Assembly: GCA_017656505.1 (NCBI GenBank)
Contig: JACDNU010000019.1
Span: forward strand, 1-42,357
Direction of reading: 5' to 3'
Origin: Archaeoglobus sp.
Lineage (GTDB): Archaea; Halobacteriota; Archaeoglobi; Archaeoglobales; Archaeoglobaceae
Length of the DNA stretch: 42,357 bases
Both the position numbers and the translations under genes were made by a program. Positions within the stretch are counted from its first letter, which is position 1; the number at the start of each line of letters is the position of its first letter. The notes under the pieces were generated by a model. It was not told where the DNA came from and searched no databases. It saw only the letters and a list, made by a program, of their open reading frames with translations. Below, piece after piece: positions 1-42,357 of this stretch.

Positions 1-79
1 AGCATGCAAGACTTTGCAGGGTTTTCTTCGTTGCCGGGTTGTTTACAAGATGCATAAAGACAGAGAGTTTATCTAACAT
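1..79 (-). CDS. Partial gene start running off the left edge, unknown product
   Basis: On the minus strand an ATG at 79 opens a frame that stays open to the window edge. The 26 visible residues begin MLDKLSVFMHLVNNPATKK. A G-run (TTGGGGGG) sits about 6 nt before the ATG. A stronger GGAGGTGAT lies about 15 nt further upstream, and an in-frame GTG there could be an alternative start. The fragment is too short to assign. The helical, basic opening loosely recalls N-termini of archaeal radical SAM proteins, but this is only an impression. Bases 80-264 hold no convincing gene: they are AT-rich and would carry the promoter of this gene. Confidence 0.45.
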   Translation of the reverse strand, partial: MLDKLSVFMHLVNNPATKKTLQSLAC

Positions 80-264
80 ACCAGTCCCCCCAATCACCTC
101 CTTTTCTTTTTCAAAGGGTTTATCTTAAAAATAAACAATAACCAATTTTTAGATCAACATCATAATAGATCTCAAGACAATTATACTTTTCGCTACCAAC
201 TTCTATAATATAGGTGTAAAATAATATTATACCAAATCTGAAAATGAAATTTTCGTTTAAAAAA

Positions 265-657
265 TTAAACGTCAAAAAAGAATTCAAATTGACAGTACTC
301 ACTTTCAGGCTGTTTAGAGATCCTATTCACCTTCAGCTGGGGGTTCAGCTCTCTAGCCAGAGAGGCTATAAATTCAACACAGCCCTCGTCACACCAAAAA
401 GCATAGTGCCTGTAAATTGGACACTTGCTTTTTGTTAATAGTCTATCTCCAATCTCAGATGAGAATTCGAACTTCACAGACTTTTCCGCTGCAACTCTCT
501 CAATTTCATTAAAAAACCAATCTAAAACCTCACTAAGTTCTTTCAAACCACTAACCTTCTTTCTTATAAATTTCTCCCCTGCAATCCTCCCCAGTTCTTT
601 ACCCAACACTCCCAGCATACCCACCATACCCGCCATACCAACCATTTTACCAGCCAT
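265..657 (-). CDS. Small Cys-rich protein, DUF6125 / V4R-type output-like
   Basis: A 130-residue protein. It opens with a Gly/Met-rich hydrophobic stretch (about residues 1-20), followed by a charged middle. The C-terminal block contains CPIYRHYAFWCDEGC, then about 25 residues, then CQFEF. This spacing of cysteines before a final Cys-x-aromatic-x-aromatic strand resembles the end of the protein at 16250-16777 and more weakly that at 31425-31892, which look like DUF6125, ATC-hydrolase-like or V4R/methanogen-output domains. A catalytic or sensor role is unknown. No Shine-Dalgarno is evident. A TATA-like TTAAATAA lies roughly 25-30 nt upstream, so the transcript may be leaderless. It sits just downstream of the histidine kinase on the same strand. 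Confidence 0.6.
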   Translation of the reverse strand: MAGKMVGMAGMVGMLGVLGKELGRIAGEKFIRKKVSGLKELSEVLDWFFNEIERVAAEKSVKFEFSSEIGDRLLTKSKCPIYRHYAFWCDEGCVEFIASLARELNPQLKVNRISKQPESEYCQFEFFFDV

Positions 658-729
658 CTTAAATTAGTTGCCAGAAAATTATTTAATATTTTGGTTTAAG
701 AATTAAAAACTTAAATTTTTACAGAAATT

Positions 730-2841
730 TTATACAGGGATCCTTAAAATAAAAACCGCCCCCCTAGGAGAGTTTTCCTCTACGGAAACACTTCCGCCAT
801 ATCTTTCCAAAACTTTTTTGACTATATAAAGCCCCAAACCCGTTTTACCCGACTCTCCATAGAAAAACCCTTCATCAAAAATCTTATCCCTCACGTCGGA
901 AGGAATACCAATACCAAAATCAGCCACCCTCACTTCACAGAACTCTCCGTCCTTTTTTATTTTAATTTCAATCTTATCTGTCTTCCCGTGAACTATTGCA
1001 TTTCTCACAAGATTTACAAAGACGCTTTTAAGCGCATCATCAGCTTTTACAATGCATTCGCCTTCTACTTTCCCGTCCACTCCATATTCAACCTTAAATT
1101 CGTTTAAAACTTCCCTTGCCACCTCATGAACCTTTGTTGGTTTCAAACCATCGCCCAAAATTAGATCTTCAAGGTCTCTCATCCTCTCGATGAGATCCAC
1201 GCTCCTTTCGAGGGCTGAATTTATGGTTGCTACCAGCTCTTTCGGACCCTCGTTATTTGATTCTAGTATATCTACCGCCCCAGCTATAACAAAGAGGTCA
1301 TTGGATATATCATGTCTTAGAATCTTGTTTATAAGCCTTAGGAGTTCAGTCCTCTCCCTGATACTTCTCTCCATTTTAATTCTCTCTGAAATATCCCTAG
1401 CAACCCCTATTCTTCCCACAACCTTTTCCCCATCGAAAAGATTTGTTACGTTAACCTCAACGGGAACTTTTGATCCATCTTTTTTGGAGATTTCCAAAGT
1501 AACGAGCTGAGGACTCTTGGTTCGGATACCTTCTTCAAAGATTTTCAGCAATTTCTCTCTGTTTTCAGGGGGTACGAGTTCGATGAAAGATTTTCCGAGC
1601 ATCTCATCTACGCTGTATCCTGTCTTGTCCTCAAACCTCTTGTTGAGGAAGGTTAATCTTCCCTTGAGATCCAGTGTGAATACCACATCATCCATCGTTT
1701 CAACGAGCGTTCTGTACTTCTCCTCACTTCTTCGGAGCTTTTCTTGCATCAGCATTTGATCTGTGTAATCTCTTACCGTCCCAAGAATCGCCGGCTCCCC
1801 CTGATAGTCTATTAAGCTGACTGAGAAGTTTGCATACCTTATCCTACCATCTTTCGTTATGATTCTTGCATCAAACGACTCTGGAACTTTTTCACCCCTA
1901 ATTCTCCTTTTTCCACTCTCTATCAGCCTTTGTCTGTCTTCAGGATGGATAAGTTCGAAAGGATTCATTGAATAAAGCTCTTCTTTCGTGTATCCGGTAA
2001 TTTTCGATGCCATGTCGTTTACAAGCACGAGTCGGTTGTCTTTGAGGATGTAGATTGCATCATGGCTCTTTTCCACCAGAGTCCTGTACTTTTCCTCCGA
2101 CTCCCTCAGCTCTCGTTCGATTTTTTCAGCCTCGGTAATGTCGTTTCCTATTAAAACAAGTATTTTCTCAGAATTGAGAACGATTTCACTTCCTTTCCAC
2201 CATATTTTTCTGTCTGAAAGGGAGGTAATAGTTTCTGCCAATCCTTTGCTATTTAACCTTTCAAAGAAACTGAGCATTTTACTCCTTTCCCCCTCAGGAA
2301 CTAAATCGAGAAGATCTCTAAATCTTTCAAACCTCCGCAATTTCCCGACGACTTCATCTGCCATTCTGTTTGAGAAAATAACCTTTCCTTTTCCGTCAAA
2401 AGCGAGAATAATGACCCTTGCGTTCTCTGCAATTCCACTGCTTATGGCTTTCTGTCTGAGCAGCTCGTGTTCCAAGTCTTTCCGCTTGCTTATATCTTCA
2501 ACTATATGCAAAAAATGCCTCTTCCCATCCAACTCAATTTCTCTAACCTTAACCCTTATCCACTTGCCAAGAGACTCCTCGAGGAATTCTCCAACGTCTC
2601 CCCTCCCTTCCTTTAAGGCTTTTACTTGGCAATGCGGAGGCGGTGAGAGGGTAGAATGAAAAATTTCGTAGCATTTTTTACCTTCAACCTCCCCAACAGC
2701 TCCAAAAACCTCCTTCATTCTCGTGTTTGCCTTCACAATGTTGAAATCCTCATCGATAACCGAAACTAGCTCATCGAGCATATCAAATAGCTCTAACCAG
2801 AGATTGGTTAATGTTTCCCAGTCAATCTCTCCCTTTTCCAT
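730..2841 (-). CDS. Multi-PAS sensor histidine kinase
   Basis: A 703-residue kinase with no obvious membrane segment, so probably a cytoplasmic sensor. Four PAS-type modules can be read in order: about residues 15-115 (with a Cys pair around KKCYE and PPPHC), 130-240, 247-370 and 374-495. The last two start with the EEKYRTLVE linker typical of PAS repeats. A HisKA-type dimerisation region follows, with phospho-acceptor His near residue 510 in LRHDISND. The ATPase domain shows the N box (NLVRNAIVHG, near 610), the G1 box (DFGIGI) and the G2 box (GKTGLGLYI). Such kinases autophosphorylate and pass phosphate to a response regulator, but no receiver-domain gene lies in this window. The signal sensed is unknown. 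It lies downstream of the dehydratase-type pair on the same strand, about 100 nt away, so co-regulation is possible but not shown. Confidence 0.93.
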   Translation of the reverse strand: MEKGEIDWETLTNLWLELFDMLDELVSVIDEDFNIVKANTRMKEVFGAVGEVEGKKCYEIFHSTLSPPPHCQVKALKEGRGDVGEFLEESLGKWIRVKVREIELDGKRHFLHIVEDISKRKDLEHELLRQKAISSGIAENARVIILAFDGKGKVIFSNRMADEVVGKLRRFERFRDLLDLVPEGERSKMLSFFERLNSKGLAETITSLSDRKIWWKGSEIVLNSEKILVLIGNDITEAEKIERELRESEEKYRTLVEKSHDAIYILKDNRLVLVNDMASKITGYTKEELYSMNPFELIHPEDRQRLIESGKRRIRGEKVPESFDARIITKDGRIRYANFSVSLIDYQGEPAILGTVRDYTDQMLMQEKLRRSEEKYRTLVETMDDVVFTLDLKGRLTFLNKRFEDKTGYSVDEMLGKSFIELVPPENREKLLKIFEEGIRTKSPQLVTLEISKKDGSKVPVEVNVTNLFDGEKVVGRIGVARDISERIKMERSIRERTELLRLINKILRHDISNDLFVIAGAVDILESNNEGPKELVATINSALERSVDLIERMRDLEDLILGDGLKPTKVHEVAREVLNEFKVEYGVDGKVEGECIVKADDALKSVFVNLVRNAIVHGKTDKIEIKIKKDGEFCEVRVADFGIGIPSDVRDKIFDEGFFYGESGKTGLGLYIVKKVLERYGGSVSVEENSPRGAVFILRIPV

Positions 2842-2942
2842 TCAAATCAGCTTTACGCTAATTTGTAAATATTAAAAGATTTGGAAAAGTCATCACATCG
2901 AAAAATGGGCATCTAAGAGCTAGTTTAGCTTTTAACCAAGAA

Positions 2943-4154
2943 CTAAATTGTCTCAAGAAAAGCCTCGAGTCTGGTTTCGACCTGAGATTCTGAAAAAGCC
3001 CTTGAATCTGTCATATCAGCTTCGATTATAACGGAAGGCACCTCTAGCATCCGCTGAATCTCATACTGGCCAAATGAGTAGGGCTTGCAGCTGCGATTGC
3101 TGTGGATAATCACTCCATCAACATCGAATTTATCGATCAGCTCGTTTATGGCATCAACCATGAGATCGAGACCAATGTTGAGATAGATGCCTATGTAGGT
3201 TTCGGCGAGACTCCTTATCGGGTTTTTCTTGTTTATGTCGATTAAAGCCGTCCAAGCATTTGTATAGGTGTCTGCTACCATACAGGCCTTTTTTTCTATG
3301 AAAAACTCTGAAAGCCACCTCATCCTGTACCATACAGGAATGTTGTCCCAGAGGAGTCTGTATTTCTCGTCGTCAACAGCAAAAATCCCCTGCTTTATCC
3401 TGCTTTCTAATTCCTGCCTCATCTCAGCATAGAAAATCGATGGAACCTCTGTTCCCCTCAAACAAACTATTGGAGCCATATTCAGAAAAGCATCAAAGCA
3501 AGTTAACGGGGAGGGCTTGTGTTTTCCCATTGAGAGGACGTCACCATAGCTTTGTACCCCCTCGATTGAAAGTCTAAGGACATTTTTAAATTTCCCTTCA
3601 TCGAATTCGGTATCGTAGGTTTTCTCCAGAAATCCAATGAAGTCATAGAGCTGGTTTTCCACATAATCTATGTAGCTCTCCTTAAGCTCCTTCCTAACAA
3701 AGGGAATATCGAGCAGAAAAACCGGAGCCTTATAGATTCTTCCAACCACCTCGTACCACTTCACAACCGTGTTACATATATTGTTGCATGCAAGGAGGAA
3801 GTCTGGCCTAGGCAACCCGCCAACAGGGCTTGTCTCGGAAAAGATACAGCCAAGATCACATCTTGCATAGGAGCATAAATCCTGAGAGAAACCTTTCTCT
3901 TCAGCAAAGGAGGAAAAATACGGACCCTGTTTGGAAGCCCCGATCAATGCTCCGTGGTTTTCTGGATAAACTGGATAAATGTCCATTGCATAAAGAAACT
4001 CAACGGGGGCGCCGCTTGTTACCCACCCAACTCTCTCAGCCTGTCTACCTTGGAGATAATACCCTAGCATTATATCCTGCATTCTTTTCGTTGCTTTTAA
4101 CTTCTTTATTTTCGATTTACTTGGTTTTCCTTCCGATTTCGTTTCTGATTCCAT
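2943..4154 (-). CDS. 2-hydroxyacyl-CoA dehydratase / benzoyl-CoA reductase-type subunit (BcrB/HgdA-like)
   Basis: Member of the 2-hydroxyglutaryl-CoA dehydratase D-component family (PF06050), about 403 residues. The family binds an iron-sulfur cluster and performs low-potential, radical-type reductions on CoA thioesters after being charged by an ATP-driven activator. Visible signatures are LCSYARCDLG, ACNNICNTVVKWYE and HSNRSCKPYSFGQYE, whose cysteines are candidate cluster ligands. I chose ATG 4154 because AGGTGG stands 5 nt upstream; the GTG at 4163 lies inside that site. The N-terminus has an extra Lys/Ser-rich stretch. The partner subunit is immediately upstream (4229-5260). The activator ATPase (BadF/HgdC type) is absent from the window. 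Substrate cannot be told from sequence: 2-hydroxyacyl-CoA or an aromatic acyl-CoA are both possible. Confidence 0.88.
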   Translation of the reverse strand: MESETKSEGKPSKSKIKKLKATKRMQDIMLGYYLQGRQAERVGWVTSGAPVEFLYAMDIYPVYPENHGALIGASKQGPYFSSFAEEKGFSQDLCSYARCDLGCIFSETSPVGGLPRPDFLLACNNICNTVVKWYEVVGRIYKAPVFLLDIPFVRKELKESYIDYVENQLYDFIGFLEKTYDTEFDEGKFKNVLRLSIEGVQSYGDVLSMGKHKPSPLTCFDAFLNMAPIVCLRGTEVPSIFYAEMRQELESRIKQGIFAVDDEKYRLLWDNIPVWYRMRWLSEFFIEKKACMVADTYTNAWTALIDINKKNPIRSLAETYIGIYLNIGLDLMVDAINELIDKFDVDGVIIHSNRSCKPYSFGQYEIQRMLEVPSVIIEADMTDSRAFSESQVETRLEAFLETI

Positions 4155-4228
4155 AAAGACCACCTAACCATTTAAGGGATTGAGGGTTTAGGGATTTAAG
4201 GATTAAGGGTTTTTAGGATTTTAAAGGT

Positions 4229-5260
4229 TTAGAGGGTCTCATAGAAGGCTTCAATCCTTGTCCTGAGCTGCTCTTCTGAAACGGGAAACTCAAGCTCCAG
4301 CAAGAGTGTTCTCTTCCCCATAGCCTCGAGTTTTTCTCTTAGCTGGGGATAATCGAAGAAATGTGGCTCGCAGAATTTCAGAAGCAGGAATATGACCGCA
4401 TCAACTTCTTTCGCTTTATTTAGCACATAGTTGAATCTTCGTTCGTTTTCGTAGTTCTTAGTTGGGCACGGAGCTTTCTGAAAGTACTTTTTAGCAAGGA
4501 AATCGATTGCTTCCTCAACCGAATTTTCAACCGAATTTTCAATTGAATTTATCCCAGCATATTCCACATCGAAGGTGAAAAATCTGCTGCCGGTGCAGAG
4601 ATCATCGATGACTGTGAAGCCTGAATCGCTAATGAGTCTCATTATCCCTGGAAAAGGACAAACACTTCCCGTTACAAGAGCTTTTCTCGATTTTAATCTC
4701 GACTTTAATTCCTCCTTCCTTCCTAATTCTTCCAATTTAGCCTTAGATTCTTCCAAAACCTCTATAGGGTTTTGGGTTTGAGCTTTTAGAAGGAGCTCAT
4801 AATCTGGCTGAACTTCAAATAACATATTCAACGTTTTCTCAAGCTCGCCATAGAGTTTTATTGAAGAGATCAATTCTTCTGCTTCGATTTCCTTACCACT
4901 CCAACCTTCAAGGGTTGACTTTAGATCGTAGAGCTCTCTTCTGAGAAAACCTATGCTCGATTCATGCAATTTCGTGGGAAATTCGAAGTTGTAAACCCTC
5001 ATGCTCGAGTTCTTCTCCCAGATGTCGGCGAGACGCATTAAAGTGTCACAGCTTCTCGTAAAAATGACACCATAGAAGTTGAGTTCTCCTTTCAGCATCC
5101 TTTCCAAACTTCCTCTCGCCTGAGAGCAACTGTAGCTCTGCAGATGAGAGTTCGCAAGACTTACTGGCTGATTTAGAGCTAAAATTCTAACAGGCTGGAA
5201 TCCAGCAGCCCATATAAGCTCTTTCGGTGTGAAAGTGCAGAGATAGCCAACTTTTTCCAT
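4229..5260 (-). CDS. 2-hydroxyacyl-CoA dehydratase / benzoyl-CoA reductase-type subunit (BcrC/HgdB-like)
   Basis: The second, smaller D-component subunit, about 343 residues. Family marks include GYLCTFTPKELIWAAGF at the N-terminus, SYSCSQARG, GVIFTRSCDTLMRLADIW, the SVCPFPG segment, DDLCTGSR and KFCEPHFFDYPQL near the end. The cysteines in these blocks are probable [4Fe-4S] ligands. Start at ATG 5260 is favoured because GGAGGA lies 6 nt upstream; an in-frame extension to 5299 would place that site inside the gene. Together with 2943-4154 it should form the heterodimeric catalytic component. A short triplicated NSIENSVENSVEE stretch comes from a 15-nt DNA repeat (about 4517-4552). The gene is transcribed first in the pair, divergently from the racemase gene. 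Confidence 0.88.
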   Translation of the reverse strand: MEKVGYLCTFTPKELIWAAGFQPVRILALNQPVSLANSHLQSYSCSQARGSLERMLKGELNFYGVIFTRSCDTLMRLADIWEKNSSMRVYNFEFPTKLHESSIGFLRRELYDLKSTLEGWSGKEIEAEELISSIKLYGELEKTLNMLFEVQPDYELLLKAQTQNPIEVLEESKAKLEELGRKEELKSRLKSRKALVTGSVCPFPGIMRLISDSGFTVIDDLCTGSRFFTFDVEYAGINSIENSVENSVEEAIDFLAKKYFQKAPCPTKNYENERRFNYVLNKAKEVDAVIFLLLKFCEPHFFDYPQLREKLEAMGKRTLLLELEFPVSEEQLRTRIEAFYETL

Positions 5261-5328
5261 GCTTCGTCCTCCAAAATTTCTGTTCATAGTATTTTTCATA
5301 GTTTTCAGAACTATCTATGCTTCGAACT

Positions 5329-5360
5329 GAATTTGATTGAATTTTTGATTGAATTTGATT
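5329..5360. repeat. Three short tandem repeats in a divergent promoter region
   Basis: Three consecutive copies of a GAATTTGATT unit occur at 5329-5338, 5339-5350 (two extra T) and 5351-5360. They sit between the divergent dehydratase subunit and racemase genes. They could be a regulator-binding repeat or simple replication slippage; nothing in the sequence decides this. Confidence 0.5.
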
Positions 5361-5402
5361 GTAAAAGGAAGATTATTAATGTTTTTTCAACCCACTTGTA
5401 TC

Positions 5403-6104
5403 ATGATGAAGACCATAGGACTCATAGGTGGGATGAGCTGGGAGTCAACACTCGAATACTACCGTCTGATTAACGAATTAGTTTCAGAAAAACTCGGAGA
5501 TTTGCACTCTGCAAAATGTCTGATTTACAGTTTTGATTTCGAAGAAATTGCAAGAGAGCAGGAAAAGGGGAACTGGAAGAGATTGGCAGAGATGCTCATC
5601 AACTCAGCGAAAAAATTGGAGCTAGCAGGAGCAGATTTCGTTTTGATTTGCACAAACACTATGCATAAGGTGGCAAAAGAGGTTCAAGAAAAAATTTCAA
5701 TTCAAGTAATAAGCATAATCGACGCAACAGCAGAGGAGATAAAGAAAAAAGGAATTAGTAGGGTTGGATTGCTAGGAACGCTCTTCACGATGGAGGATGG
5801 ATTTTACAGCCAGCAGCTCGCCGAACACAGGATCGAGACTCTAATTCCAGAAAAGCAAGACAGGGAATTCGTGCACCGCGTTATTTTCGATGAGCTGTGC
5901 AAAGGAATTTTCAAGGGGGAATCCAAACGAAGAATGGTTGAAATAATTGAAAAATTGAATAAAAAAGGAGCTGAAGGGGTCATTTTGGGCTGCACAGAAA
6001 TTCCATTACTAATAAAGCAAGAGGACGTTAGCATTCCGATTTTCGATACAACCTTTATACACTCTAAAAAGGCCGTTGAACTTGCATTGGAATTGAGTGA
6101 ATAA
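5403..6104 (+). CDS. Aspartate/glutamate racemase family protein
   Basis: About 233 residues from the ATG at 5403 (a second ATG follows directly at 5406). The upstream 18 codons of open frame are not typical of the family. The protein starts with IGLIGGMSWEST, the hallmark of the aspartate-racemase branch. It carries both catalytic cysteines: Cys83 in LICTNTMHK and Cys197 in LGCTEIPLL. These act as the two acid/base residues that invert the alpha carbon without cofactor. It probably interconverts L- and D-aspartate or a related amino acid in the cytoplasm, though substrate varies in this family. The next gene, for TrmO, starts about 40 nt downstream. Confidence 0.9.
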   Translation: MMKTIGLIGGMSWESTLEYYRLINELVSEKLGDLHSAKCLIYSFDFEEIAREQEKGNWKRLAEMLINSAKKLELAGADFVLICTNTMHKVAKEVQEKISIQVISIIDATAEEIKKKGISRVGLLGTLFTMEDGFYSQQLAEHRIETLIPEKQDREFVHRVIFDELCKGIFKGESKRRMVEIIEKLNKKGAEGVILGCTEIPLLIKQEDVSIPIFDTTFIHSKKAVELALELSE

Positions 6105-6141
6105 AACTAAAAGGAGATGGGAAAGGGTGGAAGGTGAAAGG

Positions 6142-6633
6142 ATGGAGACCATGGAGATCGTTTTAAGGCCAATAGGCATAATTCGGTCACCTTTCAAAAA
6201 ACCAAAGGGAACGCCTATTCAGCCCCCGGCAGCCAAAGGCGTGAGGGGAACTGTCGAAATTTTTCCTGAGTACGGTGAGGGCTTAAGGGATTTGGATGGA
6301 TTCTCCCACATCATCCTGCTCTACTATTTCCATTTATCAGGTAAACCCTCTTTGCTCGTTAAGCCCTTTATGGACGATGAGAAACATGGAGTTTTTGCAA
6401 CCAGAGCTCCAAGCAGACCGAATCCCATAGGGCTTTCTGTTGTTCGCTTGCTTTCAATAGAGGGAAACAAACTCTATGTTGAAGATTTGGACGTGGTCGA
6501 TGGAACGCCTTTACTGGATATAAAGCCCTACGTTCCTGAGTTCGACGCAAGGAAAGATGTAAGAAGAGGGTGGCTCGAGAAAAGCATAACCAGAGTCAGA
6601 GAGTTCAAGGACGATGGGAGGTTCTTGAGGTGA
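6142..6633 (+). CDS. trmO: tRNA (N6-threonylcarbamoyl-A37)-N6-methyltransferase family, TrmO
   Basis: About 163 residues, all of it the YaeB/TrmO beta-barrel SAM-binding fold. Recognisable blocks are the IGIIRSPF opening, DLDGFSHIILLYYFH, GVFATRAPSRPNPIGLS and LDVVDGTPLLDIKPYVPEFD. In bacteria TrmO methylates t6A37 of threonine tRNA; archaeal homologues are assigned by similarity. The start at 6142 is preferred because GGTGAAAGG stands immediately upstream; an ATG at 6151 is also possible. The frame is open back to a GTG at 6097 that overlaps the racemase stop, so translational coupling cannot be excluded. Confidence 0.9.
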   Translation: METMEIVLRPIGIIRSPFKKPKGTPIQPPAAKGVRGTVEIFPEYGEGLRDLDGFSHIILLYYFHLSGKPSLLVKPFMDDEKHGVFATRAPSRPNPIGLSVVRLLSIEGNKLYVEDLDVVDGTPLLDIKPYVPEFDARKDVRRGWLEKSITRVREFKDDGRFLR

Positions 6634-6688
6634 CATGAAAGGGTAAGAAAAGGACATTAAGGACATTAAAAGAATGGAAAAAGGTAAT

Positions 6689-6698
6689 TTTATATAAA
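6689..6698 (+). promoter_or_regulatory. Archaeal TATA box for the DsrE-family gene
   Basis: TTTATATAAA-type element about 30 nt before the GTG start of the next gene, preceded by a purine-rich stretch (GGAAAAAGG) that fits a BRE. It places the transcription start close to 6715-6720, giving a very short leader. Confidence 0.6.
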
Positions 6699-6720
6699 TC
6701 AAAGGCATAGAGGAATACCG

Positions 6721-7086
6721 GTGATTGAGATGGAGAAGCTTCTTGTGGTCTTAAATAACGGGTTGGATAATCCAACAAGGGCTACAAGGGCTTTCCAGAT
6801 GGCAAAGATTGCAGCTGAGAAGGGAATAGATGTTATAGTATTCTTAGTGGATGACGCTGTCTTTCTTGCTAAAAAGGGGATGGCTGAGCATGTAAAAGCT
6901 CCCACAGGAGATGAGCTGAAAAGCTATCTCGATTTTCTACTTGAAAAGAAGGTCCCTCTTTACGTTTGCAAACCATGTGCAGCAACAAGGCAAATTAAGG
7001 AAGAAGAGCTAGTTGAAACGGCAAAAATTGAAACTGGCTACACCCTGATAGATCTGACGATGGAGAGAAAGGTTCTTTGTTTCTGA
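6721..7086 (+). CDS. DsrE-family small sulfur-relay-like protein
   Basis: A 121-residue DsrE/DsrF-like fold. Family traits are the N-terminal strand LLVVLNNGLDNPTRATRAF, the middle block IVFLVDDAVFLAKKG, and the CxxC motif VCKPCAATR near residue 90. The CxxC cysteines are the likely persulfide or redox site; relatives carry sulfur or act in sulfur metabolism, but no partner gene lies nearby. The start is read as GTG 6721 because GAGG is 7 nt upstream; an ATG at 6730 would be 16 nt from it. A strong TATA box precedes it and a T-rich tract follows, so it is probably a single-gene transcript. Confidence 0.85.
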   Translation: MIEMEKLLVVLNNGLDNPTRATRAFQMAKIAAEKGIDVIVFLVDDAVFLAKKGMAEHVKAPTGDELKSYLDFLLEKKVPLYVCKPCAATRQIKEEELVETAKIETGYTLIDLTMERKVLCF

Positions 7087-7110
7087 TTTTCTTTTTCTTT
7101 TCTTCTTTTC
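7087..7110 (+). terminator. T-rich archaeal terminator
   Basis: Runs of T interrupted by single C immediately follow the DsrE-family stop codon. Oligo-T tracts on the coding strand are the usual archaeal termination signal. Confidence 0.55.
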
Positions 7111-7149
7111 TGACCCCAAGATTTAAGTTTTCCCAAGAAAACTCTTAAT

Positions 7150-7692
7150 ATGCATATCATAGTTCCGTTCCTCTCTTTAAAACTCAAAAATGGGAGAACA
7201 GTATGGATAGATGCATACTTTAGCAAGAAACTTAACGAGAGTTTTAGGATTGCTAGTTTAGTAAGATCAGATACAGACTTGGTCTTCGACCTTAAAGAGT
7301 CCAGAGACGATTTGAAACTTGAACCGATTTTGAGCTTTACAGAGCTTAAAAAGATTGTTACAAAAACACTGGAAGAAATTAACTCCAGATTGAACCTTAT
7401 AAAATCAGAGCGGGGGCAGCATTATGCTAGATGGAATCTCCTAAGAATTCTTTTCATACCATTTGGATGGTCTAGAAAGATAAAAGAAGATGAAATAAAA
7501 TCGAGCATGCAAAGGGAGTTAACGTATTCAAAAGAGATATTGAAAGCAATTTCCCTATCGACCTCTCTTGAAAAGATCGGATATCTCATAATTGAAGTCG
7601 AAAATGGTAAACCAAGGGACAGAATCTATAGAAAACTTTATGAAATTGATTCTGGATTTAAAAAGAGCTTTGATGAGATTTTAAAGCCCTAA
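7150..7692 (+). CDS. Hypothetical protein, 180 residues
   Basis: Not recognised. The protein starts MHIIVPFLSLKLKNGRTVW and is mixed alpha/beta and Lys/Glu/Ser-rich, with a hydrophobic patch near residues 97-106 (WNLLRILFIPFGW) that is too short and too broken for a confident membrane span. No signal peptide or cysteine motif is seen. A TATA-like ATTTAAG at about 7121-7128 lies about 25 nt before the ATG with no Shine-Dalgarno, which suggests a leaderless message. It is convergent with the ABC transporter operon; the two stop codons are about 35 nt apart. Confidence 0.65.
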   Translation: MHIIVPFLSLKLKNGRTVWIDAYFSKKLNESFRIASLVRSDTDLVFDLKESRDDLKLEPILSFTELKKIVTKTLEEINSRLNLIKSERGQHYARWNLLRILFIPFGWSRKIKEDEIKSSMQRELTYSKEILKAISLSTSLEKIGYLIIEVENGKPRDRIYRKLYEIDSGFKKSFDEILKP

Positions 7693-7726
7693 AACTTGGT
7701 TTAACACATCTTGATAATAAAACGGA

Positions 7727-8767
7727 TCAGTAAAGCCAGCAAGCAACCTCATGATCGCTACCAACCTTCTTAAGTTCGGGTTCTTTCTGACTGCAAATTT
7801 CCCTAGCGAAAGGACATCGGGGATGAAATCTACAGCCAGAGGGTGGATTAATTGGGCTTGGAGGCTCACCTTTTACAACCAATTTCTCCTTCCTTTTCTC
7901 GATCTCCGGATCTGGGATCGGAATGGCAGAGAAAAGAGCCTTTGTGTAAGGATGTAGCGGCTCCTCAAAAATTCCATCGGAATTGCCGACTTCAACGAGT
8001 TTGCCTAAATACATTACCCCCAGCCTGTGGCTCATGTACTTAACTATAGCAAGATCGTGGCTTATGAAAAGATAGGTAAGATCCAGCTCTCCCTGGATGT
8101 CTTTCAGGGTATTCAGAATGTTTGCTTGGACTGAAACGTCTAAAGCTGAAGTAGGCTCATCAAGAACAACGAATTCGGGTTTTAAGGAAAGAATTCTCGC
8201 AAGGGCTATCCTCTGCCTCTGTCCACCACTGAATTCGTGGGGGTATCGATACAGATGTCCCTCATTAAGACCCACTTTTTCCAGCAGATCGATTACAAAA
8301 GCTTCGGGATCGTGCACATCTATGCCGTGATGATTCACCGGCTCCATAACAATCTGAAAAACGGTTTGTCTGGGGTTTAGAGATGAGTATGGGTCCTGAA
8401 ACATTATCTGGGCCTTTCTCCTAAACCAGTCCATATCTTTCTTTTTAAATTTGGTGATATCCCTTCCATCGTAAATGATCTGTCCATCCGTCGGTTCAAT
8501 CAGCCTAAGAATCGTTCTGCCCACGGTGGTTTTACCACATCCACTCTCTCCAACCAAACCGAAGGTTTCTCCCTTTCTTATTTCAAACGTAACATTATCA
8601 ACGGCCTTAACGTAACCTTTAGTAAAGAACAAACCCTTCAGAGGAAAATACTTCTTGAGATTTCTTACCTCTAGAAGGTTCGAGCTAGAGCTAAAGCCAT
8701 TGCTAAAGCTACTCATTCCCTGCATCCCTTCCATCATCTCACCCGTGGCACGCAACGAAGTGTCCAT
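7727..8767 (-). CDS. Oligopeptide/dipeptide ABC transporter ATPase (OppF/DppF)
   Basis: A 346-residue ABC ATPase that powers the peptide transporter from the cytoplasmic face. Walker A is GESGCGKT (73-80), the Q loop is in MFQDPYSSLNP, the signature is FSGGQRQR (about 179-186), Walker B is VVLDEP (about 200-205), and the H-loop His is in FISHDLA. The end carries the oligopeptide-type extension with three cysteines (CRFHPRCPFAREIC). Its start at 8767 has GGAGGAGGT upstream and overlaps the ATPase gene before it by 29 nt. An alternative ATG at 8737, right after that gene's stop, would remove ten variable residues. Last gene of the five-gene operon. Confidence 0.94.
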   Translation of the reverse strand: MDTSLRATGEMMEGMQGMSSFSNGFSSSSNLLEVRNLKKYFPLKGLFFTKGYVKAVDNVTFEIRKGETFGLVGESGCGKTTVGRTILRLIEPTDGQIIYDGRDITKFKKKDMDWFRRKAQIMFQDPYSSLNPRQTVFQIVMEPVNHHGIDVHDPEAFVIDLLEKVGLNEGHLYRYPHEFSGGQRQRIALARILSLKPEFVVLDEPTSALDVSVQANILNTLKDIQGELDLTYLFISHDLAIVKYMSHRLGVMYLGKLVEVGNSDGIFEEPLHPYTKALFSAIPIPDPEIEKRKEKLVVKGEPPSPINPPSGCRFHPRCPFAREICSQKEPELKKVGSDHEVACWLY

Positions 8768-9719
8768 CTTCGACCTCCTCCAGTTCAGGAACCTTGCTTC
8801 TGCAGATTTCAGTCGCCTGATTGCATCTCGGATTAAATCTGCAACCAGAAGGTGGGTTTATCAAGCTTGGAACTGTGCCTGGAATCGCTTCCAACCTCTC
8901 TATTTTTACAAGTGGATTTGGAACGGCTTTAAGGAGTCCTCTCGTATAGGGATGAATCGGTTTTTTGAAGATCGTAAAAACATCTGCCAGTTCGACTATT
9001 TTTCCAGCATACATCACGGCAACCCTATCGGCCATGTCTGCAACCACACCCATGTCATGAGTTATAAGCAAAACGGTTGCGCCGTATCTCTCCTTCATCT
9101 CCTTTATGAGATTGAGAATTTGAGCCTGAACTGTCACGTCCAAAGCGGTTGTTGGCTCATCGGCAATTAATATCCTAGGATTATTTGCGATCCCTATACC
9201 TATTGTTACCCTCTGTTTCATACCCCCGCTTAGCTCATGCGGGTAGTTGCTCACCCTCTTTTCCGGATCAGGCATTAAAACAGTTCTCAGAATATCAACA
9301 GCTCTTTTTACTCCTTCTTTTATGCTCTTAACCATTTTATGAACAAATAAAGCCTCAGAAACCTGATATCCTATTGAGTAAAGGGGATCAAGAGAAGACT
9401 GGGGGTCCTGAAATATGTAAGCGATCTCCTTACCCCTATATTCCCTTATCTCCTCTTCACCGAGCTTTAGCAAATCGATTGTTTCTCCATCCCTGTGATA
9501 ATAGACCTCACCCTCCACGATTCTTCCCGGAGACTCGATCAGTTGTGTAAGAGCTCTAGCAGTAACGGATTTGCCACAGCCAGTTTCGCCTACTAAAGCA
9601 AAGGTTTCGCCCTTGTACACATCGAAAGAGACTTTTTCAATCGCTTTAACAACTCCAGCGTAAGTATAGAAATGTACTGTGAGATCTTTAACTTCAAGGA
9701 TCTTTTCTGTCCCTATCAT
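8739..9719 (-). CDS. Oligopeptide/dipeptide ABC transporter ATPase (OppD/DppD)
   Basis: A 326-residue ABC ATPase, the second motor subunit of the transporter. Walker A is GETGCGKS (44-51), the Q loop is in IFQDPQSSLDP, the signature is LSGGMKQR, Walker B is ILIADEP, and the H loop is LLITHDM. The C-terminal oligopeptide extension has CRFNPRC and further cysteines. GGAGG lies upstream of ATG 9719. The start overlaps the stop of the permease gene by 4 nt (ATGA type), indicating translational coupling. The partner ATPase follows with a 29-nt overlap. Confidence 0.95.
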   Translation of the reverse strand: MIGTEKILEVKDLTVHFYTYAGVVKAIEKVSFDVYKGETFALVGETGCGKSVTARALTQLIESPGRIVEGEVYYHRDGETIDLLKLGEEEIREYRGKEIAYIFQDPQSSLDPLYSIGYQVSEALFVHKMVKSIKEGVKRAVDILRTVLMPDPEKRVSNYPHELSGGMKQRVTIGIGIANNPRILIADEPTTALDVTVQAQILNLIKEMKERYGATVLLITHDMGVVADMADRVAVMYAGKIVELADVFTIFKKPIHPYTRGLLKAVPNPLVKIERLEAIPGTVPSLINPPSGCRFNPRCNQATEICRSKVPELEEVEDGHFVACHG

Positions 9720-10843
9720 CTCCTCTCCTCCTTCGGTTTTTTCCGTTTTACCTTGAATTCGATGCTCCTTCTAAGCTTCGGATCTAAAACATCCCTGAGC
9801 GAGTCTCCGAGCAGGTTCCAGCCAAGCACGTCGAAAAGCACGATAGCTCCCGGAAAGATTATCAACCACCACGCTTTGGGGAAGAATTGCGAACCATCGT
9901 ATACTATCCTCCCCCAGTCAGCTATTGGTGGAGTTGCACCCAGCCCAAGAAAACTCAGTCCAGCCTCAGTCAGCACAACACTGCCAAAATCTAGGGTGAC
10001 ATAAACCAGAATTGGTCCTATGATGTTTGGAAGAATGTGTTTTGCCATTATTTTAGCCGACGAGAGACCTATTGCCTTTGCCGATTCAACATATAGGGAT
10101 TCCCTTTCCGTAAGAGTTGAACCTCTCGTAATTCTCGCATACCCTGGCCACCAGACTATTGCCATTGCAATCATTACAGCAAGCAGCCTGCTTAGATTGC
10201 CTGCTTCCCTCGCATCGAGGGCAAAAAGCCAGAGTAAGATCTGCTGGAGATATATATAATTGTTAATCAAGTACGAGATCCTTTCCGGCAGCACAGCAGC
10301 AAACGCAATCGCGAGGATTAAAGGTGGGAAAGCCAGAAACATGTCCGTTACACGCATAATTAGCTCGTCAATTTTGCCGCCGAAGTATCCTGCAACAAGT
10401 CCGAGGAGAATCCCTAAAGGAACGCCCATGAGAATGACTATCACAGAAATAACAAGCGATGTTCTCGCTCCTTGGAGAAGGAGGCTGACGAGATCTCTAC
10501 CAAAGTGATCTGCTCCAAGCAGGAAAAACTGCCCAGGTGGGGAAAGATACGTGTCGCCGTTATCGAATATTGGGAAGTAGTTATACTTGTAGGGGGCAAA
10601 ATAAGGTCCGAAAATCCCAAGAAATACGAAAATCGTTACGAGAAAAAGTCCAATAACACCCGGAGGGGATCTGTTCAAAGCATAGAACATCAGCTTCCAC
10701 TCAGCTATCCTTGATCTGTTCTTTTCCCTCCATCCCTTTCTAACGGCCGAAATTATAGAGACCAGAAACTCAATAAATGAATCCGAGATTCTATCAAGGA
10801 TGCTCCTCTGGTATTCCTCGCCCAATTGTTCTACTTCCTGCAT
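9716..10843 (-). CDS. Peptide ABC transporter permease (OppC/DppC)
   Basis: About 375 residues with six predicted membrane spans. The N-terminal arm is long and charged (about 60 residues) before the first span (GVIGLFLVTIFVFLGIFG). The family's cytoplasmic coupling loop is visible as TERESLYVESAKAIGLSSAKIMAKHILPN. A second conserved region is VVLTEAGLSFLGLG. The start at ATG 10843 is preferred: GGTGATC, a perfect match to the archaeal 16S 3' end, lies just upstream. An ATG seven codons earlier (10864) has no such site. Forms the channel with the permease encoded just upstream (10899-11900). Confidence 0.94.
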   Translation of the reverse strand: MQEVEQLGEEYQRSILDRISDSFIEFLVSIISAVRKGWREKNRSRIAEWKLMFYALNRSPPGVIGLFLVTIFVFLGIFGPYFAPYKYNYFPIFDNGDTYLSPPGQFFLLGADHFGRDLVSLLLQGARTSLVISVIVILMGVPLGILLGLVAGYFGGKIDELIMRVTDMFLAFPPLILAIAFAAVLPERISYLINNYIYLQQILLWLFALDAREAGNLSRLLAVMIAMAIVWWPGYARITRGSTLTERESLYVESAKAIGLSSAKIMAKHILPNIIGPILVYVTLDFGSVVLTEAGLSFLGLGATPPIADWGRIVYDGSQFFPKAWWLIIFPGAIVLFDVLGWNLLGDSLRDVLDPKLRRSIEFKVKRKKPKEERR

Positions 10844-10898
10844 TTGATCACCTTCTAGTACCATTTAGCTTTCATCTTCTACTCTTCTACTCTTTTGT

Positions 10899-11900
10899 TC
10901 AATATCTCACCCTCGGATCGATGACTGCATAGAAAATATCAACTATGAGGTTCGCGATAACGTAAACCAAAGCGAAAATGAAGGTTACTGCAACTATTGC
11001 CGGGAAATCGAGAGTTGTGATCGAAAATATTGCATACAGTCCCATTCCCGGTAGGCCAAACACGGTTTCTGTTATAGGAGCGCCGCTTAGCAATCCTCCA
11101 AACTGGAGTCCGAGAACTGTTATGATTGGAACCAAAGAGTTCTTCATCGCATGCCTGTATATGCGGAGCTTCTGAACACCTTTTGCCTTTAAGAATTCAA
11201 TGTAATCCCCACCTATTGCCTCGAGGAATGAGTTTCTTACGAATCTAGCAACAACTCCTGCTCCCATAAATCCCAAAACAAAGCCAGGAAGCCAGAATCT
11301 AGCAACATGCTGCCTGAATAGCTCGAGATTTCCAGTCAGAAGTGAATCGATAACTGGAATGTGAGTTATAACTATATCTGGAGAGGGAGGCACTCCAGCA
11401 AGGTTGATTATTCTGATATGAACAAAGAAAACATAAATGAGAATGTAACCGAGCCAGAAAACCGGTGTTGAGACCCCAATTAGAGCAAATATCCTCACAA
11501 ATGTGTCGATGGCAGAATCTCTTTTAAGTGCCGAAACCAATCCTAAAGGTATGCCTATCAGCAAAACGAAGAAATATGCAAACAAAGTGAGCTGGAATGT
11601 GACGGGAAAACGCTTACCAACATCATCCAAAACCGGATTAGAAGTCCTTGGGTCGATTATTTCATTCTTCATCAATCCTGTGATCAAGAACAGATACTGC
11701 TCGTACCACGGATCGTCCATATGGTACTTTTCTCTGATAATCTCGATTGCTTTCTGGCTTGCTTTCTCTCCTCCAGCCCACGCTCTTGCCGGATCAGCGG
11801 GTATTAGGTACGCGATTGCGAAGACGATCAGCGTTATTCCGATTATTGTGGGTATGAACGTCAGTATACGTCTCGCTAGGAATTTCTTCAGCTCAGCCAC
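10899..11900 (-). CDS. Peptide ABC transporter permease (OppB/DppB)
   Basis: A 333-residue permease. It has an N-terminal span (ILTFIPTIIGITLIVFAIAY) followed by five more, the large external loop after span 1 typical of DppB, and the coupling motif FLEAIGGDYIEFLKAKGVQKLRIYRHAMKNS in three consecutive blocks. The end (DIFYAVIDPRVRY) is the common family terminus. The GTG start at 11900 is supported by GAGGTGAG three bases upstream. Lies about 100 nt after the binding-protein gene, with a T-rich stretch and a short repeat in between, so the binding protein may be expressed above the rest. Confidence 0.95.
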   Translation of the reverse strand: MAELKKFLARRILTFIPTIIGITLIVFAIAYLIPADPARAWAGGEKASQKAIEIIREKYHMDDPWYEQYLFLITGLMKNEIIDPRTSNPVLDDVGKRFPVTFQLTLFAYFFVLLIGIPLGLVSALKRDSAIDTFVRIFALIGVSTPVFWLGYILIYVFFVHIRIINLAGVPPSPDIVITHIPVIDSLLTGNLELFRQHVARFWLPGFVLGFMGAGVVARFVRNSFLEAIGGDYIEFLKAKGVQKLRIYRHAMKNSLVPIITVLGLQFGGLLSGAPITETVFGLPGMGLYAIFSITTLDFPAIVAVTFIFALVYVIANLIVDIFYAVIDPRVRY

Positions 11901-11960
11901 TGGCTCACCTCAGGACTCAGATTGCAGATTTGTATAAATAGCTTTCCGAGATTGATGGAG

Positions 11961-11977
11961 AAATAAAAAACAAAAAA
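11961..11977 (-). terminator. T-rich tract between the binding-protein and permease genes
   Basis: Read on the minus strand, two runs of six T separated by one G follow the binding-protein stop by roughly 25-40 nt. In archaea such tracts give partial or full termination. Partial termination here would make the binding protein more abundant than the membrane parts, as is usual for ABC importers. Confidence 0.45.
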
Positions 11978-11991
11978 TTGTTTAAAATTTT

Positions 11992-12013
11992 ATTCTGTAA
12001 GTCATTCTGTAAG
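11992..12013. repeat. 10-bp direct repeat duplicating the end of the binding-protein gene
   Basis: ATTCTGTAAG occurs at 11992-12001 and again at 12004-12013. On the coding strand the last codons (Leu-Thr-Glu-stop) are repeated in frame directly after the real stop. Probably slippage; if the first stop were suppressed, only four residues would be added. Confidence 0.6.
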
Positions 12014-14131
12014 CACATTCACCTCTTTGAATGCAGTTGCGCCGTAGTAGAGAGGTCCAACCCAGTTATCAGTGTCCAAGTAATCTGGTACCCAGCCGAT
12101 CGTGTAGTAGTCGTACTGTCCATGCTCACCTTTGCTCAAGTATACAGGCCACTCAAGGCTTGTTACGGTGCACTTGAAGCCAAGCTGGCTCCATGTGTTC
12201 TGTAGCAAAGCTGAAATCTTTTCTCGGGCAGAGTTACCCGAGTTGTATGTTAGCTCAATCGTGTATTTGGTTGGATCAATGCCTGCTTCTTTGAGAAGCT
12301 GCTTCGCTTTTGCCATGTCAAAGGTGTACTTGTTTATGCCATATTCTGTGTATCCGGGCCAGCCAATTGGTACGGCTGCATAGTTCCTCTCCATGTTTCC
12401 TGAGTATACTTGCTGGATGATCTGGTCATAGGGCACCGCATAAGCTAATGCCTGTCTGACCTTCGGGTTGTTGAATGGTTCCTTGTAAGTGTTGAAGACA
12501 CCGTACGTGATTACAGGCTGGAGCAGATCAGTCTTCACAACTGAGTGGAATCCCTGGAACTCAAGTCCTTTAACATCATTGATTCTTTCTGGTGGTGCTG
12601 CAACATAGTCAACTGTTCCGGTCTGGAAGAGGTTTATTCTCGAGACTGCGTCGTTGTTAATCACCCAGATTACAGTTTCATGCTTGGCTTTTGAAGTATC
12701 GGCATACATCTCATCCCAAAGTGCTTTACCCCAGTAGTATGGGTTCATTTTTGCAACGATGTAGCTGTTTTCTTCGTAGTCAACCACACAATACGGGCCA
12801 GTGCAAACTGGCTTTTGATGCATCAACTGATGGGTTGCGTCCTCCTCACCTTCGCTTACATAAGCTTCCCAAGCAGACGGGTTCTTGCCGTTGTTGGAAG
12901 CATCCAAAGCTTCCTGATACTTATCACCGAGTAGATACTCCATTGGAAGCACTGAGAGGAACGGATCGGTTAGAATGCCAAGAATTGGTGCATATGGTTC
13001 TGGAAGTACGAGCTTGTAGACTCCAGCCGTTTTACCACTGTAGCCGAACATCGACAGCAGCTCATCCATTGATTTAACTTCTCCAGACTTTCCTTCAAAC
13101 TCGGCGTACAATCCTCCTTTAGCAATAACACTTGCGAACTCATCCTCTGTAAGAGGAACAGATTTCTCTAAATCAGTGAAGCCGAGCATCCAGCTGACAC
13201 TATGGCCTATCCTGTTAACCCTCCAGAAACTGAAGGCAACATCGGTAGCATCGATCGGATAGGTTTTATCGTTCCATGGATCATAAGCTACGACATCACC
13301 CCTAATTACAAAGTACCACTCAGTACCCTCTTTGTTATGCGCCCAAGCAACCGCTAGATCTGGTGATACTTTCTCTGTCTCTTCCTTCCAGTAAGTCACG
13401 AGTGTGTCTCCGATCTGGTGCCAGATCTCCCAGCCAAAGGTCTCATAGGTTGTAGCAGGATCAAAAGATTCGGGCCAACCAATCGTTCCAATTACGAGAG
13501 TATTTGCATCGTTCTTGTAGTCTTTTATTCCGATGTCAACCGTCGGCGCGTTTGGTTTCTCCCAGACCAAGTCATATCTCTCCGTAAACGTTGGGTGGTA
13601 GTATCTTCCCTCAACCCACTCCCAGTAGACTCTCATCATCCTGTTTTGTCCAAAGACGATTAAGGGAGCTTCTTTGTTCGCAATTATGTACATCGCCTTG
13701 AAAAGCTCAGTTCTTATTTCTGGATTCGTTTCAACTCTGGCCGCCTTTACCAAAGCGTCAAACTCGGTATTCCTCCAGAAAGCTGGATTTATCGCTCCAA
13801 ATCCCTGTCCTTCCTCCATGAGTTTTTCGATGGATTCGGTATTTTCCTTATCGACAACGTAAGTCACCTTTATGACCTTCTTGTTTGTTGGAATCGATAC
13901 GGATTCAATCTTCCCTTTCTCTCCCACCACAACTACTGAGGTGTCCGTTTCAATTACCTTCCCCGGTATTGGTGTGGCGGTTGGAGTGGGCTTTGGTGTT
14001 GGCGTTGGTGTCGCTGCTGGAGTTGCGGTAGGTGCGGGAGTCGGTGTGGGCTTTACCTGTTGCTGTGCACAGCCAGCCAATGAAATCGCTAATAGCCCAA
14101 TCACGATCAAGTAGAACAATTTTCTTTTCAT
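12002..14131 (-). CDS. Peptide-binding lipoprotein of ABC transporter, apparently circularly permuted
   Basis: A 709-residue solute-binding protein (SBP_bac_5 / DppA family) that captures substrate outside the cell. Residues 1-21 are a lipoprotein signal with lipobox LAGC (Cys21), and residues 27-57 a Thr/Pro/Ala spacer. Residues about 108-190 match the segment that normally ends this family: NTEFDALVKAARVETNPE, then ANKEAPLIVF, then VYWEWVEGRYY. The usual mature N-terminus begins only at about 211 (TLVIGTIGWPESFDPATT). The protein stops at GWVPDYLDTDNWVGPLYYG plus 14 residues, just where the missing C-terminal segment should follow. No leftover coding sequence lies downstream. So the order of the fold is permuted (C-segment, N-lobe, rest). 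Operon mates are the two permeases and two ATPases. The exact peptide or sugar substrate is unknown. Confidence 0.93.
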   Translation of the reverse strand: MKRKLFYLIVIGLLAISLAGCAQQQVKPTPTPAPTATPAATPTPTPKPTPTATPIPGKVIETDTSVVVVGEKGKIESVSIPTNKKVIKVTYVVDKENTESIEKLMEEGQGFGAINPAFWRNTEFDALVKAARVETNPEIRTELFKAMYIIANKEAPLIVFGQNRMMRVYWEWVEGRYYHPTFTERYDLVWEKPNAPTVDIGIKDYKNDANTLVIGTIGWPESFDPATTYETFGWEIWHQIGDTLVTYWKEETEKVSPDLAVAWAHNKEGTEWYFVIRGDVVAYDPWNDKTYPIDATDVAFSFWRVNRIGHSVSWMLGFTDLEKSVPLTEDEFASVIAKGGLYAEFEGKSGEVKSMDELLSMFGYSGKTAGVYKLVLPEPYAPILGILTDPFLSVLPMEYLLGDKYQEALDASNNGKNPSAWEAYVSEGEEDATHQLMHQKPVCTGPYCVVDYEENSYIVAKMNPYYWGKALWDEMYADTSKAKHETVIWVINNDAVSRINLFQTGTVDYVAAPPERINDVKGLEFQGFHSVVKTDLLQPVITYGVFNTYKEPFNNPKVRQALAYAVPYDQIIQQVYSGNMERNYAAVPIGWPGYTEYGINKYTFDMAKAKQLLKEAGIDPTKYTIELTYNSGNSAREKISALLQNTWSQLGFKCTVTSLEWPVYLSKGEHGQYDYYTIGWVPDYLDTDNWVGPLYYGATAFKEVNVLTE

Positions 14132-14328
14132 ATTTTATCCCCCAAGAAATTTTTTGAGCTATCATAAACGTCCATATTTAAATACTTTCTCATTTGTGTA
14201 GGATTTTATCTCGTAATTCTATAATATTAAATATCACAAGTTTAAACAGAGTATTTATGATTTTACTTTTAAAAGCAAACTTAACTTTTTCAGAGGCTTT
14301 AATAAGGATCAACTTCTCAAAGCAAACT

Positions 14329-14340
14329 ATTTATTTTAAA
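14329..14340 (+). promoter_or_regulatory. TATA-like element for the membrane protease gene
   Basis: TTTATTTTAAAA lies about 20-28 nt before ATG 14357 with no Shine-Dalgarno between, consistent with a leaderless or very short-leader transcript. The rest of 14132-14328 is the divergent control region shared with the binding-protein gene and holds no gene. Confidence 0.45.
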
Positions 14341-14356
14341 AGATGCAATAAATTCC

Positions 14357-15235
14357 ATGGATGGAGACCCAGCAGGAGCCTTCTTCAATATTCTCTGGTT
14401 TATATTTCTGTTTTACCTGATCTTAGGGCCACAGCTGAAGCATCGCCAGCTTTTGATGGCAAGGAAAGCTTTGATGGAAAAGATGGGGAAGAGGAGGAAT
14501 TCAAATGTCATTACTATGATCCACCGACAGGAAAGCATTGGGCTGTTTGGCATCCCGTTTTACAGATTTATAACAGTCGAAGACTCCGAGCAGATCTTGA
14601 GAGCGATAAGAGGAACACCAAAAGATCAACAGATAGATCTGATTTTGCATACACCAGGTGGATTGGTTCTTGCTTCAACCCAGATTGCGAAAGCAATAAA
14701 GGATCATCCCGCCAAAACTACAGTTATAATCCCCCATTATTCAATGAGTGGTGGAACTCTTATCGCTTTAGCTGCAGACGAGATAATAATGGATCCGAAT
14801 GCTGTTTTAGGGCCGGTGGATCCGCAGCTAATGAACTATCCAGCACCTTCTATCCTGGCAGCCGTTTCGAAGAAGGAACCAAAAGATATCGATGATAGCA
14901 CCCTAATTCTTGCAGATCTCGCGGAGAAATCGATCAACCAAGTTCAGAGCTTTGTTTTCGAGTTGCTCAAGGATAAATTGGGAGAAGAAAAAGCGAAGGA
15001 AGTTGCCCAGACCCTAACGGAGGGAAGATGGACTCACGACTACCCGATTACAGTTGAGGTTGCCAGAGAGCTTGGTTTAAATGTTAAGACCGAGGTTCCG
15101 CCTGAAGTTTATGAGCTTATGGAGATGTATCCACAGCCGATGATGCAAAGGCATCCGGGAGTTGAGTTCTTCCCCTTACCAAGGAAAAAGACTGGTGAAA
15201 CCGCCAACTCTGAATTCATGGGGTTTAAATTTTAA
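14357..15235 (+). CDS. SDH-family membrane serine protease (ClpP/crotonase fold)
   Basis: A 292-residue member of the serine dehydrogenase proteinase family (DUF114, related to SppA/ClpP). One N-terminal membrane span (about 9-24) anchors it. The soluble domain shows HTPGGLVLAST, typical of the oxyanion loop of ClpP-like proteases, and the nucleophile motif HYSMSGGTLIAL, with Ser131 the probable catalytic serine. It is followed by DEIIMDPNAVLGPVDPQ, which is strongly conserved in this family. Likely role: regulated cleavage of membrane or membrane-proximal proteins on the cytoplasmic side; the substrate is unknown. The next gene starts about 15 nt after the stop and is probably co-transcribed. 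Confidence 0.92.
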   Translation: MDGDPAGAFFNILWFIFLFYLILGPQLKHRQLLMARKALMEKMGKRRNSNVITMIHRQESIGLFGIPFYRFITVEDSEQILRAIRGTPKDQQIDLILHTPGGLVLASTQIAKAIKDHPAKTTVIIPHYSMSGGTLIALAADEIIMDPNAVLGPVDPQLMNYPAPSILAAVSKKEPKDIDDSTLILADLAEKSINQVQSFVFELLKDKLGEEKAKEVAQTLTEGRWTHDYPITVEVARELGLNVKTEVPPEVYELMEMYPQPMMQRHPGVEFFPLPRKKTGETANSEFMGFKF

Positions 15236-15250
15236 TCGTTGGGTGATACA

Positions 15251-15553
15251 ATGGCGGATGACCCTCTTAAAAGCTTGATGGATCTGGATAGGGAATTGTT
15301 TGAGCTGGTGAAAAAGTCTGAAGAGTTTGCTTTCTCAGAAGGGAAAATTCCGCTAAAGTACAAGTTTCTAATCGCAATGGCAATCGACGCATGCCTAGGA
15401 GCCGCAGAGGGTGTAAAAGTTCTGGTAAAAGCTGCGATGGAGAAGGGAGCTACAAAAGAGGAGATTTCAGAGGCTTTGAGGATTGCCGTTTACATCGCCG
15501 GGGCAGGAGCAGCTTACACAGCTGCAAAAGGTTTAAAGGATTTAAATATTTGA
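15251..15553 (+). CDS. AhpD-like / carboxymuconolactone decarboxylase family protein
   Basis: About 100 residues, all-helical CMD/AhpD fold. ATG 15251 has GGTGAT just upstream. The core matches the family: LKYKFLIAMAIDACLGAAEGVK in two blocks, then a helix ending in ALRIAVYIAGAGAAYTAAK. The peroxidase-type CxxC-xxx-His site of AhpD is not kept: only one cysteine is present, in DACLGAAEG. It is therefore unlikely to be a classical disulfide reductase, and many archaeal members look like this. Function unknown. Confidence 0.82.
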   Translation: MADDPLKSLMDLDRELFELVKKSEEFAFSEGKIPLKYKFLIAMAIDACLGAAEGVKVLVKAAMEKGATKEEISEALRIAVYIAGAGAAYTAAKGLKDLNI

Positions 15554-15584
15554 TTAACAGGATTAAACAAATATAATTCGAACT

Positions 15585-16202
15585 ATGGAATTCAAATCCA
15601 AAGAAGAAGTAAGAAAGTTGGTCTGGAAAAGAATTGAACCGTTCTCTGCACCTCCTTTTCCCGTTACCGGAAGGATACCAAATTTCAAAGGATCAAAGAG
15701 AGCGTGTGAAAGGATAAGGGAGCTTGGAAGATACAGGAAATCGAAAACTGTTTTCTCTGCTCCTGATTCTCCTCTTGTCTGGGCGAGGAAGATTGTTTTG
15801 GAAGATGGTAAGAACTTGCTCGCAGTAAAACCTAGAATTACAGGATTTTTACTCCTTAAAAGTAAGAATGACCTCAGTTTGAAAGATGTAACTATCAAAG
15901 GAATGATGAAGAACGGAATAGACATCAGGGAAAACGAATTGAGTAAAATTGGAGAAATTGATGTTTTCATCCAAGGCTGTGTTGCTGTCGATAGAATGGG
16001 AAACAGAATTGGAAAGGGAATGGGATACGGCGACAAAGAATATCAGATACTAAAAAAGCATGGATTGATAAATCCAGACTTTCTTTACGTGGTCATAGCA
16101 CATGAGGTGCAGATTTTCGAGGATTTGAGCTATTTAATGAAAGAATACGACGCCAAAGCAGACGTGATTCTGACACCCGAGCGAATAATTTGGTGTGGTT
16201 GA
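15585..16202 (+). CDS. 5-formyltetrahydrofolate cyclo-ligase (MTHFS) family protein
   Basis: A 205-residue protein of the MTHFS/COG0212 family. The diagnostic C-terminal motif is NRIGKGMGYGDKEYQIL (about residues 142-158), followed by the conserved ending DVILTPERIIW. The N-terminal region (KRIEPFSAPPFPVTGRIPNF) is the typical archaeal version. The bacterial enzyme uses ATP to convert 5-formyl-THF to 5,10-methenyl-THF. Archaeoglobales use tetrahydromethanopterin, so the true substrate here is uncertain. Starts 31 nt after the previous stop; no clear Shine-Dalgarno. Confidence 0.88.
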   Translation: MEFKSKEEVRKLVWKRIEPFSAPPFPVTGRIPNFKGSKRACERIRELGRYRKSKTVFSAPDSPLVWARKIVLEDGKNLLAVKPRITGFLLLKSKNDLSLKDVTIKGMMKNGIDIRENELSKIGEIDVFIQGCVAVDRMGNRIGKGMGYGDKEYQILKKHGLINPDFLYVVIAHEVQIFEDLSYLMKEYDAKADVILTPERIIWCG

Positions 16203-16249
16203 TCGAAAGAAGTAGGATAAATTTCAGGAAGCTATTATAAGAATACAGA

Positions 16250-16777
16250 TCAATCCCCAAGCCCGAACTCCCACTCGCACCAAACATTTCGCCGTTCATC
16301 GGGGGGAGCGAATACGCATTCCACTCTTATCCTTTCATCAATCTCCTTTGCGAAAAATTTGAACTCTTTACGGTGCATCTCCTTGCAAGGAAATACACCC
16401 ATACCGCTTTTCAATCTTGCCTCTTGCGGTGGGCAGTACGGAACTCTGAGTACAATTCTATCTGATCTTTCCTCAATTTCATAACCGACGATTATCGACC
16501 AAGGAAAGTATTTCAAGGCTTTTATGAATCCTCCTAATCCCTTTTCCTCTATTTTAAATCTTCCTTTGATTTCTCTAGCCGATCTGCCCGCCATTTCTTC
16601 CCAAACTTTTTCGTTCAATTCCACCGCTGCATCCAATCCGAATTTGTCCTCCACGCTCAGAAACCAGAAGGCATCAACAAGCCTATATTGCCTTAAAAGA
16701 AAGTTTATGTACTCATCTTTCTCATTTTCCTCCAGTTCAAGCTCTATCTTGAATTTTGCTCTTTCTTTTTCCACCAT
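16250..16777 (-). CDS. DUF6125 / ATC-hydrolase-like cytosolic protein
   Basis: A 175-residue protein with an acidic helical N-terminal half (EYINFLLRQYRLVDAFWFLS, then a block containing LNEKVWEEM). The C-terminal half carries YCPPQEARL, GVFPCKEMH, VECVFAPPDER and WCEWEF. The cysteine pattern and closing Cys-x-Trp/Phe strand fit the DUF6125 / L-2-amino-thiazoline-4-carboxylic-acid-hydrolase-like group, whose members are mostly uncharacterised. It may bind a metal or a small ligand. ATG 16777 has no good ribosome binding site. It stands convergent to the MTHFS gene and divergent from the synthetase beta gene, so it is probably a single-gene unit. Confidence 0.8.
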   Translation of the reverse strand: MVEKERAKFKIELELEENEKDEYINFLLRQYRLVDAFWFLSVEDKFGLDAAVELNEKVWEEMAGRSAREIKGRFKIEEKGLGGFIKALKYFPWSIIVGYEIEERSDRIVLRVPYCPPQEARLKSGMGVFPCKEMHRKEFKFFAKEIDERIRVECVFAPPDERRNVWCEWEFGLGD

Positions 16778-16869
16778 ATACTCAATTTTTCAAAACCGAA
16801 TAATAATTTTGCTGTTGCTGATAAGCATTGTACAGAAAGCTAAAATATTGGAGATACAATCTCCACATC

Positions 16870-17508
16870 ATGCAGAAAAATCTGGTCTTCCTTCCAGAAC
16901 ATCTTGCCAAAGAGCTCCTCGAGAGATATGGGATAAGTACTGCTAGATGCGTTTTTGTGAAAGAGGAGGATTCTGCTGTTGAAGCTGCAAACGAGATCGG
17001 ATATCCCGTTGTAATGAAAGTAGCCTCAACAGAGATTATCCATAAGAGTGATGCTGGCGGAGTTTTACTTGATATAAGAAGCGAGGAAGAAGTTAGAGAG
17101 GCATTCCGCCGACTGATGAAGATTCCGAAGGCAGAAGGAGTTAACGTTCAGCCGATGCTTAAGAAAGGTATCGAGGCGATTGTAGGTGTTATCGAAGATC
17201 AGCAATTTGGGAAAGCGATAATGTTCGGTCTAGGCGGGATCTTTGTGGAGATATACAATGATGTCTCATTCAGAATTCTGCCAATAACACGGAATGATGC
17301 TGAAGAGATGATCAGGGAGATAAAAGGGTACAAGGTATTAGATGGATACAGAGGGCTCAAAGGGGATGTAGAAAGTCTTATCGATCTTCTCCTAAAGATT
17401 TCAGAAATCTCTGAGAAAGAGAAAATCAAAGAGCTCGATCTCAACCCGGTTTTTGTTTACGAGAAAGGATATACAGTTGCAGACGCAAGAATATGGAAAG
17501 AGATTTAG
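16870..17508 (+). CDS. ADP-forming acyl-CoA synthetase, beta subunit (ATP-grasp)
   Basis: About 212 residues from ATG 16870. The ATP-grasp fold is shown by YGISTARCVFVKEEDSA, the nucleotide-binding strand YPVVMKVAS, IHKSDAGGVLL and a glycine-rich MFGLGGIFVEIYND block. The length fits the separate beta subunit of archaeal acetate/acyl-CoA ligase (ADP-forming). With alpha it makes ATP from acyl-CoA, ADP and phosphate, releasing the acid and CoA. The alpha subunit is encoded opposite, and the two genes end inside each other (17505-17508). Alternative upstream starts add residues not seen in the family. Confidence 0.92.
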   Translation: MQKNLVFLPEHLAKELLERYGISTARCVFVKEEDSAVEAANEIGYPVVMKVASTEIIHKSDAGGVLLDIRSEEEVREAFRRLMKIPKAEGVNVQPMLKKGIEAIVGVIEDQQFGKAIMFGLGGIFVEIYNDVSFRILPITRNDAEEMIREIKGYKVLDGYRGLKGDVESLIDLLLKISEISEKEKIKELDLNPVFVYEKGYTVADARIWKEI

Positions 17509-18956
17509 GAAGAAATCTGGCTTCTTCTCTTTATTCTTCCATACTCAACCAAAGCCGCCATGGTCTTGGCAGAGAGTTCTGGAGCTGGAAAAGTAGGAAT
17601 GCCATGTTTTTCCAAAAAATCCTTTTCCTCGTCCCAAAAGCCCGGTGGAAAATTAAGACACATGGTTATTGGCTTTTTCGTAGTCTCATGCGCTTCGACT
17701 ATTTCCTTCACAGGTAGCTGGAGGAAATCCTCAGACCAAGAGTAAATGTAGTTCAATACCACTCCATCCACATTTTCGTCGTCAAAAACGGTCTCTATCA
17801 CCTCACCACAGAGCTTTGTATCGTTAGCTACATACCCGAGATCGACGGGATTTGTTCTGATCGTGTAGGGGGGTAGAAGTTCAAGTAATTTTGATTGAGT
17901 TTCTTCGGAGAATTCCACAAGCTTCAAACCCTTAATTTCGCACCACTCAGCAGAAATCATCCCCAGTCCAGCAACCAAAGAAATAACGGCAATTCTATTT
18001 CCATAAGCCGGAGGCTGGAATGCTAGCGCTTTAGCGGCAGAGACCAGCTCAATTGTATCTTCAACCACGATAACACCCGCTTGCCTAAATGCTGCTAAAT
18101 AGAGTTCATATCTTCCGGCAAGCGAACCTGTATGCGATTTAGCGGCCTTGTTCGCATGCTGGAACCTTCCAACTTTATAAGCCACAACTGGTTTTAAGGG
18201 ACTGAGCTTTTTCGCTGCATCCATGAGCTTTCTAGGTTCATCTATTCCCTCAACGTAAAGCGCTACGCTTTTGCTCTCGTCATCATATGCCAGATACTCG
18301 AGCAAATCGTGAAAATCGGTGTTAACCCTATTCCCAAGCCCTACGATCTTGCTGAATCCGATACCCTCTTTTATTGCATAAGGCATTATAACGTGGCAAA
18401 CTCCCCCACTCTGGCTGATCAAAGCAATTTCACCTTTCTTTATCATGGAGAGTGCGGGAGTAAAACTGGCGTTGAGGTTAGCTCCTAAATTCACCATCCC
18501 GAATGTGTTGGGACCGATTATCCTGATTCCACCCCTCTCCGCTATTTCCGCTAACCTCTTGTGGAATTCCTCCCCCTCTTCAATCTCTGCCTCCTTGAAG
18601 CCGGCAGAGATCACAACTGCCGCTTTTACGCCTTTTCTGATGCAGTCCTCCATCACGTCGAAGACCGCCTTTTGCGGCACAGCAACGACCACGAGATCAA
18701 CCTTGTCTGGGATTGAATCCAAGGAAGGATAGGTTTTAATGCCAAAGAGCCTCTCATATCTCGGATTGACGGGATAAACGCTACCTCTGAACCCACTTTT
18801 TAGGAAGCTCTGGAGAACGTGATAACCCATTTTTTTCGAATTTGATGACACGCCGATCAGGGCAACGCTTTTCGGATTGAAGAGGGGTTCAAACTCCTTC
18901 AGAATCCTTTCTTTCTGGCTGGATAGATCGATCAAATTCCCATCAGAGCCGACCAT
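17505..18956 (-). CDS. ADP-forming acyl-CoA synthetase, alpha subunit
   Basis: A 483-residue subunit with the three succinyl-CoA-synthetase-like domains: a CoA-binding Rossmann domain (FNPKSVALIGVSSNSKKMG near residue 30), the middle domain (SQSGGVCHVIM, GLGNRVNTDFHDLLEYL), and the third domain with KSHTGSLAGRYELY. The HTGSLAG His is the likely phospho-His site of this family. Substrate range (acetyl, branched or aryl acyl-CoA) cannot be read directly. It faces the beta gene tail to tail, so the two subunits are made from opposite strands and must be balanced by separate promoters. Confidence 0.93.
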   Translation of the reverse strand: MVGSDGNLIDLSSQKERILKEFEPLFNPKSVALIGVSSNSKKMGYHVLQSFLKSGFRGSVYPVNPRYERLFGIKTYPSLDSIPDKVDLVVVAVPQKAVFDVMEDCIRKGVKAAVVISAGFKEAEIEEGEEFHKRLAEIAERGGIRIIGPNTFGMVNLGANLNASFTPALSMIKKGEIALISQSGGVCHVIMPYAIKEGIGFSKIVGLGNRVNTDFHDLLEYLAYDDESKSVALYVEGIDEPRKLMDAAKKLSPLKPVVAYKVGRFQHANKAAKSHTGSLAGRYELYLAAFRQAGVIVVEDTIELVSAAKALAFQPPAYGNRIAVISLVAGLGMISAEWCEIKGLKLVEFSEETQSKLLELLPPYTIRTNPVDLGYVANDTKLCGEVIETVFDDENVDGVVLNYIYSWSEDFLQLPVKEIVEAHETTKKPITMCLNFPPGFWDEEKDFLEKHGIPTFPAPELSAKTMAALVEYGRIKRRSQISS

Positions 18957-19037
18957 ATTTCAAACCGGTTTGCAACTTATATAACTGTTTTCAAAGCCCG
19001 AGCACAACAAATTTAGCCTTGGAGGATAACTTTACCT

Positions 19038-19454
19038 ATGATTGAAATCATGCAGGCAGACCTTGTACCCTGGAAAAGGGTGAAGAGGTGGAACTGCATC
19101 AGATGTGGGAAGTGCTGTGAGGTTCTAGAGGTTCCCGTTACGCATGAGGAAGAGAAGAGGTTGAAGAAGTATGGAGATGTGTTCATAAAGTCAAAAATCG
19201 GTGTTTATCTGAGAAAAGACAGGCACTGCATTTTCTATACTGGAAAGTGCAGAATCTATCCTGAAAGGCCGATTGCTTGCCGGAAATACCCCTTTTACAT
19301 TCGTTATGAGGGGGAAAGTTCGGCTTTTTTCAGATTTGGAGATGAGGAGTATTACGTTTACCTCGACAAAAACTGTTCGGGCATTGGAATGGGCTTTAGA
19401 ATCGAGAAGGTGATTGAAAACCTGATAGCGGAGCTGAAAAACGTAAAATATTAA
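19038..19454 (+). CDS. YkgJ-family Cys-cluster protein
   Basis: A 138-residue protein of the CxxCxxCC family (YkgJ/FliB-like, Zn or Fe-S binding). The N-terminal cluster is CIRCGKCC (residues 20-27). The second set is in CIFYTGKCRIYPERPIACRKYP, read as two blocks, with Cys-His pairing at DRHC. The biochemical role of the family is not established; metal binding is likely. ATG 19038 follows GGAGG at a rather long distance; an ATG at 19050 is an alternative. The crotonase gene follows after about 30 nt, so the two may be co-transcribed. Confidence 0.87.
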   Translation: MIEIMQADLVPWKRVKRWNCIRCGKCCEVLEVPVTHEEEKRLKKYGDVFIKSKIGVYLRKDRHCIFYTGKCRIYPERPIACRKYPFYIRYEGESSAFFRFGDEEYYVYLDKNCSGIGMGFRIEKVIENLIAELKNVKY

Positions 19455-19486
19455 TCAAAAATCGTCAACTTTTGGTTGGTGGTATC

Positions 19487-20266
19487 GTGAACGTGGTCGA
19501 GGTTGAGGTAGAGGGGGGAGTAGCAAGGGTGTTTTTCAACAAGCCGAAGGTTTTCAACTCTTTTGACTTGGAGATGATAAGTGAGTTTGCTACTAAGATC
19601 TCTTCCCTATCAATCGATCCAGGGATAAGGGGAATCGTTATTTCAGGCAGAGGAAAAGCATTTTGTGCAGGAGGAGACGTTAGGTGGGCTGCCAACCATC
19701 CACAAGGGGCTTCAGCAGCACTCCATCTGCTTGCTAGAAGCTTGCATACAGCGATAGTTGAAATAAGAAGGATGAAGAAACCCGTGATTGCTGCGATCAA
19801 TGGGGTTGCTGCCGGAGCTGGCTTTTCTCTTGCTTTGGCATGTGACTTCAGGGTTATGGAGAAGTCTGCTGTACTTAGACAAGCATACACATCCAACGGG
19901 CTCTGTATAGATGGTGGTGGGACGTACTCTCTCCCAAGGCTTGTTGGCTTAGCGAGGGCTTTGGAAATTGCAGCTTTTGATGAACCAATTTCCGCTGATA
20001 AAGCCCTCGAGTGGGGTCTTGTCACGAAAGTTGTCGAAGACGGAAAATCCGTCGATGAAGCCTTCAACATGGCAAAAACGCTTGCGGACAAATCATTGTA
20101 TTCGTTCGGATGGGTAAAAGAGCTGCTAACCGAGTCTTTTAGCACACCTTTAGAGGTGCAGCTGGAGAAGGAGAGAAAAGGCCTCGCAACCTGTGCAGCT
20201 CATCCAGACGGACAGGAAGGAATTCAAGCATTTCTAGAAAAGAGAAAACCCATCTTCAACAAATAA
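19487..20266 (+). CDS. Enoyl-CoA hydratase/isomerase family protein (crotonase fold, PaaG-like active site)
   Basis: About 259 residues. The GTG start at 19487 has GGTGGT just before it; the frame extends five codons to a TTG. The crotonase oxyanion-hole block is FCAGGDVRW, and AINGVAAGAGFSLALACDF is the second signature. The two catalytic glutamates of true hydratases are replaced: the GCELAMMCD glutamate is Ser (GFSLALACD) and the QPE glutamate is Tyr (RQAYTSNGL). An Asp is present in GLCIDGGGTYSLPR, as in PaaG-type ring-1,2-epoxyphenylacetyl-CoA and enoyl-CoA isomerases. It more likely isomerises a CoA ester than hydrates it. The synthetase and Cys-cluster genes lie next to it. Confidence 0.88.
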   Translation: MNVVEVEVEGGVARVFFNKPKVFNSFDLEMISEFATKISSLSIDPGIRGIVISGRGKAFCAGGDVRWAANHPQGASAALHLLARSLHTAIVEIRRMKKPVIAAINGVAAGAGFSLALACDFRVMEKSAVLRQAYTSNGLCIDGGGTYSLPRLVGLARALEIAAFDEPISADKALEWGLVTKVVEDGKSVDEAFNMAKTLADKSLYSFGWVKELLTESFSTPLEVQLEKERKGLATCAAHPDGQEGIQAFLEKRKPIFNK

Positions 20267-20292
20267 TTTTTTATCCCCGACAGAGTTTTACT

Positions 20293-20487
20293 ATGCTCAA
20301 GGAAATCTTAACAGTAATGTTAGGCATAGCCCTGATATCCATCCCTTTGTCGCTAGTTTTTGAGGATTGTGGCATCTCAACTTTTGTTCTTTCTTTTCTC
20401 GCGATTAACGTTCCTATCGATCTTCTGCTTATTTTTATAGCCATAGACGGATATAGAAGCACCTGTGACTTTTACAAGTACACTTAA
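20293..20487 (+). CDS. Small two-span membrane protein
   Basis: A 64-residue frame 26 nt after the crotonase stop. Two hydrophobic segments (about residues 4-23 and 29-51) are separated by a short DCG-containing loop, ending in a polar tail with a Cys (YRSTCDFYKYT). No family recognised and no good ribosome binding site, so it could be spurious, but composition and topology look like a real small membrane protein. Confidence 0.45.
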   Translation: MLKEILTVMLGIALISIPLSLVFEDCGISTFVLSFLAINVPIDLLLIFIAIDGYRSTCDFYKYT

Positions 20488-20555
20488 TTTTAATCAGGCT
20501 TTATCGTTATGTTAAATTTATTTTGGTTACCCAACTGTTCCGAAAATATGCGAAA

Positions 20556-20620
20556 CTCTACTTCACGAGATTTGGTTCTGTACACACATATCTGCTGAGC
20601 TCAGCAAGAGTGAAGTAGAG
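20556..20620. repeat. Nested inverted repeat, possible structured RNA or element ends
   Basis: CTCTACTTCAC at 20556-20566 is repeated perfectly inverted at 20610-20620, 43 nt apart. Inside lies a perfect 14-bp palindrome, TGCTGAGCTCAGCA (20593-20606). Together they can fold as an outer 11-bp stem closing an inner hairpin. It sits in the gap between a plus-strand small gene and the end of the minus-strand hepT gene, so a bidirectional terminator, a small RNA or a relic mobile-element terminus are all possible. Confidence 0.6.
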
Positions 20621-20646
20621 CGACCGTGGAGTGTAGCATTTTAAAT

Positions 20647-20991
20647 TCACTCTTCCAACTCCTCCAATATTTTTTCAAACTTTGGTTTTAGAGGTGGAAT
20701 TTCCATTTCTACGACTTTCCATACAATTTCTAAATCAACGCCGTGGTATTCATGAATCAGCTTGTCTCTCATTCCCGCAATGTATTTCCATGGAATTTCC
20801 GGGTATTTGTTCCTAAGATCTGAAGGAATCTTCTTTACGGCCTCACCCATCACTTCTAAACTTCTAATAACAGCGTTTACTGTTTTTCTATCCTTTACAA
20901 ACTTTTCAAAGTCCATACCCTCGGTAAATTCTCCAATTTCTTGAATAGATGACAGAATGTCCTCTAAGTAATCCCTGTACGTTCTTTTCAT
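20647..20991 (-). CDS. hepT: HepT-type HEPN RNase toxin
   Basis: A 114-residue HEPN (DUF86) protein. The catalytic RX4HXY motif is intact: Arg75, His80 and Tyr82 in MRDKLIHEYHG. The RNase toxin of type VII systems cleaves RNA until its partner nucleotidyltransferase adds AMP to a conserved tyrosine. Its start overlaps the mntA stop by 4 nt, showing translational coupling with antitoxin first. Length and helical pattern match the family. Nothing indicates decay. Confidence 0.9.
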   Translation of the reverse strand: MKRTYRDYLEDILSSIQEIGEFTEGMDFEKFVKDRKTVNAVIRSLEVMGEAVKKIPSDLRNKYPEIPWKYIAGMRDKLIHEYHGVDLEIVWKVVEMEIPPLKPKFEKILEELEE

Positions 20992-21293
20992 ACTGTTACG
21001 ACCTCTTCGAGAATGTATTTTCCGATATGTGGTTTGAGAGCTTTTTTAGATACAAGGTCTACTTTTCTACCTATCAAACTACCTAGATAATCCTCAAGTT
21101 CGAGAAATTTAAAGAATCCTATTGGTTTTTCAAATTCGACCAGTATGTCAACATCACTGTCTTCTTTCGCTTCCCCTCTTACAAAAGAGCCAAAAATACC
21201 AATTTTTTTAACGCCATACTTTTCTTTAAGTTCGTCTTTGTGTTTTTCGATGACCTTGACAATTTCTTCTATTGCATCAAGCGATTTTTTCAT
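20988..21293 (-). CDS. mntA: MntA-type nucleotidyltransferase antitoxin
   Basis: About 101 residues, minimal nucleotidyltransferase fold. The GSX10DXD motif is complete in GSFVRGEAKEDSDVDILVEF, so it should be able to modify HepT with AMP. ATG 21293 has AGGTGG 5 nt upstream; the GTG at 21302 lies within that site. First gene of the pair and partner of hepT. Confidence 0.9.
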   Translation of the reverse strand: MKKSLDAIEEIVKVIEKHKDELKEKYGVKKIGIFGSFVRGEAKEDSDVDILVEFEKPIGFFKFLELEDYLGSLIGRKVDLVSKKALKPHIGKYILEEVVTV

Positions 21294-21470
21294 TTTTGCC
21301 ACCTAGTATTACATTTCATCCATTGCTTTAAATTTTTTTCAGGAGTGCGCACGTTTCTCTCAAAGTTCGAGAATGGGGTTAAGTCCAAGCAGAGTAAGTT
21401 TGAGCTAGTAACAGAAGCTGTATATCGCAGTTCCTATCAAACTTAGCGAAATATTTAAATATCAAATATA

Positions 21471-21485
21471 CTAACTTATTGTTAG
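21471..21485. promoter_or_regulatory. HSR1-type heat-shock operator CTAAC-N5-GTTAG
   Basis: A perfect CTAAC TTATT GTTAG inverted repeat lies 33 nt before the hsp20 start. This is the motif reported for the Archaeoglobus fulgidus heat-shock regulator HSR1. A TATA-like ATTTAAAT (about 21452-21459) lies just upstream, which places the operator over the expected transcription start, suitable for repression relieved by heat. Confidence 0.75.
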
Positions 21486-21517
21486 TTAAGGAAGGTTAAT
21501 ATAAAGGGGGTGGTATA

Positions 21518-21928
21518 ATGAGGAGGATTTTCGACCCGTTTGAGGAATTAAGAAGGATGCAAGAAAGGCTTAGCAGGATGTTCGAGGAGTTTGAGGTTCC
21601 GTATTACTCACCAACAATGCCTGTTGATGTTATCGATGAAAAGGATGAGATCAGAGTTATCGCTGACTTGCCGGGATTCGATAAGAACGAGATAGAGGTT
21701 TACGTCGAAGATGGGACCCTTGTAATAAAGGCAACGAGGAAAGAGGAAATTGAGGAGAAGAAAAAGAACTACATCAGACAGGAGAGGAGATTCGGCGAAA
21801 CTTACAGAAGAATCTCTCTGCCCGTTGACGTTGATGTCGAGAGAATCAAGGCTAAATACAACAACGGAATCTTGGAAGTGATTCTGCCAAAGGCAGAGAA
21901 AGAAAGAAGAGTCGTAAAAATCGAGTAA
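21518..21928 (+). CDS. hsp20: Small heat-shock protein Hsp20 (alpha-crystallin domain)
   Basis: A 136-residue chaperone that holds unfolded proteins. The N-terminal arm (PFEELRRMQERLSRMFEEF) is followed by the alpha-crystallin domain, starting at about residue 29 with PVDVIDEKDEIRVIADLPG and ending with YNNGILEVILPK. The short tail VVKIE replaces a clear IxI motif. GGGGGTGG lies 6-7 nt before ATG 21518. Controlled by the HSR1-type operator just upstream. Its 3' end faces the TPR gene, with T-runs between. Confidence 0.95.
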   Translation: MRRIFDPFEELRRMQERLSRMFEEFEVPYYSPTMPVDVIDEKDEIRVIADLPGFDKNEIEVYVEDGTLVIKATRKEEIEEKKKNYIRQERRFGETYRRISLPVDVDVERIKAKYNNGILEVILPKAEKERRVVKIE

Positions 21929-21962
21929 AGTTTTAATTTTTTTAGTTTTTTAGCTTTTTTCA
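21929..21962 (+). terminator. T-rich terminator after hsp20
   Basis: Three successive runs of five to seven T follow the hsp20 stop directly, in the short convergent gap before the TPR-protein gene. Typical archaeal oligo-T termination. Confidence 0.6.
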
Positions 21963-21967
21963 GATTT

Positions 21968-23014
21968 TTATGATTCAGACTCTTTTTCTCCTTCACCTTC
22001 TTTTTCACTTCCCCCTTCGTCTTCCTCGCTCTTTGCTCTCAGCCTTTCCCTATAGCTTTCATACTTCTTCATCGCATCTTCAGCTTTCTCCTTCTCACCA
22101 AGGCTCTCATAAGCTTCTGCAACATGCTTCCACCAGCTCTCGTCTTCTTCAGCTTCTTTCAAACAGTACTCAAGATACTTCTGCCACGCATTTCTGCTTT
22201 CATCCTTATTGCCCAGCTTTTCATGGATCTTCGCCACATCCTCCCAGAAAACTCCCTCCTCCTCAGCTTCCTTGATGTAGTATTCTAGGGCCTTATTCCA
22301 CGCCTCTTTGGCTTTTGCCTCATCTATTTCCTCCCATAGTTTCGCCACATCTTCCCAGTACCAAGGTTCATCTTCCGCATACTTTTCTAAGCATTCAGCA
22401 GCCTTATCTTTCTTATCTGCCTTCTTCCAGAACTCATAAGCTTCCTTCCAGTAGTAAGATTCCTTCTTCTCTTCTGCAAGCTTTGTGTAGAGCTCTGCTG
22501 CCTTCTCGTATTCCTCAGCTTTCTCGTAGCACCACGCCGCTGACTCCATCATTCCCGCTTTGATGTAGTTTTCCGCAGCTTTAACGTAATTCTCAGCCTT
22601 TTCATACTTTCTCGCAGCAGCTCTGTAGTTTCCAGACTTTTCAAGGGATGAAGCACTCCTTATTCGCTCTGAAAAACTCAGATCTGGTTCCATTATCCAC
22701 CAGAGTCCTGCAACAAAAGCTATTATGTACAGACCCGTGACATAACCGACGTGCAAAGGCTGCTGCCATGTGAAACATTGATACAACGCATAGCCAGAGG
22801 TGAGCACACCTATCAGACTGAGGATCGCATACTTGAAGGATTTCGCGTAGACAAGGACTCCAAGCATTACCAGAAAGACTATCAGCAATCCAAGATAACC
22901 CAAACCGAGAATTATTCTCAAGAGCATTATAAAACCAAAATAATACCATATCGCTGCGATGATTGCTATTATCACGGCAACAATCCCTATCAGCGCTGCT
23001 GTAAGTTTATCCAT
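21968..23014 (-). CDS. Membrane-anchored TPR-like repeat protein
   Basis: About 348 residues; ATG 23014 has GGTGA 5 nt upstream. Three or four membrane spans fill residues 5-105. A long helical repeat region follows (about 120-330): first 20-25-residue TPR-like helices (NYRAAARKYEKAENYVKAAE), then longer Trp-rich units of about 40 residues, each with a WEDVAKLWEE-like or WKHVAEAYES-like helix and a KAxEAWxKYLEY-like helix. The tail is Glu/Ser-rich and disordered. It is probably a scaffold facing the cytoplasm. Partners unknown. Convergent with hsp20. Confidence 0.85.
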   Translation of the reverse strand: MDKLTAALIGIVAVIIAIIAAIWYYFGFIMLLRIILGLGYLGLLIVFLVMLGVLVYAKSFKYAILSLIGVLTSGYALYQCFTWQQPLHVGYVTGLYIIAFVAGLWWIMEPDLSFSERIRSASSLEKSGNYRAAARKYEKAENYVKAAENYIKAGMMESAAWCYEKAEEYEKAAELYTKLAEEKKESYYWKEAYEFWKKADKKDKAAECLEKYAEDEPWYWEDVAKLWEEIDEAKAKEAWNKALEYYIKEAEEEGVFWEDVAKIHEKLGNKDESRNAWQKYLEYCLKEAEEDESWWKHVAEAYESLGEKEKAEDAMKKYESYRERLRAKSEEDEGGSEKEGEGEKESES

Positions 23015-23165
23015 TATAATCACCCTTAAATATTGGAATATTTATTGAATAAAACATTTTCGTATATTTCCATGCAACTCCTCTTTATTCCTTTTCTTCA
23101 AGTTCTTCATTCCTTTTTGTCTCTTCTCCAAAAGATTTAATTCTTCTGGGCAAGATGTAAGTCAA

Positions 23166-24893
23166 ATGATCGATGAGGAGCTAATTGAGAAATTCTATTC
23201 AAAGCTTTTCACAATCCCTAGGAAGAGAATCACAGTCTCAATCGGTCTTGCGACAATCCTTCTTGCATCCTTGCTGAATGGGACTGTCAGCAAGACTTTT
23301 TTCGCCCAGAGATATTTCTTCATCGGTTTAAGTCTAATAGTATGTATTTTTATCGGGGCCCTTAGCCTGAGAATGGCACTCAATAGCCGAAGAATTTTTT
23401 TCCTCTCGCTCTTTATTCTTATTTTCGTTGAAATATTCGACTTCATTGCCATCCACATAGCGAGTAACTTTAATCTGATAGTAATGGCTCCTGCAACAAT
23501 GGCGGCAGGTCTAACCCTGATCCTATATTTCACATCAGAATCCTCAGAATTAAAAACGGCAGTAATTTCGGGTTTAATTTTAATAGCGATCTACCCCGTC
23601 AACTTCCTTTTTTCCTTTGAAGCTCCCCATAGATTTCTTGCATACTTCACAACAATTGTTGTTGGAGTTGCCTTTGCATTCCTTTTTATAAAATACTTGG
23701 ACAGGGACTACGATGGTATAAACATCAAAAAACTACTTAGATCATTTCTTTTGTTCTGGCTGACATCAGAACCTGAGTATTTTGAAAATGAGCTTCTAAA
23801 AACTTCAAGAAAGAAAAAGGGGTGGGTTAAGGTTCTTAAGTTTGGAGATGTAAGTCTTGTCAGCACCTCCTTCCATCCTGGGCCATTAAGAAATGTGGGT
23901 GGGGCTAGGATGGTGGGAGAGATCCTTGAGAAATTTGGAAATTCGATCTACCTTCATTCTGCAGCTAAACACGACAGCAATCCCTCCACTTCTAAGGATA
24001 TAAGAAAGATCTTGAAAGCAATTGAGGAAATCGAAGAAACCGAAGAAACTAAGGAAATCGAAATGAGCAATCTTACTGCCGTAAAACCCGTGGAAGTGGA
24101 AGGAGAGAGATTTAGAATCAAGATATTCCCATTCAACTCTCTATTCAACTCTGATTTCAACTTCACTTTGATATTCATCTCCGGAAAAAAAGCGATAGAT
24201 GACATTCCCGAGGTGATTAACGAGTTTGCTGAAAGCCTGTTTGGCGAATGCTTAGTGGTTGATTGTCATAACTGTCATAGCGAAAATTACGGGCTAAGCG
24301 AGGAAGATTTACAAGAGATTAAGAAACTTCTTGAAAATGCCAAAGAAAAACTTCGTAAACTCGACAATTTCGATCCCGTTAAAGATTCTGTTAAAGTTAG
24401 ATACTCGTTTTTCAAGAAAAAAGTGGAAACACCAAATATCTGTGGTTTTATCGCCATGCTTTTACTCGACTATAATAGCGAAAAACACTGTTTGCTGATG
24501 TTAGATGGAAACAACGTCAACTGTGAGTTTAAAAACCAGCTTGAGGTTTTTCTATCCAAAAATGGGATTAAAGGTATAATTTCCTCAACAGACAATCATG
24601 CAAAAACCGCCATATCTCCAAAGGTTGGATATATGCCTGTAGGCAGTGACAAAAAGGAAAGAGAAATTATTTTAGAATTTTTAAAGGAGGGCCTCTCCAG
24701 CCATGAGCTTAGGGAAGTGGAGAAAATATGTTACGCGAAGAAAAATGTTGAAATAAATGTGATGGGTGATGACTTTTTCAAAACGGTTGAAAAGGCGTTT
24801 AAAGAGATTGGAGAAAAGGCAATGTACCTCTTTTTCGCCGTCATAGTCTTACAGCTTGCCGTATCTCTTATTCTGGGGAGCCTGATAATGTAA
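23166..24893 (+). CDS. DUF2070 polytopic membrane protein
   Basis: A 575-residue protein conserved in archaea. Residues 1-180 hold about six membrane spans, residues 190-545 a soluble domain, and the last 25 residues another span. The soluble domain carries HPGPLRNVGG (237-246), HSAAKHD (264-270), a DCHNCH block near 367 and SSTDNHAK near 480. The conserved His/Asp/Cys residues suggest a metal site, but no activity is known for the family. A TATA-like ATTTAAT stands about 25-30 nt before ATG 23166 and no Shine-Dalgarno is visible. Confidence 0.88.
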   Translation: MIDEELIEKFYSKLFTIPRKRITVSIGLATILLASLLNGTVSKTFFAQRYFFIGLSLIVCIFIGALSLRMALNSRRIFFLSLFILIFVEIFDFIAIHIASNFNLIVMAPATMAAGLTLILYFTSESSELKTAVISGLILIAIYPVNFLFSFEAPHRFLAYFTTIVVGVAFAFLFIKYLDRDYDGINIKKLLRSFLLFWLTSEPEYFENELLKTSRKKKGWVKVLKFGDVSLVSTSFHPGPLRNVGGARMVGEILEKFGNSIYLHSAAKHDSNPSTSKDIRKILKAIEEIEETEETKEIEMSNLTAVKPVEVEGERFRIKIFPFNSLFNSDFNFTLIFISGKKAIDDIPEVINEFAESLFGECLVVDCHNCHSENYGLSEEDLQEIKKLLENAKEKLRKLDNFDPVKDSVKVRYSFFKKKVETPNICGFIAMLLLDYNSEKHCLLMLDGNNVNCEFKNQLEVFLSKNGIKGIISSTDNHAKTAISPKVGYMPVGSDKKEREIILEFLKEGLSSHELREVEKICYAKKNVEINVMGDDFFKTVEKAFKEIGEKAMYLFFAVIVLQLAVSLILGSLIM

Positions 24894-24953
24894 GAGGGTG
24901 TCAATCAATCAGAACAAACGTCAGGCTGAATACCAAAAAAACTGAATGCCAAA

Positions 24954-24965
24954 AATATAAATAAA
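24954..24965 (+). promoter_or_regulatory. TATA box for the GTPBP1-like GTPase gene
   Basis: AATATAAATAAA centred about 28 nt before ATG 24988, with an A-rich stretch before it and no Shine-Dalgarno after it. It predicts a leaderless mRNA. Confidence 0.55.
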
Positions 24966-24987
24966 TTCAAGTTGAATTCCTACCAAA

Positions 24988-26556
24988 ATGGAAAGAATCC
25001 TCAGCATTGTAAGAGAGGGTGAAAGGGAGAATATTGAGTTTAAGGAGTTTCTTAGCGATTATCATCTCCATTCCGACAGGATGCAAAGCCTTGCTTGCCA
25101 GATGAACCACAGAATCCTTATGGGGAGGGGCAAGGCGATTTACGTTATTGGAATTTCTGATTCTGGAGAGCTGAAAGGGATAAGTAAGGCTCAGTTCGAT
25201 GAGACGATTGAGGTTCTGAGAAGAATATCCAGTGAGATAGAAGCTAAGGTAAGATCTATTGAGAAATTCGAAGTTAATGGAGGTTACGTCGGTCTTGTGG
25301 AGATAACCAAGTCAAAACCAAAAGAGCATGTTCTTGTTGGCACCGCCGGTCATGTTGATCACGGAAAGTCAACGCTTGTGGGATGCATTATAACAGGAAA
25401 AGCTGACAATGGAGATGGAGCAACAAGCATCTATCTCGATGTTTTAAAACATGAAATAGAGCGTGGCTTAAGTGCCGACCTTAGCTATGCAATTTTGAGC
25501 TTCAAGGACGGAAAGGCCGTTAAGATGAAAAATCCTTTGAACAAGAACGAAAAGGCTCAGCTGGTTGAGAATTCCGACAAGCTGGTTTCATTCATAGACA
25601 CTGTCGGCCATGAGCCCTGGCTAAGGACCACGATAAGGGGTTTGCTCGGACAGAAAATCGATTATGGGTTGCTTGTCGTCGCTGCAAATGATGGTGTGAT
25701 GCGAACAACTAGGGAGCATCTCGGAATACTGCTGGCAATGGAGTTGCCTGTGATAATTGCCATAACGAAAATAGACATGGTTAGAGAGGAGAGGGTAACG
25801 GAAGTTATCGAGGAGATAACGAAGACTCTCAGGAGCGTTGGCAGGATTCCCTACCTTTTGAAAAATAAAAGAGATGCAGAGAAAACAGCCAACCTAGTTG
25901 CAGAGAGAAACATAGTTGTTCCTGTTGTAAAAACCTCATCCGTCACGCTTGAGGGATACGACATTCTTGAAGAACTGCTGTACAGACTCCCGAAAAGGAG
26001 TTTTTCCAAAGGAGACTTCCTGATGTACATCGACAGAATCTACAAGGTTTCGGGAGTCGGAACGGTGATAAGCGGTAGCGTGAAAGTTGGAGAAATTAGG
26101 GCAGGAGAAGAAGCCTACCTAGGTCCATTCCATGATGGATCCTTTGAGAAAGTTAAGATTCAAAGCATTGAGATGCACTATTATCGCATCGATAAAGCCT
26201 CAGATGGAGATATCGTCGGGCTTGCGATTAAAGGAGCAAAGGCCGATGACCTCAGGAGGGGAATGGTTGTAACGAAAAAGGAGCCAAAAGCAGTTTACGA
26301 GTTCATAGCAGACATCTACGTATTCAGCCATCCCACCAGGATAAAGAGGGGTTATGAACCGGTTTTACATCTCGAAACGATATCCGAGACAGTTGTTTTT
26401 GAGGAAATGGATAGAGAATACATGAAAGCTGGGGACAGAGGAAAAGTGAGGCTCAGATTCAAGTACAACCCATACTTTGTCTTCCCAGGGCAGAAATTCA
26501 TCTTCAGAGAGGGCAAGAGCAAAGGGATGGGAGAGATCAAAGAAGTTTTTGACTGA
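24988..26556 (+). CDS. GTPBP1-like translational GTPase
   Basis: A 522-residue GTPase of the EF-Tu/EF-1alpha superfamily, GTPBP1/GTPBP2-like branch. An N-terminal extension of about 110 residues precedes the G domain. G1 is GHVDHGKST (121-129), G3 is DTVGHEPW and G4 is TKIDM (Thr in place of the usual Asn). Domain II and III beta-barrels follow (DRIYKVSGVGTVISGSVKVG, then the C-terminal MKAGDRGKVRLRFKYNPYF region). Archaeal members are conserved but poorly studied; a role in ribosome rescue or RNA decay is suggested for eukaryotic relatives. The gene is monocistronic and convergent with the eIF2B-like gene. Confidence 0.93.
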   Translation: MERILSIVREGERENIEFKEFLSDYHLHSDRMQSLACQMNHRILMGRGKAIYVIGISDSGELKGISKAQFDETIEVLRRISSEIEAKVRSIEKFEVNGGYVGLVEITKSKPKEHVLVGTAGHVDHGKSTLVGCIITGKADNGDGATSIYLDVLKHEIERGLSADLSYAILSFKDGKAVKMKNPLNKNEKAQLVENSDKLVSFIDTVGHEPWLRTTIRGLLGQKIDYGLLVVAANDGVMRTTREHLGILLAMELPVIIAITKIDMVREERVTEVIEEITKTLRSVGRIPYLLKNKRDAEKTANLVAERNIVVPVVKTSSVTLEGYDILEELLYRLPKRSFSKGDFLMYIDRIYKVSGVGTVISGSVKVGEIRAGEEAYLGPFHDGSFEKVKIQSIEMHYYRIDKASDGDIVGLAIKGAKADDLRRGMVVTKKEPKAVYEFIADIYVFSHPTRIKRGYEPVLHLETISETVVFEEMDREYMKAGDRGKVRLRFKYNPYFVFPGQKFIFREGKSKGMGEIKEVFD

Positions 26557-26584
26557 TTTTCCACTGGTTCATTCTAATTCATTA

Positions 26585-27438
26585 TCAACCCATCAGTTGA
26601 AAGAAGTTTGCTGATGCTTTTCTAATTTCACCCAAGCCAAATTCAGCCAAATCAACTACTCCACCCTCCCATACCACAAAGTTAACGTAATCCATGTCCA
26701 CAAACTCGAATAGGGGCTGCTCTAATTGGGTTCCTAATTGGACATCTTCTGCACTCTCCGCATCCCCTGCATCCTCAAGAAACTTGTAGGATGGTGATGC
26801 AACAACGAAGGGTTTTCCGAAGTGTTTGGAAATTAATGCGAGCGGCAAGCTTCCAACCTTGTTAACGAAGCCTCGATAGCATATTGAGTCCGCCCCGACA
26901 ACCACAAAATCGCTCTCTCTGACAGCATAGCCCATCTTGGCATCCTGTGTCAATACAACCTCGCCTTTAAACTCCTCTCTACTCTTCAGCCAAGCTGCAA
27001 GATCCTTCCCTTCTCCTCCCGGCAACGATTCAAGAATTATCGCTTTTTTAACCTTAACCAAGCCATTTTCGACGATATGACTCCTGCTCAAGGTTGTAAC
27101 AATCTTTCCTGCTACAAGCTTGCTCAAATTTTCCGATGTTTTGCTGTTGGCATCCAGCACTGCCTTTTCTGCATCGAGTAGTGGGTTTTTGCAACAGCCC
27201 TAGATAAAGCTTTTAATCCAGCCATCGCCGGGTGTGAGGAAGATATTTTGCGACAAATTTCGGCTCGGTTCTCTGGCTTAATCTTCTTCAGCAGTTTTAT
27301 TGTTTGAATAAGAATCCAGCTTGAACCATGAGTTCTGTCTTCTAAGATTTGTTTAACAATTTCATCGGTTGTTTTGGTGTTTCTGTCAATTTTGTTTATT
27401 CTTTTATTTATTCCATTTTCATCTTTCATTTTCATCAC
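26585..27438 (-). pseudogene. eIF2B-like protein, frameshifted
   Basis: Two overlapping minus-strand frames together encode one eIF2B alpha/beta/delta-family protein of about 284 residues. The upstream frame (from 27438) covers the N-terminal helices ending in SHPAMAGLKALSRAVAK. The downstream frame (to 26585) continues with NPLLDAEKAVLDANSKTSEN and the Rossmann-like C-domain (VVLTQDAKMGYAVRESDFVV, GADSICYRGFVNKVGS, KHFGKPFVVASPSYKF). The join falls at an A5 run (minus strand; 27186-27190): adding one A restores a single frame. Everything else looks intact, so a sequencing error, a recent mutation or a -1 ribosomal slip are all possible. The family includes translation-factor-like proteins and ribose-1,5-bisphosphate isomerase; the exact role is unclear. 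Confidence 0.85.
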
Positions 27439-27565
27439 TCACATCACTTACATCCTGCCTCAACCTCTTTCGACTTCACTTACATCACTTTCAGGAGGCA
27501 CGTAAACTTATTTTACAAATTTGATGTATTTAAAGTAAAACCTTGGGTTAGGTGTAATCACAAAA

Positions 27566-28645
27566 ATGAAGCCAAATTCGATCGCCCTGCCATTACACTA
27601 TGGAAAAGCCCCATTCTGGTTACTTGATAGAATGAAAAAACTCTCAAGAATAATTATTTCTCTAATTATCGAAGAATACGGGGAAAACGAGTTTATCAAG
27701 CGGATTTCGAATCCGATCTTCTTCCAGTCCTTTTCAAACGTGCTGGGATTCGATTGGAACTCCTCCGGAACGACAACAGTCTTAACAGGAGTTCTTAAAT
27801 CCGTGCTCAACGACAGCGAGTTTGCAATAAAGATTGCAGGAGGAAAGGGAAGGCTTGGAGTACAAACTCCCCAGCAGTTAGAAGTGCTGGGAGAGAAACT
27901 CGGGCTGGGGGAGGAAGAAATAGGAGTTCTTAAGAAAAACAGTAAACTTGCTGCAAGAATCGATAACAACGCTTTGCAGGATGGATACGATTTATACCAT
28001 CATGCCATCGTTTTTTCAGAGGATAGCTTTACGGTAATCCAGCAGGGAATGAACGCACACGAAAGAATGGCAAGGAGATACCACTTCGTGCCGGAGAAAT
28101 TTAGAGTCATAAGCGTCGAGGAGCCGCATTCCGCTATAGTGGCTGAGAAAAAAGAGACAGAGGTTTGCAATCTCACATCGAGGCAGAGCAGGGAGAGCAG
28201 AAAGACGATTCTTGATATTCTAAGGAGTCCCATGTCCTTAAAGAGAGATCTCGAGCTCCTTTCCGTTAAAAAAGTTCATGCGGGACAGACAACAATAGAT
28301 GGAAGGATTCTGAGCTATCAGGTGCCGAGAAGGTTGAACTGGGATGCAATAGAAAAAGCTTACGAGTTACAGCCCGAGAAGTTCGAAAACGTTCTGATGA
28401 TAGATGGAATGGGCAAGAATACTCTGAGAGCTTTAGCCTTAGTTGCTGACCTCATCTACAACGCCCAATACGACAGACAAGATCCTGCCAGGTATTCCTT
28501 TGCTGTTGGCGGGAAGGATGGAGTTCCGTTTCCCGTTGACAGGAAAGTTTACGACGAGACAATAGAATTTCTCGAAAGCTTGATCGAGCAGACCACCCTT
28601 GACAGATTTGAGAAGGAAAAGATGATTAGCAGACTTAGAAAGTGA
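27566..28645 (+). CDS. DUF763 family protein
   Basis: A 359-residue conserved archaeal protein, recognised by its opening (ALPLHYGKAPFWLLDRMKKL) and by blocks such as AGGKGRLGVQTPQQLE, AFVIPCW-free HHAIVFSEDSFTVIQQGMN, HFVPEKFRVISVEEPH and the C-terminal FAVGGKDGVPFPVDRKVYDE. The QQGMN and GGKDGVPFPVD blocks are the strongest family marks. The function of DUF763 has not been worked out; a nucleic-acid role has been suspected. Earliest ATG is 27566; one at 27632 would remove part of the conserved N-terminus, so 27566 is preferred. No Shine-Dalgarno. Confidence 0.9.
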   Translation: MKPNSIALPLHYGKAPFWLLDRMKKLSRIIISLIIEEYGENEFIKRISNPIFFQSFSNVLGFDWNSSGTTTVLTGVLKSVLNDSEFAIKIAGGKGRLGVQTPQQLEVLGEKLGLGEEEIGVLKKNSKLAARIDNNALQDGYDLYHHAIVFSEDSFTVIQQGMNAHERMARRYHFVPEKFRVISVEEPHSAIVAEKKETEVCNLTSRQSRESRKTILDILRSPMSLKRDLELLSVKKVHAGQTTIDGRILSYQVPRRLNWDAIEKAYELQPEKFENVLMIDGMGKNTLRALALVADLIYNAQYDRQDPARYSFAVGGKDGVPFPVDRKVYDETIEFLESLIEQTTLDRFEKEKMISRLRK

Positions 28646-28711
28646 AGAAGTCTATCGCAAGAATCTCGAATTGCTCTAAATCTTAACTACACGACTTTAC
28701 TTACAACTAGC

Positions 28712-29398
28712 TTACCTTTTCCTGACAATTCTCGGATCCTTTTCTTCACAGCTAATGCCATATCCGATAGATACAAGATATTCTCGGCTTCTTTTTCCCT
28801 TACCATGAATCAGGAGTTCGAGAACATCCGATTCATCGTCAACATCAACGCTGGAAAAGAAGGAATCGAAAATGCTGAAGGTCAATCCCTTGGACTTTGC
28901 AATCTCAACGTGCTTCATGAAACTTCCATAGTGATATGAGACCTCAAACTCCCTGTTTCTAACCAGGAGCATGTTCGTTCCTCCTTTCCTCCCCGGCGAG
29001 AGAACGATGTCACCATTCAGGCTGAAAAAACTTGTAAGCAAATCAGGAGTTAGCAAAGGTAGATCTGCCATTATCACGGCCAACTCTTGGTTAGCAGAGA
29101 GCTGAGCAATCCAGTGGTTTACGAGATCGTTCAGGCTTCTGCCGTCAACAACCACCTCAGCTTTTCTTTCATTCACCACCCTCGATATTTCTGAAGCCGA
29201 ACTTTCCTCAGGAACTGCAATAACAACGCTGCCTACCCCACTTTCCGTTACGGACTCCAGCACATCCGATAACATGAAAATGGCCAGTTTTTTCCTCTCT
29301 TCAATAGACAGAAGGTTAGAAAGCCTTGTTTTCGGGTTTTTTAACTTAAACGGTACGAGGACTGTGATATTCTCAAACTTGCTCGATTTTATATCCAT
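28712..29398 (-). CDS. cofC: 2-phospho-L-lactate guanylyltransferase (F420 synthesis)
   Basis: About 228 residues from ATG 29398 (MDIKSSKFENITVLVPFKL). The open frame continues 60 codons upstream, but that stretch does not fit the family. The nucleotidyltransferase fold shows VLVPFKLKNPKTRLSNLLS, VIMADLPLLTPDLLTSF and the GDIVLSPGRKGGTNMLLV active-site block. CofC activates phospholactate (or phosphoenolpyruvate) with GTP to build the side chain of coenzyme F420, used by Archaeoglobales in sulfate-reducing electron transfer. Other F420 genes are not in the window. Confidence 0.9.
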   Translation of the reverse strand: MDIKSSKFENITVLVPFKLKNPKTRLSNLLSIEERKKLAIFMLSDVLESVTESGVGSVVIAVPEESSASEISRVVNERKAEVVVDGRSLNDLVNHWIAQLSANQELAVIMADLPLLTPDLLTSFFSLNGDIVLSPGRKGGTNMLLVRNREFEVSYHYGSFMKHVEIAKSKGLTFSIFDSFFSSVDVDDESDVLELLIHGKGKRSREYLVSIGYGISCEEKDPRIVRKR

Positions 29399-29510
29399 CA
29401 CGAATGCTCCATAGAATGTGGAATAATAAAGTTTCCATTGTGCTGGATGGATTTTTATCGGATAAATCTCAATAAAACAAAAAACATAACTTTTCAAGGT
29501 TTCGACAAAC

Positions 29511-29518
29511 TTATATTT
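29511..29518 (+). promoter_or_regulatory. TATA box for the DUF5749-like / pth2 operon
   Basis: TTATATTT about 40 nt before ATG 29553. GGTGAAAAG stands directly before the ATG, so this gene has a short leader with a ribosome binding site. 29399-29510 holds no gene and carries the divergent cofC promoter. Confidence 0.5.
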
Positions 29519-29552
29519 ACCCGACAAACATCTAAGAGCAAGTGGTGAAAAG

Positions 29553-30104
29553 ATGGACAGGCTCGATCTGATATGCAAATTCGTTTATCTAGGTGATAAG
29601 GAGATTGGAGAAACAATTGATATTTACGAGGAGAAGCTGATCGTCAAAATGGGTGCTAAATTCGCTGCAATTCCTTTACAAAAGATCGAGAGGGTGGATG
29701 GGGAGAAGGTGTATCTCTCAGCATACGATGAAAAACGAGCTTTCGAAGACGGGAAAAAATGGGAGGATGAGAAGTCCAAGCCCGTTAGCATTGAGGAATT
29801 AAAGATCTTTGGCTTTGGAGAGGAGAGCAAGAACAGGTTTTCGGTCATTCTGAAAGAAATTGGGGAATATGAAGAAGGAGCAGGAGTCGATGAAGCTAAT
29901 GAAAGAGCAGAAAAAGTAGAAGAGAGACAGAGAGGACAGAAAGATGAACGGACGGAATCAGAAGAAAAAGATAAGTCAGAGAATGAGCAGACTGTAAATA
30001 AAGCAAATGAAGAAAGTGAAATTAGCGAAGGGGAGAGTGAAGGGGAAATAAAGCCTGAAAAGGCGGAGAGAAAGTTAGGCGAAGGAATAATCGATAAACT
30101 TTGA
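29553..30104 (+). CDS. Small beta-barrel protein with long acidic tail (DUF5749-like)
   Basis: A 183-residue protein. Residues 1-105 look like a small all-beta domain (FVYLGDKEIGETIDIYEEKL, then MGAKFAAIPLQKIERVDGEK), similar in feel to PRC-barrel or DUF5749 proteins of Archaeoglobi. Residues 106-183 are a low-complexity tail dominated by Glu, Lys, Ser and Asn, likely disordered. Function unknown. The peptidyl-tRNA hydrolase gene starts 16 nt after the stop, so the two should be co-transcribed. Confidence 0.75.
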   Translation: MDRLDLICKFVYLGDKEIGETIDIYEEKLIVKMGAKFAAIPLQKIERVDGEKVYLSAYDEKRAFEDGKKWEDEKSKPVSIEELKIFGFGEESKNRFSVILKEIGEYEEGAGVDEANERAEKVEERQRGQKDERTESEEKDKSENEQTVNKANEESEISEGESEGEIKPEKAERKLGEGIIDKL

Positions 30105-30120
30105 AAAACCACTTCAAGAA

Positions 30121-30471
30121 ATGAAGGAATACAAGCAGGTAATTGTTGTTAGGGATGATCTGAAGTTGTCAAGGGGAAAGCTTGCCGTTCAGGTTGCCCA
30201 TGCTTCGATTATAGGTTATGAAAGATCAGATAAAAGAGTAATCGAGGCATGGAAGATGGGCGGACAGAAAAAGATCGTTTTGAAAGTCAAAGACCTAAAA
30301 GAGATGATGATCTTGAAGGAAAAAGCAGACAAGGAAGGATTGGTAACGGGAGTTGTGAGGGATGCAGGCCTTACTGAGATCCCGCCCGGAACCATAACTG
30401 CTTTGGTGATAGGTCCGGATGAGGAGAGGAGAATCGATAAAATAACGGGTGATCTTCCTCTTTTGAAGTAA
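30121..30471 (+). CDS. pth2: Peptidyl-tRNA hydrolase, archaeal/eukaryotic type
   Basis: A 116-residue Pth2. It frees tRNA from stalled peptidyl-tRNA. Nearly the whole family signature is present: YKQVIVVRDDLKLSRGKLAV, QVAHASIIGYE, WKMGGQKKIVLKV, GLVTGVVRDAGLTEIPPGT and LVIGPDEERRIDKITGDLPL. The conserved Lys/His/Asp residues of the active-site region (GKLAVQVAHA, RDAG) are intact. Second gene of a two-gene unit. Confidence 0.97.
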   Translation: MKEYKQVIVVRDDLKLSRGKLAVQVAHASIIGYERSDKRVIEAWKMGGQKKIVLKVKDLKEMMILKEKADKEGLVTGVVRDAGLTEIPPGTITALVIGPDEERRIDKITGDLPLLK

Positions 30472-30590
30472 TTAAATGAGCTTGAAGAGTCACTAATTTC
30501 TTGAGATCAGACTCAGACCCGTTTCAAAAATGAAGCCTAAATCTCAAATCCGATTTCGATAAAACCCGAAATCAAGCAAATTATGAATAG

Positions 30591-30617
30591 AAATTTTCTC
30601 ATGATCATGAAAAATTT
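30591..30617. promoter_or_regulatory. Dyad operator candidate upstream of the Lrp-family gene
   Basis: A 27-nt near-perfect dyad: AAATTTT, one unpaired C, TCATGA on the left mirrored by TCATGA, AAAATTT on the right. The core TCATGATCATGA (30599-30610) is a perfect palindrome. It lies 46 nt before the Lrp-family start, at the expected BRE/TATA position, and fits autoregulation. The remainder of 30472-30662 holds no gene. Confidence 0.6.
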
Positions 30618-30662
30618 ACTTAATTCAGCAAATTTTTTATCTTCTCTTTCCTTCGGGAGCTT

Positions 30663-31127
30663 ATGGACCGAAAGGATCTGGAGATATTGAGAAATCTGGT
30701 TGAAGATTCAAGGCTATCTCTCGGCGAGCTTTCGGAAATAACTGGCTTGGCCGTTTCAACGGTTCACAAAAGAATAATGAAGCTCACGAAAGAGGAGTAT
30801 ATCGATAAGTTCACGATCATTCTTAACCCTGAAAAATTCGGATGCGTTACCGCTTTTCTGCTTGTTGATGCAGACAGCGAGAAAATTCCATCCATAGTCG
30901 AGAGATTGAGAGCTGAAGAAAACGTTCTGGAGATTTATGAGTCCCTAGGCAATCACAACCTTGTATTGAAAATCAGGGCCTCAAATTTAGAGATCCTGAA
31001 AGGGGTTGTAAACAGAATCTCCGAGACAGATGGAGTTTATTCCTTCGAATTCTACCTTGCAACCTCGAGATTCAAGGAGGAAGCCTGGAAACCGGAGAAG
31101 CTTACTGAACGCATCTCCGTGAGGTGA
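30663..31127 (+). CDS. Lrp/AsnC-family transcription regulator
   Basis: A 154-residue regulator. The N-terminal winged HTH (about 1-55) reads LEILRNLVEDSRLSLGELSE, then ITGLAVSTVHKRIMKL. A linker strand (YIDKFTIILNPEKFG) leads to a RAM-type ligand/oligomer domain (66-145) with LGNHNLVLKIRA. Such proteins bind amino acids and act as octamers or dimers. It heads an operon with a membrane protein (starting 4 nt after its stop) and an output-domain protein, suggesting a local signal-response unit. The upstream dyad is a likely self-binding site. Confidence 0.93.
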   Translation: MDRKDLEILRNLVEDSRLSLGELSEITGLAVSTVHKRIMKLTKEEYIDKFTIILNPEKFGCVTAFLLVDADSEKIPSIVERLRAEENVLEIYESLGNHNLVLKIRASNLEILKGVVNRISETDGVYSFEFYLATSRFKEEAWKPEKLTERISVR

Positions 31128-31131
31128 TAGC

Positions 31132-31416
31132 ATGCAAGAACTCGCTTGGGTTGTGGGCTTGCTTACGATCTTTTTCCTAATGCTTGGTGGGGCTTTCATA
31201 ATTCACATGTACGATGCGTACAAGAACACAAGGCAGAAGTTTCTCCTCAAGCTATCTGCTGGATTCTTTTTCCTTATAGTTGGAGGAGCGCTGACGAGCC
31301 TTTTTTATTTCTCTAGGGGTGAGATTGGGGGATATGGTATAGAATATGTGATCACATCTTCTGTTTTGCTTCAGATAGCGGGAATATCGCTGATATACCA
31401 TGCAATAATCAAGTAA
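31132..31416 (+). CDS. Small three-span membrane protein
   Basis: A 94-residue protein with three hydrophobic helices (about 5-26, 38-60, 72-92) and short charged loops; the first loop is MYDAYKNTRQKFLLK. Small membrane proteins with this topology occur beside HTH regulators in other archaea, but I know no function. GAGGTGAT precedes ATG 31132 and overlaps the end of the regulator gene, so the two are translationally linked. Confidence 0.82.
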   Translation: MQELAWVVGLLTIFFLMLGGAFIIHMYDAYKNTRQKFLLKLSAGFFFLIVGGALTSLFYFSRGEIGGYGIEYVITSSVLLQIAGISLIYHAIIK

Positions 31417-31424
31417 GGGAGACC

Positions 31425-31892
31425 ATGGCAGAGTACAGGAAAATTGCAAGGAAATGGAGGATTATCAAGCTTGGAAGGGAGAAGAAGGATACCCTGCTCC
31501 ACGATTTTGTGGAAAGGGTCGTAGCTGAAATACCGCATAGCGCGGAGATACTTGAAAAGGTTGCCTTTGAGCATGGGTGGAAGGAAGGAAAGCGAATTTC
31601 TGAAGAGTTAATGATTGACTCGGTTCAGGATCTGTTAGAAACTTTTTTCATGCTCTACGGAATGACAACGGAGGTTTCTTTCCGTTCTAAAGCAGAAAAT
31701 AAGGAGATTTTGGTCATTGAATCCCAATCCTGCACATTAATATCCAGATTCTCGATAAAAGAAGTTTGCCTCTCTTTTTTAAAAGGAATGATTGCTTCGA
31801 TTGGGTATAAGGCAATGCTGAAGTCGAACTGCCCCTTCAGCAATCCTGATGCGGAGGAGAGCTGTACTATTCTGATTGAGATAGAACGATAG
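31425..31892 (+). CDS. Output-domain protein, V4R / methanogen-output-like
   Basis: A 155-residue protein, ATG 31425, with GGGAGA just upstream, 8 nt after the membrane-protein stop. A helical first half (LLHDFVERVVAEIPHSAEILE; AFEHGWKEGKRISEEL) is followed by an alpha/beta C-terminal block. Cysteines fall at SQSCTLISRF, KEVCLSFLKG, SNCPFSN and ESCTILIEIE. That layout (Cys, Cys-x3-F-x-x-G, Cys-x-hydrophobic-x-hydrophobic) is the pattern of V4R or methanogen-output-type domains that often follow sensor or regulator proteins. It probably senses a small ligand or metal and works with the upstream regulator. Confidence 0.75.
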   Translation: MAEYRKIARKWRIIKLGREKKDTLLHDFVERVVAEIPHSAEILEKVAFEHGWKEGKRISEELMIDSVQDLLETFFMLYGMTTEVSFRSKAENKEILVIESQSCTLISRFSIKEVCLSFLKGMIASIGYKAMLKSNCPFSNPDAEESCTILIEIER

Positions 31893-31926
31893 TTTTGATT
31901 TATCCTTTCGCTTATAATACGTTTAA

Positions 31927-32154
31927 GCCGACTAAGGGCAATAACAATTACGGAAGAAGCATATCAAAGTTAAAGAGAAAAAAAACTTGGGGGAGAGTTT
32001 CGGTGATGTAATATGAGACTCACTGAGAGAAGGAGGCATTAGAGGATTTGCGGGAGTATGGGAGGGGGCCGAGGAAATAGAAGAGGTTATTAAAGAGGAC
32101 AGGAAGGAGTTTGACAGGTATGTCAGCAAATATGCCAAAAACATACTGCCTTAA
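31927..32154 (+). pseudogene. Decayed VapB-type antitoxin (DUF217-like)
   Basis: A readable antitoxin in pieces. AITITEEAYQ (from 31938) is in one frame. KEKKNLGESFGDVI (from about 31972) is shifted by one base. After an in-frame TGA at 32014-32016 the same frame continues REGGIRGFAGVWEGAEE and runs to KYAKNILP and a stop at 32152-32154. No start codon remains at the expected place. Damage seen: lost start, one frameshift, one stop. Confidence 0.75.
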
Positions 32155-32161
32155 AAGAAAT

Positions 32162-32434
32162 CGGCTCCAAAAAATATGATGAGATCAAAAATGATAGGCT
32201 AGAGACAACTTTGAGGAAGCTGTAAGATTATTGGGGAGATTGAGAATTGCCCCTTTCACGATCACCTCAGCTCGGATTGCAGGTGAGATAGAATGCAATT
32301 TGAGAGAAAAGGGAGAAAATGTTAATATCATGGATGTTCTTATAGCCGCAGTGGTTATGGAGAAAGATTCCACTTTAGTAACGAGAGATGAAGGATATAA
32401 ACAAATTGAGGGGTTGAAGGTAGAATTTTACTAG
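32162..32434 (+). pseudogene. Decayed VapC-type PIN toxin, N-terminus missing
   Basis: Directly after the antitoxin relic, EIGSKKYDEIKND in one frame gives way to DNFEEAVRLLGRLRIAPFT in the next, then continues to the end. The closing part (IMDVLIAAVVMEKDSTLVTRDE, then IEGLKVEFY) is a clear PIN C-terminus. The first 50 or so residues, holding the first catalytic Asp and Glu, are gone. Not expected to be active. Confidence 0.78.
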
Positions 32435-32558
32435 TCTTCTGTATCCTATTTTCTAAAACTTGACAAATATCAAAAAATTTCCACCGTAAATACATTTCTT
32501 AAAAATTTTCCATGACAATCGAAAGATTTTCAACTTAATCATGAGATTTAGAAAAACC

Positions 32559-32566
32559 TTATATAC
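32559..32566 (+). promoter_or_regulatory. TATA box of the pilin genes
   Basis: TTATATAC preceded by the BRE-like GAAAAACC. It predicts a start near 32585-32590, just before the strong GGAGGTGA of the first pilin gene. The remaining bases from 32435 to here hold no gene. Confidence 0.65.
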
Positions 32567-32613
32567 TACCCCTATTATTATGATTGTGATAAGAAATGGA
32601 GGTGAGAGAAAGG

Positions 32614-32991
32614 ATGTGGAGGAAGGATGAGAAGGCTGTTTCGCCGGTGATTGGCGTTATACTAATGGTGGCAATAACCGTCATCTTGGCTGCAGTGATT
32701 GCCAGCTTCGTCTTCGGCATGGGGAGCAACGTGAAGAAGACGTACGTGGTTTCTGCGACTGCTTCTCGATTGAATAGCTCTGCTGTCCAGATCACATACC
32801 AAGGTGGTCCAGACCATCAGTTTGTGACGGGATTGGTTATCCAATCGCCCTCTGGTTGCACTGGTTTGACCAATACGGTCGGTGATACCGCCACTTGCAC
32901 TTCTGGGGTTGCATCTAGCAATCAGCATGTAGTGGTTGTCGCAAACTTTACTGATGGGTCCCAGCAGGTAATACTGGATACTTACGTCTAA
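32614..32991 (+). CDS. Archaeal type IV pilin (DUF1628-like)
   Basis: About 125 residues. ATG 32614 has GGAGGTGA upstream; an ATG at 32596 would bury that site. The class III signal is WRKDEKA then VSPVIGVILMVAITVILAAV: a basic leader, a cut by prepilin peptidase after EKA, and a hydrophobic assembly helix. The head domain is small, Ser/Thr/Val-rich, with two cysteines (SGCTGL, ATCTSG) that could form a disulfide. It shares GGPD and a closing ILDTYV with the next gene. Likely a surface fibre or adhesion subunit. Confidence 0.88.
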   Translation: MWRKDEKAVSPVIGVILMVAITVILAAVIASFVFGMGSNVKKTYVVSATASRLNSSAVQITYQGGPDHQFVTGLVIQSPSGCTGLTNTVGDTATCTSGVASSNQHVVVVANFTDGSQQVILDTYV

Positions 32992-33053
32992 ATTCTCCAA
33001 ATATATTTTTTAAAATTTTAATTTAAATTTTATTTGTTCGTCTAGGTGAAAAA

Positions 33054-33479
33054 ATGGAAAACAAAGGTGTGTCTCCTGTCATCGGGACTATACTCATGGT
33101 AGCAATTGCTATTATAATTTCAGCCCTTGTGATGGCAATGAGTTACGGTTTAGCTGAAAAAACACGTCAATCTTACATTGTAACTTTCCAACTTGTAGAT
33201 CAAAAAGCGGATGAATTTACTATTTTATTCTATGGAGGACCTGATATCGAATTCCTCCAAGGCGTAAAAATGATGGTGGATGATATTACGTATATCGATT
33301 ATAACGGCTCACTTTCTGTGGGACAATATTGGTATTTTAAAAATGGAGCTAATCCACAAGGTCCCGGCAATCAATCTGTTACGGTCTCACTATCCCCTGG
33401 TAAAAATGACGACCATTTAATAGTCGTCGGAAGATTTCCAGATAATGTTGAGGCTGTTTTAATAGATACTTACGTATAG
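33054..33479 (+). CDS. Archaeal type IV pilin (DUF1628-like), second copy
   Basis: A 141-residue pilin 62 nt after the first. The leader is only MENKG, then VSPVIGTILMVAIAIIISAL. The head has YGGPDIEFLQGVKM and ends VLIDTYV, matching the first pilin at both places while the middle differs and has no cysteine. GGTGAAAA precedes ATG 33054. A second promoter is possible in the AT-rich gap, but the pair is probably one unit. 33480-33656 holds no gene. Confidence 0.88.
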   Translation: MENKGVSPVIGTILMVAIAIIISALVMAMSYGLAEKTRQSYIVTFQLVDQKADEFTILFYGGPDIEFLQGVKMMVDDITYIDYNGSLSVGQYWYFKNGANPQGPGNQSVTVSLSPGKNDDHLIVVGRFPDNVEAVLIDTYV

Positions 33480-33656
33480 CTTTTCTCGATATCTTTTAGA
33501 TTCGCAGTTTAAATACAATTAGATCTTCCATTTTGATTAAACTCAATTCTGTAAAATATCAGGTCAAAGCCAATAACTGAAGTTTTACTCATACAAAAAC
33601 TCAAGTAATTGCAAGAATAGAAAAAATTATAAACTAGTTAACAATTGTAAATTTTA

Positions 33657-33860
33657 ATGCCAACTACAATTACAATAAAGGAAGATACAAAAGAATTGCT
33701 TAAAAGTTTGAAAGGTGAAAAAGACTGGGACAGCTTTCTGAAGGATCTGGCCAGAGAACACTTGAAGGCTAAAAGAGAGGAAAGTAGAAAAAAACTCAAA
33801 AAACTTCTTATCTCGGAATTTAAAGACGTAAAGGTGAAGAGATGGGCGAGGGAATACTGA
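33657..33860 (+). CDS. vapB: VapB-type antitoxin (DUF217-like)
   Basis: A 67-residue antitoxin: a short beta strand TTITIKEDTKELLKSLKGEK, then WDSFLKDLAREHLKAKREE and a Lys-rich tail. It should bind DNA and neutralise VapC. TATA-like TTATAAAC lies about 25-30 nt before the ATG, and the region around it (GTTAACAATTGTAAA) contains short palindromes that may be its operator. It overlaps vapC by 19 nt. Confidence 0.85.
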   Translation: MPTTITIKEDTKELLKSLKGEKDWDSFLKDLAREHLKAKREESRKKLKKLLISEFKDVKVKRWAREY

Positions 33861-34207
33861 TCGATACCGATGTTTTGATTGACTACGTAAAAGGCTTTAT
33901 AGAGCTTCCTTCAGAACGGCTTTTTGTCTCTGAAATCGTTCTCTATGAATTCATTCGCGGGACAAAAGACGTGGATGAGGCTAAAAAAGCCATTGAAGAT
34001 GCATTTATGGTTATATTCCACAATAACGAAATTATCAGCCTTTCTTCAAAAATTTGGATTGAGCTGAGAAGGGAAGGAAGTCTATTGGATGATAGGGATT
34101 TACTGATAGCTTCGACTGCCATCGTTCACGGGTTAAAATTGCTTACCAGAAATGTAAGGCACTACAAAAGGCTGGAAAAGTTTGGGCTTAAGCTGGCAAG
34201 TATCTGA
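33842..34207 (+). CDS. vapC: VapC-type PIN-domain RNase toxin
   Basis: A 121-residue PIN protein with intact acidic site: Asp8/Asp10 in ILIDTDVLIDY, Glu36 in YEFIRG, Asp83/84 and Asp86 in LLDDRDLLIAS, and the TRN motif (102-104). Expected to cut tRNA or rRNA when free. AGGTGA precedes ATG 33842 inside the antitoxin gene, so the two are co-translated. It is the intact counterpart of the decayed vapBC pair 1.5 kb upstream. Confidence 0.9.
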   Translation: MGEGILIDTDVLIDYVKGFIELPSERLFVSEIVLYEFIRGTKDVDEAKKAIEDAFMVIFHNNEIISLSSKIWIELRREGSLLDDRDLLIASTAIVHGLKLLTRNVRHYKRLEKFGLKLASI

Positions 34208-34344
34208 TTCAGTTTTCGCGTTTTTATTGTTTCGTGTAGACTAACTTCTCTCAACTCTAATTGGCTGATTATAGGCTGAGTGAATCAAACCAACATTAAA
34301 CCGCCGATAAGATTTAAGTAAAAACTCATCCAAAAAGTTTTCAA

Positions 34345-34854
34345 ATGAAAAATTAAACGATATTAAAGAACCTTACGGGAACACTGATTGAAAAATTGGT
34401 TACCTCTCTGGAGAGGAAATACGGCAACAGACTCGTGTCCGCTGTTGTCTTCGGTTCTGTTGCCAGAGGAGAGATGAGAAAGGACAGTGATATCGAGGTG
34501 CTATTAATCATTAAATCATTGCCAAAAAGCAGGCTTAAGAGACAGGAGGAATTTTTGGAAGTAGAGGGAGAAGTTGAGGAAGAGATCAGCAAACTATCCA
34601 ACCTTGGATACTTTGTGGATTTCTCACCTATTATGAAAACACCTGAAGAAGCAAAAAGAATCTCACCTCTTTATCTTGATACGGTAGAGGATGCGGTGAT
34701 CGTGCTTGACAGAAACAGCTTCTTTCAAGAAATCCTTCGAAGGCTGAGAGATAGACTCCGGCAGCTGGGATCAAAAAAGATTAGAATGGGTAAAAAGTGG
34801 TATTGGATACTGAAAACAGACTATCAGTTTGGAGAGGTGATAGAGATTGAATAG
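34345..34854 (+). pseudogene. MNT-type nucleotidyltransferase with damaged start
   Basis: From TTG 34396 a 152-residue frame encodes a nucleotidyltransferase (VVFGSVARGEMRKDSDIEVLLI). The same frame reaches back to ATG 34345 but meets a TAA after three codons (34354-34356), and the stretch between (TILKNLTGTLIEKL) looks like genuine N-terminus. The second Asp of GSX10DXD is Glu here. It is therefore either a decaying gene or one started at the TTG or CTG. Upstream, 34208-34344 holds no gene. Confidence 0.65.
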
Positions 34855-34930
34855 CATTCAGATGGCAGAATCGTACCTTCAACAGGCTTGATAGAATCTT
34901 GAGGAGCTCGTATACCGAATGACCCTTATG
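34849..34930 (+). pseudogene. Relic of a HEPN-domain toxin
   Basis: A TTG overlapping the nucleotidyltransferase stop, with GAGGTGAT before it, opens NSIQMAESYLQQA, a typical HEPN first helix. Two successive stops (TGATAG, about 34896-34901) then break it before NLEELV. Little of the domain is recognisable after that. The partner nucleotidyltransferase is also damaged. Confidence 0.55.
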
Positions 34931-35019
34931 TTTTTATTTCATCAGATTAAACATATTTCGTGCAATACGGTGCTCGCTACTGGTTGAAAAATGAGCTCGT
35001 TACCCCTAAAACTGCCGCC

Positions 35020-35220
35020 TCATAAAATCCTCTTTGCCTCCCTTAAAAGCTCTTCTCCTTCTTCAAATCTCTCAACCGCCTTCAAAAGCATATCGGAAAC
35101 ATCTGGCCTCTCTTCTCTCACCTTTTCAGCCCATTCTTTGTATTTTGCCGTATGCTCGGCATTATGCTCGATCCAGTGTTCAAGCAAATGCTTCAGTCTT
35201 TCAATATCTTCCGAGTTCAC
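35020..35220 (-). CDS. Small His-rich helical protein (HW-HN-H motif)
   Basis: A 66-residue all-helical protein. The motif LEHWIEHNAEHTAKYKEW spaces histidines 3-4 residues apart on one helix face, which suggests metal binding (for example Zn, Ni or haem). Similar domains (DUF8180-like) occur alone or fused to metal-handling proteins, but I am unsure of the match. GTG 35220 has AGAGGTGG upstream. It precedes nothing on its strand until the decayed toxin-antitoxin genes, and lies about 40 nt downstream of the 3-hydroxyacyl-CoA dehydrogenase start-distal end. Confidence 0.72.
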   Translation of the reverse strand: MNSEDIERLKHLLEHWIEHNAEHTAKYKEWAEKVREERPDVSDMLLKAVERFEEGEELLREAKRIL

Positions 35221-35260
35221 GCAACCACCTCTAAATAAATAGGAGGGAAACTAAACTGAA

Positions 35261-36406
35261 CTAAACTGGCAGCTTTCCCGCCTTCAGCGTTTCGGCAGGC
35301 TTGAAAATCTCTTTCCCGAACTCTGCTGAGAGCTCCTCAAGTCTCTTTACTATCTGTTCCACTCCCATGCTTTTTGCAAGTTCAAACGGTCCAAATGGTC
35401 TGTTCAACCCTAGTTTCACAGCTTTATCGATGTCTTCAGGCTTAGCAACACCCATTTCCACGAGCTTTACTGCCTCGTTAATTTCAACGATCGTGAAGTC
35501 GAGCGGATTTATCTTCTCAGACGGAGATGCTTTAATCTCCGGCCTCCCTTTGCTCCAGTCATACCAGCCCTTTCCAGTCTTTTTGCCCAAATTACCGGAT
35601 TTAACCATATCTTCCAAGATTTTTGGGGGTGCGTAATCCTTGCTTATCGTCTCCGAGTAGTACTTCATCGCGTGATAGAAAATGTCCACGCCGGTGTAGT
35701 CCATCAGCTCAAAAGGTCCCATGGGCAAGCCTATTGTTTTCATTTTCGCATCGATCTCCTCAGGTGATGCGATGCCTTTCTCAACGATTGCCATGAGCAA
35801 AGCCCCTGACGGAGCCTGAACTCTGTTAACAATAAAGCCAGGAACATCTTTCTCCACCCTTACGGCTTCCTTTCCAAGGCTTTTGACGAAATCAACGAGC
35901 AACTGCATAACTTCTTCGCTTGTCTTCTCTCCTTTTATAACCTCAACGAGCCTCATCAAGACGGGTGGATTGAAGAAGTGCAAGCCTGCGAACTTATCTT
36001 CCCTTTTCGTTGCCTTGGCAAGCTCTGTTATCTTTATCGTGGAAGTATTGCTTGTGAATATGCATTCAGGCTTTGCTAGACTCTCACAATCTGAGAATAC
36101 CTGTGTTTTTATCTCAAAAATTTCCGGAACTGCTTCTATAATTAAATCTGCATCTTTAACAGCTTCTTCTAAATCCACAACTGGCTTTATCCGAGAGAGA
36201 ACTTCTTCAGCATTCGAGATTTTCCCTTTCTCCTGGAGTTTAGCGAGACTCTCTTTTATTCTATTCATCCCCCTGTCGACGAATTCCTGCTTTATATCCC
36301 TCATCGTAACCTCATAGCCAACCATAGCGCAAACCTCAGCAATTCCATGCCCCATATCTCCCGCTCCGAGAACAGCTACCTTCTTAATCTTCTCTTTCAC
36401 ATCCAT
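35261..36406 (-). CDS. 3-hydroxyacyl-CoA dehydrogenase
   Basis: A 381-residue enzyme that oxidises 3-hydroxyacyl-CoA with NAD in beta-oxidation-type pathways. The Rossmann motif is VAVLGAGDMGHGIAEV (residues 10-25). The catalytic His is in GLHFFNPP, preceded by SNTSTIKITELA. Two C-terminal helical 3HCDH domains follow: VPGFIVNRVQAP and PMGPFELMDYTG in the first, KLGLNRPFGPFELAKSMG in the second. There is no hydratase domain, unlike fused FadB-type proteins, and the nearest crotonase is 15 kb away. A T-rich, A-rich spacer separates it from glutamate dehydrogenase upstream. Confidence 0.95.
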   Translation of the reverse strand: MDVKEKIKKVAVLGAGDMGHGIAEVCAMVGYEVTMRDIKQEFVDRGMNRIKESLAKLQEKGKISNAEEVLSRIKPVVDLEEAVKDADLIIEAVPEIFEIKTQVFSDCESLAKPECIFTSNTSTIKITELAKATKREDKFAGLHFFNPPVLMRLVEVIKGEKTSEEVMQLLVDFVKSLGKEAVRVEKDVPGFIVNRVQAPSGALLMAIVEKGIASPEEIDAKMKTIGLPMGPFELMDYTGVDIFYHAMKYYSETISKDYAPPKILEDMVKSGNLGKKTGKGWYDWSKGRPEIKASPSEKINPLDFTIVEINEAVKLVEMGVAKPEDIDKAVKLGLNRPFGPFELAKSMGVEQIVKRLEELSAEFGKEIFKPAETLKAGKLPV

Positions 36407-36543
36407 AAAATCACCAACGAGAGTCGACTTCGGAAAAGAAAAACCTTTTCAAATTTAGGTTTTTTGGCTTTGGTTGATCGGTTAAAGCAAGGCAAAAAGG
36501 AAGAATGAAATAGAATGAAATAGAATAACCTTTATTGAGACCC

Positions 36544-37806
36544 TTACTGAGGCCACAAACCTCTTAGCTCGAAAGCATTAACTACTCTCTTCAAAGCTAA
36601 AATCATCGCAGCATCTCTCATCGTTATGTTAGCATTCTCGTACTCCTTCTTTATCGAAACGACCTCGTTAAAGCTTCTCACCAAAACCTTCTCAAGCTCA
36701 GCGTTAACCCTGTCTTCATCCCAGAAGTAGCGGTTCAGATCCTGCACCCATTCGAAGTAGCTGACAACAACTCCTCCTGCGTTAGCAAGGATATCTGGGA
36801 CCACAAAAATTCCTTTTTCCTCCAAAATTTTATCTGCTTCTGGTGTTGTCGGGCCGTTTGCTCCTTCGGAGATTATTTTAGCTTTAATGCTATCAGCATT
36901 CTCCTTGGTTATCACATTCTCTAAGGCTGCAGGGATTAAGATATCGCACTCAAGCTCGAGCAATTCTTCATTGCTTATATTCTCGCTTCCATCGAAGTCT
37001 ATAACGCTTCCCGTGTGAGCCTTGTGTTGGGCAACGCTTTCGACATCCAAGCCTTTTTCGCTGTATATTCCTCCCTTGGAATCGCTTACGGCAATAATCT
37101 TAGCCCCCCACTCGGCGAGTATTTTGGCAGCATAGTAGCCAACATTGCCGAAACCTTGAATTGCTACACTTGCCCCTTTTATTGGAATATTTAATACTCT
37201 GGCAGCCTCTCTTGCAGCTATTGCAGTCCCTCTTCCTGTTGAAGCTGTTCTTCCCTCACTTCCTCCTAGCTCGATGGGTTTGCCTGTTACTATGCTCGGC
37301 ACGGTGTAGCCTTTTATGTTGCTGTAGGTGTCCATTATCCATGCCATCGTCTGAGGGTTTGTGTATACATCTGGAGCTGGAATATCTCTGTCTGGGCTCA
37401 GCAATGGCAGAATTGCTGTTGTATAACGCCTCGTCAATCTTTCTAATTCGCCTTCGCTCATCTCCTTAGGATTGCAGGCAACGCCTCCCTTTCCTCCGCC
37501 GTAGGGGATGTTAACCACTGCACACTTCCAAGTCATCCACATGGATAGCGCTATCACTTCATCAAGCGTCACATCCGGATGGTATCTTATTCCTCCCTTG
37601 TAGGGCCCTCTCACGCCACAATGCTGGCTTCTGTATCCTGTGAAGACCTTTATACTCCCATCATCCATTCTTACGGGTACTTTAACTTGGAGAACTCTGT
37701 CAGGCACCTTGAGATAGTCGACTATGCCCCTGTCCAGGTTTATTATCTCCGCAGCCTCCTCCAGCTGCTTTTTGGCCATCTCGTATGGGGTTAATTCCTC
37801 ACCCAC
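36544..37806 (-). CDS. gdhA: Glutamate dehydrogenase
   Basis: A 420-residue hexameric-type enzyme linking glutamate to 2-oxoglutarate and ammonia. GGIRYHPDVTLDEV, then the catalytic lysine region YGGGKGGVACNP, then DRDIPAPDVYTN are all conserved. The coenzyme domain has IQGFGNVGYYAAK followed by AVSDSKGGIYS; the acidic residue after the second strand is Asp within SDSKGG, so NAD or NADP use is not certain. GTG 37806 has GGAGGTGGG about 5 nt upstream. A tandem pair of GAATGAAATA follows the stop region (about 36505-36526). Monocistronic. Confidence 0.96.
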   Translation of the reverse strand: MGEELTPYEMAKKQLEEAAEIINLDRGIVDYLKVPDRVLQVKVPVRMDDGSIKVFTGYRSQHCGVRGPYKGGIRYHPDVTLDEVIALSMWMTWKCAVVNIPYGGGKGGVACNPKEMSEGELERLTRRYTTAILPLLSPDRDIPAPDVYTNPQTMAWIMDTYSNIKGYTVPSIVTGKPIELGGSEGRTASTGRGTAIAAREAARVLNIPIKGASVAIQGFGNVGYYAAKILAEWGAKIIAVSDSKGGIYSEKGLDVESVAQHKAHTGSVIDFDGSENISNEELLELECDILIPAALENVITKENADSIKAKIISEGANGPTTPEADKILEEKGIFVVPDILANAGGVVVSYFEWVQDLNRYFWDEDRVNAELEKVLVRSFNEVVSIKKEYENANITMRDAAMILALKRVVNAFELRGLWPQ

Positions 37807-37924
37807 TCTCCCACCTCCACAATACTTCTATTCTACAAAATATTAAAATGCTCACGTATTTCAGTTTTCAAATACAAAAATAGGAAAAAATATTTGTATT
37901 TAATTCTTGCGGTTTTAATATTGG

Positions 37925-39583
37925 CTACTCGACTACAGGCCAACCCCTCAACCTATAATACTCCTCAATCATCGCCCTGAAGTTCTCCTCTCCGATAGCC
38001 TTCAGGAATGCTTTGGGCAGGGTATCCTGCTTTACACCTTCCCGCAGGTTGAACTCCCTTGCGAGGTTGACTATCTCCTCCCCTAGTTTTCTGAGTTTCT
38101 CAACTGGCATAGCTTTCCCGGCCACAATTTCATAGAGCTTAGCAAGCTCTTTCCAGTATATGGGGCCTATTATTGGCAGGCAAAGGAAGCGGCAAAACAC
38201 CATCGAATCAACTACCGCATAGAAGTCTTCCAGATCTTTTACAAGCTCAGCTTGGCCTTCTACGCTAAAGCGGTCTATAGCTCCTACGAGATTCGGCCTG
38301 TAGGCACAGCTCCGCATGTGGCATGCTCCCCTTGGCGAGGTTGCATAGGCTAAGGCCATTCCAAAGAGGCCTCGAGGATCGTAGCCAGCAAGCTCCATTC
38401 CTTTGACGTGGATTGGTTCCTTATCAGCACTTAGGCTTTCGCTTACCCTTTTCACACCTTCAGCAAGCAGATCGCCCTCATCCCTGCGAAAGGCTATTTT
38501 TTCGATAAGCTCGATTATCTTCGCAGAATCTCCAAACTCAGCTTTGCCTAAGGCCATCCAGTAAGCTATGGCATTTCCGGCTGTAATCGTGTCCATTGCA
38601 AAGCGATCGCAGAGTTCTGCAGCCTTAATTAAATCTTCGAGATTTGAGTTCTCGCATAGCGAGCCTAGAGCAAATAGAGTTTCGTATTCTGGCCCTTCAA
38701 GCTCCACGTCTCCAGCTTTCACAAGCTTGCCGCACGCAACGCTGCAAGCAAAGCAGGCGGTACTTTTCACGACGTACTTTGCCAGAGCTTCAGCATTGAT
38801 CTTCTCCACCTCATCAAAGCTACCCTTCTGCCAGTAACGGGTTGGCAGAACGTTCGCCTCATTTGTAAGCGACATTATGCCAGGAGTGCCGTATTTCGTC
38901 ATGCTGGTATGTGTTTTCTTTACGGATTCGTTCAACCATCTGCGGAATTGCTTTAGCCTCTCCGGATCTGCTGGCTTTGGCAGATTTTCCTTGCTTCCTT
39001 TGACAACTATCGCCTTCAATCTCTTGGAGCCCATAACGGCTCCCGCTCCCCCTCTGCCGAACTGTCTGCCTTTGCGATGGTTTATGCATGCGAATCTCAC
39101 AAGATTCTCTCCAGCCTGGCCTATTGCGAGGATCTCTCCCCCATGCTTTTCTTTGAGGATCTCTTCAGTTTCGAAAGCATCTTTCCCCCAGAGATGGGAT
39201 GCATCCTCTATGCTCACCTTCCCATTTTCCACGAGGATATACGCCGGAGAACTTGCCTTTCCCTTTATTAGCAGGATGTCTAAGCCTGCTTTCTTGAATT
39301 CGTGCGCTATGTATCCGCCGCATTGCGATTCTCCATAGCCGTTTGTCAGCGGAGATTTGAAGTGGCATGTAAGGCGGGAAGCTCCGCTCAAAGCTATGCC
39401 GTTCAAAGGCCCTGTTGCGAAGATCAGCAGATTCTCTGCTGAGAATGCATCGACTTTTGGTGGAAGTAAGTCCAGAAGGAGTTTGGTGGCTATTCCTTTT
39501 CCTCCGAGGAATCTCAAGTAATCGGATGACAAGGTCTCCCACTTTGCTTCCCTAGTGGTTAGATCAACTTTTAGCAAATTCAT
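37925..39583 (-). CDS. Aldehyde ferredoxin oxidoreductase family protein
   Basis: About 552 residues from ATG 39583. A further nine codons are open upstream but lack family similarity. Tungsten/molybdenum bis-pterin enzyme that oxidises aldehydes to acids with ferredoxin. Visible are the N-terminal LGGKGIATKLL, NGYGESQCGGYIAHEFKKAG, GRGGAGAVMGSKRLKAI, and the [4Fe-4S] site CFACSVAC (277-284) with a later Cys in VFCRFLC. The end (YYRLRGW) is the usual family terminus. In this context it may detoxify aldehydes from amino-acid degradation. The small membrane-protein gene lies 40 nt upstream on the same strand. Confidence 0.94.
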   Translation of the reverse strand: MNLLKVDLTTREAKWETLSSDYLRFLGGKGIATKLLLDLLPPKVDAFSAENLLIFATGPLNGIALSGASRLTCHFKSPLTNGYGESQCGGYIAHEFKKAGLDILLIKGKASSPAYILVENGKVSIEDASHLWGKDAFETEEILKEKHGGEILAIGQAGENLVRFACINHRKGRQFGRGGAGAVMGSKRLKAIVVKGSKENLPKPADPERLKQFRRWLNESVKKTHTSMTKYGTPGIMSLTNEANVLPTRYWQKGSFDEVEKINAEALAKYVVKSTACFACSVACGKLVKAGDVELEGPEYETLFALGSLCENSNLEDLIKAAELCDRFAMDTITAGNAIAYWMALGKAEFGDSAKIIELIEKIAFRRDEGDLLAEGVKRVSESLSADKEPIHVKGMELAGYDPRGLFGMALAYATSPRGACHMRSCAYRPNLVGAIDRFSVEGQAELVKDLEDFYAVVDSMVFCRFLCLPIIGPIYWKELAKLYEIVAGKAMPVEKLRKLGEEIVNLAREFNLREGVKQDTLPKAFLKAIGEENFRAMIEEYYRLRGWPVVE

Positions 39584-39623
39584 TTTTCTTGAGATTTTTC
39601 TTAGAACCAAATTAATTGGTCAA

Positions 39624-39947
39624 TTAACCTCGCTCAATGATCCCTCCAATTGACGCTGTGAGAGTTGGAATCACAAGGGGTATCACCAAGCTTAGGTAGA
39701 AAACCAAGCCCATAGCCGTATATTTCCCCATCAAACCATTGAAGGCCATGTACACTGCGAATAAAACCCACACAACCAAACCAAAGACGAAACCAGCTGC
39801 TATCGAGCGCTTTAAGCTCCTGAAGGTGAAAGCAGCTACCAAACCGCCAGCAATCAAGCCTGTCCAATGGAAATAAGTTATGGCAAAGGCAATTACAAAT
39901 CCGATTATCGCTTGGACTTTCCATTGAGCTCTCTCCTGAACTCTCAT
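39624..39947 (-). CDS. Small four-span membrane protein
   Basis: A 107-residue protein with hydrophobic segments near 13-28, 30-42, 47-70 and 80-103, and a basic opening (MRVQERAQWKVQ). Unrecognised. Its start overlaps the acylase stop by 4 nt (ATGA), with GGAGG immediately upstream, so it is translated together with the acylase. It is probably a membrane partner of the acylase. Confidence 0.8.
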   Translation of the reverse strand: MRVQERAQWKVQAIIGFVIAFAITYFHWTGLIAGGLVAAFTFRSLKRSIAAGFVFGLVVWVLFAVYMAFNGLMGKYTAMGLVFYLSLVIPLVIPTLTASIGGIIERG

Positions 39948-42265
39948 CCTCCCACCTCTATAACTTCTTCCACATTAGGTAAATCGGGCATCTCAAATTC
40001 CATAGGCTTGTACTCTCCATTGACCCACATTTCCAGCTGATCGGTGTAATGTTTCGAGAAGTAATTGCCAGAGTTACCACCGGGTATGATGCAGTAGGAT
40101 TTGTCGAAAGTTGAGATCATCCTCCAGCTACTTCCAACCTGGAAAGGTTTGCTTCCCACCCTGAAGTTGAATACCGTGAATTTCGAGCCGTCCATCGTCA
40201 ATGCCGGATAGTTCAGGAAAGCAAGATTGAAGGGGTGGTTCATTCTAAGCTTGTTGTGGTCTCCGTAAACCTCGTACTTGTTCTTCTCAATCTCCTCAAC
40301 AGCTTTATCCATCGCCCTCACAATAATATCCGCTCTCGTTTCTTTTTCTGGAGTTCTAACATCGTCAAACCATTCGCTATCAGCCGGCAAATTCTGCAGT
40401 ACCCACACCTTCGGATAGTAACTTTTATCCAAACCTGCCGAATAGAACTCATCACCGAAGGTTTCGTTGATGTAATAGTCAAGCCAGATAGCAAAGACTA
40501 GAGCAGCTTTTGAATCCTCCTTCATTTCAAAGTTCCACTTTTTGAGTTCCTCAACCCACGGTTTTGCTTTTTCAGAAAACTCAACACCATCCATCTGTGC
40601 AACAAAGAATTCTGCTGGCTTTGAATAAACGTCACGCTGCATTTCCTTTACATACTCCACATCTATTTTCTTCCCCTTTGCTATGGCATCATCGATAAGT
40701 TCGTAGATTCGCATCCCGCGATAGGGATCTGTAAAGTATCCGCTATCACCGAGATAGTGCTGGTAACCAAAAACGACTCTCTGATTTGCCGTTGCAACGT
40801 ACTCGGGGTTAATTAGATGTGGAATCTCTTCGAAGGGGATGAAACCATCCCATGTTGAATGCGCATACGGCTTGAAACCTTTCCACTCTCCCTCTCCAGC
40901 AGATCCGTTGAATAAGATGTTTCCGGGAACCACCTTATCGCCTACATACCTTATCGGGAACCTTCCTGCTGGGTAGTACATTATATTTCCATCTCTATCG
41001 ATGTAAACGAGATTCTGAGCCGGTACATCGAAGTATCTAACTCCTTCAAGGAACTCACGGAGATTCTTAGCATGGTTGTAGGTGTAGAGAGCGAGGAACT
41101 CTCTTGTAGCAGAAAGCCCTGTCCATGCAACCGCAACTTCCTTACCATTTTTCTCTATAACGGGCCCGTGAATCGTTTTCTTAACGATTACTTTTCTCTC
41201 TTCAATTCCGTTTTTCGTTTTAACCCTGAGCGTTTTCTCCTCCTTTACGAAATCCACCCACTTGCCTTTGTAAAGGTATTTATCCCCCTTTGTTACGTAA
41301 TAGTAGAAGTCGATCACATCAGCTCCAACGTTCGTGAATCCCCAAGCAACGTATTGATTCTGACCGATAACGACTATCGGCACACCCGGGAATGTAACGC
41401 CTCTAACGTTCATATCATCCGTCAGGAGGTGGACCTCATACCAAACAGGTGGAACCGTTAACGCGAGATGAGGATCGTTCGCAAGGATTGGCTTTCCGTT
41501 TGCAGTATGCTTACCAGAAATTATCCAGTTGTTAGAGCCGTAACCCTCTTTTCCCTCAAACGGCTTCAACCAGTCAAGGAGTTCCTTGCTGACCTTATCA
41601 GTTCTTACAATCGGGACAGTATGATTCAGGTAAGTTGGATACAGTTCAAGTGCCTCAGGTAATTTCTCTGCTATAACAGCCCTCTCCAGATCCCAGAAGT
41701 TCCCGCTGAGCTCCCATGAAATTTCTTTGTCAACCAAGAAAACATCTTCTGGCCTCCATGGCTCGGGTTTGTATCCAAGAAGTTTGAATTCCATTGGCAG
41801 ATTGCCTTGAGATATGTAGGCATTGACTCCATCGCAGTAGGCTTTTATGAGATCACCAAACTCAGTTCCATCAATCTCTTTCCAGCTGGCTTTAGCAGCC
41901 CCTTCGAAGTCCATTTTTACGTGGAAAACATCCGAATCAACTAAATCTTCTCCAAAAACTTCTGAAAGCTGGCCTTTCATCAATCTGCGATGCAGATCCA
42001 TCTGGAAAAGTCTATCTCTCGCTTGAATGTATCCCACATCATAGAATAGGGCCTTCTCATTTTCAGCTTTGATATGCGGAACACCATATCTGTCAAGGTA
42101 TATCGTGGCTTTGCCGTAAGGATTGTCAACTTTCTCCACCTTGAAGTTGAGTTTCCATATTTCTCCACTAAACGGAGCAAAGAGGTTTAGGTAGCTGTAG
42201 ATCGCCACCAGAAACGCTACCAACAAAATCAGTAAAGCTACGCTAAAAACCTTGGTCTTGTCCAT
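39944..42265 (-). CDS. Membrane-anchored penicillin-acylase-family Ntn hydrolase
   Basis: A 773-residue amidase. Residues 5-27 are a single membrane anchor, placing the rest outside the cell. The alpha region holds RYGVPHIKAENEKALFYDVG and QARDRLFQMDLHRR. The self-cleavage site is Gly243/Ser244 in EGYGSNNWIISG; Ser244 becomes the N-terminal nucleophile. The beta region has ANDPHLALTVPPVWYE, TFPGVPIVVIGQNQYVAWGFTN and the late catalytic Asn region ATANQRVV. It hydrolyses an amide such as an acylated amino acid, homoserine lactone or lipoamide; the substrate is unknown. TATA-like TTTTATAA (42287-42294) lies about 25 nt before ATG and no Shine-Dalgarno is seen. Bases 42297-42357 hold no gene. 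Confidence 0.94.
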   Translation of the reverse strand: MDKTKVFSVALLILLVAFLVAIYSYLNLFAPFSGEIWKLNFKVEKVDNPYGKATIYLDRYGVPHIKAENEKALFYDVGYIQARDRLFQMDLHRRLMKGQLSEVFGEDLVDSDVFHVKMDFEGAAKASWKEIDGTEFGDLIKAYCDGVNAYISQGNLPMEFKLLGYKPEPWRPEDVFLVDKEISWELSGNFWDLERAVIAEKLPEALELYPTYLNHTVPIVRTDKVSKELLDWLKPFEGKEGYGSNNWIISGKHTANGKPILANDPHLALTVPPVWYEVHLLTDDMNVRGVTFPGVPIVVIGQNQYVAWGFTNVGADVIDFYYYVTKGDKYLYKGKWVDFVKEEKTLRVKTKNGIEERKVIVKKTIHGPVIEKNGKEVAVAWTGLSATREFLALYTYNHAKNLREFLEGVRYFDVPAQNLVYIDRDGNIMYYPAGRFPIRYVGDKVVPGNILFNGSAGEGEWKGFKPYAHSTWDGFIPFEEIPHLINPEYVATANQRVVFGYQHYLGDSGYFTDPYRGMRIYELIDDAIAKGKKIDVEYVKEMQRDVYSKPAEFFVAQMDGVEFSEKAKPWVEELKKWNFEMKEDSKAALVFAIWLDYYINETFGDEFYSAGLDKSYYPKVWVLQNLPADSEWFDDVRTPEKETRADIIVRAMDKAVEEIEKNKYEVYGDHNKLRMNHPFNLAFLNYPALTMDGSKFTVFNFRVGSKPFQVGSSWRMISTFDKSYCIIPGGNSGNYFSKHYTDQLEMWVNGEYKPMEFEMPDLPNVEEVIEVGG

Positions 42266-42357
42266 GAGAACAATTCATTCAGCACAGTTATAAAACTTAT
42301 GTTTTAGGGTCCTTGCAGAAACAATAACCCAATCTCTTTTTTCACACTTCTAAACCC

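Follow-up and report, generated by a model that had tools for sequence, protein, structure and literature searches.

In the family-5 solute-binding protein (SBP) DppA, both chain ends lie in lobe I, Arg355 is the carboxylate-binding residue, and mature Asp408 (Asp436) presumably binds the amino end of the peptide. Among binding proteins, the only precedent that we found for a natural circular permutation belongs to another fold class: TpMglB-2 (Tp0684) of Treponema pallidum is a naturally permuted, tethered, ligand-binding SBP, and its authors speculated that tethering was the reason for the permutation (PMC4990184). In other proteins, such as DNA methyltransferases and saposin/swaposin, permutation by duplication has been described, with partly duplicated intermediates predicted (PMC3320104). 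We found no description of a permuted family-5 SBP in the open literature, subscription papers being outside the scope of the search, and two recent permutation-detection papers did not mention solute-binding or oligopeptide-binding proteins.

The window, which is the whole 42,357-nucleotide stretch of Archaeoglobus DNA analyzed here, encodes a complete ABC importer of the Dpp/Opp type together with its family-5 binding protein, which is lipid-anchored and presumably functional. We conclude with high confidence that this protein is a natural circular permutant.

Segment order of the binding protein

The permuted gene comes first in an operon (7727–14131), with two permease and then two ATPase genes behind it; all of them are complete and share one strand. 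The features are listed with their basis; L308 is a locus of a distant archaeon.

7727..8767, minus strand: ATPase, DppF/OppF type (ORF; syntenic with L308)
8739..9719, minus strand: ATPase, DppD/OppD type (ORF; syntenic with L308)
9716..10864, minus strand: permease, DppC/OppC type (ORF; syntenic with L308)
10899..11900, minus strand: permease, DppB/OppB type, same operon (ORF; syntenic with L308)
12002..14131, minus strand: circularly permuted family-5 (DppA/OppA-type) solute-binding protein gene, 709 aa (ORF, Pfam, phmmer, hhalign)
12005..12043, minus strand: new C-terminal tail, residues 697–709, with a predicted strand at 701–708 (sequence and AF2 model)
12044..13513, minus strand: family N-terminus through the GWVPDYLDTDNW block, residues 207–696 (Pfam, phmmer, rotation)
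12083..12085, minus strand: Asp683, aligned with DppA Asp436 (mature Asp408) (alignments)
13514..13558, minus strand: new linker between the old C- and N-termini, residues 192–206 (phmmer, hhalign/rotation)
13559..13783, minus strand: displaced family C-terminal block, residues 117–191 (phmmer, hhalign)
13790..13960, minus strand: family-specific insert, residues 58–114 (comparison with relatives opened elsewhere)
13961..14068, minus strand: Thr/Pro-rich tether, residues 22–57 (sequence read)
14069..14131, minus strand: signal peptide and lipobox (LAGC), residues 1–21, lipid anchor expected on Cys21 (sequence read)

Pfam SBP_bac_5 (PF00496) matched residues 254–699 with 214.3 bits against a cut-off of 32.4. 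The best matches of the protein were family-5 proteins, and it did not qualify as a TpMglB-2-like Type Ic binding protein, for which an MglB-like fold of Type I/cluster B is required. Comparison by phmmer with the solved DppA (5f1q) gave three pieces in permuted order: query residues 209–305 and 433–696 aligned with chain positions 28–125 and 199–449, and residues 115–187 aligned with positions 458–530, so that the last DppA block comes first in the window protein. Since this last piece was weak alone (12 bits), the C-terminal block (C-block) was assessed by orthologue alignment and hhalign comparison, using residues 95–205 of 50 orthologues as the query and 84 family proteins (585 columns) as the template. 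Residues 117–191 were placed at canonical columns 507–581 of 585 (probability 95.4, E 1.9e-8), the next-best placement of the segment having a probability of 0.2%, and the score of 59.9 stood against 16.6 for reversed columns and 21.8 for the best of 40 column shuffles. Some permuted haloarchaeal sequences, few in number, were part of the first template; once every known permutant had been taken out, the outcome was the same (probability 95.7). Because the insert and the long linker of the window protein blunt the doubled-profile test, hhalign and rotation were used for this protein.

Rotation of the chain (residues 205–709 followed by 108–204) produced one continuous domain (h48–531) of 258.6 bits, compared with 230 bits for the best single domain of the unrotated chain and at most 174 bits for wrong rotations. 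The rotated protein covered 470 of the 489 profile columns without overlap, with nothing duplicated or missing. The whole family-5 profile, including the C-terminal helices, is present and the canonical N-to-C order is absent; the window protein is homologous to the SBP_bac_5 family but a topological variant of it, and it fits a natural circular permutant in which all segments occur once, rotated, with the old termini joined by the linker. No extra C-terminal block follows the GWVPDYLDTDNW block: the stop codon occupies 12002–12004, and 11900 is already the start of the permease gene. These data support the preliminary description, which had read the gene as a natural circular permutation and whose sequence claims all hold. 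As it had proposed, the family C-terminal block (117–191) precedes the N-terminus (about residue 207), and the chain ends shortly after the GWVPDYLDTDNW block with only a 13-residue tail; in the score comparison that it had suggested, the rotated order outscores the native one. Neither outcome that would have refuted it occurred: the permease gene, and no additional C-terminal segment, comes next after the stop, and hhalign placed the displaced block only at the family C-terminus. A canonical paralogue is present in the same genome (G000:C16, L001), together with many other canonical homologues.

We also considered residues ~58–114 as a shrunken or trimmed duplicate of residues 620–700. This was rejected, as the segment is an insert that is internal in relatives opened elsewhere: in L070, L199/L307, and L076, the counterpart of residues 57–114 of the window protein is flanked within the chain by the GW..DY block on one side and the C-block on the other. 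A short DATADDISSMMSKA-like piece, which the window protein lacks, joins the insert region in L070 and L199/L307.

Permuted relatives and their cut points

The same order was found in orthologues from five genomes of the same genus (84–91% identity) and from one genome of another genus (G026; 77%), those of G013 and G026 each lying on a single contig close to 2 Mb in length. In the Thermococci-containing group, reached from a Thermococci metagenome-assembled genome (MAG; the genome of L070), 60 of 115 genomes had a full-length junction match, many of them on single contigs, and nearly all loci read out had the cut of the window protein (h451|459). The search among Archaeoglobales and Thermococci homologues that had been suggested beforehand was thus positive in Archaeoglobaceae and in Thermococci. 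One permuted SBP gene of the Thermococci group (L217, G664:C1; ORFs 1039–2523 and 2274–3125, plus strand) was split by a frameshift, either real or a sequencing error.

Four orders were observed within the window protein's own subfamily: besides those with the cut of the window protein, members were opened at h232|233 (L070, L199, and L208), at about h285 (L075), and at about h370 (L076 and L169). Neither a canonical-order member nor a duplication intermediate was seen in this subfamily. At another locus (L242, G473:C251; ORFs 142–2121 and 2125–4212, plus strand), two permuted SBP genes stand side by side, each with its opening near h232.

Permutants elsewhere were searched for with a junction profile (C-block followed by N-terminus) and an order analysis using canonical profiles, and each of their chains accounted for the profile a single time, the pieces hardly overlapping. 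The cut was at h370 in the A. fulgidus-type Archaeoglobus proteins (G001, G004, and G007) and in G031, which has a signal peptide and a C-terminal transmembrane segment (TM); at h370, h300, and h232 in genomes of the phylum of L076; at h300 in L173; and at h104|109 in Wolframiiraptor. Haloarchaeal permutants were opened at h456, with others at about h350 and h148|157. Two bacterial permutants were found, both on plasmids, in Subdoligranulum (L313; h142|157) and Nitratireductor (L314; h373|376). Three further bacterial tblastn spans (L312, L315, and L316) were canonical on inspection, and no junction-spanning match was found among the matches listed for 25 genomes of a bacterial (Desulfurella-type) phylum. 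Judged from the alignments, the SBP fold is opened at about seven sites. The permutation proposed for the window gene was confirmed; its recurrence with several cut points had been missed in the preliminary description.

Gains of the doubled over the single profile were 267–273 bits for the A. fulgidus type, 122 bits for G031, 105 bits for L147, and 85 bits for Wolframiiraptor. In haloarchaea, at least 63 of 242 genomes had a junction-spanning match among the matches listed, and all 30 junction loci read out were permuted. For the h456 form, the displaced C-block alone was moderately supported by hhalign (probability 46, E 2e-4), so that this group rests more on the junction profile. A haloarchaeal protein of 975 aa (L306, G826:C1:2518500–2525500; ORF 1864–4788, plus strand) begins with a region resembling a Ser/Thr kinase and continues as a permuted SBP, an arrangement suggestive of a receptor kinase that senses through a binding protein.

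Route, tethering, and function

Both halves of the A. fulgidus-type permutant are 83–87% identical to canonical proteins of G002, G003, G005, and G006, which belong to the same genus group according to the search tables. In the DNA, the leader is similar and, behind it, two cleanly bounded blocks of 944 and 474 bases (about 80%) have exchanged places. The new termini lie only in the loop between the helix ..KKAGY and the strand LKxELWW. A 69-row tree of the re-ordered sequences, which was built by a quick method, is unrooted, and contains some long branches, required at least 14 changes of cut state. The differently cut proteins of G001 and Wolframiiraptor were sisters inside a canonical clade, L173 was nested in a canonical clade, and L070 and L075 were nested in the clade of the window protein.

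In the window protein the old ends are joined by the short linker, and the chain is opened in a lobe II loop after the GW-x-x-DY-x-D block; with this opening, the lipid anchor and the Thr/Pro tether attach to lobe II. The permutation may have arisen when the gene was duplicated in tandem and then lost its superfluous first and last halves, the leader and tether staying in front. Two relatives are possible intermediates as far as their sequences go: L154 is a complete tandem double SBP, the middle of which aligns continuously, across both copies, with the permuted L235, and L305 (G617:C1; ORF 3193–6306, minus strand; 1038 aa, partly masked) comprises a full SBP, an N-terminal half-copy, and a C-terminal TM. 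Such relatives fit permutation by duplication and lend indirect support to the duplication and trimming suggested in the preliminary description, but for the window gene itself this route is inferred and was not shown. The long ORFs L181, L236, and L244 were set aside as intermediates because they run into contig ends. Among other long proteins, a 1026-aa polypeptide (L310, G136:C18; ORF 10309–13386, plus strand) has two complete SBP_bac_5 copies, and an 1818-aa protein (L239, G548:C25; ORF 1488–6941, plus strand) has two SBP domains in tandem, with some 700 residues besides.

Fission into two genes with re-fusion in the other order, or transposition of a half-gene behind the leader, is not excluded and remains possible, although we consider it rather unlikely. 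The halves of the A. fulgidus type, swapped cleanly with the leader still in front, would suit such events, as would the transposase-like gene adjoining the permuted gene in G007; however, some SBPs are tandem or partly duplicated (L154, L239, and L305), and no separate half-genes were noticed. The transposase-like gene (L035, G007:C7; 6302–7333, minus strand) is absent beside the G001 gene.

Whatever the route, the permutation might have been selected because it shifted the point of membrane tethering to a different face of the protein and thereby tuned docking on the permeases. We put this forward only tentatively. In the archaeal permutants whose ends were read, a lipobox or TM at the N-terminus, or a TM at the C-terminus, adjoins the new opening, and the same idea has been proposed for TpMglB-2 (PMC4990184). 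On the other hand, the permuted L314 of a Gram-negative bacterium carries a plain signal peptide without an anchor that could be recognized, and neutral drift accounts equally well for the spread of cut points. That family-5 SBPs undergo frequent repeated permutation at favoured sites (about h370, h455, h150, and h232), including re-permutation of chains already permuted, because relocation of the anchor is adaptive in tethered systems is likewise a conjecture that we hold with considerable doubt.

The permuted gene is the sole binding-protein gene of the intact five-gene ABC operon, and the identical gene order occurs at L308, in a single-contig genome of 1,738,505 bases. Asp683, the counterpart of the DppA residue taken to bind the peptide amino end, is invariant among nine aligned relatives of the window protein. 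DppA Arg383 (mature Arg355) had no clear equivalent in the phmmer alignment with 5f1q, which suggested that the ligand may not be a dipeptide; one PDB title among the Foldseek matches (DppA R383D+D436R) indicates a DppABCDF structure in which both residues are mutated. Peptide binding is plausible, and binding of peptides or a similar ligand is inferred in the absence of assay data on ligand binding and transport. The order could be real and the protein nevertheless a non-transport relative, such as a sensor or decoy, as the kinase-fused haloarchaeal SBP and the lack of conservation of the carboxylate-binding Arg might hint; we regard this as improbable for the only SBP gene of an intact permease/ATPase operon that is syntenic in a distant archaeon, given the strong conservation that includes Asp683.

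Normal closure of the permuted fold is also an inference, without structure data. Built from nine sequences, the AF2 model of the window protein was weak (mean pLDDT 63, pTM 0.54), and the Foldseek search with it ranked DppA first at a TM of only about 0.35–0.5, so that closure was not shown. The A. fulgidus-type permutant, modeled from only two sequences, reached a pLDDT of 36, too low to be of use. When the junction profile was run against the PDB, the 60 best chains all had their best match elsewhere than across the junction.

An assembly or annotation artefact, through a chimeric contig or the merging of two adjacent genes, can practically be discarded: many relatives are MAGs and the long ORFs L181, L236, and L244 run off contig ends, but the window gene is a single open frame with one leader and every piece present exactly once, and its order recurs in six Archaeoglobaceae genomes and the junction in 60 Thermococci-group genomes, independent assemblies that include single-contig genomes (G013, G026, G656, and others).

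Comparison with known systems

The window protein resembles DppA/OppA-type family-5 (cluster C, PF00496) proteins in having all parts of the fold by sequence, the GW-x-x-DY block with the ligand-amine Asp, a lipid leader, and an operon with two permeases and two ATPases. It differs from them in its circularly permuted order, the extra 57-residue insert, and the lack of a clear Arg355 equivalent.

Natural circular permutation itself is already known; the unusual feature is the many cut points within one family. Natural circular permutations are usually reported as single, old cases, and this family gives a series comprising a young permutant among canonical relatives, re-permutation in one orthologous subfamily, and intermediate-like forms, so that how permutation proceeds and what it costs can be tested directly. 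Across archaea, and in a few bacteria, evolution has repeatedly re-ordered one and the same transporter part. Family models of fixed order capture only part of each permuted SBP, though about half of the Thermococci-group genomes that were checked encode such a protein.

SBPs show the products, and also the partly duplicated intermediates, that are predicted for permutation by duplication (PMC3320104). They are different proteins from the DNA methyltransferases and saposins, and one SBP permutant has very close canonical relatives, at 83–87% identity. TpMglB-2 has a Type I/cluster B glucose-binding fold in one permuted topology, whereas the window protein belongs to family 5 and to a series of cut points.
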